Assembly (NCBI RefSeq): GCF_015100395.1
Contig: NZ_AP022847.1
Span: 62,001-126,000 of the forward strand
Source of the DNA: Nitrosophilus alvini
Lineage (GTDB): Bacteria; Campylobacterota; Campylobacteria; Campylobacterales; Nitratiruptoraceae
Reading direction: 5' to 3'
Length of the DNA stretch: 64,000 nt
The position numbers were made by a program, and so were the translations under genes. The notes under the pieces are model-generated. The model made no database searches. It was given only the letters and a program-made list of their open reading frames with translations, and had not been told where the DNA came from. Positions 1 through 64,000 of the stretch are shown here, in pieces. Each line of letters opens with the position of its first letter. Position 1 is the first letter of the stretch.

Positions 1-599
1 TAGAAGAGACAATGGAAGCCTTTGACAGATTGGTTCGAAGAGGGTTGGTACGCTATATAGGTACATCAAACGATACAGCGTATGGGCTTACAAAGGCGAA
101 TGAAATAGCAAGATTTAAAGGATTTGCCAGATTTGAATCCATTCAAAACAATTTTTCCGTACTAAATCCAAGATTTTTTGATGAACTGGCTACAGTATGT
201 AAAAGAGAACAAGTCTCACTGCTTCCTTATTCTCCAATCGCCGGCGGTGTTCTGAGTGGAAAATACAATAACAAATTTATACCGGAAGACGCAAGATTTT
301 CTGTATATTTAAAACATGGCAATAAAAGAGTCAGAACCCATGCGACAAAATTTTATAATGAAAAGACATTGAAAGCTACGGAACTATTTTTGGATGTGGC
401 TAAAAAGTATGATATACATCCGGTCACTTTGGCTGTGGCCTATTCAAAATCTTTTGATTTTATAGCATCAACGATAATAGGGGCCAGAAAAAAAGAGCAA
501 TTGGACGCCTCATTGGACGCTTTGGAACTAAAACTGGACAAAGTTGTACTTGAGGAGATTAAAAAGATTCAGGCAGAAATTCTTTATCCAATGGGATAG
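1..599 (+). CDS. Aldo/keto reductase, C-terminal part (5' end outside window)
   Basis: The frame is open through the left edge, reading EET before the first internal Met at base 12, so the gene starts upstream and that Met is not the start. The visible 199 residues form the C-terminal half of an AKR-superfamily (voltage-gated K+ channel beta-subunit/YghZ-like) NADPH-dependent oxidoreductase. The signatures are LVRRGLVRYIGTSN (the beta strand preceding the substrate pocket), QNNFSVLNP, LLPYSPIAGGVLSGKY and the late STIIGARKKEQL, which contacts the nucleotide phosphate. The substrate cannot be predicted. The stop at 597-599 is followed by about 160 bases of AT-rich spacer. Confidence 0.88.
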   Translation, partial: EETMEAFDRLVRRGLVRYIGTSNDTAYGLTKANEIARFKGFARFESIQNNFSVLNPRFFDELATVCKREQVSLLPYSPIAGGVLSGKYNNKFIPEDARFSVYLKHGNKRVRTHATKFYNEKTLKATELFLDVAKKYDIHPVTLAVAYSKSFDFIASTIIGARKKEQLDASLDALELKLDKVVLEEIKKIQAEILYPMG

Positions 600-712
600 G
601 TTTTATAGTGTTTGATATGTAAAATGTTTCGTTATCTGCTTTTATAAAATCTGACGGGAAAATGATGCGACATATTGACTTTCCTCGCCAAATTTAATAT
701 ACTTCCATTATG

Positions 713-741
713 TAATAACAAATTGTTATTATCATTATAAT
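713..741 (+). promoter_or_regulatory. 19-bp palindrome next to a TATAAT -10 box
   Basis: A perfect inverted repeat, TAATAACAA-A-TTGTTATTA (713-731), lies 4 bases upstream of TATAAT (736-741), where a repressor would occlude RNA polymerase. The downstream gene (761) encodes an HTH protein that could be autoregulatory. The half-sites also resemble the AT-rich Fur/PerR-like boxes of Campylobacterota, so the binding protein is unknown. Confidence 0.55.
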
Positions 742-760
742 TAGACATTATGGATAAACT

Positions 761-1405
761 ATGAATGTGTCTTATCTCAGGATAAAAAACGAACGTTACG
801 GTCTCTCTTTACAAGAGAAAAACATATATGATTATGCTTTGAAGCTTGGTAAAAAGATAGACTCAAAAGAGAAAGAGATCACTCCTTTAAACAAATCTCT
901 GGAAGAGAGAGAACAGTTTATAGAGTTTCTTCGTTCTTTAAAAAAAGGAGATTCTGTTTTTGTATATGAACTGCCTGTTTTTAGCACAAGAGTGGGTGAG
1001 CTTGTAAAAATTTTAAATTGTCTCTTTAAAAGAGGTGTAGATGTATATATTTCGAAATATAGTATTAAAATAGATTCAAAGAGTTCGGCAGCAGATATGC
1101 TTGAGCTGTTGAACGAAATTAGAGAAAATTTAAAAAAAGAGAAGAAAAAGAGTCTTGGACGCCCGAAAGGAAGTATTTCCAGATCAAAATATGATGTTTT
1201 TAAAGAAGAGATAATAAAAAAACTGAAGGAGGGAAAAAGTGTGAGTACAATTGCAACAGAACTGGGTGTAAGAAGAACCTCTTTAAGGGACTATATAGAG
1301 TCCAGGGGACTTAAAGAGTTTGCTGCTGCAAAGGGGAAGGGGAGTGAAGAGAAAGTTTTTATTTTTGGTGAGAAGAGGTGTGAACTTATAAAGGGTGAAA
1401 AGTGA
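761..1405 (+). CDS. Resolvase-like regulatory protein with C-terminal helix-turn-helix
   Basis: The protein has 214 residues. The N-terminal part (about 1-125) has the outline of a serine-recombinase domain: YLRIK near the start, then FVYELPVFSTRVGELVKIL. The position that normally holds the nucleophilic Ser (RVS) is Lys (RIK), so recombination is unlikely. After a charged linker comes GRPKGS and a resolvase-type HTH (about 135-185; KEGKSVSTIATELGVRRTSLRDYI). I infer a DNA-binding regulator rather than an active recombinase. Its stop overlaps the GTG start of ccoG by 4 bases (GTGA), so the two are translationally coupled and it may regulate respiratory genes. A palindrome lies just upstream of its promoter. 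Confidence 0.65.
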   Translation: MNVSYLRIKNERYGLSLQEKNIYDYALKLGKKIDSKEKEITPLNKSLEEREQFIEFLRSLKKGDSVFVYELPVFSTRVGELVKILNCLFKRGVDVYISKYSIKIDSKSSAADMLELLNEIRENLKKEKKKSLGRPKGSISRSKYDVFKEEIIKKLKEGKSVSTIATELGVRRTSLRDYIESRGLKEFAAAKGKGSEEKVFIFGEKRCELIKGEK

Positions 1406-2856
1406 GTAGTGCATCCACGTCAAAGCCGAAATCCAAAACCAGCGACTACCTAAGAGGGTGGGTGCCATACAGATACAAGAGATATTTGTTTTACGGGGCT
1501 ATAACGATAATAGCACTAGTATTGCCATTTATAAAGATAGGTGGCAACCATTTCTTTTTGCTGAATTTCGATCAGAAGCAACTGCATCTGTTTTTCGTCA
1601 GATTCGATATGCAGGAGCTGTACCTTATGCCATTCGTGCTTCTGCTGCTGTTTTTGGGGATATTTTTTCTAACCACACTGGGGGGAAGAGTGTGGTGCGG
1701 ATGGGCATGTCCGCAGACTATATTTCGGGTTATATACAGAGATCTGTTCGAGACTAAACTGCTTAGACTGAGAAAAAGAATAGATAATAAACAGATAGAG
1801 CCTGATATGAGTAAACCTTCAAATCAGGCAAAAAAACTGATAGCTATACTTCTGTGGTCCGTTCTTGCATTTGTAGCGGCGGCGGATTTTCTATGGTATT
1901 TCATACCGCCCGAGGAGTTTTTCCAATATATCCAGAACCCGGGCGATCATCCGATACTTATGGGTTTTTGGATAAGTACGGCACTTTTTTTAATAGCAGA
2001 TATCGTGTTTATAAAGGAGAATTTCTGTATCTATATCTGCCCATACGCAAGAGTACAGTCGGTAATGTACGATGATGATACCTTCCAGACTGTATACGAC
2101 TATAAAAGAGGCGGTAAGATATATGAAGAGGATCCCCAGACACACCAGATAGTCAAAAGAGTAAAAAACAGAAAAGAGCTTCTGGAACAAGACCCGGAGG
2201 CAGAGTGTACATACTGTGACAGCTGTGTGCGAGTATGTCCTACCCATATAGATATAAAAAAGGGTATGCAGCTTGAGTGCATCAACTGCCTCGAGTGCGC
2301 AGACGCATGTACCAAAGTGATGGGGGCACTGGGAAAAGAGAGCCTTATCAGATGGACAAGCTACCACGCTCTTGAGAGCGGAGGAAAGACAAGAGTATTC
2401 AGATTCAGAGTGATAGCATACCTTGTGGCTCTTACCATAGTTCTAATAGCACTCTTCTGGATGGGGACAAAAAAAGAGAGTATGCTCCTTAACATAAACA
2501 GAACGAGCCAGCTGTACAAAATAACAGCGGACGGAAGAGTGGAGAACTCATATGTATTTTTGTTTCAGAATACAGATACAAAAGACCACAGGTACTATTT
2601 CGAGATAGCGGACAATAAAGATATAGCTATAAAAAGACCCAAAAAGCCTTTCAATCTGATAGCGGGTAAAAAGGTTAAAAAGATAGTTATACTCTATGCC
2701 AGAAAACCTCTGGTAAAAGAGAGCAGAAAAGATACGCCTATTCCTATTACCATCAGAGCGTATGCTGTTGACGACCCGAAAATATCCGTCACCAGAAAAA
2801 CTGTCTTTGTCTACCCCAGGTGGGACATTGTTGAAAAGAAAATGAAAAAAAAGTAA
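1402..2856 (+). CDS. ccoG: Cytochrome c oxidase accessory protein CcoG (FixG/RdxA family)
   Basis: This 484-residue inner-membrane ferredoxin-like protein belongs to the cbb3 oxidase assembly pathway, where CcoG is implicated in copper reduction for the CcoN active site. Visible features are hydrophobic segments near residues 28-48, 70-95, 148-168, 183-205 and 340-358; the FixG signature GGRVWCGWACPQTIF; two [4Fe-4S] clusters, CTYCDSCVRVCP and CINCLECADAC (about 270-305); and a C-terminal beta-rich FixG_C domain. The start is GTG at 1402, behind an AAGGGTGA-type site. The ccoNOP oxidase genes are not in the window. The length is normal for the family. Confidence 0.95.
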   Translation: MSSASTSKPKSKTSDYLRGWVPYRYKRYLFYGAITIIALVLPFIKIGGNHFFLLNFDQKQLHLFFVRFDMQELYLMPFVLLLLFLGIFFLTTLGGRVWCGWACPQTIFRVIYRDLFETKLLRLRKRIDNKQIEPDMSKPSNQAKKLIAILLWSVLAFVAAADFLWYFIPPEEFFQYIQNPGDHPILMGFWISTALFLIADIVFIKENFCIYICPYARVQSVMYDDDTFQTVYDYKRGGKIYEEDPQTHQIVKRVKNRKELLEQDPEAECTYCDSCVRVCPTHIDIKKGMQLECINCLECADACTKVMGALGKESLIRWTSYHALESGGKTRVFRFRVIAYLVALTIVLIALFWMGTKKESMLLNINRTSQLYKITADGRVENSYVFLFQNTDTKDHRYYFEIADNKDIAIKRPKKPFNLIAGKKVKKIVILYARKPLVKESRKDTPIPITIRAYAVDDPKISVTRKTVFVYPRWDIVEKKMKKK

Positions 2857-2884
2857 AAAATAATACGTAAGCTAAAAAAATAAC

Positions 2885-2915
2885 CGTATCGATACGAGTG
2901 TATCGTTATTCTTTA
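2885..2915 (+). terminator. Possible ccoG terminator / overlapping palindromes
   Basis: The perfect 12-bp palindrome CGTATCGATACG (2885-2896) overlaps the hairpin CGATAC-GAGT-GTATCG (2890-2905), which is followed by T-rich TTATTCTTT. It is best read as a weak intrinsic terminator, but it could be an operator for the next gene at 2994. Confidence 0.45.
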
Positions 2916-2993
2916 CAATAGAAAACTTTCTGCAAGTCTGCGGTCGTAAAAGTTCGGCTGCGGACCTTTCTCCATACACGCAAAGGAAAATAG

Positions 2994-4169
2994 ATGGAAA
3001 AAAACATTTTGATTCTCGGAGGCGGATTTGCCGGAATAGAAGCCGCGATACAACTAAAAAAAGAGGGATTTAAAAATATCACTATTGTAAGCGATAGAGA
3101 TTATATGTATATCTATCCAATATCCATATGGATTCCGGTTCATGACGTGGAATTTAAGGATGTTACAATCCATTTAAGCGAACTTGCTAAAGTACACGGC
3201 TTTGAGTGGGTTCTTGATGAAGTTGTACAGATAAAAGCCAAAGAAAAGAGAGTTGTCTGCAAAACGAGAGAATTTGATGATTTTGATTATCTGATAGTTG
3301 CAATAGGTGCGGGAAAAGTTAAACATGAGGGGATAGAAAATACTCTTTCAATATGCGGTAAACCGGAAGAGTCTTTAAAAATCAGAGACAAAATAGATGA
3401 ACTTGTAGAAAAAGGTAGCGGCAAAATTGCAATGGGTTTCGGAGGAAATCCCAAAGAGAGTTCAGCTGTAAGAGGCGGACCAGCTTTTGAAGTTCTTTTT
3501 AATGTGCACAATTATCTTAAGAAAAAAGGAGTCAGACAAAATTTCGAACTGACATTTTTTGCTCCTATGGAAAAACCCGGAGCCAGAATGGGGCCGCAGG
3601 CACTGAAAATGATGGATCTTTTCTTCAAAAAATTGGATATTAAAAAACATTTCGGCAAAAAAATAAAAAGATTTGAAAAAGATGGAATTATCTTTGAAGA
3701 TGAAAGCAGACTGGAGAGTGATTTTACTATGTTTATACCGGCAAATGCGGGACACTCTGTATTTAAAAACTCTGATCTTCCCTTAACGGAAGCCGGATTT
3801 ATAAAAGTTAATGATTACTGTGAAGTTGAGGCATTAGAAAACGTGTATGCAATAGGAGACAGTGCAAACATAGAAGGGCCGGACTGGAGGGCAAAACAGG
3901 GGCATATTGCTGAAGTTATGGCAAGAAACACTGCAAATAATATTGCGTTGAAAGAGGGTATGAAAACAGGCAAACCAAAAGGGTATAAAGAGCATCTGAA
4001 TATTCTTTGCGTTATGGATAGCGGTGACGGTGCCGCATTCGTATACAGAGACGATAAAAGAGGTATGATGATTCCGATGCCGCTGATAGGTCACTGGCTC
4101 AAAAAAGGATGGGGTTGGTACTTTAAAAATTCAAAACTTGGAAAAATTCCTAGATTGCCGGGGTTGTAG
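2994..4169 (+). CDS. FAD-dependent pyridine nucleotide-disulfide oxidoreductase, SQR-like
   Basis: The 391 residues form a sulfide:quinone oxidoreductase / flavocytochrome-c-like flavoprotein. They include an N-terminal dinucleotide fold (ILILGGGFAGIEAA, residues 5-18), a second FAD motif (NVYAIGDSANIEG, 283-295) and an amphipathic C-terminus (HWLKKGWGWYFKNSKLG) like the membrane-anchoring tail of SQR. Cys121 (SICGKP) and Cys339 (ILCVMDSGDGAAF) match two of the three redox cysteines of bacterial SQR. The middle one, normally in CxGAPYE, is absent: the protein has SSAVRGGPAFE (156-166). It may therefore be a divergent SQR or a type II NADH dehydrogenase-like enzyme acting on other sulfur compounds. 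The rhodanese that follows supports a sulfur role. The ATG is preceded by AAAGGAAAAT. Confidence 0.8.
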   Translation: MEKNILILGGGFAGIEAAIQLKKEGFKNITIVSDRDYMYIYPISIWIPVHDVEFKDVTIHLSELAKVHGFEWVLDEVVQIKAKEKRVVCKTREFDDFDYLIVAIGAGKVKHEGIENTLSICGKPEESLKIRDKIDELVEKGSGKIAMGFGGNPKESSAVRGGPAFEVLFNVHNYLKKKGVRQNFELTFFAPMEKPGARMGPQALKMMDLFFKKLDIKKHFGKKIKRFEKDGIIFEDESRLESDFTMFIPANAGHSVFKNSDLPLTEAGFIKVNDYCEVEALENVYAIGDSANIEGPDWRAKQGHIAEVMARNTANNIALKEGMKTGKPKGYKEHLNILCVMDSGDGAAFVYRDDKRGMMIPMPLIGHWLKKGWGWYFKNSKLGKIPRLPGL

Positions 4170-4242
4170 GAGTTTTTATCTTTTTTTAAAACAGACGTAC
4201 TATAATGAATTTAGTGGGAAAAATTTGATTAAAGGAGTTCAT

Positions 4243-4641
4243 ATGACAAAACTTGACCAGTCCATTTTGGAGAGAATAGAAGCGGCGATATCACTAGATA
4301 AAGAGAAACCGGGACTAGGAAATGTGGATATTCACAAAGCTCAGGAGCTTTTAACCGAAGTGGGTGCTGTTTTTTTGGATGTAAGGCCTCCATCTAAAGT
4401 TACGGGAGAGAATGCACAAGAAGCGAATGTACCTAATGCTTTTTATACTCCTTTTACCGAATTTACTGAATATCTGGATGTTTTACCAAAAGATAAGACT
4501 ACTCCGATTGTCACTGCTTGTCTAAAGGGATGGTTTGCAAACAGGATAGCCGGTTATCTGGAAGTTTTAGGATATGAGAATGTTTATGTTCTCGATACTG
4601 ATATAGAAGATTTTATTGAAATATACAAAGCGGCAAAATAG
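4243..4641 (+). CDS. Rhodanese-like domain protein
   Basis: This is a single rhodanese domain of 132 residues. The open frame extends back to 4138, but the ATG at 4243 has a clear AAAGGAG site 6 bases upstream, while the upstream codons overlap the previous gene. Key features are VFLDVRPPSKV (strand and CH2A-like region) and the active-site loop TACLKGWFANRIA with a catalytic Cys that could carry persulfide sulfur. It is cytoplasmic, with no signal peptide. It sits 73 bases after the SQR-like gene and probably handles sulfane sulfur produced by it (inference from context). Confidence 0.85.
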   Translation: MTKLDQSILERIEAAISLDKEKPGLGNVDIHKAQELLTEVGAVFLDVRPPSKVTGENAQEANVPNAFYTPFTEFTEYLDVLPKDKTTPIVTACLKGWFANRIAGYLEVLGYENVYVLDTDIEDFIEIYKAAK

Positions 4642-4661
4642 ATTTTCATATATCAGAAAAG

Positions 4662-4810
4662 TGAGGCAATCACCGGCAGAGAAGAGGAAAACTGTCGGTA
4701 GATTGTTCTTCTGTGGTAAAACTTCACTCTCCTGGCTTAAAGGAAACTGTTGAGAGCTGACATGGTTTGATTTTACCGTATATCAATTATCAAACTGAAA
4801 GTTTATTTTT
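4662..4810 (+). ncRNA. Candidate structured RNA upstream of pyrG
   Basis: Three nested elements fill this gap. A 15-bp stem (4665-4679 with 4692-4707, one bulged base, G:U pairs) closes a purine-rich loop holding AGAGGA. A second domain is closed by GGTAAAA (4715-4721) with TTTTACC (4771-4777) and contains CTCTC/GAGAG (4727-4731, 4752-4756). A short hairpin AAACT-GAA-AGTTT followed by ATTTTT (4792-4810) could be a terminator. I found no 4.5S, RNase P, tmRNA or familiar riboswitch signature. It could be an sRNA or a pyrG leader. Confidence 0.4.
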
Positions 4811-4812
4811 GT

Positions 4813-4818
4813 TAGAAT
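4813..4818 (+). promoter_or_regulatory. Putative pyrG -10 box (TAGAAT)
   Basis: TAGAAT is preceded by TGT, giving an extended -10 (TGtTAGAAT), about 36 bases before the pyrG ATG. It lies just beyond the possible terminator of the upstream structured region, which favours separate transcription of pyrG. Confidence 0.4.
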
Positions 4819-4853
4819 TCCCAAATTAATTTAATAGCAGCAGGATTTTTGGC

Positions 4854-6479
4854 ATGACAAAATATATCTTTGTAACGGGCGGCGTTCTCAGCTCTTTGGG
4901 GAAAGGTATCTCAAGCGCAAGTATAGGTACTCTTTTAAAACACTCTGGACTCGGCGTAAGTATATTGAAAATAGATCCGTATATAAACGTTGACCCCGGT
5001 ACCATGAGTCCGCTTGAACACGGTGAGGTTTTCGTAACTGCTGACGGGGCTGAGACTGATCTTGATATAGGCCATTATGAAAGATTTCTCAATGTCAAAC
5101 TCTCCAGAAAAAACAATTTTACAACCGGACAGGTTTATATGTCCGTTATAAAAAGAGAGAGGCAGGGTGATTATCTTGGAAAAACGATACAGGTAGTACC
5201 TCATATAGTCGATGAGATAAAAAATCGGATAAAAAAAGCGGGGAAAGGGCACGATATTCTTATCGTCGAGCTTGGAGGAACGGTTGGCGATATAGAAGGA
5301 CTTCCGTTTCTGGAAGCTATCAGGGAACTGACTCACGAGCTGGGTACACACAAAGTACTCAATATCCATGTAACACTGGTTCCATACATCAAGGCAGCGG
5401 GTGAGCTCAAAACAAAACCCACACAGCACAGTGTTCAGGAGCTCAGACGTATCGGTATAACTCCGGATATGATAATCGCCAGATGTGAAAAGCCTCTTCC
5501 AAAAGATGTAAGAGAAAAGATAGCCAGAAGCTGCGGTATAGATATTCACGGTGTTATTGAAGCAAAAGATGCGGAAACCATATATAAAGTCCCCCTCAAT
5601 TTTCTGCGGGAAAATGTGCTTGTACCAATCTCAAAACAGTTTAGACTCGGTGATCTGAAGCCTGATATGGATGCATGGGATATGCTTGTCAAAAAGATAA
5701 TAGCACCGAAAGAGGAGACTACTATCGCATTTGTCGGAAAGTATCTCGGGCTCAAAGAGTCGTATAAATCCCTGACAGAAGCCCTTATTCATGCCGGGGC
5801 AAACCTTGATACTAAAGTGAATATCAAATGGGTTGACAGTGAACTTCTGGAAGCGGAAGGCCCTGAGGAGCTTTTAAAAGATGTAAAGGGCGTCCTTGTA
5901 GCAGGAGGTTTCGGAGAAAGAGGCGTTGAAGGTAAAATTGAGGCTATCAAATATGCCAGAATCAATAAAATACCTTATTTGGGTATATGCCTCGGTATGC
6001 AGCTCTCCATTATAGAGTTTGCCAGAAATGTTTTGGGTATAAAAGATGCGAACTCTATGGAGTTTGATAAAGAGACAAAACATCCTTTCATATATCTGAT
6101 AGACGAGTTTATCGATCAGCTTGGTAATAAGCAGATAAGAACACACAAAAGTCCTATGGGCGGTACTATGCGTCTGGGAGAGTATCCTTGTGAAGTGAAA
6201 GAGGGCACGAAGCTCTGGGAGGCTTATAAGGGCAAAAAGATAATTTACGAGAGGCACAGACACAGATATGAAGCAAATCCTGAATATAGAAAAGAGCTGG
6301 AAAGTGCCGGTATGATAGTAAGCGGTGAGTCAGATGGACTAATCGAAGCGGTTGAGATTGAAGATCACCCGTGGTTTGTCGGCGTTCAGTTTCATCCTGA
6401 GTTTACATCTCATCTGCAAAACCCAAATCCTCTTGTAACCGCCTTTATAGAGAGTACGCTAAAAAATAAAGATTTATGA
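4854..6479 (+). CDS. pyrG: CTP synthase
   Basis: This is the glutamine-dependent amination of UTP to CTP, the last step of pyrimidine nucleotide synthesis. The 541 residues match the normal size. The N-terminal synthetase domain begins [17 protein letters not shown] and contains [13 protein letters not shown]. The C-terminal class I glutamine amidotransferase has the nucleophile elbow GICLGMQ and the His/Glu motif GVQFHPEF near the end. Its stop overlaps the ATG of recJ (ATGA), so the two are probably cotranscribed. Confidence 0.98.
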
Positions 6480-8041
6480 TAAGTCTTGATAAAAAGACTC
6501 TCTTAGAGATTCTTCAAAAGCGTTTTTCGGAAGGTTTTTTAAAACTTTCCGATATTCCCCATCCGAAGACAATGAAAAATGTTTCCAAAGCTGCATTGAG
6601 GATAGCCAAAGCTATAGAAAAGAAGGAAAAGATAGCTATAGTTGGTGACTATGATGTTGACGGCGTTGTATCCTCAGCTCTTATGTGGGATTTTTTCGCA
6701 TATATAGGATATCCTGTAACAGTTAAAATACCTAACAGATTTAAAGAGGGTTACGGTGTAACAAAAGAGCTTATCGAAAATCTCGATGCTGAACTAGTAA
6801 TTACGGTAGATAATGGGATAAATGCTATAGATGCGGCAGAATTTTGCAAAGAAAAAGGTATAGACCTTATTATAACGGATCACCATACTCCCGGTCCTCT
6901 GATTCCTGACGCATATGCAGTTGTAAACCCGAAGCAAGAAGGGTGTTCTTTTGCGTATAAAGAGATATGCGGAGCACAGGTAGTCTGGTTATTGATAGGT
7001 CAGATAAAGTCTGTTTTAGCTTTAGATATCGATATGAAAAGGTATCTTGATATCTTATCTTTGGCGGTAATAGCAGATGTTATGCCGCTTAGACATATCA
7101 ACAGACCCATTGTGGCAGCCGGATTGAACTTTTTGTCAAAGTCCGAAAGAGAGTGTGTAAAAGCTTTGAGACTTTTTTTGGGAAAAGAGAGCTTTTCTGC
7201 CGAAGATATAGGGTACATTGTAGCACCTCTGATAAACAGTGCAGGCAGAATGGATGACGCTTCCGTCGCTCTGGATTTTTTACTTTCAAAAAGTGCTGAG
7301 GAGGCAGGTGAGAGACTCTCTTTGTTGTCTTACTTCAATTCTCAGCGAAAAAAGATAGAAACCGAAGTTTTCAATGAAGCGTCAAAAACAGTTGAAGACA
7401 AAGAGAGTGTTATCATAGCAGCGGGGAAAGAGTGGCATGAAGGGGTTGTTGGAATTGTTGCGTCAAGATTAGCGCAGAGTTTCAAAAAACCGGCCATCGT
7501 TTTGTCCCAAAACGGAGATTTATTGAAAGGGAGCGGAAGGAGCTATGCAAATATAGATCTCTTCTCAATTATTAACAGCGCAAAAGAACATTTGTTGAAA
7601 TTTGGAGGACACAAAAAAGCGGCAGGCCTTTCGCTTGAAGTAAAAAACTTTCCGGATTTTAGAAATAGTATTGCAAAAGCTTCAGAAAATATTCCCTCCG
7701 AGTGGCTTATAGAAGAGAACAGTATTTTAGGTGAACTGAGTTTTAGATTTATAGACTGGGAGACAATGCAGATTTTGGATAGATTTGCACCTTACGGAGA
7801 GTCAAACCCTCTGCCTAAATTTTTTTGTTCAGATGTGGAAATTCTTGATGCGAAGCTTGTAGGCGAAGAGAAAAATCATCTGTCGCTTTATCTACAAAAA
7901 GATGGAAAGAGATTCAGAGCCATTAAATTCAGGCACAATAAACTGCCAGAAAACGAGAAAGCAGATATAATTTTTACACTCCAGAAAAACTACTATAACG
8001 GAATTAAATCAATTCATATCAATATAGATAATATAATTTAA
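6476..8041 (+). CDS. recJ: Single-stranded-DNA exonuclease RecJ
   Basis: This is a DHH-family 5'-3' ssDNA exonuclease for recombinational and mismatch repair. The 521 residues are slightly shorter than the usual 550-580. Metal-binding motifs are [13 protein letters not shown] (about 58-70), TVDNGIN (about 120) and the name-giving TDHHTPG (about 138-144). The DHHA1 substrate domain shows [12 protein letters not shown] and [10 protein letters not shown]. The C-terminal OB-like RecJ domain is short. Four-base overlap with pyrG. Confidence 0.95.
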
Positions 8042-8135
8042 AATTATTGCTTAAAGAACCTTTATATTGTTTAAGGTTATTTTATAGATAAACTATTATA
8101 ATTTTATAATCACACCACCATTTTAAGGAGCTGTT

Positions 8136-9635
8136 ATGAAAAAAAGGATCCAAAAAGATGCTCAGGAGATTATTGAGGAGTATCTGAAAAAAGAGGGTAT
8201 ATCAAGAAGGGATGCCCTGAAAATTATGGGTCTTGGAGGTGCCGCAGCATTTATGGGAGGCGGTACGACCCAGGCAGATGCGGCGACCGAGGCAAAAGCT
8301 GCAAGTAGTGCGAAAGGAAAGATAGTTATTGTAGGCGGAGGTCTTTCCGGTGTTGCAACGGCTGCAAGACTTAGCAAACAACTCGACAATCCTGATATCA
8401 CCATAATAGAGCCAAATCCCAGAAGTGTATCCTATCAGCCGGGTCTTACACTGGTAGGCGGTTATGAATGGACGCCTAAAGATATACTTTATCAGACAAA
8501 AGACTTTATACCGAAAGGTGTAAAATGGGTTCAGGATAAAGTTGTTGAGTTTGACCCTGACAACAATAAGGTAAAAACCCAAAAAGGTGAGACAATCTCC
8601 TACGATTTCATGGTTATAGCGGGGGGACTTGAACTTGATTTTGGCAGAATCAAAGGGCTTGAAGAGGTAGGCACTCTATATACATTGGGACAAAATGAGA
8701 AAGCTGCACAGATATTCGGTGATAGCGGGGCGAGTTCAATCTATTTTGTGGATGGCGCCGAACTTATGAAGAAAAATATTAAAAAATTTATTGAAGATGC
8801 AAAGGCCGGCAAGAAGGTAAAAGGTATCTTTACCCATCCAAATACTCCTATAAAATGCGGCGGTGCACCTAAAAAGATAATGTTTCTTACAGATTCACAG
8901 CTGAGAAACGCAGGAGCAAGAGAGAATGCGGAGCTTACATTTTATCCGAACGGTTCAAAAATGTTTGGTGTGCCTGAATACAATGATGCAATATTTAAAC
9001 TTTTTGAAGAGAAAAATCTCAAATATCAGTTTGCCCATAACCTCACTGAAGTGGATCTTAATGCCAAAATAGCCGTTTTTGATCATCATTGGAAAGAAAA
9101 AGGCGAATGGGATCCGGATCTTGAAGAGTATACAGAAGTCGTAAAACATGAAAGAGTAGAGGTTCCTTTTGATCTTCTTCATATAACTCCTCCAATGAAA
9201 GCGCCTGATCTAATAGGAAAATCTCCTGTAGGAAGCTCAAAAGGTTTTATACCTGTAACATATGAGACGTTGCAGCACAAAAAGTATAAAAATATCTTCT
9301 CTTTGGGAGATATTGCGGCTGTTCCTCTTGGAAAAACCGGCGGAAGTGCAAGAAAACAATATAAAGTTTTAGTTGAAAATCTGATTTCCGTAATGGAAGG
9401 AAAAGAGCCAACTGCTCAATATAACGGATATACGGTTTGCCCGTTGATAACAGAGATAGGCAAGGTTATGCTTGCTGAATTTGTATGGGCCGATCCGGCA
9501 AACGGAAAATATAACGGAATCGTAGCTCCTTCGTTCCCGCTTGATCCTACAAAACCAAGATGGATTTACTGGGTGCTTAAAGTTTACCTGCTAAAACCGA
9601 TGACACAGTTCGGGATGCTAAAAGGGCTGGCGTAA
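8136..9635 (+). CDS. sqr: Sulfide:quinone oxidoreductase with twin-arginine signal
   Basis: The 499 residues oxidise sulfide and pass electrons to quinone at the periplasmic face of the membrane (family function). A Tat-type leader, SRRDALKIMGLGGAAAF, at residues 23-39 precedes the FAD-binding GKIVIVGGGLSGVATAA (61-77). C241 (IKCGGAPKK) and C435 (YTVCPLI) are placed like the two catalytic cysteines of type II SQR. NIFSLGDIAAVP is the distal FAD motif, and PRWIYWVLKVYLLKP near the end is an amphipathic membrane-contact segment. The ATG is preceded by AAGGAGCTGTT. This is the more canonical of the two SQR-like proteins here. Confidence 0.88.
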   Translation: MKKRIQKDAQEIIEEYLKKEGISRRDALKIMGLGGAAAFMGGGTTQADAATEAKAASSAKGKIVIVGGGLSGVATAARLSKQLDNPDITIIEPNPRSVSYQPGLTLVGGYEWTPKDILYQTKDFIPKGVKWVQDKVVEFDPDNNKVKTQKGETISYDFMVIAGGLELDFGRIKGLEEVGTLYTLGQNEKAAQIFGDSGASSIYFVDGAELMKKNIKKFIEDAKAGKKVKGIFTHPNTPIKCGGAPKKIMFLTDSQLRNAGARENAELTFYPNGSKMFGVPEYNDAIFKLFEEKNLKYQFAHNLTEVDLNAKIAVFDHHWKEKGEWDPDLEEYTEVVKHERVEVPFDLLHITPPMKAPDLIGKSPVGSSKGFIPVTYETLQHKKYKNIFSLGDIAAVPLGKTGGSARKQYKVLVENLISVMEGKEPTAQYNGYTVCPLITEIGKVMLAEFVWADPANGKYNGIVAPSFPLDPTKPRWIYWVLKVYLLKPMTQFGMLKGLA

Positions 9636-9731
9636 GCCGCTCTTTTGTCCCGTCTAGAATCTGCACTTTTCTTATCAATAATCTTTTTATAAGAAATATT
9701 AAACAAGTATTAAAAACTTCAAAGGGTATCA

Positions 9732-9962
9732 ATGAAGAAGATTTTAATTAAAGAGTTGTTTATATATATAGCAATTTTTCTGTTTCTTGCCATCGGTATG
9801 CACTTTAAAGAGTGGATAAGCCATCCTGTTGAACACATCAAAGCGCTTCCGTCAAGTGAGTTTGGACCGTTGCACCCTTTTTTGTTTGCTTTTGGAGGGT
9901 ATATTTTTATATTGATAATAAGACTGTTTGTGAAGATAATAAGAAAAGCGATAAACAGATAA
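9732..9962 (+). CDS. Small two-helix membrane protein, unknown function
   Basis: The protein has 76 residues with two hydrophobic segments (about 8-24 and 49-66), separated by a hydrophilic stretch holding HPVEHIKALPSSEFGPLHP, and a basic tail KIIRKAINR. An AAAGGGT site lies 5 bases before the ATG. It lies 96 bases after the SQR gene on the same strand and might be a quinone-pool-associated accessory protein. That is context only; I do not recognise the family. Confidence 0.6.
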   Translation: MKKILIKELFIYIAIFLFLAIGMHFKEWISHPVEHIKALPSSEFGPLHPFLFAFGGYIFILIIRLFVKIIRKAINR

Positions 9963-9984
9963 AGAGTCATCACTCGCAAAAATC

Positions 9985-10006
9985 AACTGACTGTAAACTT
10001 TCAGTT
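9985..10006 (-). terminator. Intrinsic terminator of bpt
   Basis: Read on the minus strand, AACTGA-AAGTTTACAG-TCAGTT is followed by GATTTTTG. The stem begins at the bpt stop codon. Confidence 0.6.
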
Positions 10007-10736
10007 ACTTCCATTCTGGCTCTTTGTCAAGAGGCGGGAATCCGTCAAGAAGCTGATAAGGTTTGAAATTTGTTTTGTATGCAAAAGATTTGCACCCTTC
10101 CACCCAATATCCCAGATATATCCATTTCAGACCCATCTTTTTGGCTAGGTCTATCTGAACCAAAAGAGAGTAGACCCCCAGAGACAAGTGGGAATAATCC
10201 GGATCATAGAAAAAATAGATGGAAGATATGCCGTCGTCAACAATATCGATAAGGTCAACTCCTATAAGTTTTTTGTCTTTGAAGTAGAGTACCTCTTTGC
10301 CGTAATCATAAGCTCCTTGTACAAACTCTTCATAATAACTTTGTATATCGATTTTATGATAAGGCCAATCATCTTTTTTGCTTTTATATTGATGAAACTT
10401 GTTGTAAAGCTCTATATGAGAATATGAGACAGAAGGTTTTTGTATAGCAATATATGTATCACTGTTTCTTTTTATAGTTCTCTTTTGGGAACGGGAGTAT
10501 TTAAAATTTCGAACATCTATCCTCAGACTTTTGCATTCATTACAATCTTTGCAAATAGGGTGGAAATAAGAGTAACCAAACCTTCTCCATCCTCTTGCTA
10601 TCAGTAAACTGCAAAGTTCTTTGGAAGCATTAGGAATAAATTTGTAATACATTCTCGTTTTTCTGTCTTTGAGATAAGGACATTTATAATCGAGCATGCA
10701 AAAATCAACCGATTCAATTTTATAACTGTTTTTCAT
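10005..10736 (-). CDS. bpt: Aspartate/glutamate leucyltransferase (Bpt/Ate family)
   Basis: This enzyme transfers Leu (or Arg) from aminoacyl-tRNA to N-terminal acidic residues, creating N-degrons for ClpS/ClpAP. Motifs are KCPYLKDRKTRMYYKFIPNA, RGWRRFGYSYFHPICKDCNECKSLRI (the CxxC-type N-terminal domain) and the GNAT-like C-terminal LGVYSLLVQIDLAKKMGLKWIYLGYW. I chose the ATG at 10736 (243 residues), not the open-frame start at 10790. A consensus extended -10 (TGGTATAAT, ATTATA at 10743-10748 on the plus strand) abuts that ATG, so an mRNA starting there could not include the longer N-terminus. The resulting mRNA would be nearly leaderless. Confidence 0.88.
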   Translation of the reverse strand: MKNSYKIESVDFCMLDYKCPYLKDRKTRMYYKFIPNASKELCSLLIARGWRRFGYSYFHPICKDCNECKSLRIDVRNFKYSRSQKRTIKRNSDTYIAIQKPSVSYSHIELYNKFHQYKSKKDDWPYHKIDIQSYYEEFVQGAYDYGKEVLYFKDKKLIGVDLIDIVDDGISSIYFFYDPDYSHLSLGVYSLLVQIDLAKKMGLKWIYLGYWVEGCKSFAYKTNFKPYQLLDGFPPLDKEPEWK

Positions 10737-10806
10737 AATGCATATTATACCAGCAACAGGGGTAAATCGAAAAAATTTATTAAATTGCATTTTAATGATA
10801 TTAGAC

Positions 10807-10812
10807 TATAAT
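10807..10812 (+). promoter_or_regulatory. -10 box (TATAAT) for the antiporter-ATPase operon
   Basis: TATAAT lies 32 bases before the ATG at 10845 in the short divergent region shared with bpt, whose own TATAAT lies at 10743-10748 on the other strand. Confidence 0.55.
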
Positions 10813-10844
10813 TGATAAAGCGGGCCTGTTTTAAAGGAAGTAGA

Positions 10845-13800
10845 ATGAATAATGAGATATTAGGTCAGTTTCTGCTTTTTATGGCTTTGATTTTCGGTAT
10901 GAGCTATCTACTTGCAGGCCTTCTAGAACGGCTGAAAATTCCCGGTATTCTCTCTGCTCTTTTTATAGCTATGGCCTTGCACTATACTCCTTTGAAATCT
11001 ATGATGACTACAGGACCTATAGGTGATGTATTTACTGCACTGGCTGAACTAGGCGTACTGTTTTTACTCTTTTTTATTGGTTCTGAAATTGATATAAAGC
11101 AGATGCGTTCCCAAAGTAAAGATATTGTTGTTGCAACAGTATTAAATACGATTTTTCCTTTTATTTTGGGTGTAGCTGTAATGATATATCTGGGATATGG
11201 ATGGATGATAGCCTTTGTTATCGGGGTTACAAGGATGCCAACTGCAGAGGCTGTAGTTGTTCCCATACTTGATCAGTTCAGACTGACACGTACGAAAGTG
11301 GGCAGTTACATTATAGGCGTTGGAGTATTGGATGATGTAATAGAAGTTTTTCTTGTAGCTTTTGTCTCTGTTTGGATAGGAACGCTGCAGGCCGGTACAG
11401 GCTTTCTGGAAGGAGATATATTAAAAATAGTTTTTCATTTGATCGTATTTGTACTGTTTGCATGGGTGGCAAGAAGATGGATTTTAATACCTCTTTCCAG
11501 ATGGCTTGAAACAAAAGTATCAAATCTTATTTTTTTAGCCATTATTACACTTTTTCTTTTCGGAGGATATGCAGAATATTCCGAGCTTGGACTGGTTGTT
11601 GGCGCTATTACGGCGGGAATGCTTATGCAGCCTGTTTTTGATGCGGCCAATAAAGCGGGACAAAGAGCTGCTTATGCCATACGCGCTGTAAGTTATGGAT
11701 TTTTCGGGGTAATTTTCTTTTTATGGATAGGGCTTAGCATAGATCTTGAAGGGCTGATCAAGTCGCCTGAACTTGCAATTTTACTTTTTTTAGCTGCTTT
11801 TTTGGGAAAACTTATAGGTATTTTTTTGATGGTTCCTATGAAGAAACTATCGCCGAAAGAAGCATGGGTGATAGGAATAGGACTAAATGCAAGACTTACG
11901 ACGGAAATAATCGTTGCAAAACTTCTGCTTGATGCGAAGATTATCGATGTAAAACTTTTTACAGCTTTGGTTGCAGCCTCCTCTCTTTCTACGATTATAG
12001 TTCCCATATTTTTCTCAGCATTGGTTGTCAGATGGAAAAAAGAGATTTTTGTTTCCTTACCCCAAAAAGTAAAACCCAAAGCTGCTGAGAAAAAGCCGAC
12101 TGTGCCTGCTTGGTATGCAAAAAAGCCTGAAGAAGTAGCTTTGCTGTTGCATACGGATCCCCAAAAAGGTCTTTCCGAAGATGAAGCAAGAAAACGCTTT
12201 AAAATTTACGGGCCAAATCAACTGAAAACGGCTAGAAAAGAGAGATGGTATAAAATCCTTCTCCGTCAGTTTTCCGATATATTGATAATTATACTGCTTA
12301 TTGCAGCGGCAATCGCCTATGCGATCGGTGAAACAAGCGATACCTGGACAATACTTCTCATTGTTCTGTTAAACGGAATTTTGGGTTTTGTGCAGGAGTA
12401 TAGAGCCGAAAAGGCGATCGAAGCGCTTCAAAAGATGCTGAGTCCCCGTTGCAAAGTTATACGCGAGGGCAGAGAAAAAGAGATCGAGGCACGCTTTCTG
12501 GTGCCGGGCGACCTGGTAAAGCTGCAGATTGGCGACAAAGTTCCGGCAGATTTGAGACTGATAGAAGCGGTAAATCTCAAAGCCGATGAATCCGTTCTTA
12601 CCGGAGAGTCTGTTCCCGTTCCGAAACAGACAGACCCTGTACCGGAAAATACTCCTTTGTCAGGTAGAAGCTCTATGGTTTGGATGGGTACAAATATTAC
12701 AAATGGATATGGCAAAGGTGTAGTAGTCGCAACGGCTATGCGGACTGAATTCGGAAGAATCGCGAAAATGACAAGCGAAGTTGAAGAGACCAGAACGCCT
12801 CTGCAGAAAAAACTAGCAGTTCTTGGGAAAAAACTGGGTGTAATCTCTGTCGCTATATCGGCATTTGTTGCTATTGCTGGCTATTTTCTCGGAAAAGATC
12901 TTATGGAGATGTTTCTGACAGGAGTCTCTCTTGCTGTTGCAGTTGTCCCGGAAGGGTTGCCGGCAGTAGTAACAATAACTCTTGCATTAGGTGTAAAAGC
13001 GATGGTCAAGCAGAATGCACTATTAAGACGCCTTCAGGCTGCAGAAGCGCTTGGTAGTGCAAATTTTATCTGTACAGATAAAACCGGTACACTTACACAA
13101 AACCAGATGACTGTTAAAGAGATAAGGTTGATGGGGCACAGGTTACAGGTTACCGGAAGCGGATATGAACCGAAAGGCAGTTTTTTAGAAGAGGGTAAAA
13201 AAATCGATCCAAAAAGAGAGCCTGATCTGATTGAACTGCTAAAAACCGGTCTTATATGCAATCATGCATCCCTTTATAAAGAAAATAGTGAATGGAAAAT
13301 AAGCGGTGAACCCACGGAAGCATCTCTTATCGTAGCGGCATATAAGGCGGGAATAGTTCTTTCGAATGAAAAAATTATTAACGAATTTTCTTTCAATTCC
13401 GATAGAAAAAGAATGAGTGTAATAGTAGAGGAGAACGGAAAAAAGATCGCTTATATTAAAGGCGCGCCCGAAGTTCTCATCCAAAGAGCATCCTGGTATC
13501 TGGAAAACGGAGAGAAAAAGAGACTTGATGAAGATGCGAAAAAGAGGTTTGAGGAGTATTTTGGAGAGCTTGCAAAAAAGGGTCTGAGAACCCTCGCATT
13601 GGCTCGACGCGAACTGCCTGATGATATTCGTCTTGATGCAGAAGATGTGGAAAAGAATCTGACGCTGATAGGCGTTGTAGGGATTATCGATCCTCCTCGT
13701 CCTGAAGTACCAGAGGCAGTGAAAATGGCAAAATCCGCAGGGATAAAAGTTGTTATGATAACAGGGGACGCTCCTCTTACGGCTTTAGCTATAGCAAATG

Positions 13801-14795
13801 CAGTTGAGATGAAGTCAGAGGAGGTAGTCGTAGGTTCAGAGCTTGATAAAATGGATGATGAAGAGCTTGTTTCGCTTCTGAAAAAAGAGGCCGTTTTTGC
13901 CCGAACCACACCGGCACACAAACTGCGAATCGTATCGCTTTTGCAGAAGGAGAAAATGATTGTCGCTATGACCGGCGACGGCGTCAATGATGCGCCGGCT
14001 CTGAAAAAAGCGGATATCGGTATAGCTATGGGGCAGAGGGGAACAGATGTGGCAAAAAGTGCCGCGGATATGATACTGCTTGATGACAATTTTGCGACGA
14101 TTATAAATGCCGTAAAAGAGGGACGAAGACAGTATGATAATATAAAAAAATTTGTCACATATCTACTTTCTTCCAATACCGGTGAAGTAATGGCTATATT
14201 TATAAACATACTTTTGGGCGGACCCCTTATTTTGCTGCCTGTACAGATTCTTTGGATGAATCTGGTAACAGACAGCCTGACAGCTGTCGCTCTGGGTATG
14301 GAAAAAGCTGAAAAAGGAATTATGAAGCGTCCGCCCCTTTCTGTAAATGCGCCTTTTCTACAGACAAGGGGAGTCATTATGATACTGTTGCTTGGAGGTT
14401 ATATAGCTGCCGCTACGCTTTGGCTTTTTCACCACTATCTCTCTCTCGAAATGCCTCAGGCACAGGCTGTTGCCATGGCTCAGACAGCAGCCTTTACGGG
14501 CATAATAATACTTGAAAAGGTGAATGTATTCAATTACCGTTCTTTAAAAGATCCCATTCCTTTTATAGGCTTTTTCTCAAATCCATGGTTGATAGGTGCC
14601 TGGCTTTTGACTGTAGGAGCACAGGTTGCGGCTGTGTATGTACCTTTTTTACAGCAGACCCTTCATACCGTGCCTCTTCGCCTTGCTGACTGGGGATTGA
14701 TTTTTGCTGTTGCAGTTCCGCTTTTCGTTGCGGTAGAATTGTACAAATGGATCGAAAGGTTTATAGCCGGAAAAAAGGAAAATAGTGGTACTTGA
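10845..14795 (+). CDS. Fusion protein: CPA2-type cation/H+ antiporter joined to Ca2+-type P-ATPase
   Basis: The protein has 1316 residues. Residues about 1-400 are a Kef/NhaA-like CPA2 antiporter with a dozen hydrophobic segments, including [16 protein letters not shown] and the acidic [12 protein letters not shown] ion-path motif. A basic, proline-rich linker (about 400-420) leads into a full P2A-type ATPase: N-terminal cation-ATPase domain ([19 protein letters not shown]), TGES, M4 [18 protein letters not shown], phosphorylated Asp745 in CTDKTGTLT and hinge GDGVNDAP (1044-1051). SERCA-like Ca2+ ligands are kept in M4 (PEGL), M5 (SSNTGE), M6 (NLVTDS) and M8 (ILEKVN). The frame is continuous with no internal stop or start context at the junction. 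The ATG has AAAGGAAG upstream. Likely role: coupled Ca2+/H+ (or Na+) extrusion (inference). Confidence 0.88.
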
Positions 14796-16059
14796 ATATA
14801 GTATTATCAAATCGCTGCTGATAGCGTTGGTATTGGGATTTGTGATCGGTATGCAGCGTACACTTGCACATATGCAGCAAAACCGTATTCCTTTTGCCGG
14901 TTCTAGGACTTTTGCATTGATTTGTCTGCTCGGATATCTTTCCGGATGGATGCAAGAGTATATAGAAAATATCGTTCCTTTAGCTATATCTATACTAGGG
15001 GTTTTGATAGCGATATCCTACTATATCAAGGCGGCTATAGGGGGCAAAAAAGGTATAACTACGCAGATTGCGGCATTGATTACTTATTTTTTGGGATTGA
15101 TGATCTATTATGATTTGGAAAATTATGCGGTATTTTTGGGTGTGCTTATAGTTATACTGCTTGATATAAAACCGAGACTTCAGCGTTTTGAGTCACATCT
15201 AACCGCCGCCGATATAAATGCCGCAATTTTGCTTATGGCGATGAGCTTTGTTGTTTTGCCGGTACTTCCCGACAGGATGATGGGACCGTATAATCTATTC
15301 AATCCCTACAAGACATGGCTTATGGCCGTAATTATAGCAGCTATCTCTTTTGTTGGATATGCGGCTATAAAGATACTAGGTAACAAACGGGGAGTATTTC
15401 TTACAGGTGCTTTTGGAGGGCTTATCTCTTCTACCGCTGTTTCTATCACACTTTCTAAGCTTTACAATTTTCAAAAAGAGTATATAAGCAATTATGCGGG
15501 AGGTATTGCAATCGCCTGTACTTTTATGTATCTGCGGGTACTTTTTGAGGCGGCCGTGATCTATCCGGGACTTGCCGAAAAACTTGTTCCTGCTTTTGCG
15601 GGAGCTGCTTTGGCAGGGTTTGGTTTCAGCTACTATTTTTATCGCTTTTCGCGAACAGCCGAGATTTCATTTGAAAACAGTGCAATTATGAAAAATCCTT
15701 TACAACTCAGTGAGGCAATAAAATTTGGAATTTTATTTGGACTTATTTATGGAGCCATCGCTTTTGTAAAAACAAAATACGGGGATGTAGGAGTATATGT
15801 GGTATCTTTTTTTTCCGGTATTACCGATGTGGATGCCATTACGCTTTCTCTTTCTGAGCTTTCAAGAGAACAGAAACTTCACCTGAGTGTTTCTATGAAC
15901 GGCATAGTCATTGCCTCTGTAACAAATTCTATTGTAAAACTGGGTATTGTATATTGGCTTGGGGGAAGACATCTGGGATGGAGATTGACTCAGTTTTTTG
16001 TTGTAACTTTGGGGATAATGGGTATAGGTGTTTGGGTTTCGGAAAATTTTTTTGTTTAA
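14785..16059 (+). CDS. DUF4010 / MgtC-SapB family membrane protein
   Basis: The 424 residues are nearly all hydrophobic helices (about 11-12). An N-terminal MgtC-like block (LVLGFVIGMQRT near residue 15, then AGSRTFALICLLGYL) is followed by the DUF4010 region (FLTGAFGGLISSTAVSITLSKL; FFSGITDVDAITLSLSELS). MgtC-type proteins are linked to Mg2+ and ion homeostasis and ATPase modulation, but the transport activity of DUF4010 proteins is unproven. The GTG start at 14785 overlaps the end of the antiporter-ATPase gene by 11 bases and has AAGGAAAA upstream, so the two proteins are translationally coupled and may work on the same cation. Confidence 0.85.
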   Translation: MVLEYSIIKSLLIALVLGFVIGMQRTLAHMQQNRIPFAGSRTFALICLLGYLSGWMQEYIENIVPLAISILGVLIAISYYIKAAIGGKKGITTQIAALITYFLGLMIYYDLENYAVFLGVLIVILLDIKPRLQRFESHLTAADINAAILLMAMSFVVLPVLPDRMMGPYNLFNPYKTWLMAVIIAAISFVGYAAIKILGNKRGVFLTGAFGGLISSTAVSITLSKLYNFQKEYISNYAGGIAIACTFMYLRVLFEAAVIYPGLAEKLVPAFAGAALAGFGFSYYFYRFSRTAEISFENSAIMKNPLQLSEAIKFGILFGLIYGAIAFVKTKYGDVGVYVVSFFSGITDVDAITLSLSELSREQKLHLSVSMNGIVIASVTNSIVKLGIVYWLGGRHLGWRLTQFFVVTLGIMGIGVWVSENFFV

Positions 16060-16079
16060 GAGGGCAGAGGCCCTCTTTT
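16058..16079 (+). terminator. Terminator between convergent DUF4010 gene and nifU
   Basis: A perfect 8-bp stem, AAGAGGGC-agag-GCCCTCTT, starts in the stop codon and is followed by TTA. It can act for both convergent operons, though T-runs are short on each side. Confidence 0.7.
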
Positions 16080-16083
16080 AAGG

Positions 16084-17067
16084 TTAGATAGGAAGAACTC
16101 TGATATTTGGATCGAGCTTCTCTTTAAGAGTGGATTCGATTGCGTAAAGAGTTCCGGTTGTTGAGCTTGCACATCCGGAACATGCTCCGAGATATCTGAT
16201 ATATACATCTGTATAGGCGCCGTTCTCTTTTACATCGATTATCTCAAGGTTTCCGCCGTCCATTATAAGGAACTGTCTGATACTTTCATCTATCACTTTT
16301 TCTATAGCTTTTATTTTCTGTACAACCGTCATATCGTTGAAAGCCACCTCTTTTCCTTCAGCCTGGGCTTCGGCTTTTTCTTTGAGTTTTTCTTCTTCCA
16401 TCTCTCTTCTTGTCTCTTCTAGGATGTCCACAAGATAGTATTCTCTCTCTTCATGTCCGCCAGGTCTGATACAGGATTTACAGAAGGCTCCGGCTTTTGT
16501 GTAGTCTGTTATCTCTTCTACAGTTTTAAGGTCGTTCAGTTTTATAACCTCTTTTATCGTTCCAAGGCTCACTCTCGCACATTCACATACTATGATCTCA
16601 TCTTCAAAACTTTCCATATCGACGCCTTTGTATATAGAGGCGGCTTTTTTGATAACATCGTATGCCATAACGGAGCAGTGCATTTTTTGCGGCGGAACAG
16701 CAGGAACATCAGGATGGTCTCTCATCGCTTTTTCAACATCTATATTTGTTATCTTTACAGCTTCATCTACTGTTTTTCCTTTACAAAGTTCAACCATAGT
16801 ATCGGAGCTGGCTATAGCCGTACCGCATCCGAATGATTTGAATTTTGCATCGAGAATTTTATCTGTTTTCGGATCTACTATCCAGTATAATCTTACCGCA
16901 TCGCCGCAGGATTCAGCTCCATAGTCGGCAACTATAAGTTGTCCGCCGAGTCTTTTTGCGTCCTCTTCGGTAAGCTCTCCTTTGTTTCTGGGATTGTTCA
17001 TCAAATCCTGTACTTTTTGGCTGTACTCTTCCCAGATAGAGCCGCCTATTAGATCATGTTTTGCCAT
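16084..17067 (-). CDS. nifU: Iron-sulfur cluster assembly protein NifU (three-domain)
   Basis: This is the Fe-S scaffold that receives sulfur from NifS. The 327 residues carry the complete NifU layout: an IscU-like domain (about 1-130; DYGAESCGDAVRLY, FKSFGCGTAIASS, KMHCSVMA), a central [2Fe-2S] BFD-type domain (IIVCECARVSLG and FCKSCIRPGG), an acidic/charged linker and a C-terminal NifU domain with CSGCASS. Campylobacterota use NifSU as the general housekeeping system, not only for nitrogenase. The ATG has GGAAAG upstream. It lies 15 bases downstream of nifS in one operon. Confidence 0.96.
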   Translation of the reverse strand: MAKHDLIGGSIWEEYSQKVQDLMNNPRNKGELTEEDAKRLGGQLIVADYGAESCGDAVRLYWIVDPKTDKILDAKFKSFGCGTAIASSDTMVELCKGKTVDEAVKITNIDVEKAMRDHPDVPAVPPQKMHCSVMAYDVIKKAASIYKGVDMESFEDEIIVCECARVSLGTIKEVIKLNDLKTVEEITDYTKAGAFCKSCIRPGGHEEREYYLVDILEETRREMEEEKLKEKAEAQAEGKEVAFNDMTVVQKIKAIEKVIDESIRQFLIMDGGNLEIIDVKENGAYTDVYIRYLGACSGCASSTTGTLYAIESTLKEKLDPNIRVLPI

Positions 17068-17082
17068 CTTTTCTTTCCTTTC

Positions 17083-18276
<1,194 letters not shown>

Positions 18277-18338
18277 TCAGACAATTTTAGTCCTAATTAA
18301 GCTTGGCAAATATTACCTTATTAAAACTTAAAGAAATA

Positions 18339-18914
18339 TTAAAACCTATTACTAACAGGTGAATTGATAATATTAAAAAACTCTTCTCTGGTTTTCTGTT
18401 CTCTGAATATTCCTCTGATAGCAGAACTTACCGTAGTAGAGCAGATTTTTTCAACTCCTCTCATCTCCATACACATATGCCTGGCCTGAAGAACTACTCC
18501 AACGCCTTTAGGTTTTACTGTCTCCATTATAGCATCTGCAATCTGTTCTGTCATCTGTTCCTGTATCTGGAGCCTTCTTGCAAATACTTCTACCATTCTG
18601 GGAATTTTTGAAAGACCTACAACTTTTCCGTCGGGAATATATGCTATATGTGCACGTCCGATAACTGGCAGTAGATGATGTTCGCAAAGAGAGTAGAATT
18701 CAATGTCTCTTACTACTACCATTTCATCGTTTGTACTCTCAAAAAGTGCTTCATTCAATATATCGGCCGGATTTTTACTGTAACCGCTACATAGATGCTC
18801 ATATGCTTTAAATACTCTTTCAGGTGTTTTTTTCAAGCCATCTCTCTCAGGGTCCTCTCCTATAAGAGTTAAAATTTTTTTTACTGCATTTTCAAACTCT
18901 GTTTTTTTATCCAT
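18339..18914 (-). CDS. folE: GTP cyclohydrolase I
   Basis: This converts GTP to 7,8-dihydroneopterin triphosphate for folate (or queuosine) synthesis. The 191-residue product starts at the ATG at 18914, which has GAGGA 7 bases upstream; the longer open frame (to 18941) lacks a site. Zinc and catalytic motifs are [20 protein letters not shown] (Cys, His) and [13 protein letters not shown] (second Cys ligand). Residues [16 protein letters not shown] are family-typical. It is transcribed divergently from tig. Confidence 0.95.
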
Positions 18915-19049
18915 ATTTTTTCCTCGTAAAAAATTTGCCACATTTATAGCCGTTTTTTGCTTGTCTGTTTATTAAAACAGTATATTATAGATAATGTAAA
19001 GAAAGATTTTGCTAAAATAAGCGACAAATTTTGTTTAAAAAGGGAAAAT

Positions 19050-20348
19050 ATGGAAGTAAAAACTTCAAAAACAGATAACGCAAATGTTAAAATCGAAGCG
19101 AAAATCGACAAAAAAGAGATAGAGAACAAAAGTGAAAAGATTGCAAAACAGCTTGCAAAAACTATGGATATGCCGGGATTTAGAAAAGGCAAAGTACCTG
19201 TAGCCATAGTTAAAAAGAAATATGGACAAAAACTTACACAAGATGCTGAATCGCAGCTTTTCCAGGAAGCTTTGAACAAAGGTATCGAAGAAGCCGGAAT
19301 AAAAAAAGATGAGCTTTTGGGAGAGCCGAAATTTGAAGAGTTCAACAGAACAGAAGAAGCAATAGAAGCGGTAATTACTGTAAGTTTCAGACCTCAAATC
19401 GATATTGAAGGATACGAAGAGGTAGTTCCCGATTTTGAAGAGCCCGAGGTAACTGAAGAGGAAGTTGAAGAGAGGATAAAGCAGCTTGTGGAGTCGGCGG
19501 CTCCTTTGAAAAAAGTGGAAGAGGATAGACCGCTTCAAGAGGGTGATACAGCCGTTATAGATTTCAAAGGGTATGTTGAAGGCAAAGAGCTTGAAGGAGG
19601 AAGTGCACAGAACTTCAGCCTCAAAATAGGAAGCGGACAGTTTATCGAAGGATTTGAAGAGCAGCTTATAGGTATGAAACCCGGTGAAACCAAAACGATA
19701 GAGGTTACATTCCCTGAAGATTATCATAATAAAGATATAGCCGGTAAACCTGCAAAGTTTGATGTAACACTCAAAGAGATTCGGGTTAAAGAAGATGTGG
19801 AGTTGGATGACGAACTTGCAAAAAAACTTCTAAATGAAGAAGATGCTACGGTAGAAAAACTCAGAGAAAAGGTTAGAGAGGAGCTTAAATCCGCAAAACT
19901 CAGCAAACTCTATAACGAGGAGCTGAAGCCTAAGCTTATCGAAGCTCTTGTGGAAAAGTTCGAATTTGACCTACCGAAAAATATTGTAGAGCAGGAGATT
20001 GATCTGCATCTTAGAAAGAAACTACAGAATATGACCGAAGAGGAGCTAAAAGAGCTTAGAGAAAATGAAGATAAGATAAAAGAGCTTAGAGACTCTTTTA
20101 AAGAAGAGGCTCAAAGAAGCGTGAAAGCTACGTTTATAGTAGATGCACTTGCAAAAGCGGAAAAGATAGAGGTAAATGATCAGGAAGTTATTCAGACTAT
20201 CTACTTCGAAGCGATGCAGATGGGAGAGAATCCTCAGGAAATTCTTGAGATGTATCAGAAGCAGGGCTTGATTCCCGCGATAAAAATGGCTATGATAGAA
20301 GATAAACTTCTAACAGCACTACTTAACAAAAAGATGGAGCAGAAATAA
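19050..20348 (+). CDS. tig: Trigger factor
   Basis: This is the ribosome-bound chaperone and peptidyl-prolyl isomerase. The 432 residues start at the ATG at 19050, after AAAAAGGGA; the open frame back to 18957 has no site. The N-terminal ribosome-docking loop is GFRKGKVP (canonical GFRxGKxP). The FKBP domain (about 150-240) shows [14 protein letters not shown] and [16 protein letters not shown], followed by a long helical C-terminal arm. An extended -10, TGCTAAAAT (19010-19018), lies about 30 bases upstream. It is the first gene of tig-clpP-def. Confidence 0.97.
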
Positions 20349-20938
20349 TGAGCTATTACATTCCCTATGTTATCGAAAGAACGGGGAGAGGAGAGAGAAG
20401 CTACGATATATTTTCAAGGCTTCTCAAAGACAGAATAATAATGCTGAGCGGAGAGATCAACGATGCGGTTGCTTCTTCCGTTGTAGCACAGCTTCTTTTT
20501 TTAGAAGCCGAAGATCCGGACAAAGATATATATCTTTATATAAATTCGCCGGGAGGCGTTATCACAAGCGGACTGAGCATATATGACACTATGAATTATA
20601 TAAAGCCGGACATATGTACTATATGTATAGGACAGGCGGCGTCTATGGGAGCCTTTCTTCTGAGCAGCGGAGCCAAAGGAAAAAGATACGCTCTTCCTCA
20701 TGCAAGGATAATGATACACCAGCCTTTGGGAGGCGCGCAGGGACAGGCTACCGATATAGAGATCCAGGCAAAAGAGATAGTTAGACTAAAACATATGCTT
20801 AACGAGATACTTGCGGAAAATACAGGGCAGAGTCTGAAAAAGATATCGAAAGATACCGACAGAGACTTCTTTATGAGTTCCGAAGATGCAAAAGAGTACG
20901 GACTAATAGACGAGGTTTTGAAAAAGAGTTTCAAATAG
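20348..20938 (+). CDS. clpP: ATP-dependent Clp protease proteolytic subunit
   Basis: The 196-residue serine protease core has Ser in [14 protein letters not shown], His in [10 protein letters not shown] and Asp in the following helix region (catalytic triad). The N-terminus [26 protein letters not shown] is family-typical. The ATG shares one base with the tig stop (TAATG), giving tight coupling of the folding chaperone and protease. Confidence 0.97.
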
Positions 20939-21481
20939 ATGATAAGAGAAGTTGTTGTATATCCCGACAAAAGACTAAAAGAGGTTTCAAAACCGGTAGA
21001 GTCTTTTGATGAAAATCTCCACACTCTTCTGGATGATATGTACGAGACTATGATCGCCAAAAACGGCATAGGCCTTGCTGCAATACAGATAGGCGTGCCT
21101 TTGAGAGCTCTTATCATAAACCTGCCGGACGAAGAGGGAAACCAACCAAAAGAGGCTCTTTTGGAGGTTATAAATCCTGTAATTCTTGAAAAGAGAGGAT
21201 CGGCGGTTTATACGGAAGGGTGTCTGAGCGTTCCTGAATATTATGACGATGTAGAAAGAGCCGAATGGGTAAAGGTTGAGTTTCAGGACAGATACGGTGA
21301 AAAAAAAGTTATCGAAACAGACGGTCTTCTGGCGATTGCATTCCAGCATGAGATAGACCATCTAAACGGACATCTCTTCATAGAAAAACTCTCCATTTTA
21401 AAAAGAAAAAAGTTTGAAAAAGAGTGGAAAAAAAGAAAAAAAGCTACAAAAGGGGCTAAAGGAGCAAGAGGAAAAGGGTGA
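20939..21481 (+). CDS. def: Peptide deformylase
   Basis: This removes the formyl group from nascent N-terminal Met. The 180 residues contain the three metal-site motifs [17 protein letters not shown] and QHEIDHLNG. The ATG directly abuts the clpP stop. The C-terminal tail is unusually Lys-rich ([17 protein letters not shown]), which might aid ribosome contact. Together with tig it gives a nascent-chain-processing operon. Confidence 0.96.
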
Positions 21482-21530
21482 TTTGAGGCTCTTTTTATAC
21501 AGAGCACCTTCGCTTTTTTAAAGGATTTTT

Positions 21531-23042
21531 ATGAAAACACTTCTTTGCGCAACATTAGACGCAAACGAAGCGAAAAGAGTAGAGGTTGAAAGCTCTCTTG
21601 TAAGAGCCCTTCCCTCCTTTTCCATAGTCGGCCTTGCATCAAGCTCCATACAAGAGGCAAAAGAGCGTGTAAAAGCAGCTTTGGTATATATAGGATTCAG
21701 GTTTCCTCCCCAAAAACTTACTATAAATCTTTCACCTTCCGATCTGAAAAAACAGGGAAGCCATTTTGATCTGCCGATCGCTCTTGCCGTTGCGCTTCAG
21801 AAAGAGAAAACAAAAACTGATGGATTTTATACATTCGGAGAATTGGGACTTGACGGAAAAGTAAAAGATACGCTCTCTATCTTTCCTCTTGTTCTCTCCC
21901 TGGCGCGAAAAGAGAAAAATATAAGAGTAGTAGCACCCAAAGAGAGCAGAGACAAACTCTCGAAAATTCCCGGAATAGAACTTTACTGTATCGATACTCT
22001 CAAAGATGCCATATCCTTTTTCAAGGAGCGAAACCTCCGGAGCGAGCCTGCCGGAAAAATAGAAGCGGAAAGTATAAAAATAGATGAGGTTTTATACTAT
22101 TATCAAAAGAGTTTCGAATACGACTTTATCGATGTAAAAGGGCAGGAAGTTGCGAAAAGAGCGGCTCTTGTCAGTGCAGCAGGGTTTCACAACATACTTT
22201 TTGAAGGGAGTCCCGGATGCGGAAAAAGTATGATATCCAAAAGGCTTAGGTATATTCTGCCTCCTTTAAGCCTTGAAGAGATACTTGAAATTGCAAAACT
22301 TGAAGCAATGGATACGAAAGAGCCCGGTTTCAGGCCTCTGCGTCCGTTCCGCTCACCCCATCATACCTCCACAAGGGCAAGTATTTTCGGAGGAGGGACT
22401 CTCAGTGCAAGGATAGGAGAAGTTGCTCTTTCAAACAGAGGTATACTTTTTTTCGATGAACTTCCCCATTTTCCAAAAAGCGTACTGGAGGCTTTGAGAG
22501 AGCCTTTGGAGGATAACAGGATACTTATATCAAGAGTGAATACAAAAACGGAATATGAGACAAAGTTTCTTTTTGCTGCGGCGCAAAATCCATGTCCCTG
22601 CGGAAATCTTATGAGCAGTTCAAAAGAGTGCAGATGCAGTGAGTTAGAGATTCAAAGATACAAAAACAGACTCTCTGAGCCGTTTTTAGACAGATTGGAC
22701 ATATATGTCCGAATGAATGAGACGTCACAAGATGACAAGTCCACCGTATCGAGTAAAGAGATGTTTGAGAAAGTATTGGAAGCTTTTGTTATGCAAAAGA
22801 GAAGAGGGCAAAGAGATTTTAACGGAAAACTGAATGAAAAAGAGATAGAAGAGTATTGTATGTTAGATGAGGAGGCACAGGAGATTCTTCAAAAGGCGGT
22901 CTCAAAATTTTCTCTCTCTTTCAGAAGCATAAATAAGATAAAAAGAGTTTCAAGAACTATTGCAGATTTGAACGGGAAAGAAAAAATCGGAAAATCCGAT
23001 CTGTTTGAGGCACTGAGCTACAGAAAAAGAGCAGAGATTTGA
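21531..23042 (+). CDS. comM: YifB/ComM family Mg-chelatase-like AAA+ ATPase
   Basis: The 503 residues form a ComM-type helicase that promotes branch migration during natural transformation in species where it has been studied. An N-terminal Lon-protease-like domain (LPSFSIVGLASSSIQEAKERV) precedes a Walker A FEGSPGCGKSM (about 225-235), Walker B GILFFDELPHF and a zinc-like cysteine cluster in AAQNPCPCGNLMSSSKECRC. The C-terminal helical lid has SLSFRSINKIKRVSRTIADL. It lies 49 bases after def with AAAGGATTTTT upstream of the ATG. Confidence 0.93.
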   Translation: MKTLLCATLDANEAKRVEVESSLVRALPSFSIVGLASSSIQEAKERVKAALVYIGFRFPPQKLTINLSPSDLKKQGSHFDLPIALAVALQKEKTKTDGFYTFGELGLDGKVKDTLSIFPLVLSLARKEKNIRVVAPKESRDKLSKIPGIELYCIDTLKDAISFFKERNLRSEPAGKIEAESIKIDEVLYYYQKSFEYDFIDVKGQEVAKRAALVSAAGFHNILFEGSPGCGKSMISKRLRYILPPLSLEEILEIAKLEAMDTKEPGFRPLRPFRSPHHTSTRASIFGGGTLSARIGEVALSNRGILFFDELPHFPKSVLEALREPLEDNRILISRVNTKTEYETKFLFAAAQNPCPCGNLMSSSKECRCSELEIQRYKNRLSEPFLDRLDIYVRMNETSQDDKSTVSSKEMFEKVLEAFVMQKRRGQRDFNGKLNEKEIEEYCMLDEEAQEILQKAVSKFSLSFRSINKIKRVSRTIADLNGKEKIGKSDLFEALSYRKRAEI

Positions 23043-23056
23043 GTTAATTGAGATGA

Positions 23057-23084
23057 TATCGCAAAAGAAGAATCCTTTGCGATA
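23057..23084 (+). terminator. Hairpin between convergent comM and yeiH
   Basis: A perfect 9-bp stem, TATCGCAAA / TTTGCGATA, has a 10-base loop. No strong T-run follows on either strand, so terminator function is uncertain. Confidence 0.4.
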
Positions 23085-23102
23085 CGGGATAGTTTTGTAA
23101 GA

Positions 23103-24137
23103 TCAGCATAAAGCTGCTACAACCCATTTAGTTATAAAATAGCCGCCTATAAGAAGCCAAAGAGCCATGATAAGTGCAACCAGTATAGGTTTTGCACCTG
23201 CCTGTTTAAATTTTTGTGCATTTGTTTCCATTCCCAAGGCCGTCATAGCCATTGTCAGCAAAAATGTGTCAACATCGTTTATAACGCTTATGATATTTTC
23301 CGGTATGAAGCCGATTGAGTGTATGCCAGCCATGACGATAAACCATACGGCAAACCATGGAATGGTAACTTTTATCTTGCCCTCTTTACTATCTTTGGAT
23401 GCACTTCTTGCAAGAACTATACCGAGTATTATAAGAAGGGGAGCTATCATCATGACACGCGTCATCTTTACTATGATTGCGTTGTCTGCCGATCCGTCAA
23501 TAGATCCTCCGGCAGCTACCACCTGCGCAACTTCATGTACGGTTCCGCCCACATATATGCCGTATGTGGAAGGATCCATATCAAAAATACCGGCTTTATA
23601 GAGTGCAGGATATACGAACATTGCAATTGTTCCGAAAAGAACTACCGTACCAACGGCAATGGCACTCTTGTACGGTTCGGCCTTGAGTACCGGTTCCGTT
23701 GCCAAAACTGCAGCTGCACCGCAAACAGAAGAACCCGATGCACACAAAACTGCTGTATCGCGATCAAGTTTGAAAAGTTTTGTACCTATTAAAACCCCTA
23801 AGATAAATGTTGAAGAGAGCATAATGATGGAGACTAGAAGTCCGGCCATGCCTACAGCTTCTATCTGCTGAAAGGTTATCCTGAAACCGTAAAGGACAAT
23901 GGCAGTCCTTAGCAGAGTCTTCGCACTAAAGATAATTCCGGGAACCCATGCAGCGGGTAGATGATTTCTGAGAGTATTTGCATAAAACATACCTATAACA
24001 ATACCTATGATAAGAGGGCTGATACCTAGACTTTTCAATATCGGTATTTCAGCAATATCTATAGCTGCCACAGTAAAGAGTGCAACAAAAAGAATACCAT
24101 TTAGTGTACTTCTGATATTTTCTTTGCTAAACGCCAT
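23103..24137 (-). CDS. YeiH/UPF0324 family putative sulfate exporter
   Basis: The 344 residues (ATG at 24137 behind AAAAGGGGCG; the longer frame begins with TTG) form about ten hydrophobic helices. The family signature GISPLIIGIVIGMFYANTLRN and CASGSSVCGAAAVLATEPVLKA are clear. The family is annotated as putative sulfate exporters and is regulated by LysR proteins. Export of sulfate or sulfite from sulfur oxidation would fit this organism, but the substrate is not proven. It is divergent from a LysR gene. Confidence 0.87.
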   Translation of the reverse strand: MAFSKENIRSTLNGILFVALFTVAAIDIAEIPILKSLGISPLIIGIVIGMFYANTLRNHLPAAWVPGIIFSAKTLLRTAIVLYGFRITFQQIEAVGMAGLLVSIIMLSSTFILGVLIGTKLFKLDRDTAVLCASGSSVCGAAAVLATEPVLKAEPYKSAIAVGTVVLFGTIAMFVYPALYKAGIFDMDPSTYGIYVGGTVHEVAQVVAAGGSIDGSADNAIIVKMTRVMMIAPLLIILGIVLARSASKDSKEGKIKVTIPWFAVWFIVMAGIHSIGFIPENIISVINDVDTFLLTMAMTALGMETNAQKFKQAGAKPILVALIMALWLLIGGYFITKWVVAALC

Positions 24138-24180
24138 AACGCCCCTTTTGTATAACAAAAAGTTAAAATATTTGTAACCA

Positions 24181-24233
24181 ATTATAATATTATTTTTAAA
24201 ATAAGTAAAATAAATAAAATGTTATATTATAAT
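24181..24233. promoter_or_regulatory. Divergent promoters of yeiH and the LysR gene
   Basis: ATTATAATAT (24181-24190) and its exact inverse ATATTATAAT (24224-24233) contain a TATAAT -10 on the minus and plus strand respectively, each correctly placed for the flanking gene. A LysR operator probably lies in the AT-rich bases between them. Confidence 0.55.
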
Positions 24234-24259
24234 CAGAATATCTGAAAAAGAGGTGCGAT

Positions 24260-25159
24260 ATGAAAATTACGCTAAGACAGATGGAAATCTTTTTGGAAGT
24301 CGCAAAAACAGGGCATCTTACGCATGTAGCCAACGAGCTTGGACTCAGTCAGTCTGCTGTATCTATGTCTATCAAAGAGCTTGAGTCAACAATGGGATGC
24401 AAACTCTTTGACAGGATTCAGAAGAAACTGGTACTCAATGAAAAAGGGCGTGCTTTTGCTCACGAGATCGAGCCTCTTGTACAGAAACTTAAAGATATAG
24501 AAGAGGAGTTCAGTTCGCAGGATAACAAGGGCGAACTTATAATAGCGGCAAGTACGACTATCGCCGATTATATCATGCCTCATATTATATGCGAATATAT
24601 GCAAAGGTATCCGGAAGTAAAAATTTCTATGAAAATAGGCAATACGAAAGAGATAATAGAGATGATAGAGAACGGTGTGGCAGATCTTGGATATATAGAA
24701 GGAGCGATAGATAGTACATGTATTGTAGAAGAAGTTATGGGAGTAGATGAACTTGTTATAGTTACTGGAGATAAAAATCTTAAAAAAAGAAAAGAGTATT
24801 ATATAGACAATCTTCTTGACAAAAAATGGATATTAAGAGAGATAGGATCAGGAACAAGAGCAGTGTTTCTGGATAAGATCAGAAGGTTTGTTCCTGATAT
24901 GAATATATTTCTGGAACTTGCTCATACAGAGGCTATAAAGAGTGTGCTTATGAAACTGGATGATTCTCTTAGCTGCCTTTCAAAAATTGCGGTACAAAAA
25001 GAGATAGAAAGAGGCGAACTTTTTGAAATAAAACTGAAAGGGTTCGATTTTGAAAGAGAGTTTCTGCAGCTTTATCACAAAGACAAATATAAAAGCGAGC
25101 TTTTCAAAAAATTTATGGTATTTGCCAGATACAGATTCGGTGAGATTATAAAGAGTTAA
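24260..25159 (+). CDS. LysR family transcriptional regulator
   Basis: The 299 residues have an N-terminal winged HTH (LRQMEIFLEVAKTGHLTHVANELGLSQSAVSMSIKELE) and a periplasmic-binding-like effector domain (KGELIIAASTTIADYIMPHIICEYMQRYP). It is divergent from the yeiH gene and probably controls it, as LysR proteins do for other yeiH genes; the effector may be a sulfur compound (inference). GAGGTGCGAT precedes the ATG. It is followed after 12 bases by nnrD. Confidence 0.93.
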   Translation: MKITLRQMEIFLEVAKTGHLTHVANELGLSQSAVSMSIKELESTMGCKLFDRIQKKLVLNEKGRAFAHEIEPLVQKLKDIEEEFSSQDNKGELIIAASTTIADYIMPHIICEYMQRYPEVKISMKIGNTKEIIEMIENGVADLGYIEGAIDSTCIVEEVMGVDELVIVTGDKNLKKRKEYYIDNLLDKKWILREIGSGTRAVFLDKIRRFVPDMNIFLELAHTEAIKSVLMKLDDSLSCLSKIAVQKEIERGELFEIKLKGFDFEREFLQLYHKDKYKSELFKKFMVFARYRFGEIIKS

Positions 25160-25171
25160 AGAGGGGTACAA

Positions 25172-26566
25172 ATGCAAAATCTATACGAGAAGGTAGACTT
25201 TCTGGATAGAAAATGTTATGACGCATACTTGCTTCCCGAAGATATACTTATGGAACAAGCAGCGGAAGCTATGAACAGTTTTATCAGGGCAAATTTTGCA
25301 AAAAATTCAAAAGTTTTGATAGTTTCCGGACCGGGAAACAACGGGGCAGACGGCATAACGCTTGCAAGGCAGCTGCTGGGCGATTATGAAGTTTTTTTGT
25401 TCCTGCCCTTTGGTGCAAAATCTCAGATGGCTCTTTTGCAGCTAGAGAGGTTTGAGGCTGTCGGCGGAAAAGAGAGTGAAACTATTCAAGAGGCCGATGT
25501 GATAGTTGATGCTATGTTTGGAGCTGGGCTTACCAAGCCTTTAAATGAAAAAGCAATCGAAATTATCGAAAAACTGAATGCTATGAAAGGATTCAAAATA
25601 GCGTGTGATATTCCAACAGGGATAGACAAAAACGGAAATCTTCTGCCAACCGCTTTCAAAGCGGACAGAACCATAACTATGGGAGCATTGAAACTGGCGC
25701 TTTATTCGGACTTTGCAAAAGACTATGTTGGTGAAATAGATGTTGCTGATCTAGGTGTCAGCCGTACTCTTTACGAAGAGCCCAGTTTTTACAGGGTACT
25801 TGAAACTGATGATTTCAGACCGCCGGTCAGGGAAAAACTCTCATCGAACAAAGGAGACTACGGCCATCTTGCGGTAATTGCCGGTGAAAAAGAGGGAGCG
25901 GCGATTATGGCGGCTCTTTCGGCGCTAAATTTCGGCGCAGGGCTTGTAACTGTCGTATCAAATGAAAAAATCGCCGTTCCTTACGAGCTGATGCATGCAA
26001 ATTCACTTCCCAAAACAACCACTTCCATTGCTGTAGGAATGGGGCTGGGGTGTGAATATAGCGATGATGAGTTTGAAACTCTTATTTTGAAAAACGATTT
26101 TCCTCTTGTAATAGATGCAGACCTCTTCTATTCGAAAAAAATTCTATCTATTCTAAAAAGAGAGAAAATCGTACTTACACCTCATCCGAAAGAGTTTGCT
26201 TCTTTGCTTAAAATTTCCGGTATCTGCGAGACGGATGCAAAAGAGGTGCAGAAGAGACGTTTTGAACTTGTACTGAAATTTTGCGAAAAATTCCCAAATG
26301 CGGTATTGGTGTTGAAAGGCGCCAATGTGATTGTTGCAAAAGGGGCGGAGCTTTTTGTAAATCCGTACGGCTCCAATGCCCTAAGCAAAGGAGGTAGCGG
26401 AGATGTGCTGACGGGCCTTATAGGCGCTCTGCTTGCGCAGGGGTACGATTCGCTTGATGCAGCCATCCAGGGAACGCTTGCTCACTCGTTTGCAGCAAAA
26501 AAAGTAAAAAAAGCGAACTTCGCTCTGACACCCAAAGATTTGATAGAGGCTGTGGGATGCTTGTAA
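25172..26566 (+). CDS. nnrD: Bifunctional NAD(P)H-hydrate epimerase / ADP-dependent dehydratase
   Basis: This metabolite repair enzyme for hydrated NADH/NADPH has 464 residues. The YjeF N-terminal epimerase domain (about 1-205) has VSGPGNNGADGITLARQL and DAMFGAGL, with CDIPTGID. The C-terminal ribokinase-like dehydratase has SNKGDYGHLAVIAGEKEGAAIMAALSAL, LTPHPKEFASLL and the catalytic-loop NALSKGGSGDVLTGLIGALLA. The fused layout matches the bacterial enzyme. AGGGGT lies upstream of the ATG. The end overlaps purN by 10 bases. Confidence 0.95.
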   Translation: MQNLYEKVDFLDRKCYDAYLLPEDILMEQAAEAMNSFIRANFAKNSKVLIVSGPGNNGADGITLARQLLGDYEVFLFLPFGAKSQMALLQLERFEAVGGKESETIQEADVIVDAMFGAGLTKPLNEKAIEIIEKLNAMKGFKIACDIPTGIDKNGNLLPTAFKADRTITMGALKLALYSDFAKDYVGEIDVADLGVSRTLYEEPSFYRVLETDDFRPPVREKLSSNKGDYGHLAVIAGEKEGAAIMAALSALNFGAGLVTVVSNEKIAVPYELMHANSLPKTTTSIAVGMGLGCEYSDDEFETLILKNDFPLVIDADLFYSKKILSILKREKIVLTPHPKEFASLLKISGICETDAKEVQKRRFELVLKFCEKFPNAVLVLKGANVIVAKGAELFVNPYGSNALSKGGSGDVLTGLIGALLAQGYDSLDAAIQGTLAHSFAAKKVKKANFALTPKDLIEAVGCL

Positions 26567-27132
26567 AAAGAGTGGTGGTGCTATTTAGCGGGAAAGGAAC
26601 AAATCTTAAAAATCTTATCCAAAAGGTACACAAAAAGCGGTTTGGAGATATAACTATTGAGATAGCTGCAGCGATTACAAACAACGAAAAAGCCGAAGGT
26701 ATAAATGTTGCAAGAAGTAATAACATTTCCGTAGATATAATTTTGCACGACAGATATTCTTCTAGAGAGGAGTTTGACGGAGTTTTGGTAGAAAAGATAA
26801 AAAAATATTCGCCGGATCTTGTAGTTCTTGCGGGTTTTATGAGAATACTGAGTCCCGTTTTTACGGACAACATTAAAAATGCGATAAATATTCACCCCTC
26901 TTTGCTGCCGCTTTTCAAAGGAACAAAAGCGATTGAGAGAAGCTATGCTAGCGATATGAAAGTTGCTGGTGCGACAGTTCACAGAGTAAGCAGCGAGCTT
27001 GATTCGGGCGAGATACTTGAGCAGGAGTGTTTTCACAGAGAGAATGAGAGTTTTGAAGAGTTTGAAGCAAAAATTCATGCCATAGAGTATGAAATTCTTC
27101 CGAAAACAGTAATAAAACTTTTAAAAAAATAA
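26557..27132 (+). CDS. purN: Phosphoribosylglycinamide formyltransferase (GART)
   Basis: This is the third step of purine synthesis, using 10-formyl-THF. The 191 residues show VLFSGKGTNLKNLI (phosphate loop), LVVLAGFMRILSP, the catalytic NIHPSLLPLFKG (Asn/His) and later VHRVSSELDSGEIL, where the aspartate motif is DSG. The start ATG lies inside the end of nnrD; a GTG eight codons upstream-equivalent is not needed. The size is normal. Confidence 0.95.
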   Translation: MLVKRVVVLFSGKGTNLKNLIQKVHKKRFGDITIEIAAAITNNEKAEGINVARSNNISVDIILHDRYSSREEFDGVLVEKIKKYSPDLVVLAGFMRILSPVFTDNIKNAINIHPSLLPLFKGTKAIERSYASDMKVAGATVHRVSSELDSGEILEQECFHRENESFEEFEAKIHAIEYEILPKTVIKLLKK

Positions 27133-27181
27133 AATATAAAATATAATAAATAAAAATTTTCACTCTTTTATATTGTAAATA

Positions 27182-27187
27182 TATAAT
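27182..27187 (+). promoter_or_regulatory. -10 box (TATAAT) for thiG
   Basis: TATAAT lies 23 bases before the thiG ATG. The transcript would start near 27195 and include the GAAGGAG ribosome site. This supports the ATG at 27210 over the open-frame start at 27186. Confidence 0.5.
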
Positions 27188-27209
27188 GCCAAAAAGTGAA
27201 GGAGAAAGT

Positions 27210-27989
27210 ATGGAAGATTTGTTAAAAATAGGCAATAAAACATTTAAAAGCAGACTTATAGTGGGGAGCGGAAAATATCCCGATTTTCAAACCACGAGAG
27301 ATGCCACGATAGCCAGTGAAGCGGAGATGATAACAGTTGCGGTAAGACGAGTGAATATCACAAATCCGGACGAAGAAAACCTTATGGACTATTTCAAAGA
27401 TACCAATATACAGTTTCTTCCAAACAGCGCCGGATGTACAACCGCCGAAGAGGCGATAACTCTTTTCAGACTTGTCAAAGAGGCAACCGGAATAGATTTT
27501 ATAAAACTTGAAGTCATCGGAGATACTCAAAAAACACTTTATCCAGATGTCATAGAGACCCTCAAAGCCTGTGAGGTTTTGGCAAAAGAGGGATTTACGG
27601 TCCTTGCATACACAAACGACGATCCGATTATGGCAAAAAAGCTTGAAGATGCGGGCGCTGCAGCGGTTATGCCTCTTGCTGCTCCCATTGGAAGCGGTCT
27701 TGGAATACAGAATAAATACAATGTTGTATTTGTCAAAGAGGCTGTAAAAGTTCCAGTTATAGTAGATGCAGGCGTTGGGTGCGCAAGCGACGCGGCAATA
27801 GCTATGGAGCTTGGTGCCGACGGGGTTTTGACAAACACCGCAATTGCCCAGGCAAAAGATCCGGTTTTGATGGCAAAAGCGATGAGAGATGCGGTAAGAG
27901 CCGGTAGGATGAGTTATCTTGCCGGCAGAATTCCGAAAAAACCGTACGCTACGGCTTCAAGCCCCACCGAGGGAATGATACAGTTTTAG
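27210..27989 (+). CDS. thiG: Thiazole synthase
   Basis: This forms the thiazole phosphate of thiamine from deoxyxylulose 5-phosphate, dehydroglycine and ThiS thiocarboxylate. The 259-residue TIM barrel starts [23 protein letters not shown]. The Schiff-base Lys region is FIKLEVIGD, and the phosphate-binding end is [29 protein letters not shown]. ThiS, ThiF and ThiH are not adjacent. GAAGGAGAAAGT precedes the ATG. Confidence 0.96.
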
Positions 27990-27996
27990 TGTGAGT

Positions 27997-28057
27997 GTGG
28001 GTGTGGGTGTCAGATAGATCGATATTTAGCTAACACCAACACCTTCACCCGTCCCCT
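27997..28057. other. Imperfect inverted repeat between convergent thiG and symporter genes
   Basis: A GT-rich run (GGTGTGGGTGT) pairs with ACACCAACACC about 22 bases later, with one mismatch. It may act as a bidirectional terminator, but T-runs are lacking. Confidence 0.3.
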
Positions 28058-29404
28058 TTATATCTTTATAATTCCCATGAGATTTAGCATCATAAAAATT
28101 AAAGCAACAGGTGCTATATATCTTATACTGAATCTCCATATATGAAAAACCCTATCACCCATTTCATGCTCAAGAGCCGCTCTGACTCTGTCTTTATGCA
28201 GTATATATCCTACAAAAATCGCTATGAGAAGTCCGCCTAGAGGTAGAAGTATGGAGTCGGTCGTATATTCGAGTATATCAAAAAGCGGCTTTTTCCCAAT
28301 ACTGAACATCTCTCCCCATTCTTTTGTATAAGATAGCAAAGCACCGATACCGACTATCCAGTATATAAAACTTGTGACGACAACGGCTTTTGTTCTTGTA
28401 TAGTCGAATCTGTCTATTAGATACTGTACAACGGGCTCAACCAGACTTATTGCTGAGGTGATACCGGCAAATGCAAGGGCGAGAAAGAACATAAGGGCAA
28501 AAAAGATACCAAGTGTTCCAAAATTTTTGAGTATTGTAGGAAGAGAGATAAATACAAGCCCCGGTCCCTGTCCGGGTTCTGCACCAAATTGAAAAAGAAA
28601 AGAGAATATCACAAGTCCCGCGACGAGAGCTATGAGAGTATCCATAAAGGTAACTATAAGTGCAGTCTGGGTGATGTTGGCGTTTTTGGGAAGACTTGCG
28701 GCATAGGTTAATATTGCGCCCATGCCAAGTGAGAGAGTAAAAAATGAGTGTCCCACGGCTCTTACTATCGCTTCTGAGTTGAGTTTCTCCCATTTTGGAG
28801 CAAACATAAACTCAAAAGCTTTTTCAAATCCGTCAAGTGTAAAAGCATAAAAGAGTAGTCCAAAAAGTATAGCCATAAGTGATGGCATGAGGATGAGGTT
28901 TATCTTTTCGATACCTCCCTTTATACCTTTGTAGACTATGTATCCTACGATAAGAACGGCAACGGTATGCCAAAATATCTGTATACCCGGCTCGTTTCCC
29001 ACAAGAGTGTTAAAAATATCTTTAGCTTTGTCGGTAGTGGAAGGAAGTCCGTTTAACAGTCTGAAAAGATAGTAGAAAATCCAGCCGATAACTACAGAGT
29101 AGAAAGTCATTATTATGATACCATTAAACCCCATGAAACCCGCATATTTCCACTGCTTTTTATCAGGAGGCGCAAGCTCTTCAAAAGAGCTGACCGTATC
29201 GAGTCTACCAAGAGCTCCTATAAGCATCTCTGCAACCATAACAGAAAAACCTATAAAAGCTATCGTTATGAGATATACCAGAACAAAGGCTCCTCCGCCA
29301 TACTCTCCCGTCATATAGGGAAACTTCCATATATTTCCAAGACCGACGGCACTCCCCGCGGCAGCCATGATAAACCCTATACGACTAAATCTTTGGATTT
29401 TCAT
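28058..29404 (-). CDS. Neurotransmitter:sodium symporter family transporter
   Basis: The 448 residues are a bacterial NSS (SNF) transporter, a Na+-driven amino acid or amine importer of LeuT fold. Helix 1 carries the unwound substrate/sodium motif AAAGSAVGLGNIWKFPYMTGEYGGGAFVL. About 11-12 helices are visible, and AGITSAISLVEPVVQYLID corresponds to the TM8 sodium site. The substrate is unknown. GGGGAAAAG lies before the ATG. A TATAAT -10 lies at 29443-29448 on the minus strand. Confidence 0.93.
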   Translation of the reverse strand: MKIQRFSRIGFIMAAAGSAVGLGNIWKFPYMTGEYGGGAFVLVYLITIAFIGFSVMVAEMLIGALGRLDTVSSFEELAPPDKKQWKYAGFMGFNGIIIMTFYSVVIGWIFYYLFRLLNGLPSTTDKAKDIFNTLVGNEPGIQIFWHTVAVLIVGYIVYKGIKGGIEKINLILMPSLMAILFGLLFYAFTLDGFEKAFEFMFAPKWEKLNSEAIVRAVGHSFFTLSLGMGAILTYAASLPKNANITQTALIVTFMDTLIALVAGLVIFSFLFQFGAEPGQGPGLVFISLPTILKNFGTLGIFFALMFFLALAFAGITSAISLVEPVVQYLIDRFDYTRTKAVVVTSFIYWIVGIGALLSYTKEWGEMFSIGKKPLFDILEYTTDSILLPLGGLLIAIFVGYILHKDRVRAALEHEMGDRVFHIWRFSIRYIAPVALIFMMLNLMGIIKI

Positions 29405-29549
29405 CTTTTCCCCTGTTGGTCATAGTTAAGAATTTCTTACAAATTATACAAAAACGATACAAACAGATTTTTTAAATGAACAAGATTGCATAATTCGGGT
29501 TGAAACAATACAATACATGAAGCGGCTGGTGAAAAAAGCATATTTTTTG

Positions 29550-29578
29550 TTGACAAAGCAAAGATTTTTTAATATAAT
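29550..29578 (+). promoter_or_regulatory. Consensus sigma-70 promoter of the tRNA cluster
   Basis: TTGACA (29550-29555) and TATAAT (29573-29578) are separated by exactly 17 bases and lie 16 bases before tRNA-Pro. This is the best promoter in the window and fits stable RNA transcription. Confidence 0.85.
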
Positions 29579-29593
29579 TTCAGTCCATTTGTT

Positions 29594-29671
29594 CGGGGCG
29601 TAGCGCAGCCTGGTTAGCGCACCTGGTTTGGGACCAGGGGGTCGGGGGTTCAAATCCCTCCGCCCCGACCA
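29594..29671 (+). tRNA. tRNA-Pro (UGG)
   Basis: Acceptor CGGGGCG pairs with CGCCCCG. Anticodon stem CCTGG/CCAGG encloses loop TTTGGGA with anticodon TGG. The T-arm GGGGGTTCAAATCCCTC and CCA are encoded. Confidence 0.97.
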
Positions 29672-29676
29672 TCGAT

Positions 29677-29754
29677 GGTGGGTGTAGCTCAGTTGGTTAG
29701 AGCACCAGATTGTGGCTCTGGGGGCCGTGGGTTCAAATCCCATCACTCACCCCA
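29677..29754 (+). tRNA. tRNA-His (GUG)
   Basis: Acceptor GTGGGTG pairs with CACTCAC. The extra G at -1 (29677) faces discriminator C, the histidine identity pair. Anticodon loop TTGTGGC gives GTG. CCA is encoded. Confidence 0.97.
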
Positions 29755-29796
29755 TTTTTTGAGCCGACGATGACAAACCTATGGGTCGTTTGAAAG

Positions 29797-29837
29797 AGCG
29801 GCGGGGCAACCGCTGGGCGCAATGCCCTTTGTGTTTT
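29797..29837 (+). terminator. Tandem hairpins with T-rich tail between tRNA-His and tRNA-Arg
   Basis: AGCGG/CCGCT (29797-29814) is followed by GGGC-GCAAT-GCCC (29815-29827) and TTTGTGTTTTT. This might end the first transcript or be a processing spacer. Confidence 0.35.
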
Positions 29838-29843
29838 TCAGAT

Positions 29844-29920
29844 GCGCCCGTAGCTCAATTGGATAGAGCAACGGACTTCGGATCCGTAGGTTAGAGGTTC
29901 GACTCCTCTCGGGCGTGCCA
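29844..29920 (+). tRNA. tRNA-Arg (UCG)
   Basis: Acceptor GCGCCCG pairs with CGGGCGT (one G:U). The anticodon loop CTTCGGA gives TCG. D-arm AGCTCAATTGGATAGAGC and CCA are encoded. Confidence 0.96.
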
Positions 29921-29933
29921 TAGCCCAAAATAT

Positions 29934-30010
29934 GCGCCTGTAGCTCAGCTGGATAGAGCAACGGCCTTCTAAGCCGTAGGTCCCAGGTTCGAATCCTGGC
30001 GGGCGTACCA
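29934..30010 (+). tRNA. tRNA-Arg (UCU)
   Basis: Acceptor GCGCCTG pairs with CGGGCGT. Anticodon stem ACGGC/GCCGT encloses loop CTTCTAA with anticodon TCT. CCA is encoded. It is nearly identical in its 5' half to the preceding tRNA-Arg. Confidence 0.96.
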
Positions 30011-30055
30011 TTTAAACCGCTTTTTATATAAAAAGCGTTAGTATTTCATCCACAT

Positions 30056-30140
30056 GCGGACGTGGTGGAACTGGCAGACACGCCAGACTTAGGATCTGGT
30101 GCCGCAAGGCGTGGAGGTTCGACTCCTCTCGTCCGCACCA
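30056..30140 (+). tRNA. tRNA-Leu (UAG)
   Basis: Acceptor GCGGACG pairs with CGTCCGC. Anticodon stem CCAGA/TCTGG encloses CTTAGGA (TAG). There is a long class II variable arm, and CCA is encoded. Confidence 0.96.
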
Positions 30141-30258
30141 CTTCAATATTTTAAAATCATATAATCCCTCTTTTCTACCTTATCGACTTTTACTTTTTTC
30201 TTTTGTTTAATCTATTTGGGTGTAGTATAAGTATATAAAAGCACTTTAAGGTTGCATT

Positions 30259-31149
30259 ATGAGAAAAATTCTTGTCTATCTGCTTCTGGTCTCTTCTATT
30301 TTTGCCTGTGTGCCTATCGAAAATAAATATACACTCATACTCAACAAAAAAGATATCATCTACACCTTACCCGATCCCGGTTTTTTCGACAAACTAGAAA
30401 TAGAATACCGAGTCGAAATAGAGGCCGAAAGATATAACGAGCGTCTTAGACTAGACATAACAGTGGAGATGAAAGATATTTTCAGATCGATCGTAACATC
30501 ACTGGATCTTTCAGATAGGTTTGAAAACAAAGAAGCAGCTTCTGACTGGAAAAAATGGATGAGATACGAGAAGAGAGCCGCTAAAAGAGACAAAGAGCTC
30601 TTTTCGCTTTTAGGTGAGAAGCTTATACCTCTCCTTACTGTCGTTTTCCCCAACTGGGAGTTTTACTGGGATTCTCCCTCTTTGCTGCGTATCGAAGCGG
30701 AATATCCATATCTAAAGAGGTTGGAGGATGTTAAAAAAGCACTGATAAAGATGAATAGTATAGTAAAACTCTATATACCCGGGGCAAAGATACCTCTTTC
30801 CTATGAGGAGGCAAAACCGTATCAACCTTTTATTATTATCTCAAAAAAGAAAACGGTAAGAACGGATACTGTAAAACTTACAAAAAAACTGTTGCAAAAA
30901 CTGACGAAATACGGTTATATAAAAGGGCTTAAAAAGAGCGACATACAAAAGATATCGAAAATAGCCAAACCTTCATATATCATATTTTTTCGCCCAAAAA
31001 AATGCGATCTGTCATATCCTTTTCTTATCGAAAGTCCCAACGTTTATGGCTGGGTCAGTGTGCTAAACGGTTATGTAGTTGTATTTGACAAAGATTGCCC
31101 GGATGTGGAAGTTGTCTCAAACTGCCTGAAACGGGATATGAAAAAGTAG
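30259..31149 (+). CDS. Unknown exported protein
   Basis: The protein has 296 residues starting MRKILVYLLLVSSIFACVP. This is a signal peptide whose Cys17 could be a lipidation site, although the lipobox (SIFAC) is poor. The mature part is charged and mixed alpha/beta, with Cys pairs near the end (KKCDLSYP, DKDCPDVEVVSNCLK) that could form periplasmic disulfides. I recognise no family. It stands alone downstream of the tRNA cluster with AAGG before the ATG, and converges with the next gene. Confidence 0.6.
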   Translation: MRKILVYLLLVSSIFACVPIENKYTLILNKKDIIYTLPDPGFFDKLEIEYRVEIEAERYNERLRLDITVEMKDIFRSIVTSLDLSDRFENKEAASDWKKWMRYEKRAAKRDKELFSLLGEKLIPLLTVVFPNWEFYWDSPSLLRIEAEYPYLKRLEDVKKALIKMNSIVKLYIPGAKIPLSYEEAKPYQPFIIISKKKTVRTDTVKLTKKLLQKLTKYGYIKGLKKSDIQKISKIAKPSYIIFFRPKKCDLSYPFLIESPNVYGWVSVLNGYVVVFDKDCPDVEVVSNCLKRDMKK

Positions 31150-31171
31150 AAAAACGAAAAGTATATACAAA

Positions 31172-31783
31172 TCAGCGGCTTTTTAGCCATTTTGACAAAA
31201 ACCTGATCGTTTCACTTTCGGAGTAGATACGTTTTTTTCTGCTTTGTGTTTCCACAAAGGGGTAGATATATCCTGATGCTATCAGTTTTGACAGATGATC
31301 GTCCAGTATACAATATGACGTATATTTGCTGTTCGGCTTTACTTCAAGTATCCCTGTATCTACTGCTTCTGCCTTGATCGACTGTATAGCATCATAATGT
31401 TTTCCCATATATCTTTTTCTGTTATCGTAGTCTGTAAGACCAACATTTTCCAAAAAAATCGAATGGTTGGAGCTGTTTTGTATCTGAAAACCTATCAGGT
31501 TGGGAAAAGCGCCGTTTTTTATACTATTTTCAAGAGCTTCCACATTCCACAGACCGATATTTCTATATGATGGGTTTTTGCCCGTATTTGCTTCCAATGC
31601 GGAAACTTGAGGAAAATCCATTATATGCCGGTCATCGAGTCTGTATCTAAAAACTGGACAGGCGGATATAGTGACTCTTTCTCTGTTTTTTCTTATATCT
31701 CTTACCAGATTTATAACACCAAGAGAAGTTCCGATAGTTCCCAGCGTGATAGCTGCGATCATCTGGATTTCTTTAAGTTCCAT
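31172..31783 (-). CDS. Unknown protein with one N-terminal transmembrane helix
   Basis: The protein has 203 residues. A hydrophobic segment at about 8-26 (MIAAITLGTIGTSLGVINLV) is followed by RDIRKNRERV and a soluble beta-rich domain containing NSSNHSIFLENVGL and a basic C-terminus (SRKKRIYSES). I do not recognise it. AAGAGGA lies about 10 bases before the ATG. It is next to a probable accessory island, so it may be part of it. Confidence 0.55.
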   Translation of the reverse strand: MELKEIQMIAAITLGTIGTSLGVINLVRDIRKNRERVTISACPVFRYRLDDRHIMDFPQVSALEANTGKNPSYRNIGLWNVEALENSIKNGAFPNLIGFQIQNSSNHSIFLENVGLTDYDNRKRYMGKHYDAIQSIKAEAVDTGILEVKPNSKYTSYCILDDHLSKLIASGYIYPFVETQSRKKRIYSESETIRFLSKWLKSR

Positions 31784-32149
31784 AGGTCTTGATCCTCTTT
31801 TTTGCCTCCTATTGTTTCCAAAAAAGAGTTATAAAACAATAAAATAGATGATACTAAATAGGTGTCACATGATGATAAAAAGTGTACTGCCAGTAATTGA
31901 TAGTGATTTTTTTCTTTCACTTAGCTCTTTTAGCCGCTAAGTCCGTCTGGCGTGAACGTAAAATGCTATAGTAAGTAGCGAAGCTTCAATACCTCCTCTT
32001 TTGTGAAATGATCATCATGAAATTGATGTTCATTAAAAATATATAAAGTCCGATACCAAAAATAACTTCATATTGGCTTAAGTAGGTAATGGATAATATT
32101 TGTTAATAGAAATGAAGAATTATATTGAAATAATAATTAAGATAGAAGT
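31784..32149. other. Gene-poor AT-rich stretch at the left edge of the island
   Basis: I see no ORF over about 20 codons with a start and ribosome site. The only structure is a perfect 7-bp hairpin, ACTTAGC/GCTAAGT (31919-31942). Codon-like periodicity is absent, suggesting degraded or non-coding island DNA. Confidence 0.5.
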
Positions 32150-32281
32150 ATGAAAATAAATATTATCAGGATAATTATATTTAGTATTTTTATTATTGTT
32201 TTAACAGGTTGTGATGAACAACAGCTGTTTGAACCAGTAGAAAAAAAGCAAGGTGGGGGAGTAAACTGGAATTTTGACTAG
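32150..32281 (+). CDS. Small lipoprotein, 43 residues
   Basis: The start MKINIIRIIIFSIFIIV runs into an excellent lipobox, LTGC (Cys21), so after processing only about 23 residues remain (CDEQQLFEPVEKKQ... ending GGGVNWNFD). The size and layout match small entericidin/lysis-type or cassette-borne lipoproteins, but I recognise no family. GATAGAAGT before the ATG is a weak site. It falls below common ORF length cut-offs. Confidence 0.55.
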   Translation: MKINIIRIIIFSIFIIVLTGCDEQQLFEPVEKKQGGGVNWNFD

Positions 32282-32339
32282 TTATGAAGAAAATTAAAGT
32301 ATATATTCCATTTATGCTTGGTGGTTTTTTTGACTAGTA
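32272..32339 (+). repeat. Short direct repeat TTTTGACTAGT
   Basis: The 11-mer occurs at the end of the small lipoprotein gene and again about 56 bases downstream, ending a 17-codon stub (ATG at 32284). It may be a small duplication or remnant of an insertion. Confidence 0.35.
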
Positions 32340-32405
32340 TTCAATACGTTTTGGAATACAACTTTTGGGAATCAACAATTAAATGGGGAAAGAGTGGCAA
32401 AAGAT

Positions 32406-32478
32406 GCCTAACAATGTGTTACATATGACTGCTATTCCGCTTCTGTTTTATAATGGTAGGCGAGCTTGGTTGTTAGGA
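32406..32478 (+). repeat. Integron attC-like imperfect palindrome
   Basis: Ends CCTAACAA (32407-32414) and TTGTTAGG (32470-32477) are perfect inverses, matching R''/R' core boxes of the form YYAAC...GTTRR. An inner stem CTGCTATT/AATGGTAG lies between imperfectly pairing arms, with GCGAGCTTGG before the right end. Length (about 72) and position (9 bases before the next gene's ATG) fit an attC site at a cassette boundary. No integrase is in the window. Confidence 0.45.
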
Positions 32479-32486
32479 GATTGTAT

Positions 32487-33182
32487 ATGGATAATAAACT
32501 TTTTGTAGAATATTGTAAAGAAAAATTAGATTTGGAAAATGCCGTATTAAGTCATGAATATTACTATATGAGCCTGCCTTTATGTGTTATCGATGCTGTT
32601 TATTCAATAGGAATAAGATATGAAGTAACTAAAAAAGTAGTTGACAATTTTTGTAAATGTTTGCAATTGAAAAAATATCGAGAATATGGTAGTGATTTCG
32701 CATCAATTGATAAACAACTTTCAATTGATGAGCTTATTGAAATATATAACCAAAATGACATAAGCTTTATAACGAGTGAAATTTATAAAAATAGATGTAG
32801 AACATCAACAAGAAATGGAATTTTAAAAAGTGAAGCTGTTCTAGAATTTGCAAAAGTACTCCAAAAATTTAATGTTAACTATTTTCAAGATTTGTCTAAT
32901 GTTATTACAAATAAGGAATTTAGCACTGAAATCAAGAAAATAAAAGGACAGAAAAGTGGAATCTCATTAACATATTTTTTTATGTTAGCAGGAAACGATG
33001 ATTTTATAAAACTAGATAGAATGGTATGTCGTTTTGTGAAAGAAGCTATAGGTAAAGAGCTATCAATTAATGATATTGAAAAATTAGTATATGAAGCTTT
33101 TGATGTTTTAAAGAGCGACTTTCCAAATTTAACACTTCGAAAATTGGATCATGAAATATGGAAGTTTCAAAAAGACTTATAA
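32487..33182 (+). CDS. Unknown protein, possible HhH-GPD-like C-terminus
   Basis: The protein has 231 residues from the ATG at 32487, with AGGAGA upstream; the frame is open from 32466. It is very AT-rich compared with neighbours. The segment KSGISLTYFFMLAGNDDFIKLDRMVCRFV (about 165-195) recalls the helix-hairpin-helix plus conserved Asp region of HhH-GPD base-excision-like proteins often annotated as hypothetical in cassettes. The resemblance is by memory and weak. The position immediately after an attC-like element suggests a gene cassette. Confidence 0.5.
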   Translation: MDNKLFVEYCKEKLDLENAVLSHEYYYMSLPLCVIDAVYSIGIRYEVTKKVVDNFCKCLQLKKYREYGSDFASIDKQLSIDELIEIYNQNDISFITSEIYKNRCRTSTRNGILKSEAVLEFAKVLQKFNVNYFQDLSNVITNKEFSTEIKKIKGQKSGISLTYFFMLAGNDDFIKLDRMVCRFVKEAIGKELSINDIEKLVYEAFDVLKSDFPNLTLRKLDHEIWKFQKDL

Positions 33183-33254
33183 CAAGTCATCAGAAATCAA
33201 TAAATTTTCTCTTAGGATAATTTATATGTTCAATTTAAATGTTAGAAACTAAAA
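33183..33254 (+). other. Spacer with weak inverted repeat after the cassette-like gene
   Basis: TAACA near the gene's stop and TGTTA at about 33239-33243 flank ATAAATT/AATTTAT. It could be a decayed attC, but core boxes are poor. Confidence 0.2.
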
Positions 33255-34127
33255 ATGGTAAAAATTATGAAAGTTACAGAAGGGACAATTAGTGCGATTG
33301 GGAAGATTGTTACAGGAGATGAACAACTTTCACCTTATCGCAGTGGTCCACAATTAGTTCGGCTATTTAATGATTACGGAGCAAATGATGTATATGGACA
33401 AGGTTTTCCGTCACGTTGGCATTATGCGGAAGAAAAAATCCGTTCTTTAAATGGCACGGCTGCTCTCGGCTCTCTGTTATGCCAAGTGCTCGATCCTCGT
33501 GAATTTATGGATACTAAGTTTAAGGTAGAAGAAGCCGTGCAATACATTAACGCGAGGCTCAAATACGACGGTTATGAAGTAGTTATTGATAACGGCTACG
33601 CAAAAATACGCGATCTAACAGGAGTTTCTGTTGCTTGCGAACATCCCTTTCAAGGTTCCGAAAAGGAAGGACACCTATTCATTGATGAACAGATACAAAA
33701 ATCAGAAATAAAAATCAAAGAGGGTGACTATGATGGTGCAATTACTAATGCCAGGTCATTATTGGAGGCAGTACTAACTGAGCTTGAGAAGACTATAGAC
33801 GAAAATGCACCGCAATATGACGGAGACTTGCTCAAGCTTTATAAAAGGGTTCAGAAGCTACTGAATTTAGAGCCGGGTCGTCCAGATATTGAAGGCCCGT
33901 TAAAGCAGGTACTCTCTGGCTTAGTAAGTATTGTAGGCGGTATGGCCGGTTTAAGTAACCGTATGGGCGATCGTCATGTTAGGACGTATAAACCAGAAAA
34001 ACATCACGCTGTATTAGTAGTAAATGCGGCAAAAACGATAGTAAATTTCCTTTTTGAAACTTACGAATATCAAAAAAAAAGAAAAAGCATTAACAAAGCG
34101 GCTCAGTCCGACAATGTGAAATATTGA
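33255..34127 (+). CDS. Abortive infection family protein (AbiC C-terminal-like domain)
   Basis: The protein has 290 residues. The C-terminal half matches the Abi_C pattern I know: GDYDGAITNARSLLEAVLTELEKTI, GDLLKLYKRVQKLLNL, then LSGLVSIVGGMAGLSNRMGDRH and AAKTIVNFLFETYE. The N-terminal half has LVRLFNDYGANDVYGQGFPSRWHYAEEKI. Family members are linked to phage exclusion by host death or dormancy; the mechanism here is unknown. No ribosome site is obvious at the first ATG (33267 is an alternative). The location in the island fits a defence cassette. Confidence 0.65.
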   Translation: MVKIMKVTEGTISAIGKIVTGDEQLSPYRSGPQLVRLFNDYGANDVYGQGFPSRWHYAEEKIRSLNGTAALGSLLCQVLDPREFMDTKFKVEEAVQYINARLKYDGYEVVIDNGYAKIRDLTGVSVACEHPFQGSEKEGHLFIDEQIQKSEIKIKEGDYDGAITNARSLLEAVLTELEKTIDENAPQYDGDLLKLYKRVQKLLNLEPGRPDIEGPLKQVLSGLVSIVGGMAGLSNRMGDRHVRTYKPEKHHAVLVVNAAKTIVNFLFETYEYQKKRKSINKAAQSDNVKY

Positions 34128-34147
34128 ATATAAAATTTTCACACTCT

Positions 34148-35338
34148 CTAAAAACTGATCGCCAGTATTCTGAAATACCTTGCGCACCATGCAAGCAGGG
34201 CCGCGAGCATCAGTGTGGCGCTGAGGTTTATCAAAAATGTATAGTCAAGAGCCAGGTTTAGAGACAAAGCGGCGAAAATCCGGCTCAGGGCCACCACCTG
34301 TATAAATAAAAATATGGCGATTGCGGGTTTGTCGGCAGTGGGGACTCTGCCGGAGTGGCCGAGAACCACTCTCGTGCCGAAACCTATGAGAATTGTCAGG
34401 AAATATCCTACTGCAAACGCGTGAAGGGCTGCTTTTTCAAACTCTATGCCAAGACCTGCGAGTGCCGATAAGGACTCTATAGCAGAGATGAGAAATCCTA
34501 CCGGTATCCATGCTAGAGAGAGATACAAAACCCATATGATGGCGGGGACTTTCGTAACAGGAAGTTTCCATTTGGCAAATTCTCTGACAAAAAAGATAAA
34601 AAGCGGAATATCCGCCAAAAAGCTGTATTTCGGTTCTATCAGCAAGAGTGCCACTTTTACCACAAGAAGCGAAAAGATTATCTCCATGATCTTTTTTGTT
34701 TTGTTTATCTGGTATCCCTGAACCTTTACCTGTGTAAAATGGGGTATCATTCTTTGGCTTATGGCAAAAACTACCGTAAACAAAAAGAGGTAAAATCCAC
34801 CCTTTATCGCAATATTTTCAAAAAGAGTACTTACAGGAGTCGCAAAATATGCAGCGATAAAGAAAAGATGCGCGACGATACCGGAAGCGTAAGCTATGAG
34901 TACCCATCTTGTGTCGTATTTATCCTTAACTATACTTTTTCTGTATATTGAAAGCAGAAGTAAAAAAGAGTTTGTCTGTGCCGCTATGAGCAGTATGGAA
35001 GCAGCGATAAGGAGCTTGTCTGAGATAAAAAGAGCCGCTATGTATAGCAAAGACCCCGCTAGAAAAATAAAAAAGTGTTTCATATAAAGCTCCGGTTTGA
35101 GAACGGGCTGCATCAGAAATCTTGGAAATACCACAAACAAAAAACCCAGGAAAAACTGAATGAATATGATAAATATCATAGGATATGCATGAAAGTTTAT
35201 GACTGAAACCCCTATATCGAGAAAACCGGAATATACACCAAGTAAAACTGCGGTAAATGTTATAAGAAGCAGCATGCCTGAGGTAAAGAAAGGCTGATGG
35301 GGCTGTGATGAAAATTTTTTATACCAAGTTGAGAGCAT
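34148..35338 (-). CDS. NnrS family heme-copper membrane protein
   Basis: The 396 residues have about twelve transmembrane helices. The N-terminus QPHQPFFTSGMLLL and FHAYPMIFIIFIQFFLGFLFVVFPRFL are the NnrS signature, as are RMIPHFT, HAFAVGYFLTILIGFGTRVVLGHSGR and conserved histidines. NnrS proteins protect against nitric-oxide stress and support denitrification. The organism may therefore respire nitrate, although no reductase is in the window. CAGGATAG precedes the ATG. Confidence 0.9.
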   Translation of the reverse strand: MLSTWYKKFSSQPHQPFFTSGMLLLITFTAVLLGVYSGFLDIGVSVINFHAYPMIFIIFIQFFLGFLFVVFPRFLMQPVLKPELYMKHFFIFLAGSLLYIAALFISDKLLIAASILLIAAQTNSFLLLLSIYRKSIVKDKYDTRWVLIAYASGIVAHLFFIAAYFATPVSTLFENIAIKGGFYLFLFTVVFAISQRMIPHFTQVKVQGYQINKTKKIMEIIFSLLVVKVALLLIEPKYSFLADIPLFIFFVREFAKWKLPVTKVPAIIWVLYLSLAWIPVGFLISAIESLSALAGLGIEFEKAALHAFAVGYFLTILIGFGTRVVLGHSGRVPTADKPAIAIFLFIQVVALSRIFAALSLNLALDYTFLINLSATLMLAALLAWCARYFRILAISF

Positions 35339-35351
35339 ATTCTATCCTGTC

Positions 35352-35390
35352 AGGCTACCGAAGTAGCCTTTTTTAAACAGGATTATACCA
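35352..35390 (-). promoter_or_regulatory. nnrS promoter (extended -10) and leader hairpin
   Basis: On the minus strand, TGGTATAAT (35382-35390) is followed by a leader containing AGGCTAC-TTCG-GTAGCCT (35352-35369), a stable UUCG hairpin just before the ribosome site. On the plus strand the same hairpin is followed by TTTTTT. Confidence 0.5.
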
Positions 35391-35413
35391 AAAAGGAGTA
35401 TTTTAAAAATTGA

Positions 35414-35950
35414 TTATTGACAAGTTCCGCAGCAGCTTGTAGAAGTAGCCGCTCTTGCAGCTTCGAGAACCTCGTCATAATTTGGCTCTTCTGTGATTTC
35501 GGGAACGATCTGCTTATATACGATCACACCGTTTACGTCTATTATGAATATCGCTCTTGCAGTTAGACCGGCAAGAGGACCTTCGGCTATAAGAACTCCG
35601 TAAGCGTTTGCGAAATCTTTGTTTCTAAAATCACTTCCGACTTTGAGATTTTCTATCCCTTCGGTAGTACAGAATCTTTTCATAGCAAATGGAAGGTCCA
35701 TAGATACTACGATTACTTCCGCATTTTCAATCTTTGCTGCCTCTTCGTTAAATTTTCTCGTCTCAGCGGCACAAACATCTGTATCGAGTGAAGGAACTGC
35801 TACGACGATCTGGGCACATCCTTTCTGTCCGCCAATTTGAATATCTTCAAGATCTTTTCCTACAACGTGTACTACGGGAGCCACGTCTCCTACATTTACT
35901 TCATTTCCAGCCAATTTTACTTCGTTGCCTTTAAGTTTTGTTGTTGCCAT
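35414..35950 (-). CDS. tpx: Thiol peroxidase (Tpx, atypical 2-Cys peroxiredoxin)
   Basis: This reduces H2O2 and alkyl hydroperoxides. The 178 residues from the ATG at 35950 have AAAGGA 8 bases upstream; the longer frame lacks a site. The peroxidatic Cys is in PSLDTDVCAAETRKFNEEA and the resolving Cys in MKRFCTTEGIENL. The C-terminus adds an unusual cysteine cluster, TSTSCCGTCQ, not typical of Tpx. A TATAAT -10 (35983-35988, minus strand) precedes it. It is divergent from the cation efflux gene. Confidence 0.94.
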   Translation of the reverse strand: MATTKLKGNEVKLAGNEVNVGDVAPVVHVVGKDLEDIQIGGQKGCAQIVVAVPSLDTDVCAAETRKFNEEAAKIENAEVIVVSMDLPFAMKRFCTTEGIENLKVGSDFRNKDFANAYGVLIAEGPLAGLTARAIFIIDVNGVIVYKQIVPEITEEPNYDEVLEAARAATSTSCCGTCQ

Positions 35951-36055
35951 ATTTTTTCCTTTCAAAATAATTAGTAACCCCTATTATAGTTAAGCAGGAT
36001 AAAAACTCTCTTAATTAATCTTTTTATAAATATTAATAATTTTACACACAGAGGA

Positions 36056-36061
36056 TATAAT
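36056..36061 (+). promoter_or_regulatory. -10 box (TATAAT) of the cation efflux gene
   Basis: The predicted transcription start (about 36068) coincides with the first in-frame ATG, so the ATG at 36101 with GGAAG upstream is the more likely start. Confidence 0.45.
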
Positions 36062-36100
36062 GATAAAATGTTTGTCAAACAGAGAGGCGGAAGATGTGAT

Positions 36101-36991
36101 ATGGGAGATATAAAAAGAAAAAGAAGAGTGATTTTCTGGGTTTTGATATTCAATCTGGCAATCGTAATATCAGAGATTTTTGCCGGAGTTGTAAGTAACT
36201 CTCTTGCGCTTCTTTCAGACGCTTTTCATAATGCTTCAGATATGTTCTCTCTTGTTATCGCATATATCGCAATTCTTTTTTCACAGAAGCTTCCTACAAA
36301 GAGACTGACTTACGGTTATATCAAGATAGAGTCCATAGCTGGGTTTGTAAATGCTCTGTTTCTTCTTTTGATGATGATCTATATTGCTTTTGAGGCGGTT
36401 TTGAAGTTCATAACTCCTGAAAAATCAGATGCTGTATGGATGATATGGGTAGCGCTGATAGCGTTTGTCGCAAATGTCTTATCTGCACTTTTTCTGAACA
36501 GTATAAGAGAGAACAGAGAAAACGATGTAAACATAAAAGCCGCAACTCTTCATATGGTGAGTGATGCGGCAATCTCTTTGGGTGTTGTTTTGGGAGGAGC
36601 CGCCATCTATATATGGAATATTCACTGGATGGATCCGGCTCTTTCGCTTCTGTTCTCTTTTTTCATAGGAATGGAAGCCTTCAAAGTTATCAAAAAAGCC
36701 TTTTTTCAGATACTCGACTCAAATCCGGCCGATATGGATAAAATTGTAAGTGTAATCAAAAGTTTTAAAAATGTAGAGGATGTACACGACGTACATATAT
36801 GGGAACCTGGAAGAGGTGAGGTTTACCTTACCGCTCATTTTGTATACAAAGAGGATACAAGCTTCAAAAACATAGACGAACTGGTCAAAAAAATGGAGGA
36901 GAAGCTCAAAAGCGAGGGGATAACCCATGCGGTTTTGCAGCCGGAGCTCAAGGCTTGCAAAATGGGAGGTTCCGTTATCCACAGATCCTGA
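36101..36991 (+). CDS. Cation diffusion facilitator (Zn2+/Co2+/Fe2+-type efflux)
   Basis: The 296 residues have six helices of the CDF fold. Metal-site motifs are LALLSDAFHNASDMFSL (TM2, HxxxD-like) and AATLHMVSDAAISLGVVLGG (TM5, HxxxD). A C-terminal cytoplasmic domain carries VEDVHDVHIWEPGRGEVYLTAHFVY and ends CKMGGSVIHRS. The H/D pattern suits ZitB/CzcD-like zinc or cobalt efflux. A longer N-terminus from 36068 is possible. Confidence 0.92.
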   Translation: MGDIKRKRRVIFWVLIFNLAIVISEIFAGVVSNSLALLSDAFHNASDMFSLVIAYIAILFSQKLPTKRLTYGYIKIESIAGFVNALFLLLMMIYIAFEAVLKFITPEKSDAVWMIWVALIAFVANVLSALFLNSIRENRENDVNIKAATLHMVSDAAISLGVVLGGAAIYIWNIHWMDPALSLLFSFFIGMEAFKVIKKAFFQILDSNPADMDKIVSVIKSFKNVEDVHDVHIWEPGRGEVYLTAHFVYKEDTSFKNIDELVKKMEEKLKSEGITHAVLQPELKACKMGGSVIHRS

Positions 36992-37088
36992 TATTTTCTT
37001 CTTAAAGCGATTGAATAAATATTTAGTCCCAAAAATATACAAGAACTGCATTTTTTTATCTATCGGTTAACTTCTTTTGATTAAAATA

Positions 37089-37102
37089 TGAATCATCATT
37101 CA
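37089..37102 (+). promoter_or_regulatory. Inverted repeat TGAAT-N4-ATTCA at the nickel operon promoter
   Basis: TGAAT CATC ATTCA lies directly after a TAAAAT -10-like box (37082-37087), that is near +1, and 17 bases before the first gene. The same half-sites and spacing occur at the hydA promoter (44506-44519). This is a candidate operator for a common regulator. Confidence 0.5.
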
Positions 37103-37118
37103 CCAAAGAGGAGATTTT

Positions 37119-37790
37119 ATGAAAAAAACCGTACTTTTTCTACTCCCCTTTATGCTTTTTGGACACGATATATGGATAGAGAAAAATGAGCAGGGATATC
37201 AGCTTAACTACGGACATCTGCATCCCTCATCGGAGCACGCCGGCAAAAAAACGATCGAGTACAACCCTGAAAATATAAAAGAGATTGTTTGTGAAAAAGA
37301 GGGAAAAATCGAAAAAATCGAAAATACACGGAGTTATCCCCTTGTTATAAAAGATAAATGTGATGCACTATTTATATATATGGATAACGGTTATTTTACA
37401 AAGACGCCGTACGGTACAAAAAATCTTCCCAAAAACGAAGTAAAAATGGCTCTTAAAAGCTGGAGAAGTTTTGAAAGTGTTAAAAGAATTGAGAAAAATT
37501 CAAAAAAATCGATTGGAAAAGGTTTGGAGATCCTTTTGCTAAACGATGTGAAAAAGGTTGGTGACAAAGCAAGGCTGCTGATACTCTTTGACGGGCGGCC
37601 TGTTGAAGGAGCTGTTGTGGCTTACGATGATAAGCCAAGAGGACAAAGCGGGGTTGACGGAAGGGTGAATATCAGAGTCAAAAGAAGCGGCCTTCAAAAT
37701 ATCAAAGCGACTTTAAGAAAAAAGTGTGATGACAACAGATGTGATGAGGTGGTATATACAACCACACTGAATATAGAGGTGGCTGAATGA
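37119..37790 (+). CDS. nikK: Nickel ECF transporter periplasmic component NikK-like (DUF4198)
   Basis: The protein has 223 residues. The signal peptide MKKTVLFLLPFMLFG is followed by a mature protein starting HDIWIE, so a His-Asp lies at or near the mature N-terminus. LHPSSEHAGKKTIEYN is typical of DUF4198 proteins. The C-terminal part is an immunoglobulin-like domain (GRPVEGAVVAYDDKPRGQSGVDGRVNI). It is the first gene of a six-gene operon with ATGA overlap into the next. Its role is probably periplasmic metal delivery to NikM; cobalt cannot be excluded. GAGGAGATTTT precedes the ATG. Confidence 0.75.
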   Translation: MKKTVLFLLPFMLFGHDIWIEKNEQGYQLNYGHLHPSSEHAGKKTIEYNPENIKEIVCEKEGKIEKIENTRSYPLVIKDKCDALFIYMDNGYFTKTPYGTKNLPKNEVKMALKSWRSFESVKRIEKNSKKSIGKGLEILLLNDVKKVGDKARLLILFDGRPVEGAVVAYDDKPRGQSGVDGRVNIRVKRSGLQNIKATLRKKCDDNRCDEVVYTTTLNIEVAE

Positions 37791-38203
37791 AAAGAGTGTT
37801 GATTTTGCTTATTTTTTCATTATCACTTTTCGCACATGATCTGCATCATAAAGTTCTCAATCAAGAAGCTGTTGTTGTGGCGTTTTCTTTTGGAGGAGAG
37901 GGAGATTTTTCATATCAGTCCTATGAAGTTTATGCCCCAAAAAGCGATATACCATTTGCAGTGGGCAGGAGTGACAAACTCTCAAGGGTGGTTTTCATAC
38001 CGGATCGCAAAGGAGAGTGGAGGGTAAAAGTTATGAGCGAAGACGGGCATGGGGCGGAAATCAAAGTCGTAATCGATAAAGAGTTTGGCGTAAAAGAGTA
38101 TTCGCAGAGTTTTTTTGAGAGATTTCAGAAAATTTTCGTAGGGGTCGCATTGATTTTCGGGATTTTTGGATTACTGACCATAATAAAAAGGAGGAAAAAT
38201 TGA
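37787..38203 (+). CDS. nikL: Nickel ECF transporter accessory protein NikL-like
   Basis: The protein has 138 residues. The signal peptide MKRVLILLIFSLSLFA is followed by HDLHHKVLNQ. A single beta-sandwich domain (YEVYAPKSDIPFAVGRSDKLSRVVFIPDRKGEWRV) and one C-terminal helix (GVALIFGIFGLLTII) anchor it to the membrane. The fold and position match the NikL/CbiN-like small subunit that replaces CbiN in nickel systems. It overlaps both neighbours by 4 bases. Confidence 0.72.
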   Translation: MKRVLILLIFSLSLFAHDLHHKVLNQEAVVVAFSFGGEGDFSYQSYEVYAPKSDIPFAVGRSDKLSRVVFIPDRKGEWRVKVMSEDGHGAEIKVVIDKEFGVKEYSQSFFERFQKIFVGVALIFGIFGLLTIIKRRKN

Positions 38204-39174
38204 AAAAAGTTTTGGTTTGTGCCGCTTTTACAACCTCATCGCTTTTTGCACATCACGGAGTCGCATCGCTGGGTGTTGCTGGACTTGAAGGGCCAGGTGC
38301 GCCTGTTGAGACTACAAGCTCTGCCACACTGCCTGAAGGAAAGTATCTGGCCTATATGAAACTGGACTATGCGTCATATGAAAATTATACTCCTGTCATA
38401 GATGATGAGACAGATAAGAGTTACTACTGGATGTACGGTTTGGGATATGGCTTTACGCCTTATTTGAGCGGATATGTTTTTGCGCCTTACTATACAAAGA
38501 GGATTGAAAACGGTGAGGAGACAAGCGGCTTTCACGATATAAATCTTATGGGAGTACTCGGATTTAAATATGATGAAGGTTTTATACTAACGCCGTCCAA
38601 TGAGAGTCTTGACGATCTTGAAGACTGGCATTTTACTCTTTTTGCAAATCTCACTTTGCCTACCGGAAACAGTGAACTTAAAAAACCAGACGGCAGCCTT
38701 TATGATGCGGGTATGCAACTTAGCTTCGGAGAGGCTTCGTATATGATAGGGATGAGTGCGACAAAATGGTTCGGGAATGAGTGGACATTTGTAGCCGATA
38801 CATCGTATAACACTTTTACGGAGCATACATACAGCGATGGGACAAGAGTAAAATTTGCCGATGAGATAAGGATCAACGGCGCTTTGACATACAAACTTTA
38901 TACCAATGTGAAAAAGAGACTTAGAGTAGATGCAAATCTGGAAGCCAACTTTTTGCATCTGGGACGTGACAAAGAAAACGGCATACCGCAGGAGGCTACC
39001 GGCGGAGATATCTTATACAATACGGCAGGTTTCAGGGTTTTTTACAACAATGTAAGCGCCGCTGTCGGATTAAAAGTTCCCGTATGGACAAAGCTTAACG
39101 AAGAGGATCTGCAGCAGGGCAGTGAGGGGAAAGAAGACTATAGAGTGATTTTCAGTTTTTCAACACTCTTTTAG
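38200..39174 (+). CDS. Outer-membrane beta-barrel protein inside the nickel operon
   Basis: The 324 residues start at TTG (TTGA overlap with nikL), with a strong AAAAGGAGG site. The signal peptide MKKVLVCAAFTTSSLFA precedes a mature HHGVASLGVAGLEGPGAP. The rest alternates polar and aromatic residues (YLAYMKLDYASYENYTP, YYWMYGLGYGFTPYLSGYVFAPYY) and ends ...VIFSFSTLF with a terminal Phe, the hallmark of outer-membrane barrels. It resembles the MetA-pathway-type porin superfamily. Context suggests metal-ion or chelate passage for nickel, independent of TonB (inference). Confidence 0.75.
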   Translation: MKKVLVCAAFTTSSLFAHHGVASLGVAGLEGPGAPVETTSSATLPEGKYLAYMKLDYASYENYTPVIDDETDKSYYWMYGLGYGFTPYLSGYVFAPYYTKRIENGEETSGFHDINLMGVLGFKYDEGFILTPSNESLDDLEDWHFTLFANLTLPTGNSELKKPDGSLYDAGMQLSFGEASYMIGMSATKWFGNEWTFVADTSYNTFTEHTYSDGTRVKFADEIRINGALTYKLYTNVKKRLRVDANLEANFLHLGRDKENGIPQEATGGDILYNTAGFRVFYNNVSAAVGLKVPVWTKLNEEDLQQGSEGKEDYRVIFSFSTLF

Positions 39175-39182
39175 GAGGATAG

Positions 39183-39827
39183 ATGCATATACCAGACGGT
39201 TTCATTTCGCCCCTTACATATATGCCGGCATATGCCGCAACGGTAACATTATGGTACGTTACTTATACAAAAACGAAACTCGATAGCGACAAGATCTCAT
39301 TTCTTGCGGCTCTTTCTGCACTCAGTTTTGTTTTTATGATGATAGCTGTGCCGCTTCCGGGAGGAACGTCGGCGCATCTTAGCGGAGTTGCTCTGCTTAG
39401 TATAGTATTTGGACCGTGGCTCGGCTTTGCCGCCATATCTATGGTACTTGTTATAGAGGCGCTCTTTTTTGGTGAGGGCGGAGTGACCACTCTTGGTATA
39501 AATGTTCTGGCAATTGGTTTCATAGGCTGTTTCAGTTCATATTATGTTTACAGGTTTTTAAAAAAAATAAATGAAAATATCGCTCTTTTCTTGGCAGGCT
39601 GGTTCGGCATGAATATGCCGGCACTTTTTGTAGCTGCTGTTTTGGGACTGCAGCCTCTGATAGCATCGGCAGAGGGAAAACCTCTGTTTTTTCCATTTGA
39701 TATTGAAACGACAGTAGCGGCGCTTATGATACCCCACGCGTTGATTGGTATAGTTGAAGGTGTGGTTACAGTCGTTTTATACAGGTTTCTGAGAAAAAAT
39801 TTCAAAGTGATATTTGATGAAAGATAG
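39183..39827 (+). CDS. nikM: ECF transporter S-component NikM/CbiM
   Basis: The 214 residues start MHIPDGFISP, the invariant N-terminus in which the Met amine and His2 coordinate Ni2+ or Co2+. About six helices follow, with PLPGGTSAHLSGVALLSIVFGPWLGF. This is the substrate-specific integral membrane subunit. AGGAGGAT lies just before the ATG. Nickel is favoured because the hydrogenase genes are adjacent and no cobalamin genes are seen. Confidence 0.92.
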   Translation: MHIPDGFISPLTYMPAYAATVTLWYVTYTKTKLDSDKISFLAALSALSFVFMMIAVPLPGGTSAHLSGVALLSIVFGPWLGFAAISMVLVIEALFFGEGGVTTLGINVLAIGFIGCFSSYYVYRFLKKINENIALFLAGWFGMNMPALFVAAVLGLQPLIASAEGKPLFFPFDIETTVAALMIPHALIGIVEGVVTVVLYRFLRKNFKVIFDER

Positions 39828-40362
39828 AGTGCTTTTTTTTGCATATTTGGGATTGCTTGTTTTTTTTACATCAATACATGAAGAGTACCTTCTTTTATCT
39901 GCATTGGTGATATTTTTCCTATTTTCAGGAAAAAATTTTTTATATTTGGTAAAAAAGACATTTAAATCTATTATCATTTTCACTTCGATTGTCTCCCTCT
40001 CGTATATGATAATGGGCTTTTTCCGAAATATAGATTATAATTTTCTGATATTGTTCAATATTAGGGTATTTCTTTTGACGTATTTGACCTTTTTTATTCT
40101 TGAGAAGATAAATATATTCAAAGCGCTCTCTTTTTCAAAAAGCTTATCTTCGCTTGTTGCACTCTCCTTTTCGCAGATAAATATATTTAGAAGAAGTTTT
40201 TCGGATTTTTGGATGGGACTAAAGTCGAGACAGGCGGTTTTTAGTTATACTGATTGGCTAAAATCGGTAAAATCGGCAGTTTTCTTTTTTTTAAACAAAA
40301 CACTTCACAGTAGCCGCGATATTTCAGCCGGTATGAAAAGCAGGGGATTTTTTGATGATTGA
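39817..40362 (+). CDS. nikQ: ECF transporter T-component NikQ/CbiQ
   Basis: The 181 residues have an ATG inside the end of nikM. There are four to five helices and the coupling-helix motif near the end (FSDFWMGLKSRQAVFS and a second basic segment SRDISAGMKSRGFFDD). This is shorter than many CbiQ proteins (about 220-260), so the N-terminal helices are compact. The transmembrane subunit links NikM to the ATPase. Confidence 0.85.
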   Translation: MKDRVLFFAYLGLLVFFTSIHEEYLLLSALVIFFLFSGKNFLYLVKKTFKSIIIFTSIVSLSYMIMGFFRNIDYNFLILFNIRVFLLTYLTFFILEKINIFKALSFSKSLSSLVALSFSQINIFRRSFSDFWMGLKSRQAVFSYTDWLKSVKSAVFFFLNKTLHSSRDISAGMKSRGFFDD

Positions 40363-41137
40363 GCTAATAGATGTAAACTTTGACTATACAGATTTCAAAG
40401 GTGAGAAAAAAGAGCTACTTAAAGATATAAGTTTCAAGATAGATGAGAAAGAGAGAGTTGTACTTTTGGGAATAAACGGAAGCGGAAAATCCACTCTTCT
40501 TAAGATCCTAGATGCTCTTGTTTTTCCAAAATCGGGCAGTTACTTTTATAAAGGTACTAAAATAGGGAAAAGAGGCTTTAAAAAGATATCGCGCAGTTTC
40601 AGAAAAGAGGTTGCTTTTTTGATGCAGGACCCCAATATGCTACTTTTCAATGCTACTGTAAAAGAAGAGATAGAGTTTGGATTGAGACAGTTCGGTTTTG
40701 ATGATATTGAAAGCAGGGTGGTAGATATCGCAAAAAGATTCGGGCTTGAAAAATATCTGGATATTCCACCCTTTTATCTGAGCGGAGGCGAGAAACAAAG
40801 AGTAGCCTTAGCTTCGCTCATTGCGATTGAGCCTGAAGTTCTTCTGATGGATGAGCCTTCGGCAAATCTGGATCCTCCTACCACCGGATGGCTGGTAGAC
40901 CTGTTAAACGATATGGATATAACAACGGTTATATCAACGCACAATCTAAGCCTTGCACCTGAGTTTGGAGATAGAGTTCTTGTGCTTTCAGATGAGCACA
41001 GACTTATATTTGACGGTTCTTTGGAAGAGTTTGTGGAAAACAGAGAACTCATGATGGAAGCTAAACTTCTGCATAAACACAGACATAAACACGGACCGGT
41101 AGAGCATACCCATTTTCATCTGCATGACTGGGAATAG
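40355..41137 (+). CDS. nikO: ECF transporter ATPase NikO/CbiO with histidine-rich tail
   Basis: The 260 residues are an ABC ATPase with Walker A LLGINGSGKSTLL, signature LSGGEKQRVALA, Walker B VLLMDEPSA and switch His in VISTHNLSL. The last 30 residues hold many His (HKHRHKHGPVEHTHFHLHDWE region), likely a nickel store or sensor. The ATG at 40355 overlaps the nikQ stop and has AGGGGA upstream. Confidence 0.93.
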   Translation: MIELIDVNFDYTDFKGEKKELLKDISFKIDEKERVVLLGINGSGKSTLLKILDALVFPKSGSYFYKGTKIGKRGFKKISRSFRKEVAFLMQDPNMLLFNATVKEEIEFGLRQFGFDDIESRVVDIAKRFGLEKYLDIPPFYLSGGEKQRVALASLIAIEPEVLLMDEPSANLDPPTTGWLVDLLNDMDITTVISTHNLSLAPEFGDRVLVLSDEHRLIFDGSLEEFVENRELMMEAKLLHKHRHKHGPVEHTHFHLHDWE

Positions 41138-41285
41138 ACTCTAATAAATACGATTAGTTATTCATAGCTTATTAGTGTTCCCTCGGTCTTAAAAAGTATA
41201 GCGGTTATAACAACTTTAGACAGGTCGATATTTTTTGAACTTTTAAATCATTTTTTGATACTATAAAAATAAAAAAAGGATTTCA

Positions 41286-41888
41286 GTGGCAAGGGTATCC
41301 AAGGAAGAGAGAAGAGAAGAGATCATAAATACGGCTCTGAGACTTTTCTCAAAAAAAGGATTTTACAATACTACAATGCCTGAGATTGCAAAAGAGCTGG
41401 GTATGAGCGTTGGTAATCTTTATAACTACTTTCATTCAAAAGAGGCATTGGCAAAAGAGATCATTATCTATACATCTGAACTTCTTGGCAGTGAGTTGAG
41501 GAAGATAAATGATCTTGATATATCTTCAAAAGAGAAGATAAAGAAGTTTGTGGAAGTGTATTTTAAAATAGCTCAGGAAAGACCGGAGATGATAGAGTAC
41601 TTTCTACGTGTCTATCTCTCAAACAGAGAAGTTTTCAAAGAGGGATGTGAAGGCATGATATGTATCTCTGCATTTGTTACCGAAATAATGATATTTTTTG
41701 AAGAAGGTGTAAGAAAAGGGGAGCTTAGAGACCAGGATTTTTTCAGCGCATTCGGTCTTTTTATGGGTTATCTGGGGGGAATGGTATTTTTAAAAGGCGA
41801 AGGTATTTTGCCTAACGGACTGGACTACTATATAGACGATATATCGGAAAATATCCACTATGCACTCTCCTACGGCGCAAAAGGCTAA
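41286..41888 (+). CDS. TetR family regulator, first gene of a hydrogen-sensor operon
   Basis: The 200 residues have the TetR HTH at 8-55 (INTALRLFSKKGFYNTTMPEIAKELGMSVGNLYNYFHSKEAL) and a helical ligand domain with several Cys (EGCEGMICISAF). The GTG start has AAAAAAAGGATTTC upstream. Its 3' end overlaps the HupU-like gene by 29 bases, so they are co-expressed. Its location between the nickel operon and hydABCDE, both preceded by TGAAT-N4-ATTCA, makes it a candidate regulator of both (inference). Confidence 0.9.
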   Translation: MARVSKEERREEIINTALRLFSKKGFYNTTMPEIAKELGMSVGNLYNYFHSKEALAKEIIIYTSELLGSELRKINDLDISSKEKIKKFVEVYFKIAQERPEMIEYFLRVYLSNREVFKEGCEGMICISAFVTEIMIFFEEGVRKGELRDQDFFSAFGLFMGYLGGMVFLKGEGILPNGLDYYIDDISENIHYALSYGAKG

Positions 41889-42774
41889 AATTATCTGGTT
41901 GCAGGGAGTTACCTGTAACGGCAACACTCACTCGTTTCTCAACTATGAAGGTTTTGAGAGATTTTTCCAAAGATATGATCTGCTTTATCATCCGCTGTTC
42001 GATACGGAGCTTGGTATAAACGATCTGTCAAAATTTGAAGAAAATTTCGATTTTCTGATACTTGAAGGTGCGGTAACCGGTAATGAGGAGTTTAAAAGAG
42101 GCAAAACCTCTTTTGCTAAACTTTTTGAAAAATTGGCAAAAAAAGCCAGGTATATTTTAGCTGCCGGAAGTTGTGCCTCCTACGGCGGCGTTTTTAAAGA
42201 GTATGATCCGGAAAATATAACCGGAATTGTATTTGATAAAGAGAGTAAGAGAGGTATTTTCAAAGAGTATGAGAACAAAACAGTTAATATTCCAGGTTGC
42301 CCCCTTCATCCTGAATGGTTAATCACCGTTCTTGATATGTTAAGTATAGGAAAAATGCCGCATCTTGACGAATATCTCCGGCCAAAAGAGCTATATGCCT
42401 ATCTTGCGCATGATGGATGTATAAGAAATGAGTATTTCGAATGGAAGATAGATGTCAAAGATTTTGGATATAAGGAGGGCTGTCTTTATTATGAACATGG
42501 TTGCAGGGGGCCTATGACACACGCAAGTTGCAATAAAATATTGTGGAACAGTGTCAGTTCCAAAACCATGGCAGGAATGCCCTGTATAGGATGTACCGAG
42601 CCCGACTTTCCTAAAACAGAGCTTTTTGAAACAAAAAAATATATGTCTATTCCTGCCGAACTTCCGTTTGGCATCCCCAAAAGAGCATATCTTACAGTTA
42701 CCGGTATAACAAAAGCTTTTAAGATAGATAGACTTGAAAAGAGATTGATTGATGATAGTAAAAGAGATAATTGA
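41860..42774 (+). CDS. hupU: Cytoplasmic [NiFe] hydrogenase small subunit, HupU-like
   Basis: The 304 residues have no Tat signal, so the protein is cytoplasmic like regulatory HupU/HoxB. Cluster ligands are visible at WLQGVTCNGNTHSF, AGSCASYGGV, NIPGCPLHPEWL, AHDGCIRNEYFEWK, EGCLYYEHGCRGPMTHASC and GMPCIGCTEPDFP, so three Fe-S clusters are likely. There is no C-terminal anchor. It overlaps both the TetR gene and the large-subunit gene. Hydrogen sensing is inferred from architecture and the partner's missing C-terminal extension. Confidence 0.82.
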   Translation: MHSPTAQKAKIIWLQGVTCNGNTHSFLNYEGFERFFQRYDLLYHPLFDTELGINDLSKFEENFDFLILEGAVTGNEEFKRGKTSFAKLFEKLAKKARYILAAGSCASYGGVFKEYDPENITGIVFDKESKRGIFKEYENKTVNIPGCPLHPEWLITVLDMLSIGKMPHLDEYLRPKELYAYLAHDGCIRNEYFEWKIDVKDFGYKEGCLYYEHGCRGPMTHASCNKILWNSVSSKTMAGMPCIGCTEPDFPKTELFETKKYMSIPAELPFGIPKRAYLTVTGITKAFKIDRLEKRLIDDSKRDN

Positions 42775-44059
42775 ACGGATTGAAGGCGAAGCCGAACTCG
42801 ATTTTACCTATAAAAATGGAATAATAGAAAATGTAAAGATAAAATTTCCGCATTTTAGGGGAATGGAGCATATTATCGAAGGAAAATCTGCTATGGATGC
42901 TCTGGTAATTACCCCAAGGGTATGCGGTATATGCGGCCATGCCCATCTAATAGCTGCAACAAGGGCTATGGAAGACCTTTACAAAAACAGTTCAAATGAT
43001 ATAGAGATAACAAAAAAAGCCTCCGATATAAGAGAGATAACACTTAATTGCGAAATTATCCAAAATCACATCAAATGGTTTTACTTTGTTATGTATCCTT
43101 TGATAAGATCAATCCAAAAAGGTAGTCAAGAGTTTATATCTCTTAAGAATAAAAAATTTTTCGAAGCACAAAAAGCAGTTGTCCAAATATCCAAAATAAT
43201 AGCGCTTTTCGGCGGACAGTGGCCTCATACCTCTTATGCACTTCCAGGTGGTGTTATGTGTGATCCCACATATGTTGAAATTGTCCAGGCTTTATCTTTT
43301 CTGGATGAAGTTTACGGCTTTTTTGAGAAAAATATTTTTTCTGACGGTGTAGAAGCTTTTTTGAGTTGTTCCAATAGTGAACTGATTTCAAAAGATGGTG
43401 ATATATCGCTGTTTGTAAAAAATGCCTATGAACAATCTTATGAGAAAATAGGCAGAAGTTATGACAGATTTATCGTTTTTGGCGAAAACTCTCTTTTTAA
43501 ATCTGGAAAAGTATTAACAACGATAGTATATCCGGTAAAAACGAAATATGTAACAGAAAAAACTCAAACATTTACATATTCTAAAAATGTATATTACAAA
43601 GATAAATTTTATGAAACGGGACCTCTCGCAAGACAGATGCTTTTAAAGCAGCCTTTAGTAAGAGAGTTTCATAGAAAACTAAAAGACTCGGCTATAACAA
43701 GGATTGTAGCGAGAGTTGCGGAAACTGCTCTGCTTCTTCAAAAGACAAGAGATCTGCTGAAATGTCTTGATATAGATGCTCCTTCATACATAAGACCCAA
43801 AAAGAATATCCATAAAATTTCCGGTTCGGGCATCGGTGTAGTTGAAGCGGCAAGAGGATCGCTCATACACAAAATAGAGATAAAAGAGGGGCTTGTAAAA
43901 AAATATGAGATTATAACACCGACTCAATGGAATCTAGGAAACGGTACAAAAAAATGTCCGGGCGTTGCGCAAAAAGCTATGATAGGGTTGAAAGATAAAA
44001 AACTTGCAGAGTTTGTTTTCAGATCCTTTGATATCTGTTCTGTATGTACTACCCATTGA
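42752..44059 (+). CDS. hupV: Cytoplasmic [NiFe] hydrogenase large subunit, HupV-like
   Basis: The protein has 435 residues. The N-terminal CxxC motif is RVCGICGHAHLIAATRAME, and the C-terminal motif is DICSVCTTH. The protein ends at that His, so it lacks the cleavable C-terminal peptide, as in sensor hydrogenases HupV/HoxC. The usual DPC is DIC. Four cysteines for the Ni-Fe site are present. The ATG at 42752 is preferred to the overlapping TTG. No histidine kinase HupT/HoxJ gene is nearby; the upstream TetR gene is the only regulator in the operon. Confidence 0.83.
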   Translation: MIVKEIIERIEGEAELDFTYKNGIIENVKIKFPHFRGMEHIIEGKSAMDALVITPRVCGICGHAHLIAATRAMEDLYKNSSNDIEITKKASDIREITLNCEIIQNHIKWFYFVMYPLIRSIQKGSQEFISLKNKKFFEAQKAVVQISKIIALFGGQWPHTSYALPGGVMCDPTYVEIVQALSFLDEVYGFFEKNIFSDGVEAFLSCSNSELISKDGDISLFVKNAYEQSYEKIGRSYDRFIVFGENSLFKSGKVLTTIVYPVKTKYVTEKTQTFTYSKNVYYKDKFYETGPLARQMLLKQPLVREFHRKLKDSAITRIVARVAETALLLQKTRDLLKCLDIDAPSYIRPKKNIHKISGSGIGVVEAARGSLIHKIEIKEGLVKKYEIITPTQWNLGNGTKKCPGVAQKAMIGLKDKKLAEFVFRSFDICSVCTTH

Positions 44060-44071
44060 TGACGGAAGCCG

Positions 44072-44284
44072 TTACATTCTGGCTTCCAGTCTTCGAAGCA
44101 TCCATATCCGCCTAAGCATTTTTTTGCGGGCTTTGAGTTTCTCTTTTTTTCGTCGCTCTGTCGGCGGTTCGTAAAACCTTCTCGCCCTTGCCTCTGTAAC
44201 AATCAGGTTTCTGTCAACCTGCTTTTTGAACTTTCTGTAAGCCTCTTCAAAAGATTCGTTAGGTTGCACTATGATGCCTGGCAT
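44072..44284 (-). CDS. rpsU: 30S ribosomal protein S21
   Basis: The 70 residues start [22 protein letters not shown] and have the basic tail [24 protein letters not shown] lies 6 bases before the ATG at 44284. S21 helps ribosomes bind mRNA during initiation. It stands alone on the minus strand between the two hydrogenase operons, converging with hupV. Confidence 0.96.
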
Positions 44285-44492
44285 CAACGACTCCTTTAAC
44301 GAAAAATGTGAAGAAATTGGACGAAATTATAACATAAAGGATATCGTTTTCTCATTGCTTTGTTTATTATATAGCTATAAAAATCCATAATATAAAACGA
44401 TATTATTAATAATAAGAAATAAAACTATAAAAAAATAGAATAATTAATATTTAATAAATTTATACTTTAATTTATTTCTATATAAGAGAATT

Positions 44493-44521
44493 TATTATAC
44501 CATTTTGAATGAACATTCATT
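44493..44521 (+). promoter_or_regulatory. hydA promoter with inverted repeat TGAAT-N4-ATTCA
   Basis: A TATTAT -10 (44493-44498) is followed by TGAAT GAAC ATTCA (44506-44519), also readable as AATGAA-CA-TTCATT (44508-44521), at the expected start of transcription. A bound repressor would block initiation. The half-sites and spacing match the nickel operon site at 37089-37102. Confidence 0.55.
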
Positions 44522-44532
44522 TGGAGGGTATT

Positions 44533-45768
44533 ATGCTTGACAAAAGAGAGGCATTAAAGAGAGTATTTACTGCAAAAAGCAGCAGGATTGACACAAATAG
44601 AGGTGAAGCCTATTATGAAGCTTTGTGGCAAAAATGCAGAGCCAGGCTTGATGAACTTAAAAAAATGGCTCCCCGTACAAAAGTCGATCTGAGTGAAGTG
44701 CTTGAAGATGAAGGGCTTACCAGAAGGGATTTTATGAAATGGGCTAGTGCCGCTACAGCAATGCTAATGCTACCTGCCTCATTTACTCCTCTTGTTGCAG
44801 AAGCTGCCGAACTTATGAACAGAGTTCCCGTTATTTGGCTGGAACTTCAGGATTGTGCCGGCAACTCAGAAGCTCTTCTTAGAAGCGACGGGCCTAAAAT
44901 AGATGAAATTATACTCGATATTATCAGCTTGGAATTCCACGAGACTCTTATGGCGGCAGCGGGTCATCAGGCTGAAGAGCAGCTTCATGATGCAATGGAG
45001 CATTTCAAAGGGAAATATCTTCTTTTTGTTGAAGGCGCCATACCTCTGGCAAATGGTGGAATTTACGGAACAATCGGACCTAGTGGAGAGACTTTTGAAG
45101 AGCATCTAAAAAGGGTGGCCAAAGATGCAGCGGCAATTGTAGCAGTGGGTACTTGTGCAACATTTGGTGGAGTTCCCGCAGCTGCACCGAATCCTACGGG
45201 TGCAGTGGGTGTTATGGATATAATAAACGGAAAACCGATTATCAATATTCCCGCTTGTCCTGCAAACCCGGCAAATATGGTAGGAGTTATTTTACATTTT
45301 GTTCTTACCGGTCAGATTCCGGAACTTGACTCTCTCCTTAGACCCAAATTTGCTTTCGGTTACAGAATTCATGATAACTGTGAAAGAAGAGCGCACTTTG
45401 ATGCAGGCGAGTTTGTAGAGGAGTGGGGAGATGAGGGTGCTAAAAACAACTGGTGTCTTTATAAAGTAGGCTGTAAAGGTCCTATGACATTCAATAACTG
45501 TTCTATTGTCAGATACAACGAGGCTGTTAACTGGCCTATAGGTGCCGGACATGGATGTATAGGTTGCAGTGAGCCTGATTTTTGGGATAAATATGCATAT
45601 GAAAGACCTATGGCAGATGCGAATATAAAAGCTCCCACTGGCGGAGTGGAAAAAACAGTTGATGAGTTTGGTCTAGGAGTTTTAACTGCAACTGCGGTAG
45701 GTATAGGTATCCATGCAGCGGCGAGCGTTTTGGCCGGCAAAAAATCTGACGAGGGAGAAAAACAATGA
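44533..45768 (+). CDS. hydA: Respiratory [NiFe] hydrogenase small subunit HydA (Tat-exported)
   Basis: The 411 residues start at the ATG at 44533 with GGAGGGTATT upstream. The twin-arginine motif LTRRDFMKWASAATAMLMLP comes after an N-terminal extension of about 55 residues, typical of the Wolinella type. Cluster ligands are ELQDCAGNSEALLR, GTCATFGGVP, NIPACPANP, HDNCERRAHFDAG, NNWCLYKVGCKGPMTFNNC and GHGCIGCSEPDFWD. A C-terminal helix (LGVLTATAVGIGIHAAASVLA) anchors it in the membrane. It exports folded HydAB and feeds electrons to HydC. Confidence 0.96.
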   Translation: MLDKREALKRVFTAKSSRIDTNRGEAYYEALWQKCRARLDELKKMAPRTKVDLSEVLEDEGLTRRDFMKWASAATAMLMLPASFTPLVAEAAELMNRVPVIWLELQDCAGNSEALLRSDGPKIDEIILDIISLEFHETLMAAAGHQAEEQLHDAMEHFKGKYLLFVEGAIPLANGGIYGTIGPSGETFEEHLKRVAKDAAAIVAVGTCATFGGVPAAAPNPTGAVGVMDIINGKPIINIPACPANPANMVGVILHFVLTGQIPELDSLLRPKFAFGYRIHDNCERRAHFDAGEFVEEWGDEGAKNNWCLYKVGCKGPMTFNNCSIVRYNEAVNWPIGAGHGCIGCSEPDFWDKYAYERPMADANIKAPTGGVEKTVDEFGLGVLTATAVGIGIHAAASVLAGKKSDEGEKQ

Positions 45769-47495
45769 GCAAACATATTGTAGTTGATCCTATTACAAGA
45801 ATAGAAGGACATCTTAGAATTGAAGCGATTATAGATGATAACAACACTATTGTTGATGCATACAGTTCCTCAACGATGTTCAGAGGAATCGAAGAGATAC
45901 TAAGAGGCAGAGACCCCAGGGATTGCGGCCTTTTGGCTATGAGGATATGCGGAGTATGTACAGGAACCCATTATCAAAGGAGTATTGAAGCGGTTGAACA
46001 TGCATTTGGCATTACAATACCTAAAAATGCAAGAATTGTCAGAAACCTTATACAGGGCTCTTTGTATGTTCATGACCATGTGGTACATTTTTACCATCTT
46101 CACGCTCTAGATTGGGTTGATATTACAAAAGCGCTTGAAGCGGATCCAAAAAAGACGGTTGACGAAGCTTTCAAATGGGCCAAAGTCGCTGGAGTCAATC
46201 CATGGGTTGCAGATGCTGCCAAGTTTGGCGAAGTTCAGGAAAGACTGAAAAAATTTGTAAAACAGGGACGTCTGGGACCTTTTGCGAAAGCATACTGGGG
46301 GAATCCACATTACAAACTGACGCCGGAACAAAATCTCCTTGCGGTAACCCATTATCTGCAGGCACTTGACCTTCAAAGAGATGCTGCGAAGATGATGGCC
46401 GTATTCGGAGGAAAACAGCCGCATCCACAAAGCATTGTAGTTGGCGGTGTAACTTGTGTGCAGGATATCAAAAATCCGGCGAGAATAGGACTTTTTAAAG
46501 ATTTGCTGATGAATTTCAGAAAATTTATCAAGCAGGCGTATCTTCCTGATATCTATATGGCCGGAACAATGTATGCGGATGAGGCTCTTGATGGAACGGG
46601 AGGAGGTCTTAAAAGCTTTCTTTCATACGGAGATTTCAGACTTGACGATACAGGATTTTACAACTCTGCGCTCCTGTTTCCAAGCGGTGTAGTTCTAAAT
46701 GGGGATTTGAGCAGGGTTTATGAGTTTGACCAAAACAAAGTTACAGAAGACGTAACACACGCCTGGTATGAGGGAGATAAACCTCTGCATCCTTTTGATG
46801 GAGAAACTATTCCTAAATATACCGGTTTTGGTAAAAAAGAGGGAGGTATCGCATATCTAAATACAAAAGAGAAATACAGCTGGATAAAATCGCCTATTTA
46901 TGACGATCACAGAGTTGAGGTAGGACCGCTTGCAAGAATGGTGGTCGGAGTTGCAAAAGGAGATAAAAGAATCAGCGAATATGTGACAAGATTCCTTAAG
47001 AACGGAAATCTTCCTACAAAAGTTCTCTTTTCTACTGTGGGAAGAACGGCGGCAAGAGCGATTGAGACAGAACTCATGGCTGATATAATGGTAGAATGGA
47101 CTGATGAACTTGCTAAAAATGTAGCTTCGGGAGATCTTTCAACCTGGACTGAATTTGACTTTGACAAAGTAAGCAAAGATGCCCAAGGATATGGACTGGC
47201 GGAAGCTCCAAGAGGTGCGCTTGGACACTGGGTGAAGATAAAAGATGGAAAAGTTGCGAACTATCAGACAGTTGTTCCCTCTACGTGGAATGCGGGTCCA
47301 AGAGACTATAAAGACAGAATGGGTGCATATGAGGCGAGTCTGATTGGAACAAAAGTAGCAAATCCCGAAGAGCCTCTCGAAATTTTAAGAACAATTCACA
47401 GCTTTGACCCATGTATTGCATGTGCGGTGCATCTGATTGATACTAAAGGAAGAGAGCTGGGAGTTTACAAAGTAGATACTTCCTGTGCAATCTGA
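45765..47495 (+). CDS. hydB: Respiratory [NiFe] hydrogenase large subunit HydB
   Basis: The 576 residues bind the Ni-Fe active site through RICGVCTGTHYQRS (about 60-75) and DPCIACAVHLIDTKG near the end. A 15-residue tail after the final His (LIDTKGRELGVYKVD region) is removed by HydD on nickel insertion. It overlaps hydA by 4 bases (ATGA). It oxidises H2 in the periplasm, reducing quinone through HydC. Confidence 0.97.
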   Translation: MSKHIVVDPITRIEGHLRIEAIIDDNNTIVDAYSSSTMFRGIEEILRGRDPRDCGLLAMRICGVCTGTHYQRSIEAVEHAFGITIPKNARIVRNLIQGSLYVHDHVVHFYHLHALDWVDITKALEADPKKTVDEAFKWAKVAGVNPWVADAAKFGEVQERLKKFVKQGRLGPFAKAYWGNPHYKLTPEQNLLAVTHYLQALDLQRDAAKMMAVFGGKQPHPQSIVVGGVTCVQDIKNPARIGLFKDLLMNFRKFIKQAYLPDIYMAGTMYADEALDGTGGGLKSFLSYGDFRLDDTGFYNSALLFPSGVVLNGDLSRVYEFDQNKVTEDVTHAWYEGDKPLHPFDGETIPKYTGFGKKEGGIAYLNTKEKYSWIKSPIYDDHRVEVGPLARMVVGVAKGDKRISEYVTRFLKNGNLPTKVLFSTVGRTAARAIETELMADIMVEWTDELAKNVASGDLSTWTEFDFDKVSKDAQGYGLAEAPRGALGHWVKIKDGKVANYQTVVPSTWNAGPRDYKDRMGAYEASLIGTKVANPEEPLEILRTIHSFDPCIACAVHLIDTKGRELGVYKVDTSCAI

Positions 47496-47508
47496 CAAGG
47501 AGCGGCAA

Positions 47509-48213
47509 ATGAAAGCAGGATATAAAAAAGTAGAGCGAATGACTCGCTCTATGCGCATTATTCACTGGATAAACGTTATCAGTGTTGTAGCTGCTGTTAT
47601 AACCGGTTTATATATCGGCCATCCCTACTATCAGAGTTTTATAGCCGATCCGGCTGTGGATAAATATGTAATGGCGTGGAACAGATGGGTACATTTTATA
47701 GGTGCGATTTTGCTAGATGTTACATCTATTGTAGTAGCGTATCTTTATTTTTTCAGTCGATTTGAGAAGCCTTATAAAAAGATAATCCCTACCGGCAAAA
47801 ATGTTAAAGAGTTTATCGAAGTTGTGTTAAATCTTATAACGCTTAACAGAAGAAAAAACTTTGATTCCAGTCACAGTGACAGTTTCAATGTTGTCTATTT
47901 TACAATATTGCATCTGATGCTAGTGTGGATGCTTTTGACGGGTTTGCAGCTATATGTACACGGACTTGCATCCGGACACAGCTCTATAGGGGACTGGTGG
48001 CCGTGGCTTCTGCATTTTGCTACCGACTGGACTATATATGCAACAGGCGGGTCGCTTATGGATGTGAGGATTTCACATCACTATACATGCTGGTGGATAG
48101 TCGCATGGGTAATCTTCCATGTCTACTATCAGATATGGCGTACTATATACTGGAGAGAGGGCGATATGGCTATCGTATTTGGCGGCTATAAATTTGCAAA
48201 AGATGAAAAATGA
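47509..48213 (+). CDS. hydC: Hydrogenase cytochrome b subunit HydC
   Basis: The 234 residues have four transmembrane helices and heme-ligand histidines in MRIIHWINVI, WNRWVHFIGAILL and HHYTCWWIVAWVIFHVYYQ. This is the quinone-reducing diheme anchor of HydAB. The ATG at 47509 has AAGGAGCGGCAA upstream; the open frame from 47485 overlaps hydB and is less likely. Confidence 0.95.
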   Translation: MKAGYKKVERMTRSMRIIHWINVISVVAAVITGLYIGHPYYQSFIADPAVDKYVMAWNRWVHFIGAILLDVTSIVVAYLYFFSRFEKPYKKIIPTGKNVKEFIEVVLNLITLNRRKNFDSSHSDSFNVVYFTILHLMLVWMLLTGLQLYVHGLASGHSSIGDWWPWLLHFATDWTIYATGGSLMDVRISHHYTCWWIVAWVIFHVYYQIWRTIYWREGDMAIVFGGYKFAKDEK

Positions 48214-48755
48214 AAAACATAGTTGTCGTTGGTGTAGGCAATATACTCTTTATGGACGAAGGAGTGGGAGTATATGCTGCAAAATATCTAAGGGAGAATT
48301 TCTCTTTCTCCCCCGATATCGAGATAATTGACGGTGGAACTCTCGGTTTTAAACTGATGACATACTATCAGACATATGACAAAGTGATAATTCTTGATAC
48401 TGTTTCTGTCAAAGATGAACCCGGTTCTGTTTACAATATGCCCAGCGATGTTCTTATGGGACTTGGAAGTTATCGTCAGACAGCCCACGAAGTCGAGGTA
48501 GTGGAGATGTTAGAGATCTGTTCGATGCTTGACAAAATGGCCGAGGTAAATATAATAGGCATAATTCCTGAAGATATTGAGAGCGTAAAGATCGATCTTA
48601 CGGAAAAACTCAAAAAATCTTTTAAACCGTTCATAAATGAAGTGATAAAAGAGCTTGAAAAAAGCGGGGTAGTAACTACAAAACATGAAAAAGAAACAGT
48701 GCTTGAAGAGATTATAGCTGACTACAACTCACCTTCTCACAAACTTCTTTATTAA
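48210..48755 (+). CDS. hydD: Hydrogenase maturation protease HydD
   Basis: This nickel-dependent endopeptidase trims the HydB C-terminus. The 181 residues begin IVVVGVGNILFMDEGVGVYAAKYL, where Glu binds nickel, followed by DGGTLG (Asp) and AHEVEVVEML (His), the metal triad of HyaD/HybD-type proteases. It has an ATGA overlap with hydC. It is longer than HybD at the C-terminus (about 20 extra residues). Confidence 0.94.
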   Translation: MKNIVVVGVGNILFMDEGVGVYAAKYLRENFSFSPDIEIIDGGTLGFKLMTYYQTYDKVIILDTVSVKDEPGSVYNMPSDVLMGLGSYRQTAHEVEVVEMLEICSMLDKMAEVNIIGIIPEDIESVKIDLTEKLKKSFKPFINEVIKELEKSGVVTTKHEKETVLEEIIADYNSPSHKLLY

Positions 48756-48772
48756 TAAACAGAGAGGCAAAA

Positions 48773-50683
48773 ATGGTATTGGAGATAGATTTTTCATCAA
48801 AACAGAACTATATACAAAAATATATAAAAGCGATTGCCAAATATTCGAATATAGATATAAAAATAGGCAGAGAAGAGGATAAAATAGTTGTTTTATTTGA
48901 CGAAAAGAGTGAAAATGTCGAAAAATTTATGAAAAATCTGCAAGATTTATTGCCATATTCGCTTTTTATGGGCAAGAGCGGATATGTTGTATCAAACAGA
49001 GAGATAAATGAAGTCAAGTTGGTTGATATACCGCTCAGTTTGGGATTGTGCCCAAATTGTATCAAAGAGATGCTGGATGTAGAGTCGAGAAGATATTACT
49101 ATCCTTTTACTTTTTGCAGCAACTGCGGGGGACATTACGCTTTTTTCGAAAAATATCCCTTTATCAGGGAAAATACCTATCTTTCGCCTTTTAAAAATTG
49201 TGAAAAATGTGAAAATGAGAAACAGAACAACCCTTTTAGAGAAGAGTTCGCACTGATTTCCTGCATAGAGTGCAATATCCCGATAAGAGCCGAAAACAGA
49301 AAGGCTTCAAAAACCCTTTGGGCCAATGATAAAGGTGAATATAAAAAGGTTTTTGGAATCGCTGCTGCATCTATAAAAAATGGTGAAAAAGTTTTGGTTA
49401 AAACTCTGTTCGGATTTAGACTTTTTTGTAAAACACCAGTTGAAGACCAGAATATATTGATTACAAACGCAAACAGGGTTTCGAACCATTTTCTTCTTCT
49501 TTCTCAGGAAAAACATGCGCTTTTCAGTATAGAAAAACCTATAATCAGAGCAACCGTTTCCAATGAGAAGATAAAAGAGGATACAGGTACATCGGTTGCC
49601 AGGATAAAAGCTCCCGATGAGGGATTTACGCTGCTGCTTGCAAAAGAACTATCGATGGCGGGAATTGACTATATATATTACAGGGATGTGAAAGAGGAAA
49701 ATATCGATTACGATATCCTGATAACATTTGATTTGCCGATAAACACTCAGGAAGAGTGTGAATATTTTATCAATAAAAACGCTAAATTTTTTGCAAAAGG
49801 TGAGCGCTCACTCTTCCCAAAAATCTTTGAAAATGCTATAGATACTGTCAGTGTGGCAAAAGGATATGCGGCAGTCGGTTTTGAAGGAAAGACACTGATC
49901 GATAAAATAGATAAAGTTCCCAAATCAACGGCTGTTGAAGTCAAAGTTCTTGATAACGAACCTATAGAGATAGAGCACTCCAATATCAAGAGTTTTTCTG
50001 CTGACAAGGCTGCTTTTTTATCTGTAATTGCCGAAAACAATGTTTTTGACAAAAGTGCTGTGGGAGTCTATTTCTCAAAAAATGTCTCTTTTATGCTTTA
50101 CAGTGCCAAAAGGGCCAAAAGAGTGATGGAGTTTGGAAAGTACAACGCAGCAGCCATCCTAGATGATATAAAAACATTAAGAGAGGGTTCCGACAGGCTT
50201 GTAGAGAATTTTAAAAAGAGATTTGAGGATATTTGTGATCAGATTTCAAGGATAGAAGGAGAAAGAGAAGATTTTCTAAATACTGCCGCTATAATTGCGG
50301 GGATCGGTTCGGAAGAGGAACTCGCAAACAGAGCACTTCAGTTCGCAGGAAAAGGAGGAGTGGCGATTGATTGCGGATTTAGAGAGGGAAAGTTTGACTA
50401 CAGTTCATTTTTTGCCTCCATTATGAGTTATAAACTGGCGGATATCGACGAGCTTCTTCTTTGTTATTCCATTTTTGAATCGCTTGGGGATTTTATCGCT
50501 TCGGTGGTAAACGAAATAAGAGAAAAGACAAAAGCGAAAAATGTTGTATTGTCAGGAAAATACATAGCAAATCAGGTATTTTTCAGCAGATTTTCCACCA
50601 AACTGACATTCGCAAAGCCATTAATAAACAGAGAATTTCCTTGTGATGAGCAAAATTTTGTTTACGGAGGAATTTTTGTATAA
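48773..50683 (+). CDS. hydE: HydE, HypF-related hydrogenase accessory protein
   Basis: The 636 residues align in order with HypF. One zinc-ribbon pair is LCPNCIKEMLDVESRRYYYPFTFCSNCGGH, with a second set CEKCENEKQNNPF...CIECN. A YrdC-like middle region (about 240-420) and a degenerate Kae1-like end (VVLSGKYIANQVFFSRF, compared with the HypF VILSGGVFQNRIL) follow. The acylphosphatase motif VQGVGFRPF, the HHLAH metal motif and the DGTGYG loop of HypF are missing, so carbamoyl transfer is unlikely. It has a 17-base gap after hydD with AGAGGC. Probably a maturation helper specific to HydAB. Confidence 0.8.
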   Translation: MVLEIDFSSKQNYIQKYIKAIAKYSNIDIKIGREEDKIVVLFDEKSENVEKFMKNLQDLLPYSLFMGKSGYVVSNREINEVKLVDIPLSLGLCPNCIKEMLDVESRRYYYPFTFCSNCGGHYAFFEKYPFIRENTYLSPFKNCEKCENEKQNNPFREEFALISCIECNIPIRAENRKASKTLWANDKGEYKKVFGIAAASIKNGEKVLVKTLFGFRLFCKTPVEDQNILITNANRVSNHFLLLSQEKHALFSIEKPIIRATVSNEKIKEDTGTSVARIKAPDEGFTLLLAKELSMAGIDYIYYRDVKEENIDYDILITFDLPINTQEECEYFINKNAKFFAKGERSLFPKIFENAIDTVSVAKGYAAVGFEGKTLIDKIDKVPKSTAVEVKVLDNEPIEIEHSNIKSFSADKAAFLSVIAENNVFDKSAVGVYFSKNVSFMLYSAKRAKRVMEFGKYNAAAILDDIKTLREGSDRLVENFKKRFEDICDQISRIEGEREDFLNTAAIIAGIGSEEELANRALQFAGKGGVAIDCGFREGKFDYSSFFASIMSYKLADIDELLLCYSIFESLGDFIASVVNEIREKTKAKNVVLSGKYIANQVFFSRFSTKLTFAKPLINREFPCDEQNFVYGGIFV

Positions 50684-50850
50684 AAGTTATTAAGTTAATT
50701 TTTTAATAAGTCTTGAAAAACAGGAGACCTCTCTTATATACTTGCAAACTTTTTACTTACTTCATATAACTCAAAAATATTTCTGCGAATCAAAATAGTA
50801 AAGAAGCTGTAAATATTAAATTAATTTTGTATATTTTTATAATTTTTTTA

Positions 50851-50856
50851 TATAAT
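50851..50856 (+). promoter_or_regulatory. -10 box (TATAAT) of hypF
   Basis: TATAAT lies 28 bases before the hypF start within a 200-base AT-rich gap after hydE that holds no other gene. hypF is thus likely transcribed separately from hydABCDE. Confidence 0.45.
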
Positions 50857-50883
50857 ATGTTAATAAAATAGCAGGAGAGATTT

Positions 50884-53181
50884 TTGCGGAAAATAAGAGC
50901 TGTAATAAAGATTAATGGCATAGTTCAGGGAGTCGGTTTTAGACCTTTTATCTATAAACTTGCGAAAGAGTACTATGCGAACGGTTTTGTTATGAATGAC
51001 GCAAAAGGCGTTCTTATAGATATTGATATTGAAGATGATAAAATCGACTCTTTTTTAAAAGCTATTTCGTATAAAAAGCCTTCGCTTGCACGTATCGATG
51101 AAATATCCTATAAGACTTTCGATTCTTTGCAACGAGACGGCTTTTTTATCAAAGAGAGTTGTTCAGACGTTGAAAAAAGCGCTGCCGTTTCTCCTGATAT
51201 AGCGGTTTGTGAAAACTGTCTCGAAGAGATGAGAAATCCACAAAACAGAAGATATCAGTACTATTTTATAAATTGCACAGATTGCGGTCCAAGATATACT
51301 ATAACAAGAACTGTTCCTTTTGACAGAAAAAACACTTCTATGGCCGAATTTGAAATGTGCCCGAAGTGTAAAGAGGAGTATGAGGATCCTCTTGACAGAA
51401 GATATCACGCACAGGCAATATCCTGTTTTGATTGCGGTCCGGGATTATGTATAAAAAGCAAAAAAGGAAAGACTTTTGCCGAGGGAATAGAAGCTATAAA
51501 AATGGCCGCCAAACTTTTGAAAAAAGGCAAAATTGTAGCGGTTAAAGGCTTGGGTGGATTTCATTTGATGTGTGATGCAACCAACGCAAGGTCGGTCAAG
51601 ACACTCAGACAGAGAAAAAACAGACAGTCCAAGCCTTTTGCCGTAATGTTTAGAAATCTTGACCAGATAGAAAGAGTGGCCGAACTTTCCGAAAGAGAAA
51701 GAGAACTTATACTCTCAAAAGAGAAGCCTATAGTAATCGTGAAAAAAAGAAAAATCCACAGACTTGAGTGCTACAAATACAAACTTGCAGCCTGTGTGGC
51801 TCCTGAGATAGACAGGCTAGGGGTGTTTTTGCCATATACCCCTTTGCAGCATATACTTTTTGAGTATTACGGATGTCCTCTTGTGGCTACTAGTGCGAAT
51901 ATGAGTGATGAACCAATAATAACAGACAGCGAAGATTTGCTAAAGAGACTGGGAAATGTTATCGATTTTTATATAGATTACAACAGGGAGATAGTAAACG
52001 CATGTGATGACAGCGTAATTCAGTGTATAGACGATAAGAAAGAGACGGTCAGACTAGCACGTGGTTTTGCTCCCAAAACTATAAAACTTCCCTTTTCAGT
52101 TGAAAAAAACATATTGGCAGTAGGTGCAAATCAGAAAAACAGTATAACAATTGCTATAAAAGATAAACTGATAATGTCACCTCATATTGGAGATTTGAAT
52201 ACTATTGAATCCTTTGGCTATTTTGAAAAAACAGTTGATACTTTCAAAAGATTTTACGATTTTGAACCAGATATTATAGTATGTGACAAACATCCCGGAT
52301 ACGAAACCACCAAATGGGCAGTAAAAGAGACTCAAAAAAGAGAAGGCGAAGTCGAACTTTTACAGGTTCAGCACCATCTTGCGCATATTTATGCGTGTAA
52401 AGCGGAACTTGGCATAGATGAGGATTGTCTGGGATTTAGCTGGGACGGTACAGGATATGGTGATGACGGTAATATCTGGGGCGGTGAAGTTTTCAAAGGA
52501 GACGAAAGAGCGTATCATTTCAAATATTTCAGGCTCATAGGCGGAGAAAAAGCTGTAAAAGAGCCAAGGCGCGCGGCACTTGGTCTTCTTTTTGAGATAT
52601 TTTCTTTAGATGAGATTTTGGAGATGGACAATCCCACCGTAAAGGCATTTTCCAAAGAGGAGATAAAACTTTTACATCAGGCCTATGAAAAAGGTCTCAA
52701 CTCGCCTCTTACAAGCTCGGCAGGTAGAATCTTTGATGCAGTTGCATCATTTGCAGGAATTATACAAGAATCCGGATACGAAGGCCAGAGCGGTCTTATT
52801 ATCGAAAAACTCTATAACGATATGTGCAGTGACTCCTATAAATATGAAATTAAAGATGGAATTATTGATATTTCGCAAATGATAAGGCAGATTTTAACGG
52901 ATCTGAATGCGAAAAACTGTACCGAAAAGAACTGCAAATGTATGATATCCACAAAGTTTCTCAATACGATGAAAAATATAATCGTAAATATTGCAAAAAA
53001 AGAGAATATGCCCGTGATTCTTTCCGGAGGAGTATTTCAAAACAGAATACTTTCTGAAAATGTTATAAAAGAGTTTGAGAAAGAGGGAATAAGATACTAC
53101 TTCCAGCACGATACCCCTATTAACGATGGTGGAATATCATTGGGACAGATATGGTATATTTTGTCCAAATATTCCAAATAG
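50884..53181 (+). CDS. hypF: Carbamoyltransferase HypF
   Basis: This prepares the cyanide ligand of the Ni-Fe site from carbamoyl phosphate together with HypE. The 765 residues contain an acylphosphatase domain (GIVQGVGFRPFIYKLA), two zinc fingers (CENCLEEMRN...CTDCGPRY and CPKCKEEYED...CFDCGPG), a YrdC domain (LKKGKIVAVKGLGGFHLMCDA, LVATSANMSDEPI) and a Kae1-like domain (LQVQHHLAHIYACKAE, SWDGTGYGDDGNIWGGEVF, ILSGGVFQNRIL). It starts at TTG behind AGGAGAGA. HypABCDE are elsewhere. Confidence 0.97.
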   Translation: MRKIRAVIKINGIVQGVGFRPFIYKLAKEYYANGFVMNDAKGVLIDIDIEDDKIDSFLKAISYKKPSLARIDEISYKTFDSLQRDGFFIKESCSDVEKSAAVSPDIAVCENCLEEMRNPQNRRYQYYFINCTDCGPRYTITRTVPFDRKNTSMAEFEMCPKCKEEYEDPLDRRYHAQAISCFDCGPGLCIKSKKGKTFAEGIEAIKMAAKLLKKGKIVAVKGLGGFHLMCDATNARSVKTLRQRKNRQSKPFAVMFRNLDQIERVAELSERERELILSKEKPIVIVKKRKIHRLECYKYKLAACVAPEIDRLGVFLPYTPLQHILFEYYGCPLVATSANMSDEPIITDSEDLLKRLGNVIDFYIDYNREIVNACDDSVIQCIDDKKETVRLARGFAPKTIKLPFSVEKNILAVGANQKNSITIAIKDKLIMSPHIGDLNTIESFGYFEKTVDTFKRFYDFEPDIIVCDKHPGYETTKWAVKETQKREGEVELLQVQHHLAHIYACKAELGIDEDCLGFSWDGTGYGDDGNIWGGEVFKGDERAYHFKYFRLIGGEKAVKEPRRAALGLLFEIFSLDEILEMDNPTVKAFSKEEIKLLHQAYEKGLNSPLTSSAGRIFDAVASFAGIIQESGYEGQSGLIIEKLYNDMCSDSYKYEIKDGIIDISQMIRQILTDLNAKNCTEKNCKCMISTKFLNTMKNIIVNIAKKENMPVILSGGVFQNRILSENVIKEFEKEGIRYYFQHDTPINDGGISLGQIWYILSKYSK

Positions 53182-53189
53182 TGACACTC

Positions 53190-53280
53190 CGGGTACAAAA
53201 AACAGAAAAACGGTATCCGGATAGGTAAAGAAGAGATGTATTAAGCGAAACTGTGTAAAAATTGTTTTAACAATTTCGCT
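53190..53280 (+). other. Two stem-loops between hypF and hemJ
   Basis: CCGGGTAC/GTATCCGG (53190-53221 region) may end hypF, though no T-run follows. AGCGAAA/TTTCGCT (53244-53280) encloses, and competes with, AAATTGTT/AACAATTT (53259-53276), just ahead of the hemJ ribosome site. These could be leader switches or chance. Confidence 0.3.
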
Positions 53281-53295
53281 AGAGGGGTATTGATT

Positions 53296-53730
53296 ATGGA
53301 ATATTATAATTGGATACTTGCTTTTCATATTCTCAGTTTTACTTCATGGATGGCAATGCTTTTTTATCTGCCGAGACTCTTTGTCTATCATGCAGAGAAT
53401 ATCGACAATGAAGGTTTTGTTCAGGTCGTTAAGATTCAGGAAGAAAAACTTTACAAGTTCATAGGAGTACCGGCTTTTTGGGCAACTGTTATAAGTGGAT
53501 TGCTTATGATATCGTTAAATCCGTCTCTTTTTCAAACCGGAGGATGGCTGCATGCAAAACTGACTTTCGTAACACTTTTGGCAATATATCACTTCAGTCT
53601 CAATTATTATAGGAAAAAATTCCTTGCAGATGAGTGTACAAAGAGCGGTAAATTTTTCAGGGTATATAACGAAGTGCCCACGATTTTGATGATATTTATC
53701 GTTATAATGGTGATAATCAAGCCGTTTTAA
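53296..53730 (+). CDS. hemJ: Protoporphyrinogen oxidase HemJ (CopD-like)
   Basis: The 144 residues have four helices and are membrane-bound. HILSFTSWMAMLFYLPRLFVYH (heme-ligand His and the RLxVYH motif), KFIGVPAFWATVISGLLM and WLHAKLTFVTLLAIYH are typical. It oxidises protoporphyrinogen IX in heme synthesis. I chose the ATG at 53296 because GAGGGG is well spaced for it; the TTG two codons earlier is too close. It converges with the Sel1 gene. Confidence 0.9.
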   Translation: MEYYNWILAFHILSFTSWMAMLFYLPRLFVYHAENIDNEGFVQVVKIQEEKLYKFIGVPAFWATVISGLLMISLNPSLFQTGGWLHAKLTFVTLLAIYHFSLNYYRKKFLADECTKSGKFFRVYNEVPTILMIFIVIMVIIKPF

Positions 53731-53740
53731 AAGGAGAAAA

Positions 53741-54979
53741 TTACATAGAGCCCGGAATTTTCAGACCGGACTCTTTGGCTTTGCTCATCCAGAATTCTGC
53801 CTGCTGCAAGTCTTTTACTACTCCTATTCCATTGTAGTATAGAAGTCCCAGATTGTATTGGGCTTCCGGATGGCCATGATAAGCCGCTTTTTTGTACCAC
53901 TCAGCGGCTTTTTTAAAACTCTTTTCTACCCCTGAACCCTCTTCATAGATTTTTCCAAGCATGTATTGTGCGATAGTATTTCCTTGAAGGGCCGCTTTTT
54001 TAAAAAGTTCAAAGGCTTTTTTGTCATTTTTTTTGACACAAACTCCATCTTTATACATAAAGGCCAGGTTTGTCTGTGATCTGCTGTAGCCTTCTTTTGC
54101 GGCTTTTTTGTACCAAAAGAGTGCTTTGCGGCAATCTTTTTTAATGCCTATTCCTTTTTCATACATAAGAGCGATATTGTGCTGTGCCCAGGGAACACCC
54201 TTTTTTGCAGCTTTTTCAAACCAGTCGAATGCTTTTTTGCTGTCTTTTTTGACGCCGTGGCCTTTCATGTACATATAGCCCAAAGCGTTCTGGGCATCAG
54301 CAAATCCCTGAGCCGCAGCTTTTTTCCACCAATATATCGCTTTTTTGAAATCCTTTTTGACACCTTTCCCTTTTTCGTACATCGCACCAAGATCGGTCTG
54401 GGCTCTTGCATATCCCTTATGGGCTGCTTTTTTGTACCAGAAGACAGCTTTTTTATAATCTTTCGGAACGCCTCGTCCGAGTTCATACATATATCCGATA
54501 AACGCCATTGCCCTTGTATGTCCTGCTGCAGCCGCTTTTTTGTAAAGTTCCATTGCTTTTTTGAAATCCTGTTCTACTCCGTAGCCCATCTCATACATAT
54601 ATCCAAGATTGGTTATGGCTCTTCTGTAACCTTTGTCAGCCGCTTTTTTGTAAAGTTCTACCGCTTTTTTAAAGTCCTGTTTGACTCCATAGCCCATTTC
54701 GTATAGTATGCCAAGCTCTGTTAAAGCTCTCGGATAATTTTTTTCGGCCGCCTTTTTAAAATAGTGATACGCTTTTTTGTAATCATTTTTGACGCCGATG
54801 CTATATCTGTACATTACCCCAAGATTTGTAAGTGCTCTTGGGTCTCCCATTTTGGCTGATTTTTTATAGAAAAAGAGGGCACTTTTGTAGTCACCTTTTT
54901 TGTACGCTTTGATTCCATCTTCAAGATAACCGGCATATAGAAGAAAAGAAGTTGCAAAAAGTAAAAAGATATATCTCAA
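53741..54979 (-). CDS. Secreted Sel1-repeat (TPR-like) protein with ten 36-residue repeats
   Basis: The protein has 412 residues. The TTG start has GGGAGG 5 bases upstream; the nearby ATG is out of frame. The signal peptide MRYIFLLFATSFLLYAG is followed by a half repeat and ten full 36-residue Sel1 repeats (pattern A.TNLG.MYE.G.GV.KD.KKA..WYKKAA..G, residues about 49-408). They form a solenoid scaffold. Relatives in this phylum include the Helicobacter cysteine-rich proteins, but the paired Cys per repeat are absent here. The role is unknown; envelope protein-protein interaction is likely. Confidence 0.88.
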   Translation of the reverse strand: MRYIFLLFATSFLLYAGYLEDGIKAYKKGDYKSALFFYKKSAKMGDPRALTNLGVMYRYSIGVKNDYKKAYHYFKKAAEKNYPRALTELGILYEMGYGVKQDFKKAVELYKKAADKGYRRAITNLGYMYEMGYGVEQDFKKAMELYKKAAAAGHTRAMAFIGYMYELGRGVPKDYKKAVFWYKKAAHKGYARAQTDLGAMYEKGKGVKKDFKKAIYWWKKAAAQGFADAQNALGYMYMKGHGVKKDSKKAFDWFEKAAKKGVPWAQHNIALMYEKGIGIKKDCRKALFWYKKAAKEGYSRSQTNLAFMYKDGVCVKKNDKKAFELFKKAALQGNTIAQYMLGKIYEEGSGVEKSFKKAAEWYKKAAYHGHPEAQYNLGLLYYNGIGVVKDLQQAEFWMSKAKESGLKIPGSM

Positions 54980-55094
54980 CCATGCCTCCCGCTTTTTGGC
55001 ATATAACTATTTTATAACAGATTTATATTAAAAAAGCCTTTATATTGAAAATAGAGAAAAAATTTTATTTTTAGATTCTTTTTTTAAAAAGAGT

Positions 55095-55111
55095 TGTTAT
55101 AATCATATAAT
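55095..55111 (+). promoter_or_regulatory. Promoter of the A/V-ATPase operon
   Basis: An extended -10, TGTTATAAT (55095-55103), and a second TATAAT (55106-55111) lie 20-36 bases before the first gene. The gap to the divergent Sel1 gene holds nothing else recognisable. Confidence 0.6.
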
Positions 55112-55130
55112 AGTCCTTTAAAGGGAAAAG

Positions 55131-55466
55131 ATGGGTGAACTAAGCGGAAAAATTTTGAGTCTCGACAAAAAAGCGGTTGAAATTGTGCAGAGTGCTGAAA
55201 AAAAAGCGAAAAGAGTTATGGCTCAGACAGATGAAAGATGTGAAAAGATATACAGCGAAACAGAAAAAAAGATATCAGAACTCAGAAACAGAAAATTTTC
55301 TGCTCTAAAAAAAGAGATAGAGTCTCTCAAAAAAGAGCAGAAGGAGTCTCTTGAAAAAAAGAAAGATGAAATTTTAAAGAAACTGAAAACTTCGGATATC
55401 GCAAAAAAAATAGCAAAATCGATACAAAAAAGTATATGCAGTAAAGATTTTGGGAAGAATCTATGA
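55131..55466 (+). CDS. atpH: A/V-type ATPase peripheral stalk subunit H (G-like)
   Basis: The 111 residues are almost wholly coiled coil, rich in Lys and Glu (KAVEIVQSAEKKAKRVMAQTDERCEKIYSETEKKISELR). The length and right-handed-heptad/hendecad style match the AhaH/AtpH stalk partner of subunit E. It is the first gene of the ATPase operon, ATGA-overlapped with the next, with AAAGGGAAAAG upstream. The sequence is too low in complexity for more than a contextual call. Confidence 0.7.
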   Translation: MGELSGKILSLDKKAVEIVQSAEKKAKRVMAQTDERCEKIYSETEKKISELRNRKFSALKKEIESLKKEQKESLEKKKDEILKKLKTSDIAKKIAKSIQKSICSKDFGKNL

Positions 55467-56314
55467 GTATGCTGATTTCAAAACCTTTGAGATTCGGTTA
55501 TATAAATGCCAAATGTAGAGCTTTAAAATCCGCAATTCTTGAAAAAGAGTTTTTCGAAAAGGCTGTTTTGGCAAAAAGCATAGGGGATATATATGCTCTT
55601 TTGAAAGATAGTTCATACTCTTCTTATCTAAAAGATGCAGAAAAAGAGAACATAGCCAGTGCACTTGAGAATTCATTCGAAGAGCTTTACAAAAAAAGTA
55701 CCTCTGTTTTGAAAAAAGAGGAAAAAGAGATATTTGATCTTTTTTTTCGCTCAAAAGACGAGCTTCTCAAAAAGAAAACGGCTTTTAAAGAGAGCAAAAA
55801 TTTGTCTGTTATTTATAGAAGAATAGATACAAAGTATATAAATTCGATAAAAAATTCACTTAAAAATCTGAAAAGGGAGGATAGAAAAGATCTCAAAGAG
55901 ATACTTGGAAGCTATTTTGATATGCTCAATCTTTTTACCATAGTGAGATTTAGAACGGTATACAAAATGGCTCCAGAGGAGATCATACCTTTTTTGATGC
56001 CTTATGGATGGAAATTTGATATAAAATTTTTGGGAAAAGTTGCAAATCTCTCTACTCTCTCAGAGATATCGGCTGCGATTGAAGAGGTCCTCAAAAATTC
56101 TTTTTACAGCTATCATGAGTTCAGACAGGCTGTTTACAGATACCATATGGACTCTCTTAAAAGAGTATGGTTTGGCTATCCTTTTAAAATGTCCGTTATT
56201 TTTGCGCTTTTAAGAATGAAAGAGATAGAGATAAAAAATATAAGAGCAGTTGTTGAAGGCATATATTATCGTCTTCCTCAAGATGATATAAAAAAGCTGC
56301 TGGCAGGAATTTAG
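55463..56314 (+). CDS. atpC: A/V-type ATPase subunit C (AC39 family)
   Basis: The 283 residues are mostly helical. The N-terminal FGYINAKCRALKSAILEKEFFEKAVLAKSIGDIYALLKDSSYSSYL is typical of the vATP-synt_AC39 fold, and the end WFGYPFKMSVIFALLRMKEIEIKNIRAVVEGIYYRLPQDDIKKLL is its strongest signature. It forms the funnel connecting the central shaft (D/F) to the membrane rotor. It is slightly shorter than archaeal C (about 350-380). Confidence 0.85.
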   Translation: MSMLISKPLRFGYINAKCRALKSAILEKEFFEKAVLAKSIGDIYALLKDSSYSSYLKDAEKENIASALENSFEELYKKSTSVLKKEEKEIFDLFFRSKDELLKKKTAFKESKNLSVIYRRIDTKYINSIKNSLKNLKREDRKDLKEILGSYFDMLNLFTIVRFRTVYKMAPEEIIPFLMPYGWKFDIKFLGKVANLSTLSEISAAIEEVLKNSFYSYHEFRQAVYRYHMDSLKRVWFGYPFKMSVIFALLRMKEIEIKNIRAVVEGIYYRLPQDDIKKLLAGI

Positions 56315-56316
56315 AG

Positions 56317-58134
56317 ATGTTTTTTCCGGAAAGTATGCTCAGAGTAGAGATAATTATACCGAAAGAGCATCTTTATAAAGAGCTTGAAGCTATAGGAAAA
56401 GCCGGGTTACTTCATATCGACAAAAGTAAAGGTCGCTCCTTTTCTTACGAGCTTCAAAACAGAGTAAACAAGCTGTTGGGAGTTGTAGAAGGATATCTTA
56501 AATTTTTGGGATTTCAGAGCGAAATAAAAAAATACCCTCACATGGAAGAAGAGTTTGGTAAAAATCTTTCGGAAACGGAAAAAAGAGTCTCAATAATAGC
56601 CCCTAAGATAGAGGAACTTTCCAACGCTTTTAAAAAAGTAGAAAAAGAAGAGAAGATGATAGAGAGTGCCCGGGAATTTGCACAGTCGCTCAAAAATGAT
56701 ATAGATGTTGAAAAAATAGCCCGAAGCCTGGAGTTTATAGGTTTCAAATCCATTGTTCTGCCGAGTGAAAATATTGAAACTTTTATACTTGCTTTGAAAA
56801 GATACGATCCTTTTGTAGTCTATAACAGTTTAAGTTCCGGGACAAAAGCCGTTGCTCTTTTTTATGATATTTCGGATGAAAACCACGTAATAAACGCACT
56901 TACAAAACTGGAAGGAAACGAGATACCCAAAGACTATTTTTTGAAAGAAAAAATCGAGGAGATAAAATCGAGGAGAGAAAAGATTGAATCGGATCTTGAA
57001 AAGATAAAAAAACTGCATGGCGAGGAGCTGCTGGGTATCTATGCAAATCTGAAACTTATGCTCAAAATCTTTTCTGCCCGCGGGGCATTGCAAAAATCGG
57101 GAGAGAATTATCTGCTTTACGGATGGGTACCGAAAAAACAGGCAAATAAATTTGAAAGAGCTTTAAGATATGCACAGGTTATCTTTTCAAAACCGGGGGA
57201 GGATACGCCTGTTTTGCTCAAAACCCCGAAAATACTGAAACCTTTTGAGACCTTGATAAAAAACTTCTCATATCCAAGATATCAGGAGATAAATCCTACA
57301 GTCCCTTTTGCCGCGGCTTTTCTGATAATGTTCGGAGTAATGTTCGGTGATATAGGACATGGACTGGTCCTGATGCTTGCCGGTTTTTTTGTTTCCAAAA
57401 AATTTCCAAAATATGAAGATTTGGGAAAGATATATATACTTGCGGGAGCCAGTTCCGTTATATTCGGCTTTATGTATGGCTCGGTTTTCGGATTTCACGA
57501 TATTGTTCCGCACATTCTTTTCAACCCGGTTGAAAATGTTGATATGATCATATATTCCGGTATAGCCATAGGTGTCTTTTTTATTACACTCAGTTTTATT
57601 TTAAATATCATCTCTCTTGCAAGGAGAAAAAAACTCTCGGCTCTTATAATGGGCGAAGGGGGAGTTTTGTGGCTGCTTATATACTGGTTTGCCATAGGAA
57701 TAGCCGTAAAAGCCGTTATTCTTGAGATGCCTGTAAAGTATGAGCTCTATATTCTGGGTGTGCTACTCGGTTTTTTATTTATTGTTCTGTTTATGAAAAG
57801 AAAAGAGTTCGCCCAAAGTCTTTTGGATACTATTATGCAGATGTTCGAACATGCCGTAAATACTATCTCTTTTATAAGGCTCGGTGCATTTGCTCTGGCG
57901 CATGGAGCACTGTTTCTAGCTCTGTTCTCCATCGCGGATATAGTATCGAAAACCCAGGCAGGAGGAATTACATACTGGTTTATAATCCTTTTAGGAAATT
58001 GCTTTATAATTGTTTTAGAGGGTGTTGTTGTGACTATCCAGACACTGAGACTCGAATATTATGAGTTTTTCAAACGATTTTTCAAAGGAGGCGGTGAGCC
58101 TTACGAACCTTTTGTATTGGAGAGCGAAAAATGA
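56317..58134 (+). CDS. atpI: A/V-type ATPase membrane subunit I (a-like)
   Basis: The 605 residues have an N-terminal cytoplasmic half (1-320) with coiled coils that binds the stalks, and a C-terminal half with seven to eight helices. The essential arginine of the ion half-channel is in SFIRLGAFALAHGALF (about 510-525). NPTVPFAAAFLIMFGVMFGDIGHGLVL is another family mark. It is the stator of the proton or sodium path. Confidence 0.93.
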   Translation: MFFPESMLRVEIIIPKEHLYKELEAIGKAGLLHIDKSKGRSFSYELQNRVNKLLGVVEGYLKFLGFQSEIKKYPHMEEEFGKNLSETEKRVSIIAPKIEELSNAFKKVEKEEKMIESAREFAQSLKNDIDVEKIARSLEFIGFKSIVLPSENIETFILALKRYDPFVVYNSLSSGTKAVALFYDISDENHVINALTKLEGNEIPKDYFLKEKIEEIKSRREKIESDLEKIKKLHGEELLGIYANLKLMLKIFSARGALQKSGENYLLYGWVPKKQANKFERALRYAQVIFSKPGEDTPVLLKTPKILKPFETLIKNFSYPRYQEINPTVPFAAAFLIMFGVMFGDIGHGLVLMLAGFFVSKKFPKYEDLGKIYILAGASSVIFGFMYGSVFGFHDIVPHILFNPVENVDMIIYSGIAIGVFFITLSFILNIISLARRKKLSALIMGEGGVLWLLIYWFAIGIAVKAVILEMPVKYELYILGVLLGFLFIVLFMKRKEFAQSLLDTIMQMFEHAVNTISFIRLGAFALAHGALFLALFSIADIVSKTQAGGITYWFIILLGNCFIIVLEGVVVTIQTLRLEYYEFFKRFFKGGGEPYEPFVLESEK

Positions 58135-58406
58135 AAAAATTACCGGTTATCTTTTTATTTATGGCACTGCCTGCCGTTTTGATGGCAGATGACAACGGAT
58201 GGGCATATATAGCCGCTGCTTTGTCTGTAGGGCTTGCATGTATTGCGGCAGGTATAGCTGTTGGGCTTGTAGGAGCTTCAGCTATGGGGACAATGGGAGA
58301 AAAACCGGAAATTTCAGGCAGAGCACTCATATTCCTGGGTCTTGCCGAAGGAATCGCCATCTACGGCCTTATAGTATCTATTATGATTTTGGGAAAGATA
58401 GATTGA
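58131..58406 (+). CDS. atpK: A/V-type ATPase proteolipid subunit K (c-ring)
   Basis: The 91 residues have an N-terminal signal-like stretch (MKKLPVIFLFMALPAVLMA), then one hairpin of two helices (27-52 and 62-88) with the ion-binding Glu73 in LGLAEGIAIYG. The usual Na+-type glutamine in the first helix is not evident, which favours H+ (weak inference). The four-base ATGA overlap continues the operon. Confidence 0.9.
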   Translation: MKKLPVIFLFMALPAVLMADDNGWAYIAAALSVGLACIAAGIAVGLVGASAMGTMGEKPEISGRALIFLGLAEGIAIYGLIVSIMILGKID

Positions 58407-58705
58407 AACTTTTTTTTCTGGGTAATAAAGAGGAGTGTCTAGGTTTTTCTCTGGCCGGTGCGCAGAGTATTCAGGTGCGAAATGAAGATGATTTTGTTGA
58501 AACTATGGAAAAACTGCTCAAAGAGAAAGATACAGGCGTCATTATCGCTGCAGACCGCTTTTTTGAAGTCTACTCTTTGAAGTTTTCCAAAAAAAGAAAG
58601 AAAAAAGCTGTTCCGGCTGTTGTTTTTGTTCCTTCAATAGAGGGCAAACATATAAAAAGAGATATAAAAGGATATATATCAGGTGTACTCGGAATCAGAC
58701 TTTGA
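58403..58705 (+). CDS. atpF: A/V-type ATPase subunit F
   Basis: The 100 residues start at TTG, overlapping the atpK stop (TTGA). The Rossmann-like pattern KLFFLGNKEECLGFSLAGAQSIQV, then DDFVETMEKLL and TGVIIAADRFFEV, and a strand VPAVVFVPSIEG, fit the CheY-like central-stalk subunit F. The upstream open frame is a shadow of atpK. It is easy to miss because of the TTG start. Confidence 0.85.
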   Translation: MKLFFLGNKEECLGFSLAGAQSIQVRNEDDFVETMEKLLKEKDTGVIIAADRFFEVYSLKFSKKRKKKAVPAVVFVPSIEGKHIKRDIKGYISGVLGIRL

Positions 58706-59222
58706 AAACTTTTCAAGAAAGATACTCTCTTCGGCTAAAAACAGAGCAGAAGAAATTTTGGAAGAAGCACGGGAGTATGCCAGAAAAAAGATAGAAAATG
58801 CACAAAATGAGGCCCTTGCCACTCTTAATGAGGCTGCTATAAAACTGCGAAAAGAAGCCGAATCTTTTAAGAAAGAGGAGTATACAAAACTTGAATCGGA
58901 ATTAAAAATAGATTGGCAGCTCTTTTTATCAGATATAAAGGCCGCCGTTTTGGCGGATACTCTAAAAGAGATAGAGCGAAATTTCGAAAAAATGGCCGGA
59001 TGTTTTTTAAAATGGCTCAAAGAGATTTATAAAGAAGGTAATTTGACGGTTTATGAAAATCTTGAAACCGAAGGGTTTGATAATTTCAATATAACAAAAA
59101 CTCCGCAAAAAATCGTAAAGTTTTCAAAAGAAAATATTATCATAGAGTTCAGTCCCGAATCTGTGATGGAAGAGTTTTCTGTAATGATAGATGAAGAGCT
59201 CTCAAAACATATAGAGGTTTAG
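58683..59222 (+). CDS. atpE: A/V-type ATPase peripheral stalk subunit E
   Basis: The 179 residues have a long N-terminal coiled coil (FSRKILSSAKNRAEEILEEAREYARKKIENAQNEALATLNEA) and a C-terminal globular domain (NIIIEFSPESVMEEFSVMIDEELSKHIEV) typical of vATP-synt_E. It pairs with subunit H. The GTG start lies 23 bases inside atpF with AAAGGA upstream. Confidence 0.85.
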   Translation: MYSESDFENFSRKILSSAKNRAEEILEEAREYARKKIENAQNEALATLNEAAIKLRKEAESFKKEEYTKLESELKIDWQLFLSDIKAAVLADTLKEIERNFEKMAGCFLKWLKEIYKEGNLTVYENLETEGFDNFNITKTPQKIVKFSKENIIIEFSPESVMEEFSVMIDEELSKHIEV

Positions 59223-60962
59223 ATGCCGTATATATCATATATTTCCGGTCCTGTTGTCAGAGTTTCTCTGGATGGAGAAAAAGCGAGTCTTTATGAGCTT
59301 GCTTTTGTGGGAGAGGCGGGTCTTATCGCCGAAGTTGTTGAGGTTTCAAAGAATGAAGCAGTTTTGCAGGTATATGAAAACAGTGAAGGACTGAAACTTA
59401 AAGAGAGCGTAAAATTTACCGGCGAAATGTTTTGTGCGCATCTTGGGCCAGGCCTTTTGGGATCAGTTTTTGACGGGATTCAAAGACCTCTGGATAAAAT
59501 CGGCGAAAAGATACAAAAAGGTTTGATGCTATACTCTTTGGATAAAGAGCGTAGATGGCATTTCAAACCTGTTAAAAAAGTAGGCGATGAGGTGTTGCCG
59601 GGAGAGTGTGTAGGAGAGGTCCGTGAGCGCGGCCTCATCCATAAAATCATGCTTCCTTCCGATACCAAAGGAGTTATAGAGTATATTTCTTGCGAGGGAG
59701 AGTACGGAATAAAAGAGGAGATTCTTCGCCTTGAAAACGGCTTTTCGATGAGTATGGTGCAAAAAGTTCCTCTAAGAATTCCAAGAGAGTTTAAAAGCCG
59801 TGAAAGTTCGTACGAGCCTCTTCTTACGGGACAAAGAATAATCGATTTTCTGTTTCCGGTTGCAAAAGGTGGAGCCGCCTCAATTCCAGGAGGATTCGGT
59901 ACGGGAAAGACAATTTTGCAGCAGACTCTTGCAAAATGGAGTGATGCCGATGTTATCGTATATGTAGGATGCGGCGAAAGAGGCAACGAAATGACGGAGG
60001 TTCTTGAAGAGTTTCCGGAACTCAGCGATCCAAGAAGCGGCAAAAAACTTATCGACAGAACAGTCCTGATAGCAAATACTTCGGATATGCCGGTCTCTGC
60101 CAGAGGCGCTTCCATACTTTTGGGTCTGACAATTGCCGAATATTACCGTGATATGGGCTATCATGTGGCTCTTATGGCCGATTCAACCTCAAGATGGGCC
60201 GAAGCTATGAGGGAGATTTCAGGCAGAATGAACGAACTGCCGGCCGAAGAGGGTTTTCCAGCTTATCTTGCTTCAAGCATAGCCGCCATATATGAAAGAG
60301 CAGGAATGGTGGAGACGCTGGACTCAAACAGAGGTTCGGTTACGATCATAGGTGCGGTATCACCTCCCGGAGGCGATCTTTCCGAGCCTGTCACAAGAAA
60401 CACCAGGCGTTATACAAACGCTTTCTGGGCTCTTGACAGGGAGCTTGCAAGTTCAAGGTTTTTCCCTGCCATAAACTACAATCAAAGTTACAGTGCATAT
60501 GCAAATATCTTGAAAGAGTGGTGGGACAGAGTTGATGAAAATGCTTCCGCACTAAGAGAGTGGATGCTTTGGGTTTTACAGAAAGACTCATCTTTGCAAA
60601 AAATCGTAAAACTTTTGGGAACTGAAGCGCTGCCTGAAGAGCAGAAACTGTTGGTGGAAACCGCTTCGCTGATAAAAGAGATTTTTCTGCAGCAGAATGC
60701 TTTTGACGCGATAGACGCCTATTCGACTCCTGAGAGAATCATAAAGATGGCAAAAATAATCTGCACAATCCAAAGAGTATGGCAAAAATGCTACAAACAA
60801 AGACGTATTCCCGTGGAAGTTCTCAAGTCTCAGCCAGTTGTATCGGAGTTTGCAAGAGCAAAGTTTGAAATAAAAAATGAGGAATTGGAAAAGTATGATG
60901 AGATTGAACAGAGGGTTATAAAGAGTTTTGATAAACTTATCGAAGAGTACGGCAGGAAATGA
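59223..60962 (+). CDS. atpA: A/V-type ATPase catalytic subunit A
   Basis: The 579 residues have the P-loop [17 protein letters not shown] (about 222-238), catalytic Glu in [27 protein letters not shown], and the non-homologous insert at about 110-190 ([22 protein letters not shown]) that distinguishes A/V-type A from F-type beta. Length is standard for the family. It hydrolyses or makes ATP. Confidence 0.97.
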
Positions 60963-60963
60963 T

Positions 60964-62337
60964 ATGTTTATAGAGTACAAGGGGGCTTTGAGGATAAAAG
61001 GCAATCTTCTCTTTTTTGAAACTGTAGAGGATGTGGCCTACGGAGAAAAAGTACTGATAAAATATCAGGGTCGTGAAATATACGGCAGAGTCGCCGCTGT
61101 GGGAGAAAAGACAACCCTTATAGAGATACTTGGCACCACCTACGGTATCGGAGTGGAAGGGCTAAGGGTAAAGTACAGCAAAGAGCCTTTTATGATAGGA
61201 GTCGGAAGGTCTATGCTGGGACGTATATTTGATGCGTTTGCCGAACCGATAGACGCAATGGGACCTGTCGTGATAGAAGATAGGCTGGATATTTCAGGTT
61301 CGGCCTACAATCCGGCAAAAAGAGTCCATCCAAGAGACTATGTGCATACAGGAATAAGTGCCATAGATGGTCTCAACACTCTTGTAAAAGGACAAAAACT
61401 TCCCATATTTGCACTGTCAGGGGTTTCAACTGACGAACTTGTTGCACAGATAGTAAGACAGATAGGGGCTGCACATAAAAAAAGTGCTGTCGTGTTTGCA
61501 GCCATAGGAATAAAACATGAAAATGCAGACTTTTTTATCAAAAACATAATGGCGAGCGGTCAGTATAAAAATACCGCTGTTTTCATTAACAGAGCGGATG
61601 AGCCCAGTGTAAATTCACTATTGTTGGCAAGAAGCGCACTTACTTTGGCGGAATACCTTGCTTTTGAGCATGGATATGATGTTGTGACAGTTTTGTACGA
61701 TATGTCCAATTATTGTGACGCTTTACGGGAAATTTCGGCAAAAAGGGAAGAGATTCCCAGTAGAAAAGGGTATCCCGGATATATGTACAGCGATCTTGCG
61801 ACAATATATGAAAGAGCCGGTATTATGAAAGAAAAACCGGGCTCTTTGACACAGATTCCGGTATTGACAATGCCCGACGACGATATAACCCATCCCATCC
61901 CTGATCTGACCGGATATATAACCGAAGGTCAGATAGTACTAGACAGGGGGCTTCATCAGATGGGGATTTATCCTCCCATAAACGTGCTGACATCTTTGTC
62001 GAGACTTATGAACAAAGGAATCGATAAAGTTCATCAAAGAGAGTCAAACCAGCTCTATGCCGCATATTCCAAAGCCAAAAGAGCGCAGATGCTCTCTTCC
62101 ATAGTGGGAGAAGAGGAGATATCCGAAACTGATAAAAAATATCTGGAATTTGGTCGGGCTTTTGAAAAAGAGTTTATTTCGCAGGGAAATTATGAAAACA
62201 GAACGTTGGAGGAAACTTTGGATATAGGCTGGAAGCTTTTGGGAATGCTTCCCGATATAGAACTGACCCGTCTAAAACCGGAAGATATTAAAAGATATAT
62301 AGATGGCAAGAGAAAACAGCAAAACGGCACTTCTTGA
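60964..62337 (+). CDS. atpB: A/V-type ATPase regulatory subunit B
   Basis: The 457 residues start at the ATG at 60964 with AGGAAATG upstream; the open frame from 60928 lies in atpA. The non-catalytic nucleotide site lacks a P-loop ([18 protein letters not shown]). [41 protein letters not shown] and [37 protein letters not shown] are highly conserved. Confidence 0.96.
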
Positions 62338-62920
62338 ACTCAAAACCGAACTTGAGGTTGCATCCGGTGGCGAAGAGATACTTGAACAGAAAAGAAATAT
62401 CCTTTTAAAAGAGATAATCTCTTTGCTGGATGTAGTGGACGAAAAGCGCAAAATTGCAGACGAAATGGTGGTAAAAAGCTATCGTCATCTTATCAAGGCT
62501 TTTATGGAGAGCGGATACGAGAGAGTTGAGAAAGAGAGCGCTCTGGTGAAGTTTGATGCTGAGCTGAGTGTGGTTTCCAAAAGTTTTATAGGCATAGTCG
62601 TTCCGGAAGTCTATTTCAAAAAAAAGAAGAAAGAGCTTCCTGTAGGATATGTTTCAGAATCCGTCTATATCGATATTGCACGGAATTCTTTTGCAAAGGC
62701 TCTCGAACTTATTCTAGAACTTTCAAGCATAGAGATAAAAGTCTGGAGGCTTGCTGAAGAACTTAAAAAAACGGTTATAAGGGTAAACGCTCTTAAAAAC
62801 TACTATCTTCCAAAATACAAAAATGAGATAAAAAGGATAAGTTCTTCTCTTGAAGAGTCTGAAAGAGAGTTTTTGGCAGTTTTAAAAATTTTACAAAAGA
62901 GAATCGAACCTTTTGAATAA
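62303..62920 (+). CDS. atpD: A/V-type ATPase central rotor subunit D
   Basis: The 205 residues are two long helices. The N-terminal [32 protein letters not shown] resembles the conserved TRMxLLxLKxxLxxAxxGxxLLKxKRDxL, and the C-terminal RRVNALKN-like [21 protein letters not shown] matches the conserved RVNALE block. The ATG is 35 bases inside atpB; the usual TR at the start is ENSKT. It is the last ATPase gene and converges with the next gene. Confidence 0.9.
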
Positions 62921-62981
62921 ATTCAGCTGTTCAGTTTTGTTAAAAAGGATTTTGCAATAGACTTTAATAGAGTAGTGCCAA

Positions 62982-63647
62982 TCACTGTAAAATCCGGGCT
63001 AATATCTCTTTTTGTTCTTCTATGGTATAGTTGAATTTGAATTCCGCTTCTTTCAAATAATAGAAAAAATTTTCACTCTCTACTCCTTTGAATTTGACTA
63101 TAAACTCTTCGAAAAAATCCCAGAATTCGGTTATGAGGTTAAGTCTTTTTTCAAGTTTTGCGATTTTATTGAATCTTAAAAATTGTGAAAGCTGGTTGTA
63201 GTAGACATCTTCGATACCGTCTTGCAAAAAAGCGCTTTTGTATTTTTTCAGATCCGGCATCAGGAGGTTATAGACTTTGCCGCCGTAGTCGAATGTCAGG
63301 AAATTCTGTGCATCGAAAATATATTTTTTTTCTTTTCTTTTGCTTCTTTCAAGATACATATATTCGTCAAACTCTTTAACCTCTTTTTTTTTCTGGTACT
63401 CCTCTTCAAGAAAAAGTGCTATCTTTTTTCTGAAGAGATCATATCTTTTTTTGACAGTTGCATAATTTGCCCCGATTTTTTTTGAGCATTCATATGCGTT
63501 TAATCCGCTGCAAAAGGCTTCTATGACAGCAGTATCGAGAGCTATTTTTTTTGGGCTCATCTTTTTTTTGCATTTTGAACATTTGAGTTGTCCGCTTTTA
63601 AGCCTGTAAAGCTTTTCATTTTTGCAGTATATGCACTCTTTAATCAT
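62982..63647 (-). CDS. Zinc-ribbon/helix-turn-helix protein, transposase-like N-terminus
   Basis: The protein has 221 residues. The N-terminal zinc ribbon CIYCKNEKLYRLKSGQLKCSKC resembles the IS1595/InsA-type transposase ribbon, followed by MSPKK and an HTH (ALDTAVIEAFCSGLNAYECSKKIGANYATVKKRYDLFRKKI). The rest lacks an obvious DDE catalytic triad, and there are no terminal repeats nearby, so it may be a domesticated or regulatory protein. The ATG at 63647 gives an ATGA overlap with the upstream gene; an alternative is 63671. Confidence 0.6.
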   Translation of the reverse strand: MIKECIYCKNEKLYRLKSGQLKCSKCKKKMSPKKIALDTAVIEAFCSGLNAYECSKKIGANYATVKKRYDLFRKKIALFLEEEYQKKKEVKEFDEYMYLERSKRKEKKYIFDAQNFLTFDYGGKVYNLLMPDLKKYKSAFLQDGIEDVYYNQLSQFLRFNKIAKLEKRLNLITEFWDFFEEFIVKFKGVESENFFYYLKEAEFKFNYTIEEQKEILARILQ

Positions 63648-64000
63648 GTTTTTGTGCTGCTTTTTTGCCATACAATTTTTTTGCCAAAACCCATTGTATT
63701 ATCCGTCATCTTTATAAATTCAAGCTCTATTGTCCAAAGTATGGGGTTCGCTACTTTTGCAAAGGGAAATTTTTTAAAATAGCACTCTTTTTGCTCTTTG
63801 GTTATACTGTTTTGCAATTGGCCTGTAAACTGGATACCTTGTATTTTTCCTATATTTTTTGTCTCTTTGGAGATTGTTCCTGCCACATTTGGATTTTTCA
63901 GAGCTTCCTGCATATGCCTCGTCTCTATGTCAGAAGCAAAAACCAAAACAGCGCCGCAACTCTCATATGCATAAAAACAGCTTGCGCAATATGGGCTTTT
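63644..64000 (-). CDS. Pyridoxamine-phosphate-oxidase-like protein (5' end outside window)
   Basis: The frame is open to the right edge. The visible 118 residues start ...KSPYCASCFYAYESCGAVLVFASDIETRHMQEALKNPNVAGTI, as in FMN-binding split-barrel (PPOX/YhbP-like) proteins, and continue IGKIQGIQFTGQL and ILWTIELEFIKMTDNTMGFGKKIVWQ. A TTG at 63946 is internal, not the start. Cys residues near the visible start may be functional. It probably forms an operon with the zinc-ribbon gene. Confidence 0.65.
   Translation of the reverse strand, partial: KSPYCASCFYAYESCGAVLVFASDIETRHMQEALKNPNVAGTISKETKNIGKIQGIQFTGQLQNSITKEQKECYFKKFPFAKVANPILWTIELEFIKMTDNTMGFGKKIVWQKSSTKT

Follow-up and report, generated by a model that had tools for sequence, protein, structure and literature searches.

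Introduction

Studies of P-type pumps and of secondary antiporters normally treat the two as separate machines. KdpFABC is a case in which a P-type ATPase forms a physical unit with a transport protein from a different superfamily, as in the fusion described here; unlike the fusion, it is a P1A-type pump that imports K+, made of separate subunits with a channel-like partner, and we claim no homology between the two. The ATPases SERCA1, LMCA1 and SPCA1 have the P2A core and fold in common with the fusion, but none of them carries an N-terminal antiporter. In Salmonella, mgtCB encodes an MgtC-type protein together with a P-type ATPase, as at our locus; there, however, the ATPase is a P3B Mg2+ pump, MgtC lacks a DUF4010 domain and no antiporter is present.

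The closest described neighborhoods are those of bacterial SERCA/PMCA-like P-type ATPases, which commonly adjoin Na+-H+ exchangers and other transporters (Schaffer et al, 2020; PMC7016017). According to the available part of that paper, the same two kinds of partner occur there in conserved gene neighborhoods; the genes described in it are separate, and it contains no mention of an in-frame fusion, of a DUF4010 partner or of the extra acidic residues reported below. Our literature search likewise found no report of the fusion, of its Usp or DUF4010 partners or of these acids, which is weak evidence given the incomplete coverage of the search.

Results

One uninterrupted frame encodes an antiporter and a P-type ATPase

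The window analyzed is a 64,000-nucleotide stretch of the genome of Nitrosophilus alvini, a vent-type bacterium whose assembly consists of one 1.81-Mb contig and is 99.95% complete. Positions 10845–14795 of the forward strand form a single 1316-aa frame with an ATG start, a TGA stop and no internal stop (Table 1). Pfam recognizes, all above the cut-offs, Na_H_Exchanger (19–394; 150 bits against a cut-off of 26.2), Cation_ATPase_N (423–491), E1-E2_ATPase (530–722), a HAD hydrolase (743–1057) and Cation_ATPase_C (1127–1303), which bears out the in-frame antiporter/P-ATPase fusion proposed by the first-pass annotation.

Table 1. Features of the fusion locus (positions in the window).
Feature	Position	Strand	Basis
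CPA2/NapA-like antiporter domain	10845..12035	+	residues 1–397; PF00999, PDB matches, invariance, model helices
Linker	12036..12110	+	residues 398–422; length kept, sequence not; predicted disordered
Complete P2A Ca2+-type ATPase	12111..14792	+	residues 423–1316; Pfam, ligand alignment, fold match
MgtC + DUF4010 membrane protein, 424 aa	14785..16059	+	GTG start; Pfam

The rarity of the architecture is the only point in favor of an artefact of sequencing, assembly or annotation that joins two genes. The same fusion, however, occurs in many genera of Campylobacterota (1306–1325 aa, 56–70% identical), in several cases on single contigs, so that the junction, whose conservation had at first only been raised as a question, is found in independent genomes; neither a stop nor a frameshift separates the domains, and the 16 fused frames all read through without a stop. 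This recurrence of the intact fusion excludes a frameshift or chimera, and we attach a negligible probability to an artefact. An internal re-start giving a separate ATPase is also unlikely: the in-frame codons preceding the ATPase core are only TTG or GTG and lack a Shine-Dalgarno-like motif, and the candidate codons and their positions differ among fused relatives.

The ATPase half retains both Ca2+ sites of SERCA

The C-terminal half carries the P2A signature (the DKTGT aspartate, the A-domain motif, the hinge, and the N- and C-terminal cation ATPase domains). D745 and GDGVNDAP are both present and the Pfam domain set is complete, as expected for the full P2A-type ATPase initially described; D745 and E588 are invariant in 33 of 33 ATPases of the clade. 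Alignment to rabbit SERCA1 (residues 749–994, verified as identical to the PDB chains and covering six ligands, not E309) pairs SERCA N768 and E771 with N1111 and E1114 in M5, N796, T799 and D800 with N1139, T1142 and D1143 in M6, and E908 with E1224 in M8, while E309 was assigned to E703 in M4 from the PEGLP motif and the clade alignment. Note that N1230, paired by eye with E908, was overturned by the SERCA1 alignment. All seven ligands of sites I and II are invariant in the 33 clade ATPases, and the SERCA-like ligands previously claimed for M4, M5, M6 and M8 are thus all found, that of M8 included. The two sites are as in SERCA, whereas in LMCA1 and SPCA1 the site-I residues corresponding to E771 and E908 are missing.

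The NCBIfam scores lie narrowly below the cut-offs for the PMR1 type (763.4 versus 798.3) and the SERCA type (666.7 versus 703.4) and above the lower cut-off for the PMCA type (521.2 versus 507.05). The modeled ATPase half matches the SERCA and SPCA1 folds (E ~1e-50). No other P2-type ATPase was found in the genome; the remaining P-type matches (696 and 806 aa) are far more distant.

The antiporter half has a NapA-like ion site with three additional acids

In the PDB, the N-terminal half matches NapA (5bz2/4bwz) and KefC. Its ion-site residues are D163, D164, K322 and R350, of which the first three correspond to NapA D156, D157 and K305 and are invariant in 55 of 55 antiporters; the AlphaFold2 model shows discontinuous NapA-like helices with breaks at 130–134 and 347–351. 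Thermus NapA thus has the fold family and these residues in common with the fusion antiporter, but NapA-type paralogs are only 24–28% identical to it. The KefC-type Gln-Asp motif is absent, with Asp-Asp standing in its place, and the score under the NCBIfam CPA2 model TIGR00932 (100 bits) is below the cut-off of 238.3. On these matches we place the antiporter as a divergent member of CPA2, in agreement with the class first assigned to it.

Compared with NapA and KefC, the protein lacks a KTN domain and adds, besides the ATPase, three acids that characterize its clade. E135 is invariant in 55 of 55 sequences; E167 and E354 are each present in 54, the one remaining sequence having a gap there. 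None of the three occurs in NapA, in NapA-like and KefC-like paralogs or in the other CPA proteins of relatives that were aligned; the lone glutamate at column 354 outside the clade comes from a row (L142) whose alignment is not that of an antiporter. In the model, E135 and E354 are predicted directly after the two helix breaks, and E167 three residues past the Asp-Asp pair. These acids are a new observation and our main lead on the ion carried. They might form a divalent-cation site, and the candidate ions are Na+, suggested by the NapA-like residues, and Ca2+, suggested by the three acids and the Ca2+-type partner.

The antiporter could, then, be a Ca2+/H+ exchanger, both halves exporting Ca2+, one as a high-affinity ATP pump and the other as a high-capacity proton-driven exchanger. 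The near-invariance of the acids within the clade, their absence from the other CPA proteins aligned, their modeled positions and the fused Ca2+-type pump all speak for such a same-ion unit; yet the Asp-Asp pair and lysine of NapA, a known Na+/H+ signature, are all retained, and the additional acids may instead serve proton coupling or salt bridges. To our knowledge, no CPA2 Ca2+/H+ exchanger with such acids is known. We regard this reading as possible and hold it tentatively. Doubtful, and offered as a conjecture, is its extension in which the antiporter represents a new CPA2 subtype swapping Ca2+ or another divalent cation for H+ through E135, E167 and E354, and the fusion a single-chain Ca2+ exporter running on ATP and the proton gradient, whose halves would hand over or balance ions inside a single dimeric particle.

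The linker is conserved in length and not in sequence

Between W397 and W423, the linker measures 21–28 residues in 16 fused proteins that belong to two separate fused groups. Mean identity among these proteins is 17% over residues 398–422 versus 65–72% in the flanking domains, and AlphaFold2 predicts disorder over residues 401–420 (pLDDT 35–47), a pattern consistent with a flexible tether whose length, but not sequence, is under constraint. The fusion model, from which the last 116 residues (1201–1316) were left out, has a pTM of 0.46, and the relative placement of the two halves in it is therefore uninformative. The C-terminus of NapA and the N-terminus of SERCA are both cytosolic. The corresponding ends are expected to be cytosolic here as well, which makes the join topologically sound.

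The same pair is adjacent but unfused in distant bacteria

Six of 60 relatives carry the intact full-length fusion (64–70% identity), and, in a phylum-wide sample of 397 genomes, 13 have an open frame of at least 1319 aa spanning the antiporter and the ATPase start. Querying named genomes with the antiporter alone returned 44 loci. Thirteen are fused, one of them (L057) frame-broken; 19 have a separate ATPase directly downstream, either as the next gene or ~450 bases away; three have DUF4010 and no ATPase; and the other nine are truncated at contig ends, stand alone, have decayed or are related only distantly. The unfused adjacent pair was found in loci labelled Pseudomonadota, Thermodesulfobacteriota, Nitrospirota, Myxococcota, Hydrogenedentota and Actinomycetota, although most unfused loci are from MAGs and some of the phylum labels may therefore be wrong, and also in Planctomycetota (complete chromosome CP036526) and Sulfurovum-type Campylobacterota. 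The ~450-base gap holds a Usp frame in the seven loci examined, and the four tested all pass the PF00582 cut-off. No antiporter of this clade was found on plasmids.

Because the fusion is common to many relatives and its parts are neighbors in distant bacteria, the two halves very probably work together; the functional link between pump and exchanger, at first only an assumption, is now backed by the same pair standing adjacent but unfused in several phyla. Sister ATPases (~48% identity) have no adjoining antiporter in either of the two loci read, which indicates that the pairing is specific to this ATPase clade. On Leisingera plasmids, these sister ATPases adjoin a universal stress protein gene and no antiporter (L105, 5959–9555). 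The pairing is not absolute: genome G462 encodes a member of the ATPase clade with no antiporter nearby, and several have the antiporter and DUF4010 without the ATPase, so that the halves can work apart. On a contig labelled as a Diapherotrites archaeon (L079, 1–2555), a P2-type ATPase (44% identical) is directly followed by a distant CPA antiporter; with the genes in this reversed arrangement, the pairing may have had more than one origin.

P-type ATPases with regulatory terminal domains exist, and this precedent, together with Usp, a nucleotide-binding regulator family, as the usual third partner outside Campylobacterota, would suit an antiporter half that acts as a regulatory or pH/Na+-sensing domain for the pump and not as a transporter. 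Every transport residue of the antiporter is nevertheless invariant, and its persistence with DUF4010 where the ATPase is missing fits an active carrier; we consider a sensor quite improbable.

The fusion is a derived form of an older gene pair

Beyond the fused clades, separate adjacent genes encode the two proteins; by this comparison, the fused form, specific to Campylobacterota, derives from an older operon and is not the ancestral state. Separate genes at the locus, which the first-pass annotation would have counted against the fusion, do exist, but only in more distant genomes, where they explain its origin and do not refute it. On informal comparison, the antiporter and ATPase trees give the same major groups. 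Fused loci fall into a main Campylobacterota clade and a second group of two MAGs carrying the label Sulfurospirillum (L058 and L061). A single clade of all fused loci was rejected (AU p 0.03 for the ATPase and 1e-4 for the antiporter, on quick trees and with the grouping seen before the test), which implies either two origins of the fusion or one split. At the unfused Sulfurovum-type loci of Campylobacterota, the stop codon of the antiporter overlaps the ATPase start or lies very close to it, such that a small indel can fuse or split the frames.

The fused state is ancestral to several losses. In G008 the ATPase is deleted, leaving a C-terminal relic (VVELYKWF) just upstream of DUF4010, while antiporter and DUF4010 are kept; the gene is broken in G006, and the frame in G399/L057. 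This decay in some relatives indicates that the fusion is not indispensable.

The ease of joining the frames by a small indel raises the question of a neutral fusion, that is, of co-expressed independent transporters joined by loss of a stop and start, with a tether that does no more than equalize expression. The unconserved linker sequence is compatible with it, as are the halves standing apart elsewhere and the survival of antiporter and DUF4010 in G008. However, the fusion has persisted across many genera at 56–70% protein identity, the linker length is held at 21–28 residues in both fused groups, and the pairing itself is older, being present in other phyla, all of which speak against a neutral fusion, which we consider rather unlikely.

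A conserved MgtC/DUF4010 gene follows the fusion

The next gene, annotated at first pass as DUF4010/MgtC-like with an 11-base overlap, indeed encodes both domains (MgtC 11–134, DUF4010 182–393; Pfam) and overlaps the end of the fusion by 11 bases. It adjoins every fused locus whose downstream sequence could be read, and it likewise follows the unfused Sulfurovum loci L060, L062 and L064. The three-part ion module suggested earlier therefore stands within Campylobacterota, where the DUF4010 partner is conserved, but not elsewhere, where the third partner is usually Usp. Beyond MgtC/DUF4010 the genes differ between genera, which delimits the module as a two-gene unit. The AlphaFold2 model of the protein (pLDDT 82.5) gave no match among solved structures (best E 0.37), and its conserved motifs are GGL(I/V)SSTAV and SGxTDVDAITLSLS. 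It is probably an accessory or regulatory membrane subunit.

Other features of the window

Positions 55131–62920 hold a V/A-type rotary ATPase operon in which subunits C, I, F, A, B and D were recognized, with a 91-aa c-type proteolipid at 58131–58406. Among 298 sampled genomes of the phylum, only 8 have close relatives of its A subunit. The N. alvini genome additionally carries an F-type ATP synthase, along with a second F1-beta-like gene (G000:C1:496221). A NiFe hydrogenase pair is followed downstream by a 636-aa HypF-type frame with only weak partial HypF matches (48773–50683) and then by a complete 765-aa HypF (50884–53181). The frame at 8136–9635 encodes a Tat-signal-like FAD/NAD oxidoreductase that is distantly like type III sulfide:quinone reductase, far under the family cut-off.

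Discussion

We favor, at a probability of about 0.62, a two-motor cation-efflux protein, tethered 1:1 and powered by both ATP and the proton gradient. With catalytic and ion-site residues kept in both halves, both are most likely active, and we infer the transport activities, ions, direction, dimerization and direct coupling of the halves as follows. The C-terminal half would be a two-site SERCA-like Ca2+-ATPase that exports about two Ca2+ per ATP, with H+ in return; the N-terminal half, a NapA-type antiporter of a distinct clade, would export Na+ or Ca2+ against H+. The disordered tether of 21–28 residues would join the antiporter C-terminus to the ATPase start on the cytosolic side, and the most likely role of the fusion would be to impose a 1:1 ratio and to hold both transporters at the same place in the membrane. 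There, the half driven by ATP and the half driven by protons would share ion gradients and jointly lower cytosolic Ca2+ and alkali cations; if the antiporter dimerizes as NapA does, the particle would comprise two antiporter units and two pumps. Note that two genes of the Na+/Ca2+-exchanger family are present in the genome as well, so the fusion is not the only candidate Ca2+ exporter.

The fusion also directs attention to a CPA2 subtype whose ion site is unusually rich in acids, and its locus for the first time places the MgtC/DUF4010 membrane family in a functional context. A repeatedly conserved fusion, together with the unfused form of its operon ancestor that survives in other phyla, offers a direct route to asking whether primary and secondary cation transport are physically coordinated.

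Follow-up and report, generated by a model that had tools for sequence, protein, structure and literature searches.

The window, which is the whole stretch of 64,000 nucleotides analysed here, comes from the genome of Nitrosophilus alvini, a single contig of 1.81 Mb. Three genes on its forward strand, tetR (41286..41888), huaS (41860..42774) and huaL (42749..44059), encode a TetR-family regulator and the small and large subunits of a [NiFe]-hydrogenase, according to Pfam and NCBIfam; none of the three products passes an NCBIfam equivalog cut-off. The tetR gene starts with GTG and its product, with a predicted FadR-like fold, matches TetR_N at 64.6 bits. HuaS (NiFe_hyd_SSU_C, 92 bits) has no Tat leader, carries the proximal motif CNGN and ends in a conserved C-terminal tail, and HuaL (NiFeSe_Hases, 145 bits) has C59, C62, C430 and C433 as its nickel ligands; both are assigned below to group 2d. 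As the preliminary description had stated, the genes overlap: tetR and huaS share 29 bases, and huaS and huaL share 23 bases if huaL starts with ATG at 42752, or 26 if it starts with TTG at 42749. An ordinary chance overlap of the three genes was ruled out, because genomes throughout the class keep them together.

A gene on the reverse strand (44072-44284), which by eye resembles that of ribosomal protein S21, separates huaL from the hydABCD genes on the forward strand. The product of hydA (44533..45768; ATG after GGAGGG) is the small subunit of a group 1b respiratory hydrogenase with a Tat motif (TIGR00391, 472 bits), and that of hydB (45765..47495) is the group 1b large subunit, with a C-terminal extension (PF00374, 727.9 bits). 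The cytochrome b subunit gene hydC (47485..48213) was named from the position and look of its ORF, and hydD (48210..48755) encodes a maturation endopeptidase (TIGR00072, above cut-off). A palindrome, TTGAATGAACATTCATTTGG (44505..44524; 21.9 bits by the matrix described below), is separated by eight bases from the hydA ATG (44533) and is the candidate TetR operator; the operon proposed as the target of TetR begins with hydA. A second, weak palindrome (37084..37103; 10.2 bits) lies immediately ahead of an ORF with which a set of Ni/Co-transport genes may begin, and may have arisen by chance.

The hydrogenase had at first been called HupUV-like, a name that did not survive comparison. HuaS is 29% identical to C. 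necator HoxB and HuaL 26% identical to HoxC (both from the annotated pHG1 record), and the proximal-cluster motif of HuaS is CNGN, whereas HoxB has CGGC there. The identity of HuaL is 38–46% to the enzymes of Aquificota loci, versus 28–30% to group 2 relatives in other phyla, and an alignment of 20 huaL sequences, run against genome contigs, retrieved 80 loci, from Campylobacterota, then Hydrogenothermaceae and other Aquificota, then group 2 of other phyla. Passages of three papers call the Campylobacterota relatives group 2d, huaSL or hupSL (PMC12286921, PMC6702916, PMC11406935). From this kinship and published naming, HuaSL is assigned to the Aquificae-type group 2d enzymes, such as A. aeolicus hydrogenase III, with which it shares the C-terminal end and the CxGN motif, and not to the true HupUV proteins. 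Like HupUV/HoxBC, which work with HupT/HoxJ and HupR/HoxA, it is a predicted soluble [NiFe] heterodimer that lacks both a Tat leader and a C-terminal extension, has a similar small-subunit C-terminal tail and is proposed as an H2 sensor serving a membrane-bound uptake hydrogenase; unlike them, it appears to have a one-component regulator, TetR, as its partner. By sequence, the nearest solved large and small subunits are those of Huc (M. smegmatis Hydrogenase-2, group 2a), which also has CxGN at the proximal site; its large-subunit chain has 513 residues, versus 436 in HuaL.

The four Ni-site cysteines, the RGxE glutamate and the EAxRG active-site arginine are conserved in HuaL, and HuaSL is predicted to keep the residues of an H2-oxidising site. 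HuaL ends in ...FDICSVCTTH, the last metal-site histidine being the final residue; in 31 of 119 complete large subunits of the class it is replaced by Gln or Lys. This ending and the missing Tat signal had been taken as marks of a regulatory hydrogenase. Both features are indeed present, but they do not single out sensors, because group 2d enzymes from Aquificota that have no tetR likewise carry neither a Tat leader nor a C-terminal extension; the mature C-terminus was thus rejected as a non-specific mark. The missing second proximal cysteine was also rejected as a sensor-specific trait, since CxGN occurs in Huc, Bacteroidota group 2a and Aquificota group 2d as well.

No kinase gene adjoins tetR-huaSL in the window, as had been noticed earlier, and neither a HoxA-type activator nor a convincing HoxJ was found elsewhere in the genome. 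The search of this genome for an NtrC-type activator (HoxA/HupR) gave five matches to PF00158, the best at 31.3 bits; a true NtrC-type protein would be expected to exceed 31 bits by a wide margin. With C. necator HoxJ as the query, only generic kinases were recognized (best 51.6 bits, 27% over the kinase core). A true HupUV working with a kinase encoded elsewhere therefore seems unlikely.

The gene neighbourhood, the conservation of which had been proposed as a check, is kept in relatives. A tetR orthologue lies on the same strand upstream of huaS in 117 of 120 loci of the Campylobacterota class, namely 119 from the class and family searches plus the window, every one of which was picked on huaL and never on tetR. 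Two of the three remaining loci (L073 and L164) are cut by a contig end, and the third (L179), from a genome that is 71% complete, has another gene there. The tetR and huaS genes overlap or lie at most 10 bp apart in 114 of 117 loci, and huaS and huaL in 111 of 117, both counted with mechanical first starts. Among the 397 genomes of the class, a huaL orthologue is found in 113 and a TetR orthologue in 115, and the latter occurs in 112 of the 113 genomes with huaL versus three of the 284 without it (113 and 112 were counted by hand, with chosen cut-offs of E ≤ 1e-78 for huaL and 1e-30 for TetR). The three are G158 and G360, with an intact TetR, and G219, with a fragment containing a stop. In Aquificota, TetR is upstream of huaSL in three of 12 loci, all of Hydrogenothermaceae, and in none of the seven loci outside that family, one of which has just 456 bp upstream. 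The remaining two, both from Persephonella, are without TetR, one being cut at a contig end. In short, the TetR-huaSL partnership is class-wide in Campylobacterota and extends to some Hydrogenothermaceae, and neither of the two outcomes that the preliminary description had named as refuting it, a HupT/HoxJ-HoxA system elsewhere in the genome or the loss of tetR from the loci of relatives, was encountered.

The effector domain of TetR contains a cysteine pair, C121-x4-C126, that is invariant in all 117 TetR orthologues and is also kept throughout a 44-member set that includes the three Hydrogenothermaceae TetRs; it is missing from all 14 other TetRs compared, of which three belong to the window genome. 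The mean pairwise identities over 104 loci are 0.618 for TetR, 0.517 for HuaS, 0.442 for HuaL and 0.646 for HydA. The two halves of TetR are equally conserved (0.682 for the effector and 0.662 for the DNA-binding part), and the effector domain is thus better conserved than the hydrogenase. In the AF2 model of TetR (pLDDT 88.9), the weakest part of the core is at about residues 101–130 (pLDDT 60–78), with the lowest stretch just before C121, and because of this no geometry was read from the cysteine loop. The TetR fold is clear, as 834 of the 1000 chains ranked by Foldseek reach a Z of 8 or more, and the nearest fold to the predicted model is that of B. subtilis FadR (YsiA; Z 19.9, rmsd 2.3 over 186 residues, 16% identity). 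FadR is an acyl-CoA sensor. The protein studied here differs from it in scoring below the NCBIfam FadR cut-off (40.7 versus 200 bits), in carrying the invariant C-x4-C and in having a hydrogenase as its partner. Paralogous TetRs stand next to molybdate genes or a different hydrogenase, with no huaSL present.

Palindromes were sought in the 300 bp before tetR and before hydA, and a strong family emerged solely at hydA, with the consensus wTRAATGAnTAnTCATTyAw (symmetric matrix). At 12 bits or more it occurs in 98 of 107 hydA upstreams, versus eight of 117 tetR upstreams and 0.4% of shuffles, and in the Sulfuricurvum-like loci L102, L109, L110 and L139 the hydA site is just below 12 bits. When whole loci are scanned at 14 bits or more, a hydA site appears in 96 of the 107 with a hydA gene, and a tetR site in four of 120. 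The scores on these 107 loci are flattered because the matrix was trained on their tetR-linked hydA upstreams; a plain pattern that uses no matrix, devised after the sites were seen, is found in 80 of 107 hydA and none of 117 tetR upstreams. The palindrome core in the window (44506-44523) has one exact match in the genome, and six other places differ from it by one mismatch. Hexamers resembling the TATAAT of a −10 box peak 4–9 bp before the palindrome (41 observed, about 16 expected), a placement that by inference is that of a repressor. In a promoter scan of the hydA upstream, four promoter-like matches were obtained versus 2.1 expected, and this result was given no weight. Even-centred palindromes of 18–20 bp are typical of TetR operators, and the one at hydA may closely resemble the FadR operator, for which our literature search found no published consensus.

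Three sets were held out of matrix training: hydA unlinked to tetR-huaSL, hydA of huaSL-less genomes, and the Hydrogenothermaceae loci. The palindrome was found at 10 of 11 unlinked hydA genes, a count that leaves out the incomplete L339 and the more distant hydrogenase-like proteins L340–L347; the eleventh (L331) is in genome G240, whose second hydA has two copies. Of 50 hand-picked huaSL-less genomes, 49 had a hydA-like match and 30 hydA loci were obtained and all used, of which three have the palindrome, one of them in G360, which keeps TetR. The 12 closest hydA genes of this kind, 73–81% identical to that of the window, are all without it. Altogether (107 linked, 11 unlinked and 30 other rows), the palindrome is present at 111 of 119 hydA genes with TetR versus two of 29 without it. 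Nine independent, supported pairs in the HydA tree differ in TetR, and the palindrome changes together with TetR in 6.7 of them on average and against it in none (median p 0.016). The huaSL-less genomes with an intact TetR, G158 (23.1 bits) and G360, both have the palindrome at hydA; it is also found at hydA in G180 and G138, which have no TetR. TetR is present in the case of L298. In Hydrogenothermaceae it lies before hydA in L250 and L272 and before hypA/nickel-transport-like genes in L244, and L250 (Persephonella) has it at hydA yet no TetR beside huaL. The comparison thus supports the trio, the palindrome, its link to TetR and its placement at the promoter, and there is good evidence that TetR reads the hydA palindrome as a candidate operator. 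The preliminary description's guess that hydA is the target therefore seems likely to be right, as the palindrome is at the hydA promoter.

On balance, we consider it probable that tetR-huaS-huaL is a one-component H2 switch controlling hydABCD. Without H2, a TetR dimer would sit on the palindrome overlapping the start region of the hydABCD operon and repress it. When H2 is present, the soluble HuaSL would oxidise it and relay a signal to TetR, most likely as electrons that reach the invariant C-x4-C either without an intermediary or by way of a small carrier; TetR would then release the DNA and hydABCD would be made. We infer the binding by TetR, the repression and the control by HuaSL and H2; the strict partnership with huaSL, the cysteine pair, the position at the promoter and the behaviour of A. 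butzleri hynAB, which with H2 as compared with acetate is raised 2.3 to 6.2 fold in passages of PMC12286921, fit H2-dependent derepression. More specifically, HuaSL may be wired straight to TetR, with electrons from H2 reducing the C-x4-C (as a disulfide or a bound metal or Fe-S centre) and so freeing hydA, a version that we put forward only tentatively. The earlier suggestion that H2 acts through TetR is a plausible hypothesis; TetR is conserved with the hydrogenase, but two genomes keep TetR without huaSL.

Several observations count against the H2 switch. G360 and G158 are without huaSL, so that TetR may work without HuaSL there; G180, G138 and L250 are exceptions of the other kind; the fold is FadR-like; and most Aquificota outside Hydrogenothermaceae have group 2d enzymes but no TetR. 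In the same passages on A. butzleri, huaSL falls with H2 versus acetate, which simple derepression does not explain, and in the part of PMC5357620 available to us the hydB transcript of S. multivorans is almost constant with and without added H2 and looks constitutive. However, in Sulfurospirillum the HupSL transcripts are near absent (same part of PMC5357620) and the proteins are absent from proteomes (PMC6242987), and S. denitrificans, as cited in a portion of a review, has no soluble H2-uptake activity despite a huaL transcript (PMC4584964). These findings, as far as the excerpts go, are easier to reconcile with a sensor than with a bulk enzyme.

They also bear on the reading in which TetR represses the hydrogenase regulon but senses sulfane sulfur, redox state, oxygen or acyl-CoA through the C-x4-C or a FadR-like pocket, HuaSL being a metabolic hydrogenase that is inherited along with it and might, for instance, supply ferredoxin and the reductive TCA cycle. 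HuaSL seems too scarce in Sulfurospirillum for such bulk metabolism, soluble H2 uptake is reported to be absent in S. denitrificans, and the near-perfect co-occurrence and overlap of tetR with huaSL speak for a closer tie. A ferredoxin role has nevertheless been proposed for the group 2d enzyme in passages of PMC4584964 and PMC2628731, and thiosulfate represses the hydrogenase activity of S. denitrificans according to part of another review (PMC6682613). With the FadR-like fold and the paralogues that adjoin other hydrogenase or molybdate genes, these points lend the reading some weight, and we regard it as rather unlikely but not lightly dismissed, because two genomes hold TetR and the palindrome without huaSL.

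That some other regulator, of the Crp/Fnr, Fur or NikR kind, reads the palindrome, the correlation with TetR reflecting a shared lifestyle, seems highly improbable: the geometry is typical of a TetR operator and may be close to the FadR consensus, the palindrome never goes opposite to TetR in the nine pairs, and it persists in both genomes that have TetR but no huaSL. The training of the matrix on genomes with TetR does favour such a reading, as does the control of H. pylori hydABC by Fur and NikR, reported in the consulted portion of PMC6682613. Nor is it at all probable that the role of TetR is confined to repressing the tetR-huaSL operon to which it belongs, a proposal made for S. multivorans. 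There, Kruse et al. 2017 report a TetR directly upstream of hupSL and a near-absent hupL transcript (PMC5357620, in part), and the level of huaSL does change with H2 in A. butzleri (excerpts of PMC12286921). However, the palindrome is at hydA and rarely at tetR, both at 14 bits or more (96/107 versus 4/120) and by the plain pattern (80/107 versus 0/117), and it tracks the presence of TetR even where hydA is unlinked.

The gene order itself is already in print for S. multivorans, and in the sections of the Kruse paper at hand TetR is proposed only as a repressor of hupSL, with neither an operator at hydA nor a sensor role for the pair (PMC5357620). The group II enzyme of Campylobacterota has been regarded as a sensor (Nakagawa 2007), as catalytic (Sievert 2008) or as ferredoxin-linked (Campbell 2009), with "further experiments" urged, as summarized in part of PMC4584964; a role in H2 sensing was earlier proposed from phylogeny by Nakagawa 2007 and Campbell 2009, as cited in passages of PMC4584964 and PMC2628731. 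We could not find, in the open-licence PMC literature, any paper tying the TetR beside huaSL to hydA or to H2 sensing, and within that literature the class-wide pairing, the invariant cysteine pair and the operator that tracks TetR at the respiratory hydrogenase appear to be new. The disputed group 2d enzyme thus gains a candidate signalling partner and a promoter site, which reduces the question to a footprint and a knockout. If the H2 switch is real, H2 would be sensed through a one-component repressor, with no kinase or phosphorelay, in Campylobacterota that are common at hydrothermal vents and in some Aquificota, and the trio might be put to use as a small building block of H2 biosensors. 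The TetR that precedes hupSL in Sulfurospirillum multivorans is said to have been noted already by Goris in 2014. The host bacteria are H2-oxidising organisms from vents and sediments.

Two genomes of relatives, G158 (locus L354) and G360 (loci L298 and L316), lack the group 2d hydrogenase genes huaSL and retain both the TetR regulator and the palindrome, a candidate TetR operator, before hydA; in G360, tetR now lies immediately ahead of hydA. The second-best palindrome of the window (37084-37103; 10.2 bits against the palindrome matrix) is immediately upstream of an ORF starting at 37119, which may be the first of a set of Ni/Co-transport genes; this palindrome may also be a chance occurrence.

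Paralogues of the huaSL-linked TetR (about 175-253 bits) were found at loci L348, L352 and L355, and also at L349, L350, L351 and L353. Their neighbours are either other hydrogenase clusters, with palindromes nearby, or molybdate-uptake and unrelated genes, and the C-x4-C pair of the effector domain is displaced by about three residues in some of them and missing in others. At four further loci (L274-L277; mostly Bacteroidota, one record carrying a Rickettsiales label), one or two unrelated TetR-family genes, without C-x4-C, are located immediately upstream of group 2a-like hydrogenase genes, perhaps a second TetR-hydrogenase pairing that arose independently.

Ten tetR ORFs of the Arcobacter-like family f7 (L115, L121, L125-L127, L132-L135 and L138) measure 161-162 aa. 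When inspected by eye, their reading frames remain open further upstream, without ATG, GTG or TTG, as far as an ATT (ATC/ATA in L132), a few bases ahead of which is a GGA-type ribosome site. Judged from the sequence, a rare start codon is apparently conserved across the ten loci, and it would hold the regulator at a low level.

The last metal-site His of [NiFe]-hydrogenases is generally regarded as fixed. In 31 of the 119 complete HuaL large subunits from the class Campylobacteria, it is replaced by Gln or Lys, the endings being CTTQ, CTAQ, CTTK and CTVK. The proximal motif of the group 1b small subunits (HydA) of the class is CxGN in 74 of 111 and CTGC in 37, so the second proximal Cys has been lost in most of the respiratory enzymes too; it is missing from the HydA of the window.

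A 636-aa HypF-like protein encoded at 48773-50683 matches HypF over 145 residues only (95 of 466 bits), and an apparent full hypF follows downstream (50884-53181). A comparable short form adjoins hydD, the maturation endopeptidase gene, in the paralogue loci L348 and L352.
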